Below, piece after piece: positions 1 to 47,527 of a stretch of DNA of 47,527 bases (positions within the stretch are counted from its first letter, which is position 1; every line of letters starts with the position of its first letter). The stretch is from an uncultured Verrucomicrobiales bacterium (GTDB lineage: Bacteria > Verrucomicrobiota > Verrucomicrobiia > Verrucomicrobiales > Akkermansiaceae). The notes beneath the pieces are model-generated. The model worked only from the letters and a program-made list of their open reading frames with translations. It was not told where the DNA came from and did not search any database. The position numbers were made by a program, and so were the translations under genes. Location of the stretch: assembly GCA_937928425.1 (NCBI GenBank), contig CALFVL010000019.1, positions 1 to 47,527 on the forward strand, given 5' to 3'.

Positions 1-1359
1 GCTTTCTTCAGGGTTAATCTCGTGCCACTTCCTGCTCGAATTGGCAGACTCGAAGAGCTCACGGAGGAAGGCCTTACGGCGAGAGTCGAAGCCATTCAGG
101 AGGTGATCTAGATCGCGGGAGAACGCCACTTTATAGGTGGAGTAAAAAGGCGAGGTCGCTTTGATAAAGCCCTCTAGCTCGAGATAAGTGAGAAGGGTAT
201 TGATGACGAGCGGGCGGATATCGTGGCTGCGTGAGAGCTCGTAAGTGGAGATGTCAAAGTCACCTGGCTGGTCGAGGAGAACTCGTAAGATGGCGCGGAG
301 GGCATCAGGCTGAGGAGTATCGCCGTAGGTGAAATTCGCTAAAGTACGAAGATCATCAGAGCTAGCGAGAAGTTCGCAGTGCGCTTTCTGTCCATCACGT
401 CCCGCACGCCCTATTTCCTGAGTGTAATTCTCGAGGGATTTCGGTAAGTTGTAGTGGTAAATGGCGCGGATATTGGCCTTATCAATGCCCATCCCGAAGG
501 CGATGGTGGCACAGATGATAGGGATCTCATCTGCCATGAATGCTTCCTGAATTTCCGAACGGGCTTCGGGACGTAGCCCAGCGTGGTAAGGGCGGGCAGA
601 AAGGCCATTTTTCTTTAAAAATGAAGCTAGTGACTCAGCTCCATATTGGAGGGTGGTGTAAATGATCGTGGCTTGGTGCGGAGACTCTTTTAGGCGTTTT
701 AAGAGATGATTTTTCCGTTCATTTCCCGTGAGTGGGGTGACGGAGAGATTGAGATTAGAGCGGTAGAAGGTGAGCTGGTGGTGATCTTCCTTACGGATGG
801 AAAAATAGCGGCAGATGTCTTGCGCCACTTCTGGGGTAGCCGTGGCAGTGAGGCAGAGGACTCGGGGGATTTTTAACTCTTCTGAAAAGCGAGTGAGTTT
901 CAGGTAGTCAGGGCGGAAATTATGACCCCACTCAGAGATGCAGTGCGCCTCATCAATCGCGAGGAGGGCGAGTTTCACCTTTTTAAGCCGAGCTCTAAAT
1001 CTCTCGTTAGCGAGACGCTCCGGGGCGACGTAGAGGAGTTTTAGACTGCCACATTCTAGTTCTTGGTAGAGCTGGGCACTTTCCTCTTGGCTAAGGCTGG
1101 AGTCGAGACGAGCGGCTGAGATATTCTTCCGCTTAAGTTGGTCGACTTGATCCTTCATCAGGGCGATGAGGGGTGAGACCACGAGGGTGAGCCCATCGAG
1201 GAGAAGGGCTGGCAGTTGATAACAAAGTGATTTCCCCCCTCCGGTAGGGAAAATCGCGAGTGCTGAGCGGTCCGCGAGGATGGAGTTTATTACACCCTGC
1301 TGGCCGTCACGTAAGGAAGAGTGGCCGAATTTATCGAGTAGTGTTTTTGAAAAATCCAT
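1..1359 (-). CDS. recQ: ATP-dependent DNA helicase RecQ, C-terminus cut by window edge
   Basis: A 3'-5' superfamily 2 DNA helicase acting in recombination and fork repair. The 453 residues inside the window start at an ATG and run off the left edge without a stop. Visible motifs: Walker A FPTGGGKS near residues 37-44, the DEAH box in IDEAHCISEWGHNFRPDY near residue 135, motif III LTATATPEV, and the RecQ motif VI GRAGRDG near residues 317-323. After the helicase core a segment resembling the RQC winged-helix region begins (FDISTYELS..., VINTLLTYLELEG). Whether an HRDC domain follows cannot be seen. No Shine-Dalgarno precedes the start. It is divergent from the coiled-coil protein to its right. 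Confidence 0.95.
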   Translation of the reverse strand, partial: MDFSKTLLDKFGHSSLRDGQQGVINSILADRSALAIFPTGGGKSLCYQLPALLLDGLTLVVSPLIALMKDQVDQLKRKNISAARLDSSLSQEESAQLYQELECGSLKLLYVAPERLANERFRARLKKVKLALLAIDEAHCISEWGHNFRPDYLKLTRFSEELKIPRVLCLTATATPEVAQDICRYFSIRKEDHHQLTFYRSNLNLSVTPLTGNERKNHLLKRLKESPHQATIIYTTLQYGAESLASFLKKNGLSARPYHAGLRPEARSEIQEAFMADEIPIICATIAFGMGIDKANIRAIYHYNLPKSLENYTQEIGRAGRDGQKAHCELLASSDDLRTLANFTYGDTPQPDALRAILRVLLDQPGDFDISTYELSRSHDIRPLVINTLLTYLELEGFIKATSPFYSTYKVAFSRDLDHLLNGFDSRRKAFLRELFESANSSRKWHEINPEES

Positions 1360-1508
1360 CGAGCTGGGATATTTTAAGAAGGGTCTAAGAGAAAGGCACG
1401 AACCGATTTCACCCAAGAACTTCAGGCCACTAAGAAGAAGGGACTGAGTGACTATTTGGAGCGAGAAGTGGGAAAATAGGGAGAGAAAGTGCTTTTTGAG
1501 ACCAGTGA

Positions 1509-1538
1509 TTGAATTTTAACGCAGATCAGTCGTATAAT
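1509..1538 (+). promoter_or_regulatory. sigma-70-type promoter of the coiled-coil membrane protein gene
   Basis: TTGAAT, an 18-bp spacer and a perfect TATAAT (1533-1538). Transcription would start near 1545, which rules out the upstream in-frame GTG at 1543 and leaves a short leader with GGAG ahead of the ATG at 1558. Read by eye only. Confidence 0.6.
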
Positions 1539-1557
1539 CTGGGTGGAGCAAAGAACG

Positions 1558-2952
1558 ATGAGAGAAAAGACGGATGACTTAAAAGAGAAGAAAGCGCTAA
1601 CAGATGAATTTGTGCCGCTGAAAGAAGGGGAGGCGAAGGAGAATAAGTCACCTTCAGGGGAAAAAAAATCCTCTTCCTCAAAACCGCTCTTTTCAAGGGT
1701 GCCGAAGCGTAGTCAGAGACTGGATAAGGGGATTCTAGATGATGACTTAGGCGACTTAGATGCTTTTGATGAACTTGGGAGTGGTGACTTTAGTTTTGTG
1801 CCGAAAGATCGAGACAAGGGCCAAATTCCACCAGTGAAAGGTCCGCCACGCTCAGCGGTGGAATCGCAACTAACAGCGCCAAAAACCGAGAAAGCAGGGA
1901 AGGAAACCGGGGAGGACGGACTCAGTGGGCTTCCCTTTGGCGAGGCCGATCTGGATGAGAAACCTGCTGAGCTCAGAAAGACGGACAAGGCGGGAGTGAA
2001 GGTGAATTTCCGTGCTCCCAAGGTGCGAGCAGCACGAATCGACCCAGTGAAAGTTTACGGTCAGGTGAAGCAAGTGAGTCCAGCCGCTGAGCAAGCTAAG
2101 ACGAATGAAGAGGACGTGAAGGAGGCTAGGCCAGCTCCAGCCCCTTCGAGCGAGGTCCTGAGTCCGGGTAAGAACCCGAAAGAAGATGCCCGTGAGGTAG
2201 AGGTCATACCAGCTAGTGAAACGAAGCCGGCTCCACGGGCTAAAAGCTCAGAGGGGGCGAAGCCTCTGAGTAAGTGGGCTTTCTGGAAGCGTGCGTCTCA
2301 GCGAGATGAGCAGCTCGCACGGATTTCAGATGGTTACCTTGAGATGGTCGACTTAGTCCGGGCCATTCGCGGTCAGCTTGAGTCACAGAATGAGAATAAC
2401 CTTATCTTGAGGGACTCTCTAGCACACCTTCCGAAGGCGATGAAGGGGATTGACAATTTTAGTGAATCTCAAGAAACCGTAGGGAAAGCCTTACAAGAGA
2501 TCCATGGGCAATTAGAACGCACGAGAGTGAAGGATGATAAACTGGTAGACTCCATGGATGGCTTTAATATGACCTTACAGGGAATGGACGTCACGAGTCG
2601 AGCGACCATGAAAACCTTTGACCGTGTTCAAGAGCGCATGGGGGACTCTGACCGTAGGATGGAAAATCTTTTCAGCAACGTTAAAGAAACTGAGGAAAAA
2701 GTGAGTGATACCATGGTGCGGCTGCAGCGTAATATGGCGATCATGCAGGGGATCTTCCTCTTCTGTCTCCTTGTCGTACTGGGAGTACTCGTTTTCGTGG
2801 TGATGAAGAACTTGGAAAGCCCTGCGGAAAGTTCCTTAAAAAAGACGCCGAGCGTGGAGGCTACGGAGGCGGGACCAAGTCCTCACCAAGTCTCAATTCC
2901 ACGTGAGCCTAAACAAAGCGAGCCCCTTTTAATAAAGGAATTAAAAGAGTAA
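1558..2952 (+). CDS. membrane-anchored coiled-coil protein of unknown function
   Basis: I do not recognise a family. The 464-residue product has about 240 residues that are charged and rich in Pro, Glu, Lys and Ser, probably disordered, with an acidic patch DDDLGDLDAFDELG near residue 62. Then come about 140 residues of predicted helix and coiled coil (YLEMVDLVRAIRGQLESQ onward), and one membrane span at about residues 397-417, followed by a short polar tail. There is no signal peptide, so the long N-terminal part is likely cytoplasmic with the tail outside. ATG 1558 is chosen over GTG 1543 because a TATAAT box at 1533 puts the transcript start at about 1545 and GGAG lies 9 bases ahead of the ATG. 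It converges on thiS with only 11 bases between the stops. Confidence 0.75.
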   Translation: MREKTDDLKEKKALTDEFVPLKEGEAKENKSPSGEKKSSSSKPLFSRVPKRSQRLDKGILDDDLGDLDAFDELGSGDFSFVPKDRDKGQIPPVKGPPRSAVESQLTAPKTEKAGKETGEDGLSGLPFGEADLDEKPAELRKTDKAGVKVNFRAPKVRAARIDPVKVYGQVKQVSPAAEQAKTNEEDVKEARPAPAPSSEVLSPGKNPKEDAREVEVIPASETKPAPRAKSSEGAKPLSKWAFWKRASQRDEQLARISDGYLEMVDLVRAIRGQLESQNENNLILRDSLAHLPKAMKGIDNFSESQETVGKALQEIHGQLERTRVKDDKLVDSMDGFNMTLQGMDVTSRATMKTFDRVQERMGDSDRRMENLFSNVKETEEKVSDTMVRLQRNMAIMQGIFLFCLLVVLGVLVFVVMKNLESPAESSLKKTPSVEATEAGPSPHQVSIPREPKQSEPLLIKELKE

Positions 2953-2963
2953 GTCACGGGGTG

Positions 2964-3164
2964 CTAGCCTCCGGCGGCGATCGTGATAATCTCTATCTGA
3001 TCATGCTCGCTAAGTTGGCGGCTCTCATACTCTGAGGGCGAGAGTGCTTCTTCATTCAGCTCGATGATGACAGGCTTAGCCTCTAGGCCAAGTTCATGGA
3101 GGAGTTGCTGGAGCGAGAGCGCTGGGGGGAAGTCTCGCTTTTCGCCATTGATCGTAAGGGTCAT
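2964..3164 (-). CDS. thiS: sulfur carrier protein ThiS
   Basis: A small ubiquitin-like sulfur carrier for the thiazole half of thiamine; its C-terminal glycine is adenylated and thiocarboxylated. The 66-residue product begins MTLTINGEKRDF and ends in the diagnostic Gly-Gly (ITIAAGG). The start is the ATG that overlaps the thiH stop by 4 bases (ATGA), giving the usual ThiS length; a longer in-frame reading into thiH is less likely. It is translationally coupled to thiH. The partners thiG and thiF are not in the window. Confidence 0.92.
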   Translation of the reverse strand: MTLTINGEKRDFPPALSLQQLLHELGLEAKPVIIELNEEALSPSEYESRQLSEHDQIEIITIAAGG

Positions 3165-4312
3165 GATTTTGCAAGGATGGCGGGATCCCAGTCTTTCCAC
3201 ACTGGATCGAATCCCTGTTGTTGGATGAGGTCAGCAATCTCGCTGGCGGATCGCTGATCGTCTATCTCAAATTGCCCAGTGGCTCGGTCACTGCTTTCTT
3301 CTTCTGATAACTCGACTCGCCGTCCCTTCACTGTGAGGTGTAAATCCTCATGCCCAGCACCGGTGTAACCACCTGGATCAGTCTGCGAGCCTGCCGAGAT
3401 ATGAGTGACACCTAGTTTGAAAAGGGAGTCACGTAGCTCCGCAGGCTCACGAGTGGAAAGGACGATGCTGACTTGAGGAAAGCAGATCCGGAAGGCCGTG
3501 ATTAACTGAACGAGATGGCGGTCACTCAGAGAGAGCTGAGGATCTGGGCTGTATTGGTAATTCCCCGCGTGCGGTCGCATTCTGGGAAAGGCGATCGAGA
3601 AGTGAGCTTTCCAGCAGTGCCTCATAAGATAGTCTAAATGGGTGGCGAGTGCGGTGGCCTCATGCTGCCAGTCAGCAAGGCCGAAGAGCGCCCCGATCCC
3701 GATGCGGCGGAATCCGCCCAGATAGGCCCGTTCTGGGCAGTCCAGGCGCCAGTGAAAATTCTTTTTAGGACCAGCGGTGTGGAGGACTTCATAGGTTTCC
3801 CGATGATAGCTTTCTTGGTAAACGATGAGCCCCTCTGCGCCATGGTCTACGAGTTCCCGATACTGCTCATCTTCCATCGGCCCGACCTCGATTCCGATGG
3901 TGGGGATGAGGGCCTTCAGTGCGTCAATACATTCTTGGAGGTAGCCCTCGGAGACGAACTTAGGGTGTTCTCCTGCCACGAGGAGGATGTTCCGGAAGCC
4001 TAGGTCATAGAGGTGCTTAGCCTCCGCGACCACCTGAGGGACAGTCAGAGTGCTTCGCAAGATGGGGTTATCGCGTGAGAATCCGCAATACTGGCAATTA
4101 TTCACGCACTCGTTCGAGAGATACAATGGCGCAAAAAGTCTCATCGTCTTACCGAAGTGGCGGCGCGTGATATCCTGACTCTGGCGTGCCATCTTCTCGA
4201 GCTCTGAGTCCGACTTCGCTTCGATCAATCGGCGGAAGCGGCGCATGAGAGGAGTGGGCTCCTTCATGAGTCGGTCGAACTGGTTAGAAAAGCTCACGTG
4301 GCAGGAATTCAC
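3161..4312 (-). CDS. thiH: 2-iminoacetate synthase ThiH (radical SAM)
   Basis: Cleaves tyrosine to 2-iminoacetate (dehydroglycine) and p-cresol for thiazole synthesis, using a 4Fe-4S cluster and S-adenosylmethionine. The cluster motif CVNNCQYC lies at residues 69-76, inside the ThiH-typical context PLYLSNECVNNCQYCGFS. The length of about 380 residues fits the family. The start is uncertain: the 5'-most candidate is a GTG at 4312, and a second GTG at 4297 would give VSFSNQFDRL, which matches the length of the E. coli ThiH N-terminus better. Neither has a Shine-Dalgarno. It heads a two-gene unit with thiS and is divergent from the bactofilin gene. Confidence 0.93.
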   Translation of the reverse strand: MNSCHVSFSNQFDRLMKEPTPLMRRFRRLIEAKSDSELEKMARQSQDITRRHFGKTMRLFAPLYLSNECVNNCQYCGFSRDNPILRSTLTVPQVVAEAKHLYDLGFRNILLVAGEHPKFVSEGYLQECIDALKALIPTIGIEVGPMEDEQYRELVDHGAEGLIVYQESYHRETYEVLHTAGPKKNFHWRLDCPERAYLGGFRRIGIGALFGLADWQHEATALATHLDYLMRHCWKAHFSIAFPRMRPHAGNYQYSPDPQLSLSDRHLVQLITAFRICFPQVSIVLSTREPAELRDSLFKLGVTHISAGSQTDPGGYTGAGHEDLHLTVKGRRVELSEEESSDRATGQFEIDDQRSASEIADLIQQQGFDPVWKDWDPAILAKS

Positions 4313-4393
4313 TGTGTGGGCGGCTTTGTCAAAAGCTTTCCTAAGAATGGCATTGCCAGCTTCAGGAAAAACTGCTCAGATCTCGTCAACACT

Positions 4394-4714
4394 ATGGCCA
4401 ATGCAACAAACGTCCTGACTCAAGGGATCGAGATTAACGGATCGATCAAGTTCTCTAATGATATGATCATCGATGGGAAAATTGATGGTGAAATCGTCTC
4501 CGATAAGGGCAAGGTGACGATTGCCGAAAATGCCAATATCAAAGGAGATGTGAAAGCAGGTGAGGTAAAGCTCTATGGCAAGGTCGAAGGGACGATCTCC
4601 TCTGAGCGCTGCGAACTGAAAGAGAAGTCCTTCCTCAAGGGCGATATTAAGACAAAGACCCTCAGCATGGAAGAGGGAGCCACTCTCCAAGGCAGTACCC
4701 AAATCGGCTCCTAG
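4394..4714 (+). CDS. bactofilin (polymer-forming cytoskeletal protein)
   Basis: A 106-residue protein made almost entirely of a bactofilin beta-helix: repeated short strands with spaced glycines (INGSIKF, IDGKIDGEI, IKGDVKAGEV, LYGKVEGTI, LKGDIKTKTL, LQGSTQIG). Bactofilins self-assemble into membrane-associated filaments that place cell-wall enzymes or polysaccharide machinery. No membrane span is present. ATG 4394 is chosen; an upstream GTG-initiated extension of 32 residues would not belong to the fold. No Shine-Dalgarno precedes it (leader CTCGTCAACACT). It is followed by a strong terminator and diverges from thiH across about 81 bases. Confidence 0.9.
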   Translation: MANATNVLTQGIEINGSIKFSNDMIIDGKIDGEIVSDKGKVTIAENANIKGDVKAGEVKLYGKVEGTISSERCELKEKSFLKGDIKTKTLSMEEGATLQGSTQIGS

Positions 4715-4739
4715 TCATTTCAGATTTAATTTCTTAAAA

Positions 4740-4772
4740 GGGCCGTTCTCTTCGGAGGACGGTCCTTTTTTT
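4740..4772 (+). terminator. bidirectional intrinsic terminator with UUCG loop
   Basis: An 11-bp stem with two G-U pairs closes on a TTCG tetraloop (4751-4754), followed by seven T on the plus strand. On the minus strand the same stem is followed by TTTT, so it can also end the DUF4340 gene that stops at 4794. Confidence 0.92.
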
Positions 4773-4793
4773 ACGGGGTATAGTCCGGAGGAT

Positions 4794-7034
4794 TTACTTT
4801 TCTAAGATTTCAAGGGCGAGGCGCTGGAAGGTGGCTGAGTCTAGGAGGAAGTAATTCGGGTTTTCACTCGTGCGGCCGTAGTAGAGGCCATTTGTCCGGC
4901 CGCTAACGACTTCTGCCAGGCGGAGTTCTCGCCGGATTTTACCCTGCTCGATGCCCTCTTCGTCGATGTCCTCGACGAGGACGGATATTTCAAGATTAGG
5001 CTCAGCGAGGCGGAAGGCTGCTTCATCCGCGATGGGACCGATCCAGTGCTGGACCTCGATGTCGGTGAGTTTTTTAAGAAGTTTATCCGCTTTGTTAGGG
5101 TTGAGTAAGGCGGTGACGTCCTTTCCTCCTTGAGTGGCGGTCCAGACCTGAGTGTAGAAATTATGGGTGAGCTCCAGAGGGGGCTCATTCGACTTTTTAA
5201 TGATGAGTCCGTTAATTTCGAAGCGGTTCATGTTCCAGAGCCTCACACTTCGCCAGTGGTAAGATTCTAGGGGCATTTTATTCAGGCTCTCGGAGGAGAT
5301 TTCGATGACATGCGGGCTGTGTTTCCCGTTTTCATCGAGTTGATTGACGAAGAATGAGCGGGTGCTCACCTGCCCGAGATGGATGGTGACATCATTAAAG
5401 GTGGTCACCTTTGGCCGGTCTAGACCGAGGAGGTCTAAGCCGCTTGGCGTGGCACTCCCTTCAGGGGGGGGCTGACTTACGAGGCTGAGCTCGCGGTGGG
5501 GGAGGCCTTGGAGCGCAGCTTGGTAAGCTTCTTCTGATATTTCAAAGGGGCGCCCGCGATCGGCGCGGCGAGCGTAAAATTGAGGGAGGAGTTTTTCTCC
5601 GATGACGAAGTGGGCGAGGCTCCCATCACTGAGTTTGATTTTAATTCTACGGATGGGTTGATGCAGTCCGTAAGTTTTAGGGTCCGTGGAGGCGTCATTG
5701 GTGAAGCCTGTGACCTCGTCCTTGAAGAGGGCCTCGAAAAGTCTGGTGACTTGGAATTCGTTAGCGGGTCCGTGATAGGAGTGATTAGGATTCGAGGAGT
5801 CGCTTGGGTCTTTAGTCTGCACTTGCCAACGCTGAGCCCGTTCGTGGGGATCACGCTCAAGAGAGAGATCGAGGCTACGGCCTGTAAAGTCGCTGATGCT
5901 GAGAGTCTGCACTTGTTTTACTTGCAGGGAGGTCGTGGTCCGGCTGCGGAGGTCATTCACGGAGCGAGGTAGGCTGGCTAGGAGGGAGCCTGTTCCCTGC
6001 GGGACCATTAGGATCGCAGAGCGTTTCTTATCTGATCCCTCGGAAATGAGGACGGGGGCTGCGGTGGCTTCTTCGGTCTCGGAGGGGTAGAAGATGGCGG
6101 TGACTGGTGGACTTAGGGTTCCGTCAGGGAGGAAGTAGCGTATGCTGATGCTGTGATCGATATTTTCGGGAAGGGGATCTGGGAGGTTGAGGGCATTTTC
6201 ATCGAGGACTTGGCTTGCGGTGATTTGCGCTAGGCCGTTTAGGAGTTGTTTAAGTTTGTCTGGGTTAGCGGAGAGCTCGAAGGGCTTTGAAATACTCCAT
6301 TCAGCATTTTTTTCTAAGGAGGGGCGCTGCAAGGTGATTTCAGAATTCTTTTCTTTTAAGGTGATTTCAGCGGCTGCGGCGGGTGAGAGATAAAAGAGTT
6401 GGTGATCCCGAAAAAGGCGAAGCCCCCCGGTGAAGAAGTCGCGGATGGGGATGGTGCGGAGGGCTGGATTAGCGAAGTCTGAGCAGATGTAGAGGTGGTC
6501 CTTCTTGTCATCTTCGGCAGGGCGGATGACGAGGGTGGGGAAGCTAGGTGGCTTCTGGGTGGGGTCCTCTAGCTCGATGTTAGGGTCAAAGCCACGCCAT
6601 GCGGTGTAGCGGCCCATCTTAAAGTGGCACATCGCTTCGCCAGATTGGTCAAAGAGCTGGATCTCAATGCGAGAGCGGCGTAGGCCAAATTTTTCGAGCT
6701 CGTCGACATCATCGCGCTTGATGACGTCTTCAATCTGGAGTCGAGAGGCGAAGTCGATGATGGAGCGGATGACCCGCGAGTCGGCGTAATCTTGCCATGG
6801 TTCTTCCAGAACCCACGCGGCACCCTTTTTAACGATGGTGGCCTGAGTCCCATCGTGGTTAAGGATGTGAATGCGGGCGACTGTGGCGGGGTCGAAGTCG
6901 TAGACAAGTTCTCCGATCTTCAGAGGAGGGGAGCCGAATATGAAGTCGAGATTCCCCCTCAGCTGCTGCATTGTAACGAGTACAATGAGCGCGACCGTGA
7001 AGAGAGAGAAGAGAATGGTGGGGATGACTCGCAT
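4794..7034 (-). CDS. DUF4340 domain-containing protein of the Gld-type ABC cluster
   Basis: A large protein of about 746 residues with one N-terminal membrane span (IPTILFSLFTVALIVLV, about residues 4-20) and a long extracytoplasmic part. It carries DUF4340-like repeats: phrases such as VRIHILN, GAAWVLEEPW and FGLRRSRIEIQL recur in altered form (GLHQPIRRIKIKLSDG, HFVIGEKLL). This family regularly closes operons of ABC ATPase, permease and Gldg-like protein, as here. Its biochemical role is not established. The ATG at 7034 is used; a TTG at 7058, directly abutting the stop of the upstream gene, would add eight residues. Confidence 0.85.
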   Translation of the reverse strand: MRVIPTILFSLFTVALIVLVTMQQLRGNLDFIFGSPPLKIGELVYDFDPATVARIHILNHDGTQATIVKKGAAWVLEEPWQDYADSRVIRSIIDFASRLQIEDVIKRDDVDELEKFGLRRSRIEIQLFDQSGEAMCHFKMGRYTAWRGFDPNIELEDPTQKPPSFPTLVIRPAEDDKKDHLYICSDFANPALRTIPIRDFFTGGLRLFRDHQLFYLSPAAAAEITLKEKNSEITLQRPSLEKNAEWSISKPFELSANPDKLKQLLNGLAQITASQVLDENALNLPDPLPENIDHSISIRYFLPDGTLSPPVTAIFYPSETEEATAAPVLISEGSDKKRSAILMVPQGTGSLLASLPRSVNDLRSRTTTSLQVKQVQTLSISDFTGRSLDLSLERDPHERAQRWQVQTKDPSDSSNPNHSYHGPANEFQVTRLFEALFKDEVTGFTNDASTDPKTYGLHQPIRRIKIKLSDGSLAHFVIGEKLLPQFYARRADRGRPFEISEEAYQAALQGLPHRELSLVSQPPPEGSATPSGLDLLGLDRPKVTTFNDVTIHLGQVSTRSFFVNQLDENGKHSPHVIEISSESLNKMPLESYHWRSVRLWNMNRFEINGLIIKKSNEPPLELTHNFYTQVWTATQGGKDVTALLNPNKADKLLKKLTDIEVQHWIGPIADEAAFRLAEPNLEISVLVEDIDEEGIEQGKIRRELRLAEVVSGRTNGLYYGRTSENPNYFLLDSATFQRLALEILEK

Positions 7035-7058
7035 CGTTATGAGTGATGAGTTTTTCAA

Positions 7059-8612
7059 TCAGGCCCGGCGCATGTTCCAGACTGTCAGCGCGAGGAGTAA
7101 GAGTCCGGCAGGGATGAAGAAGACGACGATGTTGTGTAGGAAGCTCACTTCAGATTTGATGAGGTTGAGCTTCCGGCGTTCCACTCCACGTGGGCCGATT
7201 CCCATGAGTTCTTCACGTCCGAGAAGCCAGTGGGTGGAGTTTTTAACGAAGTCGAGCTGCTCATTTCCAAGGCGCTTAGGGTCTAAGAAATCACTGGTCG
7301 AGAGGACGATCATTTTTGAAATGTCTTCAGCTGTTTTGTCATCATTGGCATTTCCTCGGATGACTGCGGCTCCGATCGCTAAGACCCCGCCCTGATCTGC
7401 GTCATCATCGTACTTAGGGTTCAGTTTTTTGTAATCTGTCTCACCCCAGAAGCCAGGAGCAGCCTCGATGAGGGAGTAACACTGAATTCCATTACTGACG
7501 AGGTCTTCAGCCCCTTCACGCACTTCCAGACTACTGACGCGACCTTCAAAGGGGACGGACTTTGATTCAAGGCTTCCATTAATTCCTAGCCCTGCGGTAA
7601 AGGTCGCGAGGACTTGGCTTTCGGTGCGTCCATTCCGGGTGCGCATGATGCGGTCATCACGGGGGGTGACGCCATTCCTACGTAAGAAGGCCCGTAGGTT
7701 AACTGGGCGGGTATTGGGATCAAGATAGGCAATGATCGCAGAGGAGGGGCGATTCCAATAGTCGTTCAAAATCCCGATTTCCTTTTCCTCGAAGTCATAC
7801 TCGGGGGCTACGATGACGAGGCCCTCGGCATGATCAGGGACTCGATCAATCTGTGAAATCTTGATGGGCAGGAGGAGGATGTTTTGTTTTTCTAGGGCCT
7901 CGGTTAGGACCAGCCAAGGAGAGTCTGCGGCCCCGACTTCAAGATCACTTTTATCCTCGATAAGATACATGATGCGGGGAAGTCCCTCGATCGCGGACTG
8001 GATCATGGAGCTGAGCATGTCTTCATCTTGGTAACCTACGATGCGGCGCTGCTTGTTGACGTCAGTGGCTTTCACTAAAAGGTCACTGATGCGGAGATAA
8101 CCGAGATGGCTGGTGATGGTGCTGTTCTCTCCATCCTCAGGGGGCTTAATTCCCGGACGGGCGTCAATGATGAAGAGGTCATCCTCGAAGAGTTTATCTG
8201 CGAGGACATCACCATAGTTATTCATGACTTCTAAGGCACGGTCGCCATCACGGATAGGATCTAGGAAGTCGACCTCGATTTTCCCTTTAGAGAGATGTTC
8301 ATACTCTTCGATGATGGGGCGTAGGCGTCTGAAATGGGGAGAACTCTTACGGATGGCTGCGATGATCTTGACAGGCTCTTCCCGCTCTTGAACGGCCGAT
8401 GAGGAGAGGAGATTCTGAGTCGCTTCAGAGAGGGTGAATGTGCCTCGAGCGGTGAGATCCTTACGCTCGTAGTATTTCCCCGCGAGGTAAAAAATACTTA
8501 TGAGTGAAAGGAGGGCGAAGAGGAGCTGGAAAACTGAGCGCACTCCTAAGCCGAGCCGCCTGATGGGGCGCGGTGGAGGTGCCATTTCAAAGTTGGAGTC
8601 AGATTGAGCCAT
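7059..8612 (-). CDS. Gldg family protein (ABC transporter auxiliary, extracytoplasmic)
   Basis: A 517-residue protein with a membrane span near each end (VFQLLFALLSLISIFYLAG at about 26-44; IVVFFIPAGLLLLALTVW at about 493-510) and a large domain between them, the layout of GldG and the ABC_transp_aux family. Family-like phrases include PVKIIAAIRKSSPHFRRLRP with YEHLSKGKIEVDFLDP near the start, and LVIVAPEYDFEEKE followed by SAIIAYLDPNTRP in the core. It begins 12 bases after the permease gene, so the two are probably cotranscribed. Gliding motility is known for GldAFG in Bacteroidota; here a different export or envelope role is equally possible. Confidence 0.88.
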   Translation of the reverse strand: MAQSDSNFEMAPPPRPIRRLGLGVRSVFQLLFALLSLISIFYLAGKYYERKDLTARGTFTLSEATQNLLSSSAVQEREEPVKIIAAIRKSSPHFRRLRPIIEEYEHLSKGKIEVDFLDPIRDGDRALEVMNNYGDVLADKLFEDDLFIIDARPGIKPPEDGENSTITSHLGYLRISDLLVKATDVNKQRRIVGYQDEDMLSSMIQSAIEGLPRIMYLIEDKSDLEVGAADSPWLVLTEALEKQNILLLPIKISQIDRVPDHAEGLVIVAPEYDFEEKEIGILNDYWNRPSSAIIAYLDPNTRPVNLRAFLRRNGVTPRDDRIMRTRNGRTESQVLATFTAGLGINGSLESKSVPFEGRVSSLEVREGAEDLVSNGIQCYSLIEAAPGFWGETDYKKLNPKYDDDADQGGVLAIGAAVIRGNANDDKTAEDISKMIVLSTSDFLDPKRLGNEQLDFVKNSTHWLLGREELMGIGPRGVERRKLNLIKSEVSFLHNIVVFFIPAGLLLLALTVWNMRRA

Positions 8613-8624
8613 GAGGGGTGGGGA

Positions 8625-9377
8625 TCAGGGTTTCCAGCGGCGGTAGTCTAGTAAGTGGTGGGTGAGAAAGAGGGTGAATGCGGCCGAGCAGAGGTAGTAG
8701 AAGAGTGGGCGGGTATCCAGTAGTCCCCTTGAGAAGTCACGGAGATGGTTCTGTGAGGATATGAAATCGAAGAGAGGAGCGGCGATGATTTGGTCTCCAA
8801 AAAAAGTGGTGACGAGGCCTAGGAGAAAGTGAATGAAAAGAATGCCCACACAGACGACTCCGGCGATGATCTGGCTGGCAGTGAGCGCGGAGGCTAAGCA
8901 GCCGAAGGCGGTGAAAAGAGCACCCATAAGAAGGATGATGATTATGGCGCCGTAGAGCTCCCCATTGGTAAAAGGGGGGGGGATGTCGGTGATGGTGGTG
9001 AAGAGCTTAAAGTGGATGAGAGCGGGAATCCAGAGGGTGATGAAAGCGGTGTAGGCTGCGCTAAATTTCGAGAGGACCACTTGCCAAGTGCGCACGGGTG
9101 CGGTGAGGAGTCCCTCGAGGGTGCCTGAGCGGTTTTCCTCAGAAAAAAGACGCATCGTGAGGACGGGGAAAAGGAAGAGGAAGTAGAACCAGAAGAATGG
9201 GGAAGTGAAGTTGAGGTAGACGAGACTTTCTGACTGAGCCTGATTTTCGAAGGCCTCCAAGGTGGTGGAGAGAATGAGGCCCTGCATGAGGGCGGCGAAG
9301 GCGAGAATTAGCCAACCAAAGGGAGTGAGAAAATAGGTTTTGAGCTCTTTAAAATAGAGGATCCGGAAGATGCGCAT
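8625..9377 (-). CDS. ABC transporter permease, GldF-like
   Basis: A 250-residue integral membrane protein with about six hydrophobic spans. It shows the ABC-2 permease signature region FSEENRSGTLEGLLTAPVRTWQVVLSKF after the second span, typical of GldF, NosY and CcmB-like permeases. Expected partner of the ATPase encoded 20 bases upstream. No Shine-Dalgarno is visible (leader CTCTCACCACACCATC). Confidence 0.9.
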   Translation of the reverse strand: MRIFRILYFKELKTYFLTPFGWLILAFAALMQGLILSTTLEAFENQAQSESLVYLNFTSPFFWFYFLFLFPVLTMRLFSEENRSGTLEGLLTAPVRTWQVVLSKFSAAYTAFITLWIPALIHFKLFTTITDIPPPFTNGELYGAIIIILLMGALFTAFGCLASALTASQIIAGVVCVGILFIHFLLGLVTTFFGDQIIAAPLFDFISSQNHLRDFSRGLLDTRPLFYYLCSAAFTLFLTHHLLDYRRWKP

Positions 9378-9397
9378 GATGGTGTGGTGAGAGCGGG

Positions 9398-10330
9398 CTA
9401 ATCCTTACGGGTGAGTTCTACGAAGACTTCTTCAAGAGTACCCACGCGGCGGCTGAGAGTACGGAGAGGCCAGTTTTTCTGAGTCGCAAGATTCCCGAGT
9501 TTAGCACGGGTATCGGTATGAGGCGCCACGAAGACGGTGAAACGGTTCCAGCCGTCTTGCAGTGCCTCACTGGTGACCTTGGTGACTTCTTCAAAGGTCG
9601 TCATGGCTGCTTCTGCATCTGGGATGGGGGCCTGCATTTCTACGGTGACTCGGCCGGCCCGTCTCATCGAGTTTACGAGATTGGCAGGAGTGTCAGCAGC
9701 TTTGACTTTACCGCCATCAATAATGACGACTTTATTACAAGTCATTTCCACCTCACTTAGAATGTGAGTGGAGAGAAGGATAGTGTGTTTTTGCCCCAAG
9801 TTCTGGATGAGTCGGCGAATGGCCCTGATCTGATTTGGATCTAGTCCGTTAGTAGGTTCATCGAGGATTAGGAGATCTGGCTCATGAATGAGGGCGTCAG
9901 CCAAGCCCACACGCTGGCGGTATCCTTTTGATAGGGTTTTAATCATTTTACGGCGGACGTCTGTAAGGCCGCAGGTCTCTAAGACCTCACCCATCCGCGT
10001 CCGGAGGCGTCGCCCTGAGAGTCCCCGTAAGGCACCACGGAAACGTAAATACTCTTTCACCCTCATCTCGGTATAAAGAGGGACATTCTCCGGCATGTAG
10101 CCGATGCGTTTACGCACCTCAAGAGACTCACGGAAGATGTCTTTCCCTGCGATGCGTGCTGCTCCTGAGCTGGGAGGGAGAAAGCCAGTTAACATCCGTA
10201 GGGTCGTGGTCTTACCAGCACCATTTGGTCCTAGAAAGCCCACGATTTCACCACGCGCTACCTCGAAAGAAATTTGATCGACCGCTTTATGCCGGCCATA
10301 GTGTTTACTGAGGCTAGAAATCTCGATCAT
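9398..10330 (-). CDS. ABC transporter ATP-binding protein, GldA-like
   Basis: A 310-residue ABC ATPase. Walker A is GPNGAGKT (34-41), the signature is LSKGYRQ (133-139), Walker B is LLILDE (153-158) and the H-loop sits in LSTHILSEVE. LSKGYRQR in place of LSGGQ is typical of ABC-2/GldA ATPases. The C-terminal 90 residues form the extension common in this group, ending in LEEVFVELTRKD. It is the first gene of the four-gene operon and is divergent from sucA across 131 bases. Confidence 0.93.
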   Translation of the reverse strand: MIEISSLSKHYGRHKAVDQISFEVARGEIVGFLGPNGAGKTTTLRMLTGFLPPSSGAARIAGKDIFRESLEVRKRIGYMPENVPLYTEMRVKEYLRFRGALRGLSGRRLRTRMGEVLETCGLTDVRRKMIKTLSKGYRQRVGLADALIHEPDLLILDEPTNGLDPNQIRAIRRLIQNLGQKHTILLSTHILSEVEMTCNKVVIIDGGKVKAADTPANLVNSMRRAGRVTVEMQAPIPDAEAAMTTFEEVTKVTSEALQDGWNRFTVFVAPHTDTRAKLGNLATQKNWPLRTLSRRVGTLEEVFVELTRKD

Positions 10331-10461
10331 GAGAATTTTTATGTGGAATCAAAGGTGTGCGATTGACTAGAAGGTCGATGGATATTAGCTAAGAGGTTTC
10401 TTGGGAACCTTCCAAGCCCGAATCTCACTCATCTGCGAATAACGTCCTGTTCTCGTCTCTT

Positions 10462-13248
10462 ATGCCTTCCCATATTTCTTCACGGTTTAACGCAGCCCTT
10501 TTGGATGAAAAATTTGAGCAATGGAGCCATGACCCGCAGTCCGTGGAGGAGAACTGGGCTGCTTTTTTTGAGGGGTTTGAGCTCGGCTCCACCTTGCCTA
10601 AGAAAGGCGGGCCAAATGGTGCTCCAGCCATGGAGGTGAACTCCCAAGAGCCAGATTTACGCCTCTCAGAGGATCAATTGGCCTTCCGGGGTAAGGTGGT
10701 GAGCTTAGTTTATAACTACCGAACTCTTGGCCACACGCAGGCCCATATTAACCCGCTTGAAGACCATGGTCCGGTGAATCCGAGGCTTCAATTAAAGAGC
10801 TTCGGCCTAAGTGAAGCTGATTTAGAGCGGGAGGCTGCCACTCAGTTCTTCCGCGATGGCGAGCCGACCAAGCTCCGGGACCTAGAAGCGGCGCTCAGAG
10901 AAACCTACTCAGGGCGCACGGGCTTCGAGTTCATGCACATTCATAATACAGAAGTGCGGAACTGGATCCGCCTCCGGATCGAGAAACGTGCGGGACAGCC
11001 TCCGATCACTGCGCAAGATCAGAAGAAGGCTCTTCGTTGGCTGATGGAGGCTGAACTCTTTGAGAGCTTTTTAGGGAAGAAGTTCCTAGGTGAGAAGCGC
11101 TTCTCGCTGGAGGGAGGTGAAGGTTTAATGATCCTTCTCAATCGCATTCTTGAAGGGTGCCCAGCCACTGGAGTGAAGGAAATCGAGATGGGGATGCCCC
11201 ACCGAGGGCGGCTGAACGTGCTGGCCCATTTCGTAAAGAAGTCAATCTCCACCTTACTCTACGAATTTACCCCGAATTACGTTCCTGACCTCGTAGCAGG
11301 AGATGGTGATGTGAAATACCACCTCGGTTATGAGAAGGTCCGTAAACTGCCTGATGGCGAAGTCCGAGTGAGTCTTGCCGCTAACCCGAGCCACCTTGAG
11401 GCGGTGAATCCAGTGGTGGAGGGGAAAGCCCGTGCCCGTCAGCGCTTGATCGGTGATGACGAGGTAAAGACCAATCGTAAGGTGGTGCTCCCGCTCCTAC
11501 TCCATGGTGATGCAGCCTTCGCCGGGCAGGGGCCAGTGGCTGAGGTTTTAAACTTATCTCAACTCGCGGGATACCGGACTGGGGGGACCATTCACCTCAT
11601 CGTAAATAATCAGATCGGCTTCACCACCATGCCTTCTGATGCTCGTTCTTCGGCTTACGCTACGGACGTGGCGAAGATGATCGAGGCTCCCATTCTGCAT
11701 GTGAATGGTGAGAGGCCTGAGGAGTTAATTTGGGCTGCCGAATTTGCCTTGGAATTTCGCCAAGTTTGGGGGCGGGACATCGTCATTGATATGTATTGTT
11801 ACCGGAGGCAGGGGCATAATGAGAATGACCAAGCAGCCTTCACTCAGCCACACATCTACCGTAAGATTGAGGGGCGTAAGACTGCTGGGCAGTTATTCCA
11901 TGATGAGCTGGTGGCCTCTGGAGTGATCACGGTGGGGGAAGGGCAGGAGCTACATGATGAGATCTGGAATGGGCTAGATGCTGGCCTCGAGGAGATGCGA
12001 AAGCACGAAGAGGACGGGAATTTTGATGAGTACACAGGCTCGACCGCTGAGGCCCAGCCCCCTTATTCGCACGATGCGGTTATCACGGGTATCGATCTTG
12101 ATACACTCCAACACATCGGGAAGGTTTTGACGACGATTCCTGAGGGCTTCCGTTTGCACCCGACTCTCGCGAAACGTTTTGTGCCACGCCGAGCCGAGGC
12201 ACTGCAGAATGGAGGTCCCTTTGACTGGGCTTTTGCAGAGGCACTCGCATTCGGATCCCTATTGATCGAGGGGTTTCCGGTACGTTTATCTGGGCAGGAT
12301 TGCCGCCGGGGAACTTTCAGTCAACGCCATGCCGTTTTCTATGATTATGAGACGAGGGAGCGGTTCGTCCCGCTATGCGAACTGAGTGACAATCAAGAGC
12401 GTTTTTGCGTCTATAATAGCCTTCTTTCGGAGGCCGCAGTCCTTGGTTTTGACTACGGGTATTCGCTCGGTTGTCCTAATATGCTTATTCTTTGGGAGGC
12501 TCAATTTGGTGATTTTGCCAATGGTGCTCAGGTCATTATTGATCAGTTTATTTCTTCGGCAGAGTCGAAGTGGCAGACTCCTAGCTCCATGGTCTTACTC
12601 TTGCCGCATGGTTATGAGGGGATGGGGCCAGAGCACTCCAGTGCCCGGCTAGAGCGCTTCCTCCAACTTTGTGCGGAGAAGAACATGATTGTGGGGAATT
12701 TCACCACTCCCGCGCAGTATTTCCATGCCCTGCGCCGCCAAAAACTTTCACCCACTCGTAAGCCACTTGTGCTGATGACGCCTAAGAGTCTCCTCACTCA
12801 TCCACGTGCGGTTTCTAGCGCGGAGGATTTCTTGGATGAGGCAAGTTTTCGGGAAATTTTACCAGATCACTATGAGTTTGAACGGCCTGAGAATGTCACG
12901 CGGGTGATCTTTTGTTCTGGTAAGGTTTACTATGATCTTATCGCCTATCGCGAAGAGAATGACATTAAAAATGCTGCGATCGTGAGAGTGGAGCAAATTT
13001 ACCCGCTTCACACCGAAGAGATTCAGCAGGTGATTAGCCCGTATCGTTCCGCCAAAAAGTTCGTCTGGTGCCAAGAGGAACCCTTGAACATGGGAGCTTG
13101 GTCTTTCATGCAGCCTCGTCTTGAGAAACTCGTCCGGACGAATGTCCGCTATGCCGGACGGGAGCGAGCTTCCAGCCCATCCACCGGCTCGAAGGCCGTG
13201 CATAAGCGCGAACAAAAAAATCTCTGCGAAAAAGCCTTTTCAGTTTAA
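10462..13248 (+). CDS. sucA: 2-oxoglutarate dehydrogenase E1 component
   Basis: Thiamine-diphosphate-dependent E1 of the TCA-cycle 2-oxoglutarate dehydrogenase complex; it decarboxylates 2-oxoglutarate and succinylates the lipoyl group of E2. The 928-residue length is normal. Visible: an N-terminal helix of the E1o type (FNAALLDEKFEQWSHDP), GMPHRGRLNVL near 244, HGDAAFAGQGPV near 348 followed by VNNQIGFTT, and YRRQGHNENDQ near 447. The stop is seven codons or fewer from sucB, so the two are cotranscribed. The leader GTTCTCGTCTCTT has no Shine-Dalgarno. Confidence 0.97.
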   Translation: MPSHISSRFNAALLDEKFEQWSHDPQSVEENWAAFFEGFELGSTLPKKGGPNGAPAMEVNSQEPDLRLSEDQLAFRGKVVSLVYNYRTLGHTQAHINPLEDHGPVNPRLQLKSFGLSEADLEREAATQFFRDGEPTKLRDLEAALRETYSGRTGFEFMHIHNTEVRNWIRLRIEKRAGQPPITAQDQKKALRWLMEAELFESFLGKKFLGEKRFSLEGGEGLMILLNRILEGCPATGVKEIEMGMPHRGRLNVLAHFVKKSISTLLYEFTPNYVPDLVAGDGDVKYHLGYEKVRKLPDGEVRVSLAANPSHLEAVNPVVEGKARARQRLIGDDEVKTNRKVVLPLLLHGDAAFAGQGPVAEVLNLSQLAGYRTGGTIHLIVNNQIGFTTMPSDARSSAYATDVAKMIEAPILHVNGERPEELIWAAEFALEFRQVWGRDIVIDMYCYRRQGHNENDQAAFTQPHIYRKIEGRKTAGQLFHDELVASGVITVGEGQELHDEIWNGLDAGLEEMRKHEEDGNFDEYTGSTAEAQPPYSHDAVITGIDLDTLQHIGKVLTTIPEGFRLHPTLAKRFVPRRAEALQNGGPFDWAFAEALAFGSLLIEGFPVRLSGQDCRRGTFSQRHAVFYDYETRERFVPLCELSDNQERFCVYNSLLSEAAVLGFDYGYSLGCPNMLILWEAQFGDFANGAQVIIDQFISSAESKWQTPSSMVLLLPHGYEGMGPEHSSARLERFLQLCAEKNMIVGNFTTPAQYFHALRRQKLSPTRKPLVLMTPKSLLTHPRAVSSAEDFLDEASFREILPDHYEFERPENVTRVIFCSGKVYYDLIAYREENDIKNAAIVRVEQIYPLHTEEIQQVISPYRSAKKFVWCQEEPLNMGAWSFMQPRLEKLVRTNVRYAGRERASSPSTGSKAVHKREQKNLCEKAFSV

Positions 13249-13254
13249 TTGACC

Positions 13255-14625
13255 ATGTCCCAAGAAATTACCATCCCCTCGGTCGGAGAATCGATCACTT
13301 CAGTCCTTCTTTCTCGCTGGCATCATGCTGATGGCGCGAAGGTGCAAAAGGGCGAAGTCATCGCGACTCTTGAAACTGATAAAGTCTCACCTGAGATCGA
13401 GGCGGCAGTTTCTGGAGTTCTTAAGATTTCAGTTGCCGAGGGTGAAGAAGTGGCGATCGGCACCGTGATCGGATCAGTCGCTGAACTTGAAGGAGCGGAA
13501 GCTGCCAGTTCTGCTGCTGTGGTTCCTGTGGTTTCTTCTGAAGCAGAGCAGGTGGATATTGTCATGCCAGCGGCGGGAGACTCCATCACCTCTGGAACGA
13601 TTGCGCAGTGGGCTGTTTCTGATCAAGGCTTTGTGAGAAAAGGGGAGACGGTATTAACGGTGGATACGGATAAGGTTTCTCAAGAGATCGAGGCACAGGA
13701 GAGTGGGATAGTGACAATTGAGCTGACCGAAGGGAGTGAGGTGGAAATTGGCCAAAAATTAGGGAGCATTACGGTGGCAGAAGCAGAGGTAGAAACGGAT
13801 GCTGCGAAATCTTCCCCTAGTCCTAGTCCAAGTCCGGTTTCTAAAACAGTGCCAGCTCCTCTTAATGAGGCTGCTAAGCAGGCGGCTCCGGTGGTAGAGG
13901 AGGCTAAGACCTTGGTGAGAGATGAGGGGCGTGTGACCCGGAAAAAGATGACTCCACTGAGACGTAAAATTTCTCAACACCTCGTCAACGCTCAGCAAAC
14001 GGCCGCTATTCTTACGACCTTTAATGAGGTGGACATGACTGCGGTGATGGAGCTGCGGAAGTCAGTGCAAGAGGACTTCGTGGCGAAGCATGGCGTGAAA
14101 TTAGGCTTTATGTCTCTCTTCACTAAGGCTGTCGTGCAGGCGCTTAAGGATGTGCCCTCGATCAATGCGAGCATTGAGGGCAATGAGATCGTCCAGAACC
14201 ATTTTTATGATGTCGGCATCGCGATCGGGACTGAAAAGGGCCTCATCGTGCCAGTCGTGCGGGACTGTGAGCAAAAATCATTTGCCCAGATTGAGAAAGA
14301 CATCATCGGATACGCGACGAAGGCGAAGGAGGGAAAAATCGAGCTTTCTGATCTCAGCGGTGGCGTCTTCACGATCTCGAATGGTGGGGTTTATGGCTCT
14401 CTTCTAAGCACTCCTATTCTAAACCCGCCTCAGAGTGGTATTTTAGGAATGCACACCATTCAGCAGCGTCCTATGGCGATTGATGGGGAGGTGAAGATCC
14501 GCCCCATGATGTATCTGGCTATGAGCTACGATCACCGCTTGGTTGATGGGAAAGAGGCTGTGACTTTCCTCATTAAGGTTAAAGACTGTTTAGAAAATCC
14601 TACGCGGATGATGTTGGAGATGTAG
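13255..14625 (+). CDS. sucB: 2-oxoglutarate dehydrogenase E2 (dihydrolipoyl succinyltransferase), two lipoyl domains, no recognisable PSBD
   Basis: Transfers the succinyl group from lipoyl-lysine to CoA. The 456-residue protein has two lipoyl domains with target lysines Lys43 ([11 protein letters not shown]) and Lys140 ([11 protein letters not shown]). A Ser/Pro/Ala linker (about 176-226, including PSPSPSP) leads into the catalytic domain, with [17 protein letters not shown]-type strands ([13 protein letters not shown]) and active-site His427 and Asp431 in YDHRLVDG. The peripheral subunit-binding domain that normally sits in the linker and holds E3 is not recognisable: the linker lacks the usual SPAVR...GTGxxGR(I/L)TKxD pattern. 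ATG 13255 follows the sucA stop by six bases; a TTG at 13249 would add two residues. Confidence 0.95.
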
Positions 14626-14636
14626 CCCTGAGTGGG

Positions 14637-14653
14637 GACTAGCAGTCTTTTTT
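14637..14653 (+). terminator. weak terminator-like hairpin after sucB
   Basis: GACT-AGC-AGTC followed by six T. Wobble pairs could lengthen the 4-bp stem, but the loop is only three bases. It lies 11 bases after the sucB stop, where a terminator is expected. Confidence 0.35.
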
Positions 14654-14666
14654 ATGACAAACTCTC

Positions 14667-15215
14667 TTAGGGGCTTATTTTAAAGTCTGAGAAGGGTCTC
14701 CCGTTCTGGTCTCGGCGAGAGAGCTTCGGTGAGTTCAGGGGCCATGGGATAGCTAAATCTGGGTCATTCCAAGCCACGACTTGCTCGCTTTCCGGATTCC
14801 AAGCTGCGGAGACAAGATAGGCGATGGTGGCTGGGCCGTGAGGAGTGGCTAAGCCATGGGCGAAGCCCTCAGGGAGGTAAATTTGAGAAGGAAGATCAGG
14901 ATCATCGGACGAGAGGGTGAAGGTCTCAAATTTCCCAAAAGTGGGTGAAGTGGGGCGGAGGTCCAGAGCGACGTCAAAGATGCGTCCACTAATCACGGTA
15001 ATAAGCTTGGCCTGTGCCTGTGGTGATTGGAAGTGGAGGCCACGGATACTATCTTTTTCCGAGTGGGAGACGTTCATTTCAGACCAGGGGTGCGAGTAGC
15101 CCCCCTGAGTGTGGAAGCGTTCAGCGAAGAGGGGGCGGAAGCTCCCACGGGCATCTTCGAAGCGAGGGGGGCTGAGCAAGGTGACGCCGGGGAGGCTGCT
15201 GGGGTGAGTTTTCAT
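14667..15215 (-). CDS. dTDP-4-dehydrorhamnose 3,5-epimerase family protein
   Basis: An RmlC-type cupin of 182 residues that epimerises C3 and/or C5 of a dTDP-4-keto-6-deoxy sugar. Visible: FEDARGSF, IRGLHFQ with catalytic His61, DVALDLRPTSPTFGK, YLPEGFAHG, Tyr133 in the general-acid position and a late LSRRD with the Asp that pairs with His. The second active-site Tyr that most RmlC proteins have six residues after the catalytic Tyr (YxPxxE) is Trp139 here (WNPESE). Product specificity, 3,5- or single epimerisation, is therefore open. Last gene of the four-gene operon, overlapping its upstream neighbour by 4 bases. RmlA, RmlB and RmlD are not in the window. Confidence 0.87.
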   Translation of the reverse strand: MKTHPSSLPGVTLLSPPRFEDARGSFRPLFAERFHTQGGYSHPWSEMNVSHSEKDSIRGLHFQSPQAQAKLITVISGRIFDVALDLRPTSPTFGKFETFTLSSDDPDLPSQIYLPEGFAHGLATPHGPATIAYLVSAAWNPESEQVVAWNDPDLAIPWPLNSPKLSRRDQNGRPFSDFKISP

Positions 15216-16552
15216 GTCTCTAAAAGTTCTTTGACTGCGGTGGCCCCCATGCGCATGGCTTGGTGCATGTTCGGATAGGTGAAGGCTCCTTGGCGACCGC
15301 TGCTGCGGAGATTACGGAAAGTTGAAAGATAGTCGGTGATCTCACGGAGCTGCGTCTCGAATCCCTTGGCAAAAATGGGGTAGGCGTGAGTGGCTTGGAT
15401 CAGGTGCTGGGAGATGATTTCTTCCTGCCGACAGAGTCCCTCCGCTTGGAGGTCCTGAATGATTTGTGGAAGGGCTGCTCCGGTCCACTTTGCATCGTCG
15501 ATTTCGCAAGTGGTCTCTACAATGAGCGTGGTGTGGCCAGAGGGGCGGACGAGGAGGCCGGCGTTCTTAGGCTCTCCCACGCGGTGAAAGATGCGGTCAC
15601 GGTAGTAGGTGTAGAGAGCATCCATGCAGCGATCTTTTTTAAGCAAGAGTGCATAAACCGCCATAGGCTTAAAGCGTAGCTCTTGAGCGGCGCGGAGGAT
15701 GTGAGCTGGTGCAGGCGGATCGAGGGCCTGAATGAGGTGGGGAAGCGGCAAGGTGGAGAGGAACTGGCTAGTCACTGTGCCGTAATTCGTCCCGGTGATG
15801 AGATGATCGGAGTGGGTGATCTTAGTGATGGGAGATTGCGCTTGGAGCGTCGCACCACGATTTTTTAGAGAGGTGGCAAGGCGACGAGGAAGAGTCTCAG
15901 AGCCAGTCGCAGAGTAGTGAAGCGTCTCGAAGCGGAGGGCGCCCTCACTGGTGTTACGAACTTTAGTCAGGTGGAGTTTTTCAAGGAGGTTTTTAAAAAC
16001 ATCCACGGCGGAGAGGCGGGGCATTTTCCGGCGGATGAACTCGGCAGAGAGATCACGGGGGTGAATCCCCCAGTAGCGCTGGGTGAAGTCCTCGAAGAAG
16101 AATTCATAAAGCGGGGCTCCGTAAAGCTCGATGAGGGCAGATTCTGCATCAGGACCAGCGGGACGATTTCCAAAGCGGGAATCAATTTCTGCGATGAAGA
16201 GGCCACTCAGGCAACGAGCGAGGGTGAGAGGAGGGATGCCGGCGAGGATGTCACGACCACGCAGAGGGTAGTGGTAAATTTTACCACCCCATTTGATATG
16301 AGATTTTAGGGGGACTTCGAGACGTTCTTCACCCATTACCTTTTGGCAAGTGGTGAAAATTTCGGTGTCGAAGGCGTGCAGCATGTGCACGCCAAGGTCG
16401 AACCAGTTCCCGCCACGTTCATGCCCTGCGGCGAGGCCGCCATAGGTCTTTTCTTTCTCATAAAGGGTGACTTTAGCTCCGAGGTCTAAGGCTTGGTGAG
16501 CAGCGTAGAGTCCACAGGGGCCTCCTCCCAGAATGGTAAGTTGGGGTGTCAC
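15212..16552 (-). CDS. FAD-dependent oxidoreductase, protoporphyrinogen oxidase/UDP-galactopyranose mutase-like
   Basis: A 446-residue flavoprotein with an N-terminal dinucleotide fold (LTILGGGPCGLYAAHQA, then VTLYEKEKTYGGLAAG) as in amine oxidase, PPOX and UDP-galactopyranose mutase-like enzymes. Other family-like phrases are WFDLGVHMLHAFD and FFFEDFTQRYWGIHP. Such proteins are frequent in O-antigen and exopolysaccharide clusters, where their substrates are mostly unknown. The 4-bp overlaps on both sides tie it to the dehydrogenase and the epimerase. A sugar-nucleotide or lipid-linked sugar substrate is an inference from context. Confidence 0.82.
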   Translation of the reverse strand: MTPQLTILGGGPCGLYAAHQALDLGAKVTLYEKEKTYGGLAAGHERGGNWFDLGVHMLHAFDTEIFTTCQKVMGEERLEVPLKSHIKWGGKIYHYPLRGRDILAGIPPLTLARCLSGLFIAEIDSRFGNRPAGPDAESALIELYGAPLYEFFFEDFTQRYWGIHPRDLSAEFIRRKMPRLSAVDVFKNLLEKLHLTKVRNTSEGALRFETLHYSATGSETLPRRLATSLKNRGATLQAQSPITKITHSDHLITGTNYGTVTSQFLSTLPLPHLIQALDPPAPAHILRAAQELRFKPMAVYALLLKKDRCMDALYTYYRDRIFHRVGEPKNAGLLVRPSGHTTLIVETTCEIDDAKWTGAALPQIIQDLQAEGLCRQEEIISQHLIQATHAYPIFAKGFETQLREITDYLSTFRNLRSSGRQGAFTYPNMHQAMRMGATAVKELLET

Positions 16553-17679
16553 TGACTGAGGTGGGCGGGGGTGAGGTGTTCTCCTTTCATGAGTGCCTTG
16601 CTAAGGGTGTGAGGAGCTTCGAGTGTGGTGATGGGAATTTTATCCGCATCTAAGGGTTCGACGAGTCCATAGAGTTCTGCAGAGCCGATGGCGTGGGCGA
16701 GCACGCTACCTGCAGGCAGGTCACGCTTAGCGTAGGCGTAGACCTCGCAGGTTTTTTGTGGGCGTGGGCTGAGGATCGGTCGATTTGCGGCGACTGCGAG
16801 AATGGCCTTAGGGGTCTCAAGGTGGCAAAGATGGTAGGGGCGGTAGAGGAGGTGATATTTTTGGCAAGGAGAAGTCGGGAGTTTATAGTAGTTAAGATAA
16901 AAGGCTTGTTCTGGCGGGAGAGATTTTTTTGTTTTTACAATGAGGTAAACCCCTCCGCCGGGCTCAGCTCCAAGGAGGTAGTCGATCCGGGGTGTATCAT
17001 CATATGAGTTGAAGTCGAAGAGGGTGAGGGCTTGTTTAACGTGGGCTGCGTGAGGTCCAGTCATGCCCTGAGCTGGGGGGAGGTATCCGAGGGCATTTGC
17101 GAGGACCGCCATCTCGATGTGAAGTTTCGTTCCGTCAGTGTAGGCACAGCACTGAGTGGGGGAGAGGTTTCGTTTTTCAGCCTCATGTTTGATCGATTCA
17201 GGGGTGGCATCTCGATCAAGGAAGCCCTTGATGTTTCCAGCTTGGACGATGTCAAATCCCATCAGGTCTGCCTCGGCAATCATAGCGGCGAGAACGCCGT
17301 GCTGATCTCCAGCGTCTGAGCTGAGGGTGAGGTTTTTTTTGGCAGCTTGGGCCGCGAGGTCTGTCCCATGAGCGAGGTCTACCTCGGCATTCATGAGGAC
17401 GATATGAGCTCCGTGGTCGAGGGCGGTGGAACAGTATTGTGCTGCGGGCTCGATAGAGTTCGTGGCTTCTACGAGGACATCGATCGGGTGATCACTTAGG
17501 AGCCGCTGAAAATTGCTACTGGCGATGGACCCGGGAGCGAGGAGTGAGCTTTCTTTAGCTGCCTTTTCATTTAGGTCAGCGATCCAGGTGAGAGACATTC
17601 CCGGGGTGGCATGAACTTGAAGCGCGATGCCGCGGCCCATGCAGCCTGCGCCGACGAGTCCGATTCTTAAATTTTTCAT
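16549..17679 (-). CDS. NAD(P)-dependent dehydrogenase with C-terminal SAF domain (COG4091-type)
   Basis: A 376-residue protein with a Rossmann fold at the N-terminus (RIGLVGAGCMGRGIALQV), a homoserine-dehydrogenase-like middle (VLVEATNS, HIVLMNAEVD, SDAGDQHGVLAAM) and a C-terminal SAF-like segment (AYAKRDLPAGSVLAHAIGS). This is the arrangement of COG4091, predicted homoserine dehydrogenases that occur in sugar-biosynthesis clusters. The true substrate is not known. It overlaps both operon neighbours by 4 bases and probably supplies a keto or acid sugar intermediate for the flanking amidotransferase or oxidoreductase. Confidence 0.83.
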   Translation of the reverse strand: MKNLRIGLVGAGCMGRGIALQVHATPGMSLTWIADLNEKAAKESSLLAPGSIASSNFQRLLSDHPIDVLVEATNSIEPAAQYCSTALDHGAHIVLMNAEVDLAHGTDLAAQAAKKNLTLSSDAGDQHGVLAAMIAEADLMGFDIVQAGNIKGFLDRDATPESIKHEAEKRNLSPTQCCAYTDGTKLHIEMAVLANALGYLPPAQGMTGPHAAHVKQALTLFDFNSYDDTPRIDYLLGAEPGGGVYLIVKTKKSLPPEQAFYLNYYKLPTSPCQKYHLLYRPYHLCHLETPKAILAVAANRPILSPRPQKTCEVYAYAKRDLPAGSVLAHAIGSAELYGLVEPLDADKIPITTLEAPHTLSKALMKGEHLTPAHLSQ

Positions 17680-19520
17680 GAAGAGGTTTTGTTAAGCCAG
17701 AGTTGGAGGATGAGGAGTGCTGCGAGTTTTTTAAGGGGAAGAAAGGTGGTGGCCTTAAGCAAGGGGGTGATGGCTTTACGATTTAGAAAGGGGTGCGGTG
17801 AGGAAAGAATATCTGAGGCCATGCTGATGAGCGGTTTACGCCAAGTGGGGTGTTCTAGGGGGAGGTAGAAGGGTTGTTTAGGGCGGTGGGTGATGCTCGG
17901 CGGGAGGTGACGGGCTGCTAAGTGGCGCCAAATTTTTTTGTCGATCCGGGGAGAGATTTTTTGAGAGTCGGGAAGGCTAAAGGCGAAGTCGATGAGGCGA
18001 TGGTCTAGGAAGGGGGCACGGTATTCGAGGGAGTGAGCCATGCTATTGCGGTCTTGGCGGATCAGTGACCAGTCGGGGAGCCAAGAGGAATACTGTGGGG
18101 TGAGGAGAGTGGAGAGATCTGTAATCTTAGGGTAGGCTGGGGGAGGTGTTTGAGCGGGAAGTAGGTCTGGGTTCAAGAGGGCACGGACTTCAGTAGGAGT
18201 GAAGAGTGAATGCAGTGAGGTGGCACGCTCTTGAGCAGGAAGAGACCCGAATGAGCGGAGGTAGTGGGTGATTTTCTTAAGCCCTTCTGGGCCGAGCTCT
18301 GCCGGAAAATTAGCAAGGCGATTAAGGAGAGATGTGGGTAAGAGGGGGAGAGTGGAGGCACTCAGAAATCGTCCGATCGGACCAAGTTTCTGAGCAAGGA
18401 GAAAGGCTTTTTGGAAAGAGTAGCCCGCAAAGTGCTCGTCTGGACCTTCTCCTCCAAGGGCGACTTTAGCTCCCAAGCTGCGGCTGTGCGAAGCAAGGTG
18501 GTCGAAGGCAAGGATGAGAGGGTCCCCAATAGGCAGATCCATTTGTGAGATGACCTCTGGGAGCTTGCTAAGCGAGGCAGGTGTGAGCTGGGTAGGATGG
18601 TGAGGAAGACCGAGGTGTTTCGCGGTAGCGAGGGCGGTAGCATTTTCATCCGAATCAGCTCCGAAGCTCACAGAGAGAGTGGGAATATCACTGAAGCCAA
18701 GATCGCGGAGGTAGTGGGCGAGGAGGGCAGAATCCACTCCACCAGAGAGGTAGACACTGAGAGGAACGTCCGACTGGAGTGCGAGCTCGACAGATGAGCG
18801 GGCGAGTTGGTCTAGGCGATCGAGGTGATTACTGGAGTTACTTCCGGCAGTGGGAGGGAGAGGATGTGGCTGCCAGTAGCGAGTCATTTGGCGACTGCCA
18901 TCTTTTTGGATGAGGGTCCAATGCGCGGCCGGGAGGGTTTCGATTTCTTGATAGAGAGTTTGCGGCTCTGGCAAGTAGCGGAGCTTTAGCCAGGTGCTCA
19001 GTTGGGTGAGGTCAGGGCGTAGAGGGACTCGGGCAGCGCAGAGGGCTTTAATCTCAGAGGCGAAGCGTAGGGGGCCGCTGTCAGGGGTGGTCAAATAAAG
19101 GGGTTTTTGTCCGCAGCGATCTCGGGCGAGGAAGAGGGAGTCGTCTCTTTCATCATGGATTGCGAGAGCGAACATCCCGTTGAGTTTCATCGGGAGTTCG
19201 CTGCCCCACTCGCGGTAGGCCGCAGGGAGGATCTCGGTATCACAAGTGCTGTGAAATTGGTGTCCCAACTCTTGAAGCTCTGAGCGGAGCTCTTGCCAGT
19301 TATAGATTTCGCCGTTGCAGATGGCGTGTAAGCGTTGGTCAGAGCTGCTGAAGGGTTGCTGGCCCCCATTAAGGTCAAGGATAGCGAGGCGGGTCATGCC
19401 TAGGCTGACTTGCGCACTGTGATGGATCCCTTCGCCATCTGGACCACGGTGGCGAAGAACGCGTAGCATCTGCCCGAGTTGTTCAAGAGAGAGTTGATGG
19501 CCTCCAGCAATTCCACACAT
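17676..19520 (-). CDS. asnB: asparagine synthase (glutamine-hydrolysing) family amidotransferase
   Basis: A 614-residue AsnB-family enzyme. The N-terminal glutaminase domain begins MCGIAGG with nucleophile Cys2, followed by RHRGPDGEG and CNGEIYN. The C-terminal synthetase domain has the ATP PP-loop SGGVDSALL near residue 254, GGEGPDEHFAGY, and YRAPFLDHRLIDFAFSLP. Members in polysaccharide operons often amidate sugar acids rather than make asparagine, and the context here (first gene of an operon with two redox enzymes and an epimerase) favours that. A 13-bp palindrome lies 28 bases upstream of the start. Confidence 0.9.
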   Translation of the reverse strand: MCGIAGGHQLSLEQLGQMLRVLRHRGPDGEGIHHSAQVSLGMTRLAILDLNGGQQPFSSSDQRLHAICNGEIYNWQELRSELQELGHQFHSTCDTEILPAAYREWGSELPMKLNGMFALAIHDERDDSLFLARDRCGQKPLYLTTPDSGPLRFASEIKALCAARVPLRPDLTQLSTWLKLRYLPEPQTLYQEIETLPAAHWTLIQKDGSRQMTRYWQPHPLPPTAGSNSSNHLDRLDQLARSSVELALQSDVPLSVYLSGGVDSALLAHYLRDLGFSDIPTLSVSFGADSDENATALATAKHLGLPHHPTQLTPASLSKLPEVISQMDLPIGDPLILAFDHLASHSRSLGAKVALGGEGPDEHFAGYSFQKAFLLAQKLGPIGRFLSASTLPLLPTSLLNRLANFPAELGPEGLKKITHYLRSFGSLPAQERATSLHSLFTPTEVRALLNPDLLPAQTPPPAYPKITDLSTLLTPQYSSWLPDWSLIRQDRNSMAHSLEYRAPFLDHRLIDFAFSLPDSQKISPRIDKKIWRHLAARHLPPSITHRPKQPFYLPLEHPTWRKPLISMASDILSSPHPFLNRKAITPLLKATTFLPLKKLAALLILQLWLNKTSS

Positions 19521-19547
19521 AAGGTTAGGGTCAAGGAGTTTAGGCAG

Positions 19548-19560
19548 AGTAAACTTTACT
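19548..19560. promoter_or_regulatory. 13-bp palindrome upstream of the asnB-like operon
   Basis: AGTAAA-C-TTTACT, perfect arms of 6 bases, 28 bases before the operon's first ATG. The position suits an operator, but it is a single copy and could be chance in an AT-rich region. Confidence 0.25.
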
Positions 19561-19760
19561 GACCAGCGAACAATTAGGAAGAATGTATCCGTTTTACTTC
19601 TTTTTTGAGCGTCGAAGAAAGGGCGCTTATGGGTGCTTTTTTGTCCTTTTTGCTTTGGTGATCTAAGCGTCTCTCTCTCTTTAAAATTTCAGCATTTTTT
19701 AAAATAAACTCTAATTCAGAAGGGTGTTATTTAGTAACTCCCTCTGTTTAAATGGATTCT

Positions 19761-19784
19761 AAGCACCGGAAGGTGTTTTTTTTT
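19761..19784 (+). terminator. terminator-like hairpin upstream of the PEP-CTERM gene
   Basis: A 7-bp stem AAGCACC/GGTGTTT with one G-U pair around a GGAA loop; nine T run from the end of the right arm. It ends 55 bases before the PEP-CTERM start and no gene lies just upstream on this strand, so it may end a leader or small RNA. Confidence 0.5.
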
Positions 19785-19796
19785 AAAATTTTCTTC

Positions 19797-19825
19797 TTGA
19801 GAGTTTTAATTTTCTTATTTATCAA
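19797..19825 (+). promoter_or_regulatory. candidate promoter of the PEP-CTERM gene
   Basis: TTGAGA, a 17-bp AT-rich spacer and TATCAA. It would start transcription about 8 bases before the ATG, a near-leaderless transcript. AT-rich sequence makes chance matches likely. Confidence 0.3.
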
Positions 19826-19839
19826 GATCTCACCCTATT

Positions 19840-20646
19840 ATGAAAAAACAAAATGAAATTGCGAAGAGATCTCCAGATACTTGGAGATCGGCTAGACTGT
19901 TGCTAGTTGCTGTACCTCTAATGAATTGGTCAGTGGTCAATGCTCAGTCCGGTCAGACTTTTCGTCTCAGTGACTTTCTTGCACCTGATGGTTCAGGAAC
20001 TGTTGTCGGGGTAGCGAACACTGGGTTTTCACCTTCAGACGTCGAGACCACTGGAAATTTCCGCCAATCGGATGGAGTGGCGGGAGATCCTTCTTTCTTT
20101 AATGCGATCCTCGTGGGGAGTAACTACGGAGGGCCAGACATCTACCGCTCTGTTCTAACCTTCGATCTGTCATCACTTCCGACCGCACCAGCAGGCTTCT
20201 CTTACCAAGTCACGGATCTTTCACTGACATTGGAAGTCAGTGGTGGTACGAATGACGGGCGTCCTGCGACCTTAATTGATTTTTACGAAGGAAGTTTTGC
20301 GACCGGGGCTCTCCCTGGGGCCGCTGATGCCTCCGTTTTGTTTAACTCACCAAATGGAACATTCGTGACAACGTCACTCGGAACTCCTTCCTTGGATTTA
20401 AATACTGATTCCAGTGTGTCCATCACGCTAGATGCAAGAAACGCAGCAGCAAATCCTGGAAGTAATTTCTACACCTTTGGATCAGGAGGCGGTCCTAACA
20501 TCGGCTTCGGTGGAACAAGTGCTATTCAATTAGCCCCTGAACTGGGTTTGACCTTTGAATTAGTTGCCAGTGTCCCAGAACCGAGCTCGGTGCTGTTTCT
20601 GCTCTCAAGCTTTGTCGGAGTTCTTGGGATTCGTCGCAGAGCCTAA
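19840..20646 (+). CDS. PEP-CTERM sorting domain-containing exported protein
   Basis: A 268-residue secreted protein. The N-terminus has a positive region and a hydrophobic stretch (LLLVAVPLMNWSVVNAQS), a plausible signal peptide cleaved after residue 36 or so. The C-terminus is a PEP-CTERM signal: VPEPSS, then a hydrophobic helix and the basic tail IRRRA, the substrate of an exosortase. The body looks like a beta-sandwich, with the phrase RSVLTFDLSSLP as in DNRLRE-like repeats of surface proteins. Function is unknown; such proteins usually go to the surface or matrix. Codon use is more AT-rich than neighbouring genes near the start. No exosortase is in the window. Confidence 0.9.
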   Translation: MKKQNEIAKRSPDTWRSARLLLVAVPLMNWSVVNAQSGQTFRLSDFLAPDGSGTVVGVANTGFSPSDVETTGNFRQSDGVAGDPSFFNAILVGSNYGGPDIYRSVLTFDLSSLPTAPAGFSYQVTDLSLTLEVSGGTNDGRPATLIDFYEGSFATGALPGAADASVLFNSPNGTFVTTSLGTPSLDLNTDSSVSITLDARNAAANPGSNFYTFGSGGGPNIGFGGTSAIQLAPELGLTFELVASVPEPSSVLFLLSSFVGVLGIRRRA

Positions 20647-20692
20647 GCCTTGAACACTAAGCGACGTGGGTCATTACTTTCACTTCGAGAGA

Positions 20693-22255
20693 ATGTCTGC
20701 GTGGCTACAATCGTTTCTAAAACGCCGTCCGCTACTTTCAGCGGGGGGCGTTTTTCTTAGTGTCATTGCGGCGGCTTGTTGGGTTTTTGGCGATGTTGTT
20801 TCGTTTCAGCCTCTCCTTTATGATGATCCTGAGTATTTGACTGGGAGGCCCGCAGGGTTCGGCTTAGCTTATTGGAGAGAGTTGACTACGGCCTCGGTCG
20901 TCAACTTATGGCACCCACTCACGGTATTTTCTCATGATTTAGTGGAGCGATTAGGAGGAAATGCCTTATGGCGGCACCACCTAGTGAATATTCTCTTGCA
21001 CCTTGGAGTGGCTTGCTCGCTTGTTTATTGGTTAAGGGGTCTATCTTGGTCTCTGAGCTCAGCCTTAGCAGTGGTGCTGGTATGGATGTTTCACCCTTGC
21101 TTAGTGGAGTCAGTGGCTTGGGTTTCTGGTAGGAAAGATATTCTGAGTGCCTTATTTATTTTATGGTCCTTGGGCGCAGCAGCGCGAGGAAAGTCGGTTT
21201 ACCTCGTTTTCTTTCTCGCAGTGGGGGCGCTTTTAGCAAAACCCGTGGCGGTTGTCCTCCCTGGGGTTTTGCTTATTCAAGACCTCGCGCTACGTGGAAA
21301 AAGTTTATGGGATGTGCGAGAGTGGTGGGGTTTATTACGGAGGTATGCTGCGGTGGTTCTCGTGTCATTGGTGGTGATTCTCGTGACTTTAATTTTCCAA
21401 GGTCAGGGGGGGCAGGCGATAGAGGATCCTCGGACTGGAATGGAGCGACTTACGGGAGCTGGCTGGGCTTTATGGGGAGCGCTCAGGCTTTGGTTTTATC
21501 CATTTGATCTGCACACTGCTTACGATGATCCAGCAGTTCTACCTGTGATTTTTGGACTCTTTGCCTTTGTCCTGATGGGGGGAGCTGCGTGGGGGATGAC
21601 GAGTTCTCGCTTGAGCGTGACTTGGCGCTTGGGCTTAGCTTTATTTCTGCTGTTCTTACTCCCCACTCTGGGTTTTATCAGGGCTGGGAATCACTTGGTG
21701 GCGGACCGTTACCTGTATTTGCCCGGCTTGGGATTAAGTTTACTAGTCGTGCGTGGGCTAGGGGTTTTTCGTACTTGGGGACTCGCAGTTGCGATCATTT
21801 TGGCGGTGACCTTAGGCTCCTTTACGAAGGAGCAGCGAAAGCACTGGGTTGATACACGATCCCTGTTTGAACGGGTCTTAGAGATACGTCCTCAGCATTC
21901 TTATGCGCTAGGTAAGATCGGAACTCTTGAACGGATTGATGGACGCTTGGATTCGGCAAAAGATTACTACCACGCCTCCTTAGCGCAGGATTCTGGAAGC
22001 CCTGATGCTCATAAAAATTTAGCTGAGATGGCCTTAGAGGAAAAAAATTACAAACTGGCTCATCATCATTATGCACAGTTGCTTCAGCGGTGGAGGCGGG
22101 AAGTTTGGCTTTATGAGAGATTAGCAAAACTGGCCTTTAATCTGGGAAATTCTAAACAGGCCTTAAGCTACTTAGAGCGTGGTTTGCAGGTGGCAAGGAC
22201 TTCGGAGGAAGCGAGCCGTCTTGGACAGTTACAGGCAGAGATGCAGGCCCCCTAA
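20693..22255 (+). CDS. TMTC-like membrane glycosyltransferase with C-terminal TPR repeats
   Basis: A 520-residue protein with about ten membrane spans followed by roughly 140 soluble residues of tetratricopeptide repeats (YALGKIGTLERIDGRLDSAK, HKNLAEMALEEKNYKLAHHH, WLYERLAKLAFNLGNSKQAL). The membrane part matches bacterial TMTC-like GT-C proteins: an acidic pair in the first loop (LYDDPEYL), WHPLTVFSHDL, HHLVNILLHLG, FHPCLVESVAWVSGRKDILSALF and ADRYLYLPGLG. Eukaryotic TMTCs are protein O-mannosyltransferases; the bacterial substrate is unknown. ATG 20693 is used rather than a GTG 27 bases earlier. It follows the PEP-CTERM gene by 46 bases, suggesting cotranscription. Confidence 0.85.
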   Translation: MSAWLQSFLKRRPLLSAGGVFLSVIAAACWVFGDVVSFQPLLYDDPEYLTGRPAGFGLAYWRELTTASVVNLWHPLTVFSHDLVERLGGNALWRHHLVNILLHLGVACSLVYWLRGLSWSLSSALAVVLVWMFHPCLVESVAWVSGRKDILSALFILWSLGAAARGKSVYLVFFLAVGALLAKPVAVVLPGVLLIQDLALRGKSLWDVREWWGLLRRYAAVVLVSLVVILVTLIFQGQGGQAIEDPRTGMERLTGAGWALWGALRLWFYPFDLHTAYDDPAVLPVIFGLFAFVLMGGAAWGMTSSRLSVTWRLGLALFLLFLLPTLGFIRAGNHLVADRYLYLPGLGLSLLVVRGLGVFRTWGLAVAIILAVTLGSFTKEQRKHWVDTRSLFERVLEIRPQHSYALGKIGTLERIDGRLDSAKDYYHASLAQDSGSPDAHKNLAEMALEEKNYKLAHHHYAQLLQRWRREVWLYERLAKLAFNLGNSKQALSYLERGLQVARTSEEASRLGQLQAEMQAP

Positions 22256-22294
22256 TCGAGTCGATTGGAGAGGAACGAGCTTAGGCTCATAAAA

Positions 22295-22324
22295 AAGAAC
22301 TCTTTTTTCTAAGAGTTCTTCTTT
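22295..22324 (+). terminator. intrinsic terminator after the TMTC-like gene
   Basis: A perfect 10-bp stem AAGAACTCTT/AAGAGTTCTT with a 6-base loop, followed by CTTTT. Low GC content, but well placed between two transcription units. Confidence 0.7.
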
Positions 22325-22359
22325 TGAAATGTCTTCTTAAGTGAAAGGAATGTTCCATT

Positions 22360-22929
22360 GTGCCCCGAAGAAAACCACAGAAGGCTACTTGGCCCGATAT
22401 GATGCCCTCACCCGTTAGGAAAAAATCGGGCGAGAAATCGTCATCACTAGAGCGGGTCTTCGCTGCTGAGGAGGGTCCTCTTCTACGTTACGCGTTTTCC
22501 TTGCTTGGGCGTCGAGAAGTCGCTGAAGAGGTGGTTCAGGATGCTTTCTTAAAGCTTCATGAGCACTGGGATGAAGTAGAGATTCCCCGTGCTTGGCTCT
22601 TCCGCTGTGTGCGGAACTTGGCTCTAAATTTCCTCCGTAAGTCAAAGAAAGAGTCATTGGGTGAAAAGGTGGGAGAAGAGGTCTCGGCGCATCCACAACC
22701 GGACGATGAGCTCGGGAAGATGGAGGCAGTAGGCCTCGTCCAGATGCTCATCTCGGAGATGAACGAAGAAGATCAAATCATGCTCCGAATGAAATACTTC
22801 CAGCACCTCAAGTATCACGAAATCGCAGAGCGCTTAGAAGTGAGTGTGGGGAATGTGGGCTACCGCTTGCATCACCTTCTTAAGGACCTCGCAGAGCGCT
22901 TGCGCAAGCTCGGTATTCATCACTTTTAA
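22360..22929 (+). CDS. ECF-type RNA polymerase sigma factor
   Basis: A 189-residue sigma-70 family factor with region 2 (LLRYAFSLLGRREVAEEVVQ, then AWLFRCVRNLALNFLRK, about 43-94) and region 4 (EMNEEDQIMLRMKYFQHL and the helix-turn-helix YHEIAERLEVSVGNVGYRLH, about 130-175). Regions 1 and 3 are absent, as in ECF factors. The start is a GTG with AAAGGA about 10 bases upstream, one of the few Shine-Dalgarno-like sites in this window. It is followed after 15 bases by a membrane-anchored VWA protein that may be its anti-sigma partner. It probably directs transcription of its own operon; I could not identify its target promoter. Confidence 0.93.
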   Translation: MPRRKPQKATWPDMMPSPVRKKSGEKSSSLERVFAAEEGPLLRYAFSLLGRREVAEEVVQDAFLKLHEHWDEVEIPRAWLFRCVRNLALNFLRKSKKESLGEKVGEEVSAHPQPDDELGKMEAVGLVQMLISEMNEEDQIMLRMKYFQHLKYHEIAERLEVSVGNVGYRLHHLLKDLAERLRKLGIHHF

Positions 22930-22944
22930 GCTCCTCAGAAAACT

Positions 22945-25770
22945 ATGAACGATGATTTACAATCCTACATCGAGCCCGAGTTAGAAGCTCGGATTGTGGC
23001 TCTAGTTTTAGGAGAGGCGTCAGCCTTTGAGGGAGAGGAGTTGAATAAGCTCATTACTGAGCACGGTCATTTACAAGCTTACCGGAAGAGTCTGGAGGAA
23101 GTGCATGAACTTCTGGACCAGTCCTATCAGGAAGTGAGTTCAGAGGACTGGAAGCTATCAGCTGAGAGAAGGGGGCGAATTTTTTCTCAGTATACCAGCG
23201 CACCGCAGACTGGGTTGAGAGTGTCTAGGGAAGAGGATAAATCGGCGTGGCTAAAACCTAGTCTCATTCTCGCCTGTGCTGCGTGTTTCATCTTGATCTT
23301 TGTATTTGCGGCTTTGTTAAAAACACCGGAAGGAAAAGACGATCGTCTACTGGTCGCCTATACGGCGAGGCGAGAGAAGGAAAAGGAAAAGGCCGTCCTC
23401 GCGAAGCTTGACAAAGAGATATTAGATCAGGAGGAAATCGTTCTTGGTCAGCGAAGGGCGCTGACCGGCCTGATTCAGGAATATGGAATTCCGTATTTTG
23501 ATGGAGGAAGGTCGAATCCACTCGGTGCGCGTGAAGAAGATATTTCTAAGAGGGCTCAAGAGAGATTGGGGGAACATAGAGAGGAAAAAGAAGAGGTAGA
23601 GAGTGAGTTAAAAGACCGGATCGCGCGGGCAGATGGTGGGGATAGTGGACATTTACGGACTAAGCTGGATCGCCTTAATCGACAAGAGGCTCGCATGGGA
23701 GGCTTAATAGAAGATGTCCGTGATGATACGATCGAACTCTCGCTAAGGCAGCACGCTTACACACAAGCTAAGGATGAGTATATGGACTCACGAGAGCGCC
23801 TCGAGATCCTGAAGAAACAGCAAGAAGAGCTACGCGCTAGTTCTAGACAGCGTTTGGCAGCTCCTAGTGAGCCGAGACAGGTAGTGAGTCCACCTTTAGA
23901 AACGAGTGAGTCTCTTGCTGCGCTCGATGATCCGTTCGCTAGTTCCGAGGAGCCTCAAAAGAAGAAAATAGTATCATCGCACTCTAGTAAAAAGCCTGCG
24001 TATCCGGCAAGTCCTGCCGCTAGAGTCATCGCAGCGAGTGGGAGTAAGATACCCAGAACAGAAGTCCCGCTGCCCTCGACTGATTTTTCTAATGGTGAAA
24101 ATTTTGGCGAAGGCTGGGGTGATGGCGAACCGAAGAAAAGAGAGAACCCAAGCTCGCGCCCGAAAGTGAGCCATGGTGAGAGGTTTAAGTTTAACAAGAA
24201 GGATGTCCTTCCAAGAGATCCCGATCAGGAGGGGGCGGGTAGAGATGCACGTCGATGGTTGGAACGTGACTGGGAAACAGTTGTTCCGCCAAGTGGGGGC
24301 GAGTTGCCACCTTCAAGCGCCTTGTTATCCTTGGAAGATACTTTGAATGTTAGATCGAAGGAGATAGCCGTCTCAGAGTCAGACTCCTCAGGTGTTTCGG
24401 CAAAGAAAGAGTTAGCGCATAGTCGTCAAAGGAGGATGGATTTTGAAACGCCTGTTTCTGAGAGGAGCGATTCTACTTTTTCGCTGAATGTGAGTGATGT
24501 GTCGTTCAAATTGGCGAAGGCCGCGTTAGCAGAGGGGGCATGGCCGGAGGCTGGAAAAGTGCGGGGAGAGGAATTTGTCAATGCGCTGGATTATGGTGAT
24601 GCGCGACCTAGCCAGACTGAAAAGATGACTCAGGTGATCGAGCAGAGTGCTCATCCATTTATCCCACAGCGTAACTTAATGAGAATCGCCATGACTACGG
24701 CCTCGCTGGGGCGAAATACACTAACGCCTCTGCGGCTGACGATCGTATTAGATCAGAGTGGGTCGATGGAGGGCGGAGAGCGTGCAGAGAGTGTGAAGCG
24801 TGCCTTCGCTTTACTAGCAGCTCAGTTGACTCAGCGAGATGAGGTGACCTTGATCGGATTTGCTCGTAAACCTCGTCTTTTAGCAGAGCGTTTAAGAGGG
24901 GATAAAGCTCATGAATTGGTGAAAATTGTTTCAAATCCACTCACGGAGGGGGGGACGAATTTAGAAGAGGCCCTTTCTCTGGGCGCAAAAATGGCACGGC
25001 AGCAATTCCTACCAGAAGCGCAAAATCGGGTCATTTTAGTGACTGATGGAGCTGCAAATTTAGGGGAGGCTTTGCCAAAAAATTTAGCCAGTCAGGTGGA
25101 GTCGATGCGCGGTGGCGGGATCGCCTTTGATGCCTGTGGAGTGAGCGCAGACGGGCTGAATGATGAGATCTTGAGTGCCTTGGCGAAGCAGGGTGATGGG
25201 CGCTACTATTTTGTCGATCGCCCGGCGGATGCTGATGCTGGTTTTGCCCGACAGATTGCGGGAGCTCTCCGCCCAGCGGCCAAGAATGTGAAAGTGCAGG
25301 TGTTGTTTAATCCTGAGCGCGTGGAGAGCTTTAAGCTTTATGGATTTGCGCAACATCAGTTAGAGCGAAAAGACTTTAGGGATGATGCGGTGGATGCAGC
25401 TGAGATGGCAGCGGAGGAAAGCGGGGTGGCATTGTACCACTTTAAGCCACTCGCGGAAGGACGCGGGGAGGTGGGCACGGTATCGGTGCGTTTTTTAGAT
25501 CCTGCGAGTGGGGAGATGGTAGAGCGGACATGGAACATTCCTTATGAGCCTGAAGTGACTCTTTTTTCAGAAGCTAAACCCGGACTGCGTTTAGCGGCTG
25601 CGGCAGGACTCTTTGCTGAGAAGTTAAAAGAGAGTGCAGTGGGAGAGAGGGTGGAGCTGAAGAGGCTGAGACAAGAGGTGGAACGCTTGCAGCCGAGCTT
25701 TGGTTCTTACGAGAGCTTCCGAGAATTTAAAGCGATGTTGGGATGGGCGAGTGATAGGCTTGCAGATTGA
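22945..25770 (+). CDS. YfbK-type VWA protein with candidate anti-sigma N-terminus and coiled coil
   Basis: A 941-residue one-span protein. The first 105 residues are cytoplasmic (LEARIVALVLGEASAFEGEE..., helical, without a zinc motif) and could bind the sigma factor encoded 15 bases upstream. The membrane span is at about 107-127, followed by a charged coiled coil (about 140-310) and a Ser/Pro-rich linker. Next are the YfbK-type pre-VWA domain (FSLNVSDVSFKLAKAAL, about 515-590) and a VWA domain with an intact MIDAS: Asp603, Ser605 and Ser607 (DQSGS), a Thr near 671 (EGGTN) and Asp701 (VTDGA). A C-terminal YfbK-like domain closes it. Anti-sigma function is an inference from order and topology. 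It lies 46 bases ahead of the giant protein gene. Confidence 0.88.
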   Translation: MNDDLQSYIEPELEARIVALVLGEASAFEGEELNKLITEHGHLQAYRKSLEEVHELLDQSYQEVSSEDWKLSAERRGRIFSQYTSAPQTGLRVSREEDKSAWLKPSLILACAACFILIFVFAALLKTPEGKDDRLLVAYTARREKEKEKAVLAKLDKEILDQEEIVLGQRRALTGLIQEYGIPYFDGGRSNPLGAREEDISKRAQERLGEHREEKEEVESELKDRIARADGGDSGHLRTKLDRLNRQEARMGGLIEDVRDDTIELSLRQHAYTQAKDEYMDSRERLEILKKQQEELRASSRQRLAAPSEPRQVVSPPLETSESLAALDDPFASSEEPQKKKIVSSHSSKKPAYPASPAARVIAASGSKIPRTEVPLPSTDFSNGENFGEGWGDGEPKKRENPSSRPKVSHGERFKFNKKDVLPRDPDQEGAGRDARRWLERDWETVVPPSGGELPPSSALLSLEDTLNVRSKEIAVSESDSSGVSAKKELAHSRQRRMDFETPVSERSDSTFSLNVSDVSFKLAKAALAEGAWPEAGKVRGEEFVNALDYGDARPSQTEKMTQVIEQSAHPFIPQRNLMRIAMTTASLGRNTLTPLRLTIVLDQSGSMEGGERAESVKRAFALLAAQLTQRDEVTLIGFARKPRLLAERLRGDKAHELVKIVSNPLTEGGTNLEEALSLGAKMARQQFLPEAQNRVILVTDGAANLGEALPKNLASQVESMRGGGIAFDACGVSADGLNDEILSALAKQGDGRYYFVDRPADADAGFARQIAGALRPAAKNVKVQVLFNPERVESFKLYGFAQHQLERKDFRDDAVDAAEMAAEESGVALYHFKPLAEGRGEVGTVSVRFLDPASGEMVERTWNIPYEPEVTLFSEAKPGLRLAAAAGLFAEKLKESAVGERVELKRLRQEVERLQPSFGSYESFREFKAMLGWASDRLAD

Positions 25771-25816
25771 TTCGCAGTGTTCCGATTTAGCGATGATTAA
25801 CTTTTTTTTGACCCAG

Positions 25817-28800
25817 ATGATGAAATTTTACGCTTTGTTTTTACTGCTCTTAGGCACTCTGATTCCTGCTCAAGAGGTCATAAAGCCCCTTCCTAGAGGA
25901 GCTGATTTTTTTATCGGTGCACACGCTGAAGAGATGATGCAGGAGCCTGAGGCTAGGGATGGGCGCGTGATCATCGAGACTCCACGCCCTAAAGTCGAGG
26001 TGCCGCTTTTTTACCGTACTCACTTAGGAGTGAAGGCGGATTTCAGGGCAGAGTATTTGCTGGAAACTGCCGAGGTGGAATTCACGGTCATTCAGGGTGA
26101 AGCTTCGCTTTTCTCCGTGGAAATTTTAGGGCCAGCCTCGCTTTCTAAGGTGGAAGGAGATCAGGTGAAGTCGTGGTCTGTTAGGCGAGAGGGGCAGGCC
26201 CGTTTTCTTGATCTAGTTCCTGCGGATGTGGAAGTGAAGTCGCTCACCGCGAAGCTAGTTTTTAGGCGTAAGGTGAGCGAGTTTCCGAAAGAGTTTAAGC
26301 TGACTACCTTTGGAGCTGCTGCGGCATCAGGCTTTTCTGCGACTTACCTCTTATCTCATGCCGAGGGGCTAGAACATCAGCTCCTTTCAGCGGAGGGGGC
26401 ATTGACCTTGAAGTGTGGGGTGGGGGAGGACCGCCTAAGTGCGGCAGGGTCGGCGCATCTTAGGGCAGAGGTGGCTCTATCGGCAGTGCAGGCTCTTCCG
26501 CTCGAGCTCCGTGATCTCCGCTTAGAGGGAGAGCTCCTTCCGGAGGAGGGAGCGATGAAGTTCCGTCTTCTTGCTGAAGCTCACGTGACAAGTGAGGAGC
26601 CTGTCTCTGTGCCCATTTTAGGCGGTCGAGCTGCTCCGGTGGCTCCAGTATGGAGTGAAGCTTATCAGCTGAAACTGACTTCGGAGGGTTATCAGATGGA
26701 GTTTCAGAAAGCTGGGGTTCATGCAATTGACCTCGAGTTTGTCACAGCGATTGAGTTGGTAGACGGGTGGAAGAAAGTGAACTTTTCTGTGCCAAGCGGA
26801 GTGGTCGTGCCAATTGGCCTGAAGGGCCTAGCGCAAACGGCGGTGTTCGAGAAGGCTTCCGTAGTGAGTCCTTTTCAGGTGGCAGGAGGGCACCGTGCCT
26901 TTCTTCCAGCAAGTGGGATTTGTCAATTTTCATGGCGACCGGAAAGGGAGTCGAGTGAGGGGGAGTTGTGTTATACGAGTGAAGCGATGGAGGAGATTTC
27001 GGTGGGAGCAGGCCTGTTAGAACAAGCGACTCACTTGAACATTAAGACCTTACAGGGGGCGTTGGAGAGCTTAAAGATACAGCTAGCGGGAGTGGGAGAG
27101 GTTCTGGCGGTGGAGGGTGAGAATATCCTTAGTTGGCAAGTGACTGAGAAGCGGGTGTTAGAGATTCTGCTGACCCGAGCGGTGACTAAGAAGGCGGCGT
27201 TTATGATCCGTTCGCAGGCGGCCTTGGCGGCTTTCCCGGTGAAGAGCGAACCTCTGCGGCTGACTCCCTTAGGAGGGCTGCGACATTCGGGACATTTCCG
27301 AATCTATAACCGAGGTGCGGTCCGAATAGAACTGAAGAATGCGGCTGGGCTTACCCAACTTTCACCTAGGCAGTATCCAGAGGTTGCTCCCTTGCCAAAG
27401 TCTCCACGCCAAGTGTTTCATTACCGTTATCCGGCAGCACAGCGTTCTTTCCAAGTGGCGGCGGAGCGAGTGAAGCCAGAGATTAATGTCTCGCAAGTTT
27501 TAGCCTACGAATTTACTGAAACGGACCGAGTTTTACGAGCTGATCTGGAATTAGAAATCCGAGAAGCGGCGATTCGTGAATGGTCATTTTATGGACCTGC
27601 TGATTACTCAGTGGTCTCGGTCACTGGAGCTGATGTGGCTGATTATGTGATTTCTGAAGCGAAAGAAGGGCGGCGCCGACTGAAAGTGATTTTTAGACAA
27701 GAGGTGATAGGGCGCCGTCTGGTGAAGGTGCATTTAGAGAAAAATGAGGCCGCTCAGGTGGGCGCTTGGAGCCTGCCTGGACTGTCTTTTCCAGGAGATA
27801 CGAGTGTGGGCGGGGAAGTGGGTGTGAGTGCGGTGCCGGGCTTCCGAGTGAGTCCAGAGAAGGTGGAGGGGCTGGCCGAGATGCCTCTAGCACGACTTCT
27901 CAAGCGTGGTAAAAATGTCCAGCAGGCCTTTCGGGTTAAGGCGGAGAATTGGAGTGCAGAAATGCGAGTGACGGCACTGAAGCAGAATATCCAGGCAGAC
28001 ACGTTTCATCTCTATTCGCTGAAGGAGGGAAGGGCGTATGTCTCTGTTCTTTTTAACTTTTTTGTCACAGGGGCTCCGGTGCATGAGTGGCGGTTTAAAC
28101 TACCTGAGGGGGGTGAGCATATAGAAGTGAGTGGCTCTGATGTCCGCGATCATCGTCTCGTGGAAGGAGCGCTTGTGGTGCCGCTGCACCGTCCTGTAAT
28201 GGGAGCTTATCAACTTTTAGTTACTTACGAACAAGAGGCCGAGTCGTCGCTAAGACTCGCTGAGTTGGCGGTGCAAGCTGTCCAGCGCGAGTCTGGTTTC
28301 GTGCAGGTGGTGAGTCCAGGTCAGGTGGAGATGAAGGCAGCTGTGGAGAATTCTTTACAAGAGATTGATCCAGTAGAACTGCCGAAGGAATATCAGCTGA
28401 TGAGTCATTCTCCGACTTTAGGGGCGTGGGCGTATCAGCGGCGGCCTTTTCGCTTAGAGAGAGAAATCTCGTGGCTTAAGAGAGGGGATCTGGAGTCACG
28501 AGTGGTGGAATTTGCCAAGCTTTCAAGCCGGATTTCCCGTGATGGAGGGGTGGTAACGCTTGCGGACTTTGATGTGCGCGTGCGTAGTTCACGTGCGCTT
28601 GAGCTACAAGTCCCTGCAGATTTACAGGTGGATGAGGTGAAGGTGGATGGGAAGGTGGTGACGGTTCGAGAAGCTGGAGAAATGCGCCTTATTCCTCTGG
28701 AGGATTCAGTGGGTCCTCATTCTCCGCTACGTGTCTCGGTGCGCTCTAGTCATGCTGGTGAGATGGAGGGGGAAGAGCTGAATCTTCTGGCCCCGAGAGT

Positions 28801-31800
28801 GGCTGGTGCTACTCAGTTTACGACTCGCTGGGAGGTGAAGTCAGACACTGGATATCAATTAAGGTCGGTCTCTTCTGGGACGCTTCAATTGCTGAGCCCA
28901 TTTTTGATCGGGAACGGGTTTTCATGGATCGAGGAAGAAGCGTTGTTTCGTTTTTCCTTACTCGTGTTTCTCTGGCTGGGTGGGTCATTGCTGATGAGAG
29001 TGCGTGCGGGAGTGGCGATGCTGGGGCTTGTACTCGTGGGGGTCGCTGCCGTGGGGGCTTTCTATCTCGCAGTGCAGGGGGTGGACCGAGAGGAAGTTCC
29101 CCCAGAGGTTTTAGTGTATGCTGCTCCGGTGAAAGCGGCAGATGATCCACTGGGGGTGACGGTGGTTCATTTTAAAGAGGGGAAATTGAGCCATGGAGGA
29201 AGCGCTAGTGGGGCTTTTGGACTTTCTCTGCTCTTATCAGTAATGGCTTTCAGGTGGAGGAAGCATAGAGGTCTTTTATTCTCTCTGGCGGGTGGTGTTT
29301 TTTGTTTTGCCTTGTTGTCTCTTTCGGGCGGGGCGCCTTGGTTTTTCGCTTTGTTGGGAGTGGGGATTTCAGTGCTTTTTTTCAGGGGTATGAAAGGTGC
29401 CTTAGCAGCATGGCGTGATTTTTCAGGAAAAAATGATGGTGATGGTGCTGACGATGATGGGAGAGATGCTGGAGCAAAGGGTGGCCCTAGTGTGGGGATA
29501 GTCAGTTTACTTATGGTAGGTCTGATGGCGGTTTTTGTCTCGGGAACTGCACAGGCTAAGGCCTCTAGTATTCCGGAGTGGAAGGCGGGAGATTCTTTAA
29601 CTGAAGAGTGGGATATTAGAGGTCAGTTTTTACGGGCTAAGGGGGAGTTTACCTTGAGTGGGAGAGCGGGGGAGCGCTTTCTCCTTCTGAAGGAGCCAGC
29701 AACTTTGACGAGCTTTAAGGGTGAAGGGGTGAAGGTGATTACGGAAGGAGGAGATTACTTAGCGGTGCTCACCCGCGAGGGGCGTTATTTAGTAGAATTC
29801 TCGTATCAGCTAGCGATTGCCGATGCCACGAAAGAGCTTCCTTTGTTAACAGGAATGGCGGCGGTGCGGAAGTTAACGGTCCGTTATGAAGAGAGTGCAT
29901 GGTCGATTGATTCGAGCTCGGCAATCCGTAAAAGAGTCCTGAATGAAGAAGGCAGTGGGGCGATTCTTAGTCTAGCTCCAGAGGAGGATGTGAGGATTTC
30001 TTTAAGTCCAAGGGAGCGTGATGTGAGCACGGAGGTGAGCCGCTATTATGTGGAGATGGACCATCTCTTTATCCCAGGCCCAGGGGTGGTCGATGGAAGA
30101 CATCTCGTGAAGGTGAGACCGGCGCAAGGGCTGGTGGGGCAGTTGTCCTTCGTGGTGCCTACCGGATTTACGGTGAGTGAAGTCCGAAGTGAATTAGTGG
30201 GTCCGTGGCGCTTTAATCCTTCCACTCAGATCTTGACGGTGGGCTTGAGTCTTAAGCAATCTGAGCCCTTTACGATCGAGGTGGAAACTCAGCGGGCACT
30301 TGCCGAACTTCCGGCAGAGTTGTCTCTCTCTCCGATGAGGGTGAAGGGGGCGGCAGGAGAAGTGGGGAAACTTGCTTTAGCCTTCGGTGAGGAGGCTCAA
30401 TTAGAGAGCGATGAAGTGGAGGGAATGTCCCTAGTAAATGTGAGGGACTTTGGAGATGAGCTTTTACCTCGTGACCGAGATGGGCAAGCGACCGTATCCT
30501 TGCAGAAGGCTTATCGTTACGCTCAGGAGGAGGCTGCTTTAAAGTTGAAAGTGGCTCCAGTCTCTCCAGAGGTGCGAGTGGACTCGCTGCAGCGGCTGTC
30601 TCTCGGAGAAGAGCGAGTGGTTCTGGCTGCTGAGTTAGCGGTGGAGATCACCCGCGCCGGAATTTTCCGACTTAGTTTCCCCTTGCCGAGTGGCTATGAG
30701 GTGGAGTCGTTAAGAGGGGATGCCTTGAACCACTGGACGGAGGTGGGAGAAGCTCCGCAGCGGATGGTGGTGATGCACTTAAATGGGAAGACGATGGGCT
30801 CTCAGAAGTTTTCATTCGTTCTTAATGCGGCCTCTCCTAAGCTGGAGGCTGAGAGCTGGCAGGTGCCTAAAATTTCTCTCCGGGAGGCTAGGCGTGAGGT
30901 GGGGCGTTTACTCATTATTCCAAGTCGCGGGGTGCAGTTGAGTGTCATTCAGAGGAAGGATCTTTCTGCACTGGATCCGCGTGAATTAGGAGCAATGCAG
31001 GTGGGCACTTTAGCTTTTAGGCTTTTGCAGGGGGCTTGGGAACTTGGGCTAAAGGTCGATCAGTTAGCTCCTTCTTTAGCTGCGCAGAGCTTGCATGATG
31101 TGGAGCTGCGGGAGGGGCGGTCGAAGTCGCGGATCGATCTAAGTTTAGAAGTAGACTATGCCTCGATCCGGGAGTTGGAAATGACGTTACCGAGTCTATC
31201 AGAGCTTGACTCTCAGACTGTGAGGGTCTCAGGGGCAGAAGTACGAGATATCCTACACAGCGGAGGGAATCAATGGAAGATCCGTTTTAAACGCCGAGTG
31301 ATAGGAAAGGTCCCTCTACGAGTGGAGTATGAACAAAGCGAAAATCAGGCGATCTTTCATACCGCTGTGTTTCCTGAACTACGTCAGCAAGAAAGTTACT
31401 TAGCTTTCAGGCCGGGAGCACGACTGAAGTTAGACCCACTTCATCGCTCTGTCTGGACTGAAGCGGACTGGAATTCTCTCCCTAAGGCTCTTTATCAAGT
31501 CGACCGCCGGCGGGCACCAGCTCTTTTCATACGGACTAAGCAGCCTAGTGTCGGAGTTCCAATCAGCTGGAAGGAGCATGAGGTGGCGGCTGCGGCAAGT
31601 GTGCGTGTGACTGGGGGCTCTCTGCATACTGTTTTATCGTCACATGGAGAGGTCGTCAGCCAGGTGGAGCTGCGTCTAGAGTGTCGTCAGCGTGGATCTC
31701 TCCTTCTGAACCTCCCACCAGAGAGCCGCCTTTTTGGCGTCTTTGTGAATGAAGAGAATGCCCTCGTGGTGAAGGACGGTGATTCTTTTCGCTTTCATGT

Positions 31801-32671
31801 GAGAGCTGATGCGGGGGGCAGTGAAGCGAGTGTGAAATTTACTTACGTCACTTCACTCTCCGATAAGTCTCTGAGTAAGCTTACCCTCAAGGCATTCAAG
31901 ATTGGTGAGCCTTTAGAAAACGTCATTTGGACTGTTTCTTTACCAGAGGGCTATTCCTTAAGGGGCGTGGAGGGTGACTTAGACTTAGAAGATATTTTAA
32001 AGGCAGGTGAGCGTGGTCAGGGGGGATATCGTCATTTGGTAGAACAGCGTAGTGGTGAAAAGAAAAGGGCTTCGCTCAAGCGTCTGGATAAGGCGAGTGC
32101 TTTCTTGAAAGCAGGTGAGCAGACCAAGGCGAACCAGACTTTAGTGCAAGTTTACAATCAGTCTAATCTCGATGCCGCGAGCCATGAAGACGTCAGAGTT
32201 AAGGTGGAGAACTTGGCGAAGCAGCAAGCGGTTATGGGGCTCAATACCAGACGTCAACGCCTCTATCATGAGAATGTGTGGGATGAAGGGAGGGCGGATA
32301 AGAGTCAGATTGCTGCTGCGACTCGCGCCAATCCGATCTTCTCCGGCGAGCTTAACTTCGGGAACGAAGATTATGTCAATACGATCAATGGGAATGACGC
32401 AGAGGTGAACCGCCAGTTAGACCGAATTGCCGCAAAATGGGTGAGGAATCAACGGCTTACAACCGCGGTGCGGCCTCAGATCGATCCCGTCATTCTGCCG
32501 TCAGGAGAGTTACTCGTGTTTAGCCGGAAAATGCAGATTAATGGGAACGATGCTTTAGAGCTCCGTCTCGCTGTGGAAAATGAGCAAGATCAAGCCTCCG
32601 TCTTAGAACGATCATGGATTTTACTACTGATCGGAGTCTCCCTGTTTCTTCTCTGGAAGTTCCGGAAGTAA
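25817..32671 (+). CDS. giant duplicated extracytoplasmic protein of unknown function (about 2,284 aa)
   Basis: I do not recognise a family. The N-terminal signal peptide is MMKFYALFLLLLGTLIPAQ. Two extracytoplasmic halves of about 1,000 residues each flank a block of membrane spans (about 28957-29385) and a second signal-peptide-like stretch ending AQA (about 29500-29560); a C-terminal span (SWILLLIGVSLFLLW) ends the protein. The halves are homologous and collinear, offset by about 1,030 codons: HYRYPA with VKPEINV against AYRYAQ with VSPEVRV, and VSGSDVRD against VSGAEVRD. A beta-rich repeat with the core LPxGxxVxxVxG occurs about eight times. Upstream in-frame starts at 25700 and 25793 are rejected because the first overlaps the VWA gene and both precede the signal peptide. 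Third gene of the sigma-VWA operon. Confidence 0.85.
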   Translation: MMKFYALFLLLLGTLIPAQEVIKPLPRGADFFIGAHAEEMMQEPEARDGRVIIETPRPKVEVPLFYRTHLGVKADFRAEYLLETAEVEFTVIQGEASLFSVEILGPASLSKVEGDQVKSWSVRREGQARFLDLVPADVEVKSLTAKLVFRRKVSEFPKEFKLTTFGAAAASGFSATYLLSHAEGLEHQLLSAEGALTLKCGVGEDRLSAAGSAHLRAEVALSAVQALPLELRDLRLEGELLPEEGAMKFRLLAEAHVTSEEPVSVPILGGRAAPVAPVWSEAYQLKLTSEGYQMEFQKAGVHAIDLEFVTAIELVDGWKKVNFSVPSGVVVPIGLKGLAQTAVFEKASVVSPFQVAGGHRAFLPASGICQFSWRPERESSEGELCYTSEAMEEISVGAGLLEQATHLNIKTLQGALESLKIQLAGVGEVLAVEGENILSWQVTEKRVLEILLTRAVTKKAAFMIRSQAALAAFPVKSEPLRLTPLGGLRHSGHFRIYNRGAVRIELKNAAGLTQLSPRQYPEVAPLPKSPRQVFHYRYPAAQRSFQVAAERVKPEINVSQVLAYEFTETDRVLRADLELEIREAAIREWSFYGPADYSVVSVTGADVADYVISEAKEGRRRLKVIFRQEVIGRRLVKVHLEKNEAAQVGAWSLPGLSFPGDTSVGGEVGVSAVPGFRVSPEKVEGLAEMPLARLLKRGKNVQQAFRVKAENWSAEMRVTALKQNIQADTFHLYSLKEGRAYVSVLFNFFVTGAPVHEWRFKLPEGGEHIEVSGSDVRDHRLVEGALVVPLHRPVMGAYQLLVTYEQEAESSLRLAELAVQAVQRESGFVQVVSPGQVEMKAAVENSLQEIDPVELPKEYQLMSHSPTLGAWAYQRRPFRLEREISWLKRGDLESRVVEFAKLSSRISRDGGVVTLADFDVRVRSSRALELQVPADLQVDEVKVDGKVVTVREAGEMRLIPLEDSVGPHSPLRVSVRSSHAGEMEGEELNLLAPRVAGATQFTTRWEVKSDTGYQLRSVSSGTLQLLSPFLIGNGFSWIEEEALFRFSLLVFLWLGGSLLMRVRAGVAMLGLVLVGVAAVGAFYLAVQGVDREEVPPEVLVYAAPVKAADDPLGVTVVHFKEGKLSHGGSASGAFGLSLLLSVMAFRWRKHRGLLFSLAGGVFCFALLSLSGGAPWFFALLGVGISVLFFRGMKGALAAWRDFSGKNDGDGADDDGRDAGAKGGPSVGIVSLLMVGLMAVFVSGTAQAKASSIPEWKAGDSLTEEWDIRGQFLRAKGEFTLSGRAGERFLLLKEPATLTSFKGEGVKVITEGGDYLAVLTREGRYLVEFSYQLAIADATKELPLLTGMAAVRKLTVRYEESAWSIDSSSAIRKRVLNEEGSGAILSLAPEEDVRISLSPRERDVSTEVSRYYVEMDHLFIPGPGVVDGRHLVKVRPAQGLVGQLSFVVPTGFTVSEVRSELVGPWRFNPSTQILTVGLSLKQSEPFTIEVETQRALAELPAELSLSPMRVKGAAGEVGKLALAFGEEAQLESDEVEGMSLVNVRDFGDELLPRDRDGQATVSLQKAYRYAQEEAALKLKVAPVSPEVRVDSLQRLSLGEERVVLAAELAVEITRAGIFRLSFPLPSGYEVESLRGDALNHWTEVGEAPQRMVVMHLNGKTMGSQKFSFVLNAASPKLEAESWQVPKISLREARREVGRLLIIPSRGVQLSVIQRKDLSALDPRELGAMQVGTLAFRLLQGAWELGLKVDQLAPSLAAQSLHDVELREGRSKSRIDLSLEVDYASIRELEMTLPSLSELDSQTVRVSGAEVRDILHSGGNQWKIRFKRRVIGKVPLRVEYEQSENQAIFHTAVFPELRQQESYLAFRPGARLKLDPLHRSVWTEADWNSLPKALYQVDRRRAPALFIRTKQPSVGVPISWKEHEVAAAASVRVTGGSLHTVLSSHGEVVSQVELRLECRQRGSLLLNLPPESRLFGVFVNEENALVVKDGDSFRFHVRADAGGSEASVKFTYVTSLSDKSLSKLTLKAFKIGEPLENVIWTVSLPEGYSLRGVEGDLDLEDILKAGERGQGGYRHLVEQRSGEKKRASLKRLDKASAFLKAGEQTKANQTLVQVYNQSNLDAASHEDVRVKVENLAKQQAVMGLNTRRQRLYHENVWDEGRADKSQIAAATRANPIFSGELNFGNEDYVNTINGNDAEVNRQLDRIAAKWVRNQRLTTAVRPQIDPVILPSGELLVFSRKMQINGNDALELRLAVENEQDQASVLERSWILLLIGVSLFLLWKFRK

Positions 32672-32696
32672 AAGGCGTCATTTTTCCCTTAAAGTG

Positions 32697-32724
32697 TTGA
32701 CGGAGCTTTCTTTTTTCCTAGAGT
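32697..32724 (+). promoter_or_regulatory. promoter of tRNA-Arg
   Basis: TTGACG, a 16-bp spacer and TAGAGT; the expected start near 32731 lies about 10 bases before the mature tRNA. The same -10 hexamer and spacer occur before ppdK. Confidence 0.72.
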
Positions 32725-32740
32725 CCCGCCACGCGAATTA

Positions 32741-32817
<77 letters not shown>

Positions 32818-32818
32818 T

Positions 32819-32862
32819 TCGCGTTTTTTATTTAGGGGTATTGCCTGAAGTAAAAAACGCGA
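32819..32862. repeat. 12-bp inverted repeat after the tRNA
   Basis: TCGCGTTTTTTA and TAAAAAACGCGA, perfect arms around a 20-base loop that can itself pair AGG with CCT. It starts two bases after the tRNA CCA. It could protect the tRNA 3' end, stop transcription, or structure the rpsA leader; there is no T run after it. Confidence 0.6.
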
Positions 32863-32999
32863 GTGGTTCGTTTCCTCAATGGGTTACGATTTTCCGCCGG
32901 ATTTAAGCACGTTGGCGCCCCGCAATGCTTAATTCCTTCCAGTGGGGCACCTGTCGTCTGGACGATTAACCAAACTAACCCAAATTCTAACCTACAGTT

Positions 33000-34721
33000 A
33001 TGAGTAATACCGCAGTTGCGGAGCCCGAGAATACAGAGCTTTTAGCCCTGATCGACGAGCACTTCCGCGAGTTTAAAGAAGGATCAATTGTCAATGGCAC
33101 TATCCTTGACATCCGCCCCCAAGTTGTCGTCGTCGACATTGGGTATAAATCAGAGGGAGCGATCCCAGTTTCCGAGTTCGAGGACGAAGAAATCGAAGTG
33201 GGAGACGAGGTGGAAGTCCTCCTCGAGCGTCTCGAAGATGATGAGGGCCTCATTGTCCTTTCTAAGGAGAAAGCTGCTCATAAGCAGAACTGGGAAAAGA
33301 TCATGCAGGTTTACGAGGCTGGAGGTCTTGTGAAAGGAAAAGTCAAAGGTGCCGTCAAAGGTGGCCTCATGGTGAACGTGGGAGTCGAGGCCTTCCTACC
33401 CGGATCTCAGGTAGACATCATCCCTCCTCGTGATCTCAGCGAGTATGTTGGAAACGTCTACGAGTTTAAGATCGTTAAGGTGAATGATGACCGTAAGAAT
33501 CTTGTTCTGAGTCGTCGTGAAGTCATCGAGGCTGAGCGTGCTGAGCTGCGCCAGAAGTTCCTCCAGACTGTCACGGTAGGGGACAAGGTCATCGGACAAG
33601 TTAAGAACATCACAGACTTCGGAGCCTTCGTGGATCTTGAGGGGATGGATGGGCTTCTTCACATCACTGATATGAGCTGGGGACGTATTGCACATCCCTC
33701 TGAGATGCTCCGCGTGAGTCAGGAGCTCGAGGTCCAGATTCTGGATGTTGACCGGGACAAAGAGCGTGTTTCTCTCGGTCTGAAGCAGATGACCGATAAT
33801 CCATGGGCAGATATCGAGGCCCGCTTCCCGATCGGTGCAGAGGTTGCTGGTAAGGTGACTAAACTCCTTCCATACGGTGCATTCATCGAGATCGAGAAGG
33901 GCGTTGAGGGACTGGTCCACGTTTCTGAGCTTTCCTGGGTGAAGCGGATTACCCGCCCCAGTGATGTCTTAGAGATTGATCAGGAGATTAAGGCAGTCGT
34001 CCTCGGGATCAGCATCGAGGAGCAGAAGATTTCTCTCGGTGTTCGCCAGCTTGAGGAGAACCCATGGTCTGAGATCGAAGCACGCTACCCAATCGGTAAG
34101 GAAATTAAGGGTGAGGTCCGTAATCTCACCGCTTATGGTGCTTTCGTAGGCTTAGAAGAGGGCATTGATGGAATGATCCACGTGTCTGATCTTAGCTGGA
34201 CTCGTAAGATCAACCATCCTTCCGAGATGCTCAAGAAGAGTGATGAGGTAGAAGCAGTGGTTCTCTCGATTGACAAAGAAAACCAGCGGGTTTCTTTGGG
34301 AATCAAGCAGCTTGATAATGACCCATGGTCAGACATCGACAGTAAGTTTAAGGTGGGTGATAAGGTGAGCGGAACTGTGGCTAAGATCGCTTCCTTCGGT
34401 GCCTTCGTTAGCCTTGATGGTGACATTGATGGTCTCATTCACATTTCACAGCTCAGTGAGGAGCATGTGGAGCGGGTGAAGGATGTTCTTAAGGTTGCCG
34501 ATGAGGTGGAAGCCCGCGTCATCAAGGTGGATAAGATCGAGCGCCGCATTGGTCTCTCTATTAAGGCCGTTTCTTACTCTGAAGATCAACTTCAGAAAGA
34601 GAGTCAGTCCTTCGAGACTCTTCGCCCATCCAGCGATCTTGTTGGACTTGAGCAAGCGTTCAACCTTGCCACCAGCAATAACGAGTCTGAGGAGTGGAGT
34701 CCTTCTCCAGAAGAGGGATAA
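33000..34721 (+). CDS. rpsA: 30S ribosomal protein S1
   Basis: Binds mRNA on the 30S subunit and helps initiation on structured or leader-poor messages. The 573 residues hold six S1 OB-folds; the last four are clear (DFGAFVDLEGMDGLLHITDM, YGAFIEIEKGVEGLVHVSEL, YGAFVGLEEGIDGMIHVSDL, FGAFVSLDGDIDGLIHISQL) and the first two are divergent, as usual. The leader (TTCTAACCTACAGTT) has no Shine-Dalgarno. Codon use is strongly biased, as for highly expressed genes. A GC-rich inverted repeat in the leader (GCCCCGC...GTGGGGC, about 32916-32947) might serve autoregulation, but this is weak. It ends at a strong terminator. Confidence 0.97.
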   Translation: MSNTAVAEPENTELLALIDEHFREFKEGSIVNGTILDIRPQVVVVDIGYKSEGAIPVSEFEDEEIEVGDEVEVLLERLEDDEGLIVLSKEKAAHKQNWEKIMQVYEAGGLVKGKVKGAVKGGLMVNVGVEAFLPGSQVDIIPPRDLSEYVGNVYEFKIVKVNDDRKNLVLSRREVIEAERAELRQKFLQTVTVGDKVIGQVKNITDFGAFVDLEGMDGLLHITDMSWGRIAHPSEMLRVSQELEVQILDVDRDKERVSLGLKQMTDNPWADIEARFPIGAEVAGKVTKLLPYGAFIEIEKGVEGLVHVSELSWVKRITRPSDVLEIDQEIKAVVLGISIEEQKISLGVRQLEENPWSEIEARYPIGKEIKGEVRNLTAYGAFVGLEEGIDGMIHVSDLSWTRKINHPSEMLKKSDEVEAVVLSIDKENQRVSLGIKQLDNDPWSDIDSKFKVGDKVSGTVAKIASFGAFVSLDGDIDGLIHISQLSEEHVERVKDVLKVADEVEARVIKVDKIERRIGLSIKAVSYSEDQLQKESQSFETLRPSSDLVGLEQAFNLATSNNESEEWSPSPEEG

Positions 34722-34745
34722 TCTCTGCCGGATTAAACGATTCAG

Positions 34746-34775
34746 AGCCACTCTGGGAAACCAGAGTGGCTTTTT
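34746..34775 (+). terminator. intrinsic terminator of rpsA
   Basis: A perfect 11-bp stem AGCCACTCTGG/CCAGAGTGGCT with a GAAA tetraloop, followed by TTTT. Confidence 0.95.
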
Positions 34776-34873
34776 CTATCGTTAAAAATTACTCGGGAAA
34801 GGGAACCGAGACGGAATAAAACCGGAGTGGGATTTGTTAGTCCCTGTTCTTCTAGTCTCTGTTTTACAATATG

Positions 34874-34910
34874 GACCATCTTTAAGATGATGTTATGGTC
34901 TTTTAAGATG
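34874..34910 (+). repeat. hairpin with tandem CTTT(T)AAGATG repeats upstream of the BLUF gene
   Basis: GACCAT and ATGGTC form a stem around CTTTAAGATG, and a near-copy CTTTTAAGATG follows the right arm. The pattern fits a regulator site or an attenuator, 90 bases before the BLUF start. TACAAT at 34865 could be a -10 box, but no good -35 precedes it. Confidence 0.4.
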
Positions 34911-35000
34911 CGCTGATGGGATGCTGCCTCCCCCTAACTTGCTTACTCTGTCTCTGGAGTTTGACTTGCGAAAAAAGGGGAGCAAAGCGAAACTCGAGAT

Positions 35001-35507
35001 GTGCAAGAAAGATCGGAGAAGTTAGGTCGTTTTAGGTCAGTGAAATTAGCGGCGAGTCGGGCTGACCTCTCACAAGTTTTTCGTCTTGTTTATGTGAGCC
35101 GGGCGACTGCGCTTTTTGGTCCTGAGGAGTTACAGCGGATCGGTGAGGAGTCGATCGCGCGGAATGAGAAACTGGATGTGACCGGAATCTTGGTGGTAGA
35201 TCAGGGGCGTATTCTACAAGTTCTGGAGGGTGATGAAGATGTGGTAGTGACCTTATTCGCTAAAATTTCTAACGATCTGAGGCATGAGGCGGTGCAGAAG
35301 GTGGTGGCCTCTGTTCAGAAGAAACGTTATTTAAGTAGTTGGATTATGGCGAGTGGGAATGAGGACCGGGTGCCAGCGGCTCTGAGGAAGGACTATTTAC
35401 GGATGTATAAGCGTTTTACGCAAAATGGGAGTTTTGCAGATATTTTATCTGAGGAGGTCGAATTATTAAAAGTGATGGCTCTTTTTCGTGCTGTTCCGAT
35501 GAGTTGA
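35001..35507 (+). CDS. BLUF domain blue-light sensor protein
   Basis: A short 168-residue FAD-binding photoreceptor. All key BLUF residues are present, in AppA spacing with an offset of ten: Tyr31 (LVYVS), Asn55 (ARNEKL), Gln73 (ILQVLEG), Trp114 and Met116 (SSWIM). It should therefore show the usual light-driven hydrogen-bond switch. About 40 C-terminal residues, probably helical, follow the domain; there is no fused output domain, so it must signal through a partner. The GTG at 35001 is the 5'-most start; a GTG at 35040 would still leave the whole domain. No clear Shine-Dalgarno is visible. Neighbouring genes give no evident partner. Confidence 0.93.
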   Translation: MQERSEKLGRFRSVKLAASRADLSQVFRLVYVSRATALFGPEELQRIGEESIARNEKLDVTGILVVDQGRILQVLEGDEDVVVTLFAKISNDLRHEAVQKVVASVQKKRYLSSWIMASGNEDRVPAALRKDYLRMYKRFTQNGSFADILSEEVELLKVMALFRAVPMS

Positions 35508-35560
35508 GAAACTGGGTATGTTGCCTATTTTTTAAGAGAAATTAAATGTTAATGGAGAGG

Positions 35561-35583
35561 AGAACTTATTCACAATAAGTTCT
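35561..35583. repeat. 9-bp perfect inverted repeat between the BLUF and peptidase genes
   Basis: AGAACTTAT-TCACA-ATAAGTTCT followed by TTAGAG. It may be a weak terminator of the BLUF gene or an operator for the peptidase gene 73 bases downstream. Confidence 0.45.
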
Positions 35584-35655
35584 TTAGAGTCATTACAAAG
35601 AGCCTTTTAAGTTTTTGCTGGATAATTGGTACACTTTTTGCATCCTGCCCATGCA

Positions 35656-36270
35656 ATGAGTACCCCCGAAACGGACACCCGTATCATTTTACCCACTCGG
35701 CGAAATTTTTTAGCGACGACCTCGGCTGCGGTTGCAGGCCTAATAGCAAGCACCCAAGTTTCCCACGGTTTTCTCTTCCGCCAGTCTTCTCCCATGAGTC
35801 TGGCTAAGCTTCCCCAGTCATGGGTGAAGATCGAAGGGGAGAAGAAAATCCAAAGTTATGGTAACTTCCTCGAAGGTCTGCGGCTTAAGTATGTCACTCC
35901 TTTTCAGGTGATTAAAGCTCATGCGCGGACGAAGGGGAGTCTCTGGAATTCTCTCCCGCCAAAGTCTATGTGGCGTTCTATGGCAGGCACTTTAAAAGCG
36001 GCAGACCGAGTCGCAGCAGTTTTAGACCAGCCGATTAAGAATGTTGCTTCCGCCTACCGGAGTCCTGCTTATAATAGCCGCTGTCCGGGTGCGAAGCCGC
36101 GATCATGGCATTTACAGAACTTCGCCCTCGATCTCCAATTTAAAACATCTCCTAGTGCGGTGGCTCGGGCTGCCAGACACGTGCGTTCTGAGGGACTATT
36201 TAAGGGGGGAATCGGTCGTTATTCTACCTTCGTCCACATCGATACCCGTGGACATAATGTGGATTGGTAA
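35656..36270 (+). CDS. Tat-exported YcbK/M15-like peptidase (DUF882)
   Basis: A 204-residue exported protein. A twin-arginine signal, TRRNFLA with Arg15-Arg16 followed by a hydrophobic stretch, sends it through Tat. The C-terminal domain has the zinc pattern of M15A/YcbK-type murein peptidases: SAYRSPAYN, then His152 and Asp159 (HLQNFALD) and His194-x-Asp196 (HIDTRG). A role in peptidoglycan trimming is likely; D,D- or L,D-specificity is not visible. ATG 35656 is used; a start 30 bases earlier would place residues ahead of the Tat motif without improving it. It ends at a bidirectional terminator. Confidence 0.87.
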   Translation: MSTPETDTRIILPTRRNFLATTSAAVAGLIASTQVSHGFLFRQSSPMSLAKLPQSWVKIEGEKKIQSYGNFLEGLRLKYVTPFQVIKAHARTKGSLWNSLPPKSMWRSMAGTLKAADRVAAVLDQPIKNVASAYRSPAYNSRCPGAKPRSWHLQNFALDLQFKTSPSAVARAARHVRSEGLFKGGIGRYSTFVHIDTRGHNVDW

Positions 36271-36292
36271 AGAGAGCGCAGTCTCAAATTTT

Positions 36293-36330
36293 TGACGAAA
36301 AAAACCACCTAGATAGGTGGTTTTTCTTTT
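36293..36330 (+). terminator. bidirectional intrinsic terminator
   Basis: An 11-bp stem AAAAACCACCT/AGGTGGTTTTT with an AGAT loop. T runs lie on both strands, so it serves the peptidase gene and the converging gatA, which stops at 36362. Confidence 0.9.
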
Positions 36331-36361
36331 GAGGTGGCTTTGGAAAAACTGGCTAAGTCAC

Positions 36362-37771
36362 CTAGCCGGCTTCTACGGCACGTGCGCAGCGTAAGATGGT
36401 CTGCTCACCGAGGTGAGGGCCTAGGATTTGCAGGCCAATGGGGAGTCCTTCACTGGGTTCTAGTGGAACTGAGATGCCGCAGTTTCCTACAAGATTCGCG
36501 GAGATGGTGAAGATGTCGGCTAGGAATTGCTTGAGCGGGTCATCAGCTGAGGCTCCCATCTTAGAGGGGCCTTCTGGGGCCACGGGGGTTAGGATGGCAT
36601 CGACTTGTTCAAAGGCTTTCTGGAAATCTTGGCGGATGAGGGTGCGGACTTTTTGGGCTCTCAGGTAGAAGGCGTCATAGTATCCTGATGAGAGAACGTA
36701 GGTTCCTAGAATGATGCGTCGCTTTACCTCGGGGCCGAAGCCCGCGGCGCGGCTATCTTGATAAAGGGAAAGCATGTCCGCAGGTTTTTCAGCGCGGTTG
36801 CCGTAGCGGACGCCATCAAAACGGGAGAGATTAGAGGAGGCTTCAGCAGGCGCGATGATGTAGTAGGTGGCGACAGCGTACTCGGTATGAGGGAGGGAAA
36901 TTGGGATAATTTCAGCTCCTTGGGACTCGAGTTTTTTAGCGGCGGTTTCCACCCGTTCTCTGACCTTGGGGCAGATGCCATCAGTGAAGTATTCTTGGGG
37001 TAAGCCAAGTTTCATGCCCTGAACTCCTTGGTCGAGGCCTTCGGTGTAATCAGGAACAGCAGCTCGGAGAGAAGTAGAGTCGCGTGGGTCATGGCCTGCG
37101 AGGGCATTCAGTAAGAGGGCGGAGTCTTCGACCGTCTGGGTTAGGGGGCCGATTTGGTCAAGCGAGGAGCCGAAGGCGACAAGTCCGTAGCGCGAAATGC
37201 GCCCGTATGTCGGCTTAAGTCCGACGACTCCACAGTGACTAGCAGGCTGACGGATGGATCCACCGGTGTCAGAGCCGAGGGTCGCAGGTATGAGCTTTCC
37301 CGCTACGGCAGCTGCTGAGCCGCCAGATGATCCACCTGGAATATGTCCGGGGGCGGCGGGGTTTTGGGTAATTTGGATGGCGGAATTTTCCGTCGAGGAG
37401 CCCATGGCGAATTCATCAAGATTCGTCCGACCGAAAGGGATGGCTCCGGCTGCTTTTAACTTGGAGATGGCAGTGGCGTCGTAGGGTGCAGTGTAGGCGT
37501 TTTTTAGGAACTGGGAACCACAGGTGCAGGGTTCTCCGAGAACGTTGATGTTATCTTTGATACCGATGGGGAGCCCTCCGAGGGGGAGGGTGAGATCAGC
37601 CTTTTCGGCGGCGGAAAGGGCGCTTTCTTCGTGATGTGAAATGAAGGCTCCGATTTCGCCATCACGAGAGTGAATCTGCTGGATGACATCTTGGACGATG
37701 TCACGAGCGGTGATGTCGCCCGAGTTTAATTGACGGCGAAGTGAACTGAGGGTGGATGCGGCAAGTGACAT
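36362..37771 (-). CDS. gatA: Asp-tRNA(Asn)/Glu-tRNA(Gln) amidotransferase subunit A
   Basis: The amidase subunit of GatCAB, which releases ammonia from glutamine to convert Glu-tRNA(Gln) or Asp-tRNA(Asn). The Ser-cisSer-Lys triad is present: Lys72 (GIKDNIN), Ser148 (PGGSSGGS) and Ser172 (DTGGSIRQP). The 469-residue protein ends shortly after LGEQTILRCARAVEAG, a slightly short C-terminus for the family. It follows gatC by 12 bases; gatB is elsewhere. Confidence 0.96.
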   Translation of the reverse strand: MSLAASTLSSLRRQLNSGDITARDIVQDVIQQIHSRDGEIGAFISHHEESALSAAEKADLTLPLGGLPIGIKDNINVLGEPCTCGSQFLKNAYTAPYDATAISKLKAAGAIPFGRTNLDEFAMGSSTENSAIQITQNPAAPGHIPGGSSGGSAAAVAGKLIPATLGSDTGGSIRQPASHCGVVGLKPTYGRISRYGLVAFGSSLDQIGPLTQTVEDSALLLNALAGHDPRDSTSLRAAVPDYTEGLDQGVQGMKLGLPQEYFTDGICPKVRERVETAAKKLESQGAEIIPISLPHTEYAVATYYIIAPAEASSNLSRFDGVRYGNRAEKPADMLSLYQDSRAAGFGPEVKRRIILGTYVLSSGYYDAFYLRAQKVRTLIRQDFQKAFEQVDAILTPVAPEGPSKMGASADDPLKQFLADIFTISANLVGNCGISVPLEPSEGLPIGLQILGPHLGEQTILRCARAVEAG

Positions 37772-37783
37772 GAGAATAAGAAC

Positions 37784-38074
37784 TTAGGCGTCTACGACTT
37801 TAGGGACCCGAAGCATGCCGTTCGCTTGGTCAGGGGTGTTTTGGAGAAAACCCTCAGGAGGGAGGCTTTCGACAGGGATGTCGTCACGGACTTGGTTAGA
37901 GACTTCACTGGCGTGGGAAGTGGGCTGGATTCCGCTGACATCGACTTCTGAGAGTTTTTCAATGTGCTTCATAACGCCTTCCAGTTGCTCTCCAAAGCGA
38001 GTGCTTTCTTCCTCGCTGAGGTTCATCCTTGCGAGCTTAGCAAGGTAGCGGACATCGATGGTGGTTTCAGCCAT
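37784..38074 (-). CDS. gatC: Asp-tRNA(Asn)/Glu-tRNA(Gln) amidotransferase subunit C
   Basis: The 96-residue small subunit that wraps around and stabilises GatA. Family-typical features are VRYLAKLARMNLSEEE near the start, HIEKLSEVDVSGIQPTSHA in the middle, and RDDIPVESLP leading to VPKVVDA at the end. It is the first gene of the gatCA pair, with the lpd-like gene 66 bases upstream on the same strand. Confidence 0.95.
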   Translation of the reverse strand: MAETTIDVRYLAKLARMNLSEEESTRFGEQLEGVMKHIEKLSEVDVSGIQPTSHASEVSNQVRDDIPVESLPPEGFLQNTPDQANGMLRVPKVVDA

Positions 38075-38140
38075 AGCTTTAGCATGTACTGGTAGAAGCG
38101 GGGAGGGAACAGCAAAGCCTTCATTGGGTGAGAAAAATCT

Positions 38141-39526
38141 TCACCCCAGTTCTTCAAGTAATTCTTCCGCGACATAAGTCCAGATTTCCCCAAGAGTAGG
38201 GTGGTAGGAGGGGATTTTTAAGAAGTCTGCCACGCTGAGCTCTTGGTGAAGGGCGACCATGATGGTGTGGGCGTAGTCAATGACGTGTGGTCCCATGCCG
38301 GAGGCTCCTAAGATTTTCCCAGTGGTGCGATCTGCGCTGAGGCGAACGAGGCCGTGTTTCTCTCCGACGATTTCCCCTTTTCCTTGATCGTCGAAGCGGT
38401 AGGAGGCTGAGACTGGATCGTAGCCTGCGTTTTTTGCCTCTTGATCGCTTAGGCCAAGTTGGACGACTTCAGGGTCTGTGAAAATTCCGATCATGTTGAG
38501 ACGTGGGTCCCAGGTCTCAGTCATTGCCTCGTCTTTCAGGAGGGCTGCGATGTTTTCTCCAGCGGCTTCTCCCTGCATCACCGCGAGGTGGACGACAGCG
38601 AGGGGGCTAGAGCAGTCACCAACGCCGAAGATGTGAGGCTGTGAGCTTTGGCAAAAAGAGTCGATTTCTAGGCGTCTTAGCCCTTCTGGGAAGCCAGCTT
38701 TTTGGAGTTCTAGACCGGCGATGTTTGGTTTCCTGCCCACGGCCATTACGAGCTGTTCGCAGGAAATTTGCTCATCTTCGCCGAGGGTGAGCATAAATTC
38801 CTCATTTTGGTAGTCTACTTGGCGGAGAGGTTTTTCAAAAATGATATTGATGCCGAGGTCCTGACAGCGCTTTTCCATGGCCTCGGAGATCGAGTGTTCT
38901 ATTCCAGAGAGCAGAGGGCGGCTACGGGAGATGATGGTGACTTTGGAGCCAAGCCCCTCGAACAAGAATGCGGATTCCATGCCGATCGCCCCGGTGCCGA
39001 CGACGACGACGGATTCAGGCACTTTTGGCAGGGTGACAATGTCGTCACTGGTCCAGAAGGGAGATTCCGTAAGTCCGGGAACGGGGGGGATGACCTCTTG
39101 AGAACCGGTTGCGACGATGAAGTATTTTGCACTGAGCTTGCCATGGCCCTCGACCTCAACTTCATGGGAGGAGACGAAGCGGGCTGAGCCTCTTATGAGG
39201 GAGAAATCACCTTTGTTGAGGCCTTTGACACGCCACTTCTGGAACTCATTAATGAGGCGAGATTTACGGTCACGGACTGCTTTTAGATCGAGGGTAGGGG
39301 CGCTTGCTTGGATGCCAAACTCCTCGGCCTCACGGATCGCGCGCATCCGGTTAGAGCTCTCTAGTAGGGCCTTTGTGGGCATACAGCCACGGAGAATGCA
39401 GAGGCCTCCCAGTTCCTTCGCTCCATCAATGACGGCGACGTTCAGCCCCAGATCGCTTGCTTTTTTTGCGGCAGCGTATCCGCCACTTCCTCCACCGATG
39501 ACGATAATATCATAATGACTCTCCAT
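38141..39526 (-). CDS. dihydrolipoyl dehydrogenase-like FAD/NAD disulfide oxidoreductase
   Basis: A 461-residue class I pyridine nucleotide-disulfide oxidoreductase. FAD motif IIVIGGGSGGYAAAK, redox cysteines Cys43 and Cys48 (GLCILRGCMPTK), NAD motif VVVVGTGAIGMESAF, GVGDCSS near the FAD, and the acid-base pair His442 and Glu447 (YHPTLGE). The cysteine loop CILRGC differs from the usual E3 loop CLNVGC, so a role other than lipoamide dehydrogenase is possible. It is nevertheless the only E3 candidate in the window for sucAB. It is divergent from the mscS-like gene across 83 bases. Leader ACAGTCTAATTTT has no Shine-Dalgarno. Confidence 0.85.
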   Translation of the reverse strand: MESHYDIIVIGGGSGGYAAAKKASDLGLNVAVIDGAKELGGLCILRGCMPTKALLESSNRMRAIREAEEFGIQASAPTLDLKAVRDRKSRLINEFQKWRVKGLNKGDFSLIRGSARFVSSHEVEVEGHGKLSAKYFIVATGSQEVIPPVPGLTESPFWTSDDIVTLPKVPESVVVVGTGAIGMESAFLFEGLGSKVTIISRSRPLLSGIEHSISEAMEKRCQDLGINIIFEKPLRQVDYQNEEFMLTLGEDEQISCEQLVMAVGRKPNIAGLELQKAGFPEGLRRLEIDSFCQSSQPHIFGVGDCSSPLAVVHLAVMQGEAAGENIAALLKDEAMTETWDPRLNMIGIFTDPEVVQLGLSDQEAKNAGYDPVSASYRFDDQGKGEIVGEKHGLVRLSADRTTGKILGASGMGPHVIDYAHTIMVALHQELSVADFLKIPSYHPTLGEIWTYVAEELLEELG

Positions 39527-39609
39527 AAAATTAGACTGTTCTTAATGACTGCTAAGAGCAAGCGGAGTATCACTTTCATTCTCAGAAAATTCTTCTACTC
39601 TCTTCGTAA

Positions 39610-42600
39610 ATGATGAGGGTTTTCTTTTTCTGCTTACTGGTCTGTTGGCATTCTTTATGGGCTGCGCCTTTGAGTGAGCGGGAGCTAGATGAGCGTATCA
39701 CGGATAATCAATCTGCGAATCTGAGTGAAGAGGCTTTGAAGCTTTGGCAGGATGCTTTGGTTGAGCTTGAAGGAGCTAAACAGGCAGTTCAGGCAGAGAA
39801 AGAAGCTCGTCTGGCTTTGGAAAAACTCGGTCAAAATCTTCAGCTCACCTTGCCTCAGGCACCAGAGAACAGTGCTAATCTGGCGAGAGTGGAGGAAGTG
39901 CTGGCGAGAGTGGAGAGTGAAATCACGTCTACAGATCAGGCGACGAAGGCGCTTAAGAATGAGAGTGACGAGTCTCCTTCGCGATCTGCTGCTCTTGCAA
40001 AAAATCTCGACCGCACCCAGCAAGCACTGAGTGAGCTTAAGGTGCCGGACCTCGAGTCTGGGGAGCTAGAAGCAGCTCGCCATCAAGTCGCCCTGCAAAC
40101 TCGGCGGAGGCTAGAAGCCTTGCTCGCTCAACTGCAGGCGGAAAAGGTCCTCCTCACTAAAAAAGAAGAAGTTTACACCCAGCGGCTCCGTCGCCGCATG
40201 GATCATTTAGAAGAACTGCGGGCCTTAGAAGGAGTGCTGAGTGAGAGACTCACGCTTTTAAAGAAGGAGGAGTCGGACAAAACACGTCAAAGCCTGGAGC
40301 AGTCTGCTAAGGTATTTTCCGCCATTCCTGAGCTCGCTGAAATCGTCACAGAGGTGCAAGAGCTCAATGAACAGAGAGCTGAGGGAGGGAAGTTACGGGC
40401 GAGTTTAGAAAATGCTGATCGCTACCGGGAATCTGTGCAGAAGATGCGGAGGCGGATCAAAGAACAGTTCGAGAATGCCCGCCGCCGGATCGAGTTATTC
40501 GAAACTGCCAAATTAGGCCTCGATGATAAGACCGGTCTCCTCCTTAGAAAAGAGCGTTCGCGTCTGCCGAGTACTGATCAGATTTCTGGCGAGCTGCGTC
40601 AGAATTTAGAACGTGCTGCGAAGGCCCAAATCTCAATGCTAGATCTCTCGGACCGCATCAGTTCTCTCGATGTCTTAAGTGAAAAAAGAATGAGCGAGCT
40701 CTTGGCAGAAAACCCCCGCCTGAAGAGATCCGCCATCGAGGCCCTGATAGAGAAGCGGACATCCCTTTTGCAGGACCTTAAAAGTGAATACACCCAGCTC
40801 AACTTTACTCTGAGCGAGGGCATAGAATCTGCCAAATACACCATCGCTGAGATTAATGAGTACTCAGGTTATATCGATGAGCGTTTGCTTTGGATAAAAA
40901 GCACTGACCCGCTGGATCTCCGTGAGCCTTTTGAAGAGTGGGCCCGTTTGGTGGATCTAATGTGTCCTGCCACTTTACAGAACGTGCTGCAGTCCATCCA
41001 ACGGAACTGGTTCTCAAAAATTGCTTCCATCAGCGTGATTTTTCTAGTCGGTCTGGGGATCTTTTTACGGCGTGGGCGCCTCTGCCAAACGATCAAACGC
41101 TCTAACCAAGAAGCCGTCCGGCGGAACTGCACAGTCCTGCTACCTACGATTAAGAATCTCATCGCTGTCTTCTTGCTCTCTCTCTGGCTTCCACTTCTCT
41201 TCATCTTATTCTCGTTCTTGATTGATGATCCCTCCTCGTGGCGAGCTGCCATCTGGCGTCTCGCTACGACCTTACTTCTAGTGAACTGCCTTATTCACTT
41301 CTCCCGCCCAGAAGGGCTCTTCGTATCACACTTTAAGATGCATCAGGACCGGGCGGCCCTGATTTTCCGAAACCTCAAATGGTCCTTACCTTTCGTGCTT
41401 CCTGCGGTTTTTATCGTGACCGCACTGACCCATAGTGAGGTGAGTAGTGAGTCTGGCCGCTTCTCCTTTGTCCTTGCGATGGTTCTGGTCCTTGGGGTTA
41501 ACCATCATCTGTTCCACCCAGAGCGGTCTATTCTTCAGAAAGAGGGGAAGAGTTCTCCATTTACCAAAGTTGCATACTTCGTGCTCATGGCCGTTCCCGT
41601 GATTTTCGCGCTTGGGGCCTCTTTGGGATACTTCGCTTCTGTATTAACTCTGCGGTCTCAGGTGGTGGCTACTGCAGGACTCTTCGTTCTAGCCTTCATC
41701 GTCACTCGTTTTCTCACCAGATGGACCTTGGTTTCTCGGCGTAGGCTTGCCATTTCTCAGGCACTGCGCCGCCGAGAAGCAGCTCTTGCCGAACGGGAGC
41801 GGGAAGAAGAAGGAGAAGACACCCAGCCTGAGCTTCCTAGCTTAGAAGAGGTGAAAGCAGAAGCTGTGGATGTGGTGGAGGTAGAAGGGCAGACCACGCA
41901 GCTCTTACGTCTGGTCAGCTTCGTGGCGGTTTGCTTCGGGCTTTGGGTGATTTGGTTCAGCACCCTTCCTGCGCTCTCAGTACTCGATAAGGTGACAATT
42001 TGGGGAGAAGAGTCACCCGCACTCGCGGCGGAGCTTAACTCGCCAGAAACTCCCGCACTCCCTTCTCTCATAGGGCCAGTTTCTGAGGCGAAGGATGGGG
42101 TGGAAAAGCTCATACAGGGTGGCGATAGTCGCGTTTCTTTGCAGGACCTTTTCCTCACGATCATCTTTTTTATGGTCACCTTTATGAGTGCCCGGAACCT
42201 TCCCGGTTTATTGAGTCTCACCCTCTTTAGTCGTATTAACTTAGGTCCAGGAGGGAACTTCGCGCTGACCACGACTGTGCGCTACCTCATCGTCCTTGTG
42301 GGAGTCGTTTTAGCCCTCCAGCAAATCGGGATCACTTGGGGGAAAGTCCAGTGGTTAGCGGCGGCGATTACCCTAGGAATTGGTTTTGGGTTACAGGAAA
42401 TTTTTGCCAATTTTGTTGCGGGGATCATCATGTTATTTGAACGTCCAGTCAGGCTTGGTGATGTCGTCACGGTGGGTGATATTTCTGGGAGAGTGACTCA
42501 GATTAAAATCCGTGCCACCACCATTCAGCAGTTTAATAACCGCGAACTCCTCGTCCCGAATAAGGAATTTATCACGAGCCAGCTTGTCAACTGGACCTTG

Positions 42601-42939
42601 AAAGACTCAGTTCTCCGGCTGGAAATTCCGGTGGGAATCGCCTACGGATCAGACACTGCGAAAGCGACTGAGGTTTTCAAATCAGTCCTCAAAAAACATC
42701 CCCACGTTTTAGATGAACCGAAGCCGGATATCCTTTTTGAAAACTTTGGTAATAGCACGCTGGATTTCCGAGTGCGTGGATTTGTGAGCGGAGTTTCCCA
42801 CTTAATTTCGGTAAGAAGTGACCTGCACTATGAGATTGATAACGCCCTGCGCGAAGTTGGAATAGAAATCGCCTTCCCACAGCAAGACATTCATCTGCGG
42901 ACCCTTCCAGAAGGACTACAATTCACTCCCAAGTCATGA
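39610..42939 (+). CDS. large MscS-family mechanosensitive channel (MscK/MscM-like)
   Basis: A 1,109-residue channel. A signal peptide (VFFFCLLVCWHSLWAAP) leads to about 430 periplasmic coiled-coil residues, then about ten membrane spans with a charged cytoplasmic loop (REEEGEDTQPELP). The C-terminal MscS core follows: the pore helix and hinge (ITLGIGFGLQEIFANFVAGI, IMLFERPVRLGDVV), the beta domain (ISGRVTQIKIRATTIQQFNN, LLVPNKEF) and the alpha-beta domain. The size matches KefA/YjeP-type channels that release solutes on hypo-osmotic shock. The stop overlaps the corA start by 4 bases, so the two proteins are co-translated. A second ATG three bases on is equally possible. Confidence 0.93.
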   Translation: MMRVFFFCLLVCWHSLWAAPLSERELDERITDNQSANLSEEALKLWQDALVELEGAKQAVQAEKEARLALEKLGQNLQLTLPQAPENSANLARVEEVLARVESEITSTDQATKALKNESDESPSRSAALAKNLDRTQQALSELKVPDLESGELEAARHQVALQTRRRLEALLAQLQAEKVLLTKKEEVYTQRLRRRMDHLEELRALEGVLSERLTLLKKEESDKTRQSLEQSAKVFSAIPELAEIVTEVQELNEQRAEGGKLRASLENADRYRESVQKMRRRIKEQFENARRRIELFETAKLGLDDKTGLLLRKERSRLPSTDQISGELRQNLERAAKAQISMLDLSDRISSLDVLSEKRMSELLAENPRLKRSAIEALIEKRTSLLQDLKSEYTQLNFTLSEGIESAKYTIAEINEYSGYIDERLLWIKSTDPLDLREPFEEWARLVDLMCPATLQNVLQSIQRNWFSKIASISVIFLVGLGIFLRRGRLCQTIKRSNQEAVRRNCTVLLPTIKNLIAVFLLSLWLPLLFILFSFLIDDPSSWRAAIWRLATTLLLVNCLIHFSRPEGLFVSHFKMHQDRAALIFRNLKWSLPFVLPAVFIVTALTHSEVSSESGRFSFVLAMVLVLGVNHHLFHPERSILQKEGKSSPFTKVAYFVLMAVPVIFALGASLGYFASVLTLRSQVVATAGLFVLAFIVTRFLTRWTLVSRRRLAISQALRRREAALAEREREEEGEDTQPELPSLEEVKAEAVDVVEVEGQTTQLLRLVSFVAVCFGLWVIWFSTLPALSVLDKVTIWGEESPALAAELNSPETPALPSLIGPVSEAKDGVEKLIQGGDSRVSLQDLFLTIIFFMVTFMSARNLPGLLSLTLFSRINLGPGGNFALTTTVRYLIVLVGVVLALQQIGITWGKVQWLAAAITLGIGFGLQEIFANFVAGIIMLFERPVRLGDVVTVGDISGRVTQIKIRATTIQQFNNRELLVPNKEFITSQLVNWTLKDSVLRLEIPVGIAYGSDTAKATEVFKSVLKKHPHVLDEPKPDILFENFGNSTLDFRVRGFVSGVSHLISVRSDLHYEIDNALREVGIEIAFPQQDIHLRTLPEGLQFTPKS

Positions 42940-44039
42940 ACCACGCGACTCCCACTAAGTTACTCCAGAAGTTACGCACCCGTCGCTGTTCTCCGCGCCA
43001 GCGTAAACCTGGTGATGCCCCCGGGGCGCTCGTCTTCGAGGGGGCGCAGCGTGTCGATGAAATCCTGATTGAGGCCACTGACTATGGCCCCCAGCATCTT
43101 GAGGAGGAAACAATCTCACGCTTTGAGGACTGTCGCCGTTTTTTGGGAAGAGAGAACCCCACTTGGCTTCATGTCACGGGCGTTCATGATGTGGAGAAAA
43201 TTTCAGAAGCAGGGCAGATATTTGAGATTCCCAAGCTTCTTCTCGAAGACCTTCTTAACACAGAAGGTCGCGCAAAAGTGGAGTTGTTTGAAGACTCGCT
43301 CTTCGTGCAAATTAAAGTTTTAGAAATGGCCCAGAATGGGAAGGAATTAGAATTTCAGCAGCTCTCCATTTTCATGGGTCCTCAAACTCTGATTTCTTTT
43401 TGTGAAGGACCTACCCGTGTCTTCGATCCCATCTTTCGCAGATTAAAAAATGCCCAGGGCCGTCTCCGTCAACGGGGGCTTGATTATCTCTTATGGGCCT
43501 TACTTGATACGGTGGTCGATCACGCTGTTTTATCCCTTAGTTTACTTGAGAGAAATCTGGTGGAGATTGATAAAATTATTCAGGAAGATCACACCGCCAT
43601 CACCGCCTCTGAACTCTACGCGCAGAAGCATGAGATTATGTCGATCCAGCAACAGATCCGGCCGAACCGTGAGCTCATCCACACCCTGCGGCACGCGCCC
43701 CCAGAACTGCTCTCCGCTGATCTTGCCTCCTTCTTTGATGAACTTCGTGATCACAGCGTGCTGCTTTCAGATGAGTGTGATGCCTTGCGTGATTACGCTG
43801 CGAGCATCCGTGATTACCTTCTGGCAGAGATGAATCAGCGCATGAATAATGTCATGAAAGTGCTCACCTGCATCTCCACCATCTTCTTGCCACTCACTTT
43901 TCTAGCAGGAGTTTATGGGATGAATTTCAGAGAGATGCCGGAGCTTACCGTGCCGTGGGCCTATCCACTGCTTTGGGCTATTTTTTTAGGAGTCGCGGTA
44001 TTTTTGATTGTCCTTTTTCGACGTAAAAAATGGCTGTAA
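42936..44039 (+). CDS. corA: CorA family magnesium/cobalt transporter
   Basis: A 367-residue divalent cation channel of the inner membrane. The cytoplasmic funnel domain contains LLLEDLLNTEGRAKVELFED, then the long stalk helix, then two C-terminal spans with the YGMN signature near residues 327-330 (AGVYGMNF) and a basic end (RRKKWL). It is translationally coupled to the upstream MscS-like channel through ATGA. Substrate preference between Mg, Co and Ni cannot be read from sequence. Confidence 0.95.
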   Translation: MNHATPTKLLQKLRTRRCSPRQRKPGDAPGALVFEGAQRVDEILIEATDYGPQHLEEETISRFEDCRRFLGRENPTWLHVTGVHDVEKISEAGQIFEIPKLLLEDLLNTEGRAKVELFEDSLFVQIKVLEMAQNGKELEFQQLSIFMGPQTLISFCEGPTRVFDPIFRRLKNAQGRLRQRGLDYLLWALLDTVVDHAVLSLSLLERNLVEIDKIIQEDHTAITASELYAQKHEIMSIQQQIRPNRELIHTLRHAPPELLSADLASFFDELRDHSVLLSDECDALRDYAASIRDYLLAEMNQRMNNVMKVLTCISTIFLPLTFLAGVYGMNFREMPELTVPWAYPLLWAIFLGVAVFLIVLFRRKKWL

Positions 44040-44072
44040 GATCATTGCCATTTTTCCGCTGAAGCAACGCTG

Positions 44073-44100
44073 TTGACAGAGTATACTTGCTTGCTAGAGT
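44073..44100 (+). promoter_or_regulatory. promoter of ppdK
   Basis: A perfect TTGACA, a 16-bp spacer and TAGAGT. It gives a leader of about 70 bases. An in-frame TTG at 44087 that would extend the protein lies inside the promoter and is rejected. Confidence 0.75.
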
Positions 44101-44176
44101 GCGCCTCTTTCCGGGTAGGCTGATACGCATTCTCCTCGGGAAACCTTACCGTAACTTCTCTAAAAGAAAAACATCC

Positions 44177-46948
44177 ATGGCTACCAAGAAAAAGGCTGCT
44201 AAAAAAGCCTCCAAGAATAAGCAGAACGTCTACTATTTCGGCGCAGGAAAGTGCGACGGAGACGGTTCGATGAAAACTCTCCTCGGAGGGAAAGGCGCTA
44301 ACCTCGCCGAGATGAGCAGTATCGGGGTTCCCGTTCCTGCAGGTTTCACGATCACCACTGAGGTTTGCACCTACTACTATGATAACGGGAAAAAGTATCC
44401 TAAAACTCTGAACTCAGAAATTGAGGCCAACATCGCTAAAGTTGAAAAAGCGATGGGTAAGAAATTCGGTGACTTAGAGAACCCACTGCTTCTCTCCGTA
44501 CGCTCCGGTGCCCGTGAGTCTATGCCCGGAATGATGGATACCATTCTGAACCTTGGCATTAATGATGAGGTTGTCGAAGCCCTCGCTAAGAAGACAGGAA
44601 ACCCTAAATTCGCTTGGGACTCCTACCGCCGTTTCCTTCAGATGTATGGAAGTGTCGTGATGGAAGTCGAGGCAGAAGAAGGAGAGCATCATGACCCTTA
44701 TGAGGTCATCTTGGACAAGGCGAAGGCGAAGGCTAAAGTCAAAGACGACTCTGGCCTGAACGAAGAGCAACTCCGCGCCGTGGTCGCAGAATTTAAAGCA
44801 CTGATCAAAGAGCGTTCTGGAAAAAATTTCCCTGAAGACCCACGTGAGCAGCTCATCGGAGCTGTGAATGCTGTCTTTAACTCATGGCAAAATGACCGTG
44901 CCATCGTTTACCGCCAGAAGTATGGTATCCCTGCCGCCTGGGGAACTGCTGTGAACGTCCAGGCGATGGTCTTCGGAAACACCGGAAAGACCTCAGGAAC
45001 TGGAGTGGCTTTCACTCGTGACCCAGCCACGGGAGAGAATGTTTTCTACGGTGAGTATCTTATTGATGCTCAGGGTGAGGACGTCGTGGCCGGAGTCCGC
45101 ACACCTAAGCCCATCGCTAAAATGGCGAAGGATCTTCCAAAATCTCATAAAGAGCTTCTCGTGATTCGTAAGAAACTTGAGAAACACTTCCGTGATGTTC
45201 AGGATGTCGAGTTCACCATTGAAGAAGGAAAACTCTGGATGCTTCAGACCCGTAACGGGAAGCGCACCGGTTTTGCTGCTGTGAACATCGCCCTTGATAT
45301 GGTTCAGGAACGTCTTATTAAGAAGGAAGAGGCCATTCTGCGGATTCCTGCGGATGACCTTAGCCACCTCCTTGCGCCGATCTTTGATGCTAAGGCTGAA
45401 AAAGCTGCTAAGAAAGTCGGTAACGGACTTCCTGCTGGTCCGGGAGCAGCTTCTGGGCAGATTTACTTCTCTGCTGAAGACTCTGTGAAAGCAGCCGCCA
45501 AGGGACAAAATGTCATCCTCGTTCGCCAAGCAACTTCTCCTGAAGATCTCCGTGGAATGATTGCCGCAGACGGTATTCTCACCACCGAAGGGGGAGCTTC
45601 TTCCCACGCCGCACTCGTTGCCCGCCAGATGGGTAAGGTCTGCGTCTGTGGAGCACACGGAATGAGCATTGATTATTCCAAAAAGACCCTCGTCGGTAAC
45701 GGCGTGACTCTTAAGGAGGGGGATGAGCTTTCTCTGAACGGCTTCGTCGGAAACGTCTACAAGGGCAATATTAAGTCCTCTCCTTCTCAGGTCATCCAAG
45801 GACTCATTGAAGGGAAGCCTGCTGCGAAGCGCTCAGACACCTATAAGAAGTTTATGGAGCTCATGAGCTGGACTGATAAGCTGCGCAAACTCGGTGTGCG
45901 CACTAACTCAGACACTCCTGAGCAGGTTGAGCAAGCGATCAAGTTCGGCGCAGAAGGCATCGGTCTTACCCGTGCAGAGCACATGTTCTTCGAGGGCAAC
46001 CGGATTGATTCCGTGCGTGAGATGATCCTTGCGGATGATGATGAAGGTCGCGCTAAGGCTCTTAAGAAAATCAAGGTCTTCATGAAGAAAGACTTCAAGG
46101 GCATCTTCAAATCTCTTGATGGTCGCCCTGCGACGATCCGTCTTCTTGATCCACCATTGCACGAGTTCATCGGAACGATGGATGCTAAGCAGAAAGCTGA
46201 TCTTTCTAAGAAGATCGGAATGAGCTCAGCAGCCATCACCAAGCGGATTCATGCTCTCCACGAGGAGAACCCCATGCTTGGTCACCGTGGTTGCCGTCTC
46301 GGCATCAGCTACCCAGCCGTCACTGCGACTCAGGTGGAGGCCATTCTTGAGGCAGCCGCAGAAGTCCAGAAGGGTGGAATTAAAGTCCTTCCAGAAATCA
46401 TGGTCCCACTTGTGGCCTACGCTCGTGAGCTAGAGCTCCAGAAGCAAGTGATTGATGAGACTGCAGAAGCAGTCCGTGCTAAGCTTGGACTTAAGAAAGC
46501 TGACCTGAAGTACACCGTCGGAACCATGATCGAGATCCCTCGTGCTGCTCTCACTGCTGATAAGGTTGCTGAGCACGCAGAGTTCTTCTCCTTCGGAACG
46601 AATGACCTCACTCAGACAGGCCTTGGTCTTTCTCGAGATGACTCCTCAAGCTTCCTGCCTACTTATCAAGATGCTGAAGTTCTTAATAACAACCCCTTTG
46701 CTGCTCTGGATCAAGAGGGCGTCGGGCAGCTTGTTGAGACTGGTGTTGAGAAAGGTCGTCAGACTAAGAAGAGCCTTAAGATCGGCATTTGTGGTGAGCA
46801 TGGCGGAGATCCAGACTCCGTGAAATTCTTCCACCGCACTGGACTGAACTACGTCTCTTGTTCTCCATTCCGTATTCCAGTAGCACGCCTTGCTGCGGCA
46901 CAGGCTGCTCTTGAAGAGAAAGGAATGGCCCGTGCTGAGGTGAGCTAA
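44177..46948 (+). CDS. ppdK: pyruvate, phosphate dikinase
   Basis: Interconverts pyruvate, ATP and phosphate with phosphoenolpyruvate, AMP and pyrophosphate; at the pyruvate-PEP node it serves gluconeogenesis or pyrophosphate-driven glycolysis. The 923 residues include the nucleotide-binding domain ([27 protein letters not shown]), the swivelling domain with catalytic His477 ([14 protein letters not shown]) and the PEP/pyruvate barrel with Cys872 (CGEHGGDP). Ser475 sits where the regulatory Thr lies in plant enzymes. The N-terminus has an extra Lys/Ala tail ([14 protein letters not shown]). Codon bias is strong and a consensus-like promoter precedes it. Confidence 0.97.
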
Positions 46949-46971
46949 AGCTTGCTAGAGTATTCTTTCAA

Positions 46972-47006
46972 AGTCCCATCTGTTCGACACAGGTGGGGCT
47001 TTTTTT
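46972..47006 (+). terminator. intrinsic terminator of ppdK
   Basis: A 12-bp stem AGTCCCATCTGT/ACAGGTGGGGCT with two G-U pairs and a 5-base loop, followed by T. Confidence 0.93.
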
Positions 47007-47088
47007 ATGGCCAGATTTCGCAGGGGAGGGGAAAGACCTTTCGCATCACTGAGGGTCATCTGCTTTTTCACATCTCTCGAACATCTCC

Positions 47089-47122
47089 CACCTCTGGCTT
47101 TTCAGCCTCTTTACCAGAGGTG
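47089..47122 (-). repeat. 9-bp inverted repeat downstream of the CBS gene
   Basis: CACCTCTGG and CCAGAGGTG around a 16-base loop, 7 bases after the CBS-protein stop on the minus strand. No T run follows, so it is at best a weak or factor-assisted terminator. Confidence 0.35.
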
Positions 47123-47129
47123 TCGTAGA

Positions 47130-47527
47130 TTAGTTCGCGATCTCTGCGGCTTCCGTACTACTACAGCTCGGTGCAGGAACGCGCCTCGCGATACCCTTGA
47201 GAAGACGGCCGAAGATGTCCGCCCCTGTGATGATCCGCTTATGCTCGACGGTCCAGTAGAGAATGACATCACGGTCTACCACGTAGTCGTGAGAATCTTC
47301 AGCCTCGACCACGAATTCTCCCAGAACAGAGTCGAGGTAAGTCTCCTCCTCAGTGACAACAATAGGGCGGTGGCACTGAGCGTAAATATCAGGCTTACCG
47401 TCCATCACGTTCAGATCGCAGAGAAACTTCGTCGTGTCCATCACGATGACAGGCTCTTCAGCCTCATTCATAATAATAGCCCATCGGTGATGATGTTTTT
47501 TGAGCGACTCGACAAAGCTCTTTCCCT
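47130..47527 (-). CDS. CBS domain-containing protein, N-terminus cut by window edge
   Basis: The C-terminal 132 or so residues of a protein that continues past the right edge without an upstream stop; the internal ATG at 47471 is not a convincing start because the reading frame stays open and domain-like before it. Two CBS-like segments are visible: SLKKHHHRWAIIMNE with VIVMDTTKFL, and RPIVVTEEETYLDSVLGEF with YVVDRD and IITGADIFGRLL. A CBS pair usually binds adenosyl nucleotides and regulates an attached domain. It may belong to a CNNM/DUF21 (HlyC/CorC-like) transporter, but the deciding N-terminal part is missing. Confidence 0.68.
   Translation of the reverse strand, partial: GKSFVESLKKHHHRWAIIMNEAEEPVIVMDTTKFLCDLNVMDGKPDIYAQCHRPIVVTEEETYLDSVLGEFVVEAEDSHDYVVDRDVILYWTVEHKRIITGADIFGRLLKGIARRVPAPSCSSTEAAEIAN

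Follow-up and report, generated by a model that had tools for sequence, protein, structure and literature searches.

A giant protein of two homologous modules encoded in a conserved unit with an ECF sigma factor and a vWA protein in Verrucomicrobiota and Planctomycetota

Introduction

The closest published item found for the locus described here is a set of force transducers of the vWA/YfbK type in the PVC group. These proteins carry a transmembrane (TM) segment with an SHLS motif for a TolQ-type motor, and they are accompanied by tolQ- and tolR-like genes (PMC12204202). A second point of comparison is the pairing of an ECF sigma factor with a membrane anti-sigma protein, in which the sigma gene is followed by the gene of a protein that crosses the membrane once, with its N-terminus in the cytosol and a periplasmic domain. 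The window analysed here, a stretch of 47,527 nucleotides from an uncultured Verrucomicrobiales bacterium, encodes a unit of three genes that recalls both.

22360..22929, + strand: ECF sigma-70 family factor, 189 aa, first gene of the unit (Pfam Sigma70_r2 2e-13, Sigma70_r4_2 1e-11)
22945..25770, + strand: membrane vWA protein, 941 aa (Pfam vWF_A 7e-10, VWA 2e-13, YfbK_C 1.5e-21)
25817..32671, + strand: giant protein, 2,284 aa, two fused modules, ATG start

The first two genes follow the layout of the ECF pairs. Unlike in those pairs, however, the periplasmic domain of the second protein is of the vWA-YfbK_C type, an obligate third gene encodes the two-module giant, and the anti-sigma domain of the window's vWA protein is not formally recognised. 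No paper on a sigma/vWA/giant operon was found in the literature searched. The giant belongs to a protein family that ranks among the largest uncharacterised ones of Verrucomicrobiota and Planctomycetota, for which no name, domain annotation or literature was found. An earlier note on this DNA had described the giant and its two halves; the conserved sigma and vWA partners, an internal signal peptide, repeats of sub-domains and unfused relatives are added here.

Conservation of the three-gene unit

The order of the conserved unit is sigma factor, vWA protein and, third, the giant. A homologue of the sigma factor lies upstream of the giant at all loci with more than 6 kb of upstream sequence (55/55), and the vWA gene immediately precedes that of the giant wherever the locus extends far enough. 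The order is kept at 22-28% identity (loci L125, L128, L131, L134, L135 and L144).

The vWA protein consists of an anti-sigma-like N-terminus (residues 1-106), a TM segment at about 107-126, a coiled or variable region, and then vWF_A, VWA with its MIDAS, and YfbK_C. The MIDAS residues D603, S605, S607, T671 and D701 are kept in 65-66 of the 66 homologues, and the N-terminus ahead of the TM segment is conserved as LEARIVA.VLGEAS.FE..ELERL. Pfam did not recognise an anti-sigma domain in the window's protein; the N-terminus of one divergent vWA member matches zf-HC2, which is of the anti-sigma type, at E 0.002, below the curated cut-off. Partner lengths range from about 590 to 1,820 aa in the open reading frames seen, some of them cut by contig ends, and vary between the TM segment and the vWA domain. 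STN domains are found in signal-transducing secretin/TonB systems, and one partner (L058:1539-6548) carries an STN domain together with TPRs in this variable position.

As in the published force transducers, the vWA protein is tethered to the inner membrane, has a YfbK-like periplasmic domain and occurs in Planctomycetes and Verrucomicrobia. An SHLS-like TM motif, however, was present in 0 of 66 vWA partners, and membership in the TolQR-linked transducers was rejected on this count. No tolQ- or tolR-like gene was found among the neighbouring window genes scanned; the unit has a sigma factor and the giant in their place.

Our preferred reading, held at slightly less than an even chance, is that the giant provides the extracytoplasmic part, the periplasmic sensor arms, of a three-gene ECF signalling unit.

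Two homologous halves

The earlier note had read positions 25817-32671 of the + strand as a single frame of 2,284 residues made of two homologous halves at a constant offset of about 1,030 codons. The frame is real, and the homology of the halves was confirmed by blastp, by shuffling and by profile comparison. Half A and half B were joined by blastp in a single collinear alignment (397-1025 with 1421-2057, 22% identity, E 4e-16), in which the offset is 1,024 codons at the start and 1,032 at the end. The score of 68.6 bits compares with a maximum of 29.6 bits in block-shuffled versions of half B that kept local composition, 324 of 500 of which gave any match. Chance or composition as the source of the likeness was thus ruled out. 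The half-to-half profile test that the note had set beforehand was significant: 69 A halves aligned with 72 B halves at probability 100 and E 2.2e-41 over 759 columns. The first approximately 240 residues of A and the last approximately 200 of B are without a collinear partner in the other half. Selection on both halves, also proposed earlier, agrees with the finding that homologues at 22-65% identity retain the whole architecture.

Domain anatomy and topology

Hydropathy places a signal peptide at the N-terminus of the giant, a multi-TM stretch in mid-protein (about residues 1034-1240) and a TM segment at the C-terminus. Each half was modelled separately with AlphaFold2 (AF2; pLDDT 87 for both), and the models contain six beta domains in module A and five in module B.

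25817..25870, + strand: N-terminal signal peptide of module A (MMKFYALFLLLLGTLIPA), hydrophobic core 4-22
26000..26416, + strand: beta domain A1, copy of A3, no collinear partner in B (AF2; A1-A3 hhalign E 6.7e-26)
26420..26956, + strand: beta domain A2, partner of B1 (A2-B1 E 1.4e-6)
26960..27385, + strand: beta domain A3, partner of B2 (A3-B2 E 2e-13)
27398..27898, + strand: beta domain A4, partner of B3, long paired strands (A4-B3 E 1.9e-15; AF2)
27908..28360, + strand: beta domain A5, partner of B4 (A5-B4 E 2.8e-12)
28403..29176, + strand: A6, last beta domain of module A, partner of B5, like the N-terminal domain of M1 aminopeptidases (A6-B5 E 2.1e-17)
28916..29413, + strand: TM1-TM5 of module A, as a TM1-2 hairpin, two beta strands and TM3-5 (AF2 helices, hydropathy)
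29480..29563, + strand: TM6, internal signal-peptide-like segment (GGPSVGIVSLLMVGLMAVFVSGTAQAKA) at the module junction (hydrophobic core and AxA-type motif)
29579..30028, + strand: beta domain B1 (AF2 model; domain profile comparison)
30032..30454, + strand: beta domain B2 (AF2 model; domain profile comparison)
30470..30994, + strand: beta domain B3 (AF2 model; domain profile comparison)
31004..31492, + strand: beta domain B4 (AF2 model; domain profile comparison)
31514..32581, + strand: B5, last beta domain of module B, like the N-terminal domain of M1 aminopeptidases (structure match, AF2)
32600..32665, + strand: TM7, C-terminal TM anchor of module B, cytosolic tail WKFRK (hydropathy, AF2)

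Profile comparison of the eleven domains gave the collinear pairs A2-B1, A3-B2, A4-B3, A5-B4 and A6-B5, with E values from 1e-6 to 2e-17. Repeats were also detected by hhalign within module A (A1-A3 E 7e-26, A3-A5 3e-8, A4-A5 3e-9). Neither A1 nor the helical insert of B5 has a collinear partner. The last domain of either module is split by an insertion at an equivalent position. In A6 the interruption is the TM1-TM2 hairpin, after which two closing strands follow at about 29108-29176; in B5 it is a helical segment of about 150 residues (32018-32461, model helices 868-1015) with closing strands at 32507-32581. The B5 insert is TPR-like in some members, and TPR_2 matched 3 of 22 members of the giant family.

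The N-terminal signal peptide is conserved among homologues with the consensus MK..LL.LLL....AQE, and the positively charged loops of TM1-TM5 fall on the predicted inner side. Hydropathy and charge together point to a self-consistent topology in which arm A would lie outside, followed by TM1-TM5, a short acidic inner linker, TM6, arm B again outside, TM7 and a basic inner tail.

Fold resemblance of the modules

The absence of a named family, as the earlier note had it, was upheld: no significant match to the giant or members of its family was found among Pfam, NCBIfam and PDB sequence profiles. The matches that do appear, to TgpA_N, TPR and the like, are confined to single members or generic; TgpA_N, a multi-TM family, matched 4 of 16 members (best 4e-5). 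What follows is therefore a resemblance at the level of fold and not family membership.

The separately predicted halves match the same solved folds. Ost1/ribophorin I was the top Foldseek match of both (E 4e-11 and 7e-9), and the tandem luminal beta-domain fold of the Ost1 type was found in both by Foldseek and VIA (Z 14-16 over about 310-335 residues, rmsd 13-22 A). With an rmsd of this size, the match is one of domain by domain. The N-terminal beta domain of M1 aminopeptidases was likewise present in the predicted structures of both halves: A6 superposed on it with VIA Z of about 13-14 (rmsd about 4, about 158 residues) and B5 with Z 14.3 (rmsd 3.0, 148-158 residues). These shared matches, the matching order of strands and the profile alignment indicate that the two modules probably have the same fold; differing predicted folds were the second refuting outcome named in the earlier note.

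Ost1 itself combines a single TM segment with two luminal domains that are alike and rich in beta structure (PMC7226087). With its tandem beta domains and its rank as best structural match of both halves, it suggests another role for the giant, that of a periplasmic receptor for proteins or glycoproteins that holds secreted clients for modification or folding. We consider this role unlikely. The long-range superposition is poor, and the N-terminal domains of M1 aminopeptidases score equally well. No relation was found at the level of sequence, either by hmmscan of 16 and of 22 members for Ribophorin_I or by profile against PDB chains. The giant also differs from Ost1 in having five or six beta domains per module, two modules and another TM architecture, and no oligosaccharyltransferase gene adjoins it in the window.

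The M1-like domains, which superpose at 3-4 A over about 150-160 residues as the last beta domain of each module, and weak array-level Foldseek matches to alpha-2-macroglobulin and complement C5 (integrin alpha was also among the folds) could point to an enzyme or a protease trap. Such a function is very improbable. A motif scan of the protein found no HExxH, GxMEN or thioester CxEQ, and no catalytic domain was matched. A degenerate M1 peptidase was rejected for lack of a catalytic domain and zinc motif, and an alpha-2-macroglobulin-like trap for lack of the thioester. Members of the alpha-2-macroglobulin family without a thioester exist, so the absence of CxEQ alone does not exclude the fold.

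Unfused relatives and the origin of the fusion

Modules of the same family also occur in a second, paralogous arrangement, termed system II, at loci L020-L027, L136-L138 and L143. Here a single-module gene (about 1,120-1,300 aa) is followed by a gene of 1,170-2,900 aa that holds two modules in its longer forms. System II thus resembles the giant in its tandem copies, its varied fusions and a signal peptide kept at the fusion point. It differs in having three modules in two genes and no sigma or vWA neighbours, which indicates that such modules have a use outside sigma control. In a planctomycete (L139:7334-17884) the three modules are encoded by three tandem single-module genes, each with its own signal peptide, as an unfused form of system II. 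At L141:5488-14016 separate genes encode a B-like module (first) and an A-like module (second), in the order opposite to that of the fused protein; they are flanked by genes of the DnaK-type Hsp70 and arginine-deiminase types. At L126:2759-3493, about 8 kb from the giant, the helical C-terminal part of module B was found as a stand-alone copy of 245 residues.

In a FastTree phylogeny of 78 modules, the fused A halves (23/23, support 1.0) and the fused B halves (23/23, support 0.999) each group together, and the interim best tree from IQ-TREE shows the same grouping, without support values. Each clade spans Verrucomicrobiota and Planctomycetota. The separate clades place the A/B duplication before the fused family, in agreement with the old duplication that the earlier note had claimed. 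Genes 1, 2 and 3 of L139 group with the first gene of system II and with the N- and C-terminal halves of its second gene, respectively. Together with the tree, this placement indicates that two or more in-frame fusions of module genes took place. The succession from separate genes to fusion is read from architecture and not from the rooting of the module tree. The giant gene would thus have arisen by fusion of two tandem homologous genes for exported modules.

Among the sampled Verrucomicrobiota, no genome clearly holds both the fused system I and system II, for which a co-occurrence in only about one genome is expected; the planctomycete G297 seems to have both. No claim of mutual exclusion is therefore made.

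The module junction

The segment between TM5 and module B resembles a signal peptide (VGIVSLLMVGLMAVFVSGTAQAKA). In 72 homologues, a hydrophobic core was present at this position in 68 and an AxA motif in 40; in the giant, the candidate cleavage motif AQA/AKA falls at about residues 1247-1249. The same feature is seen at the fusion junctions of system II (for example AGTALLALLLVGAAApaqaqa in L138), and the unfused gene 3 of L139 starts with an ordinary signal peptide. A downstream signal peptide retained at each fusion point suggests, on sequence grounds, a polyprotein-like processing. With the signal peptide of the second gene kept as TM6, the precursor would probably be inserted as a single chain, and signal peptidase may cut it into two partner subunits. 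The fbcH gene of Bradyrhizobium, an in-frame fusion for cytochromes b and c1, offers a precedent: the signal peptide of the second product lies at the junction, and cleavage is experimentally known. Unlike in fbcH, the two parts of the giant are homologous to each other, and its cleavage is a prediction only.

It is nearly as probable as not that TM6 is a mere signal anchor left from the fusion and that the giant stays one chain. The topology is identical with or without cleavage, and TM2, which also runs from inside to outside, has AxA in 37% of members. Since TM2 also scores for a signal-peptidase-like site, the motif in TM6 is suggestive and not proof. Against an uncut chain, TM6 keeps its core short and outscores every other TM segment as a signal-peptidase site (AxA 53% vs 9-37% elsewhere; good site 82%) across two phyla, and the independent fusions of system II keep the same signal-like feature. 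The family shows clearly how tandem exported genes have fused repeatedly and kept the downstream signal peptide, and bacterial polyprotein processing can be tested in it directly from existing proteomes.

Proposed role of the giant

In the sensor model preferred here, the membrane vWA protein would use its N-terminus to retain the ECF sigma factor in the cytosol, and its vWA domain, with the MIDAS intact, would be placed in the periplasm. The giant would be exported and anchored in the inner membrane, with two periplasmic arms of about 1,000 residues each, built of repeated M1-N/Ost1-like beta domains; arm A would end in five TM helices and arm B in a single TM helix, preceded by a helical insert of TPR-like type. 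The arms may sense an envelope ligand, or a mechanical or assembly state, and through contact with the vWA domain the signal would lead to release of the sigma factor. The model is supported by the sigma factor at 55 of 55 loci and the unbroken linkage of the vWA gene, by the conserved MIDAS, and by the N-terminus, TM and periplasmic layout of the vWA protein. It is further supported by the signal peptide, TM block and C-terminal TM segment of the giant, by its lack of a catalytic motif, and by the match of both halves to protein-binding and scaffold folds.

Gene order would fit equally well if the giant were a mere target of the sigma factor, and this counts against a sensor. ECF factors commonly activate their own operon. 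In the strongest rival explanation, the giant is accordingly an output, a structural scaffold of the envelope expressed under the adjacent sigma factor, and the vWA protein is the sole sensor. The related modules of system II, which lack sigma and vWA neighbours, and the folds of scaffolds and arrays (Ost1, integrin alpha, alpha-2-macroglobulin) agree with such an output. The one-to-one and unbroken link with vWA protein and sigma factor across two phyla argues against it, as a mere target gene should have lost this linkage in some lineages. We regard a structural output as a real possibility that will probably not hold.

Taken at its broadest, the sensor model would describe a widespread envelope-sensing apparatus not described before, consisting of a sigma factor, a vWA anti-sigma protein and a two-arm receptor polyprotein that signal peptidase cuts at the internal signal peptide into two homologous subunits. 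In-frame fusions of tandem exported genes that kept this signal would have occurred two or more times, in systems I and II. In this complete form the proposal is speculative and on balance doubtful.

Distribution and genomic surroundings

More than 200 loci in Verrucomicrobiota and Planctomycetota make up the unnamed family to which the giant belongs. A scan of genome contigs with the single sequence of the giant returned no relatives, but an alignment-based search did find them, encoded by 211 stretches of the genome collection. Of these, 80 were kept for analysis; they come from Verrucomicrobiota (Akkermansiaceae, Verrucomicrobiaceae, Opitutaceae and others) and Planctomycetota (Rhodopirellula, Rubripirellula, Stieleria and others). 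The module was present in 48 of 241 sampled genomes of Verrucomicrobiota and 80 of 246 of Planctomycetota, counts that include system II. It was absent throughout the many sampled species of one genus of Akkermansiaceae (g3, probably Akkermansia). For these phyla, known for their unusual cell envelopes, the unit offers a candidate route of envelope sensing that can be tested in cultured strains, as loci occur in cultured groups such as species of Rhodopirellula, Stieleria, Haloferula and Rubritalea.

Downstream of the giant, a tRNA-Arg (acg) gene lies at 32741-32817 of the window, between the giant and the gene of a protein with six S1-domain repeats. The S1 gene is found downstream of the giant in close relatives only. 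Further downstream, at 35001-35507, the window encodes a small BLUF blue-light sensor protein.
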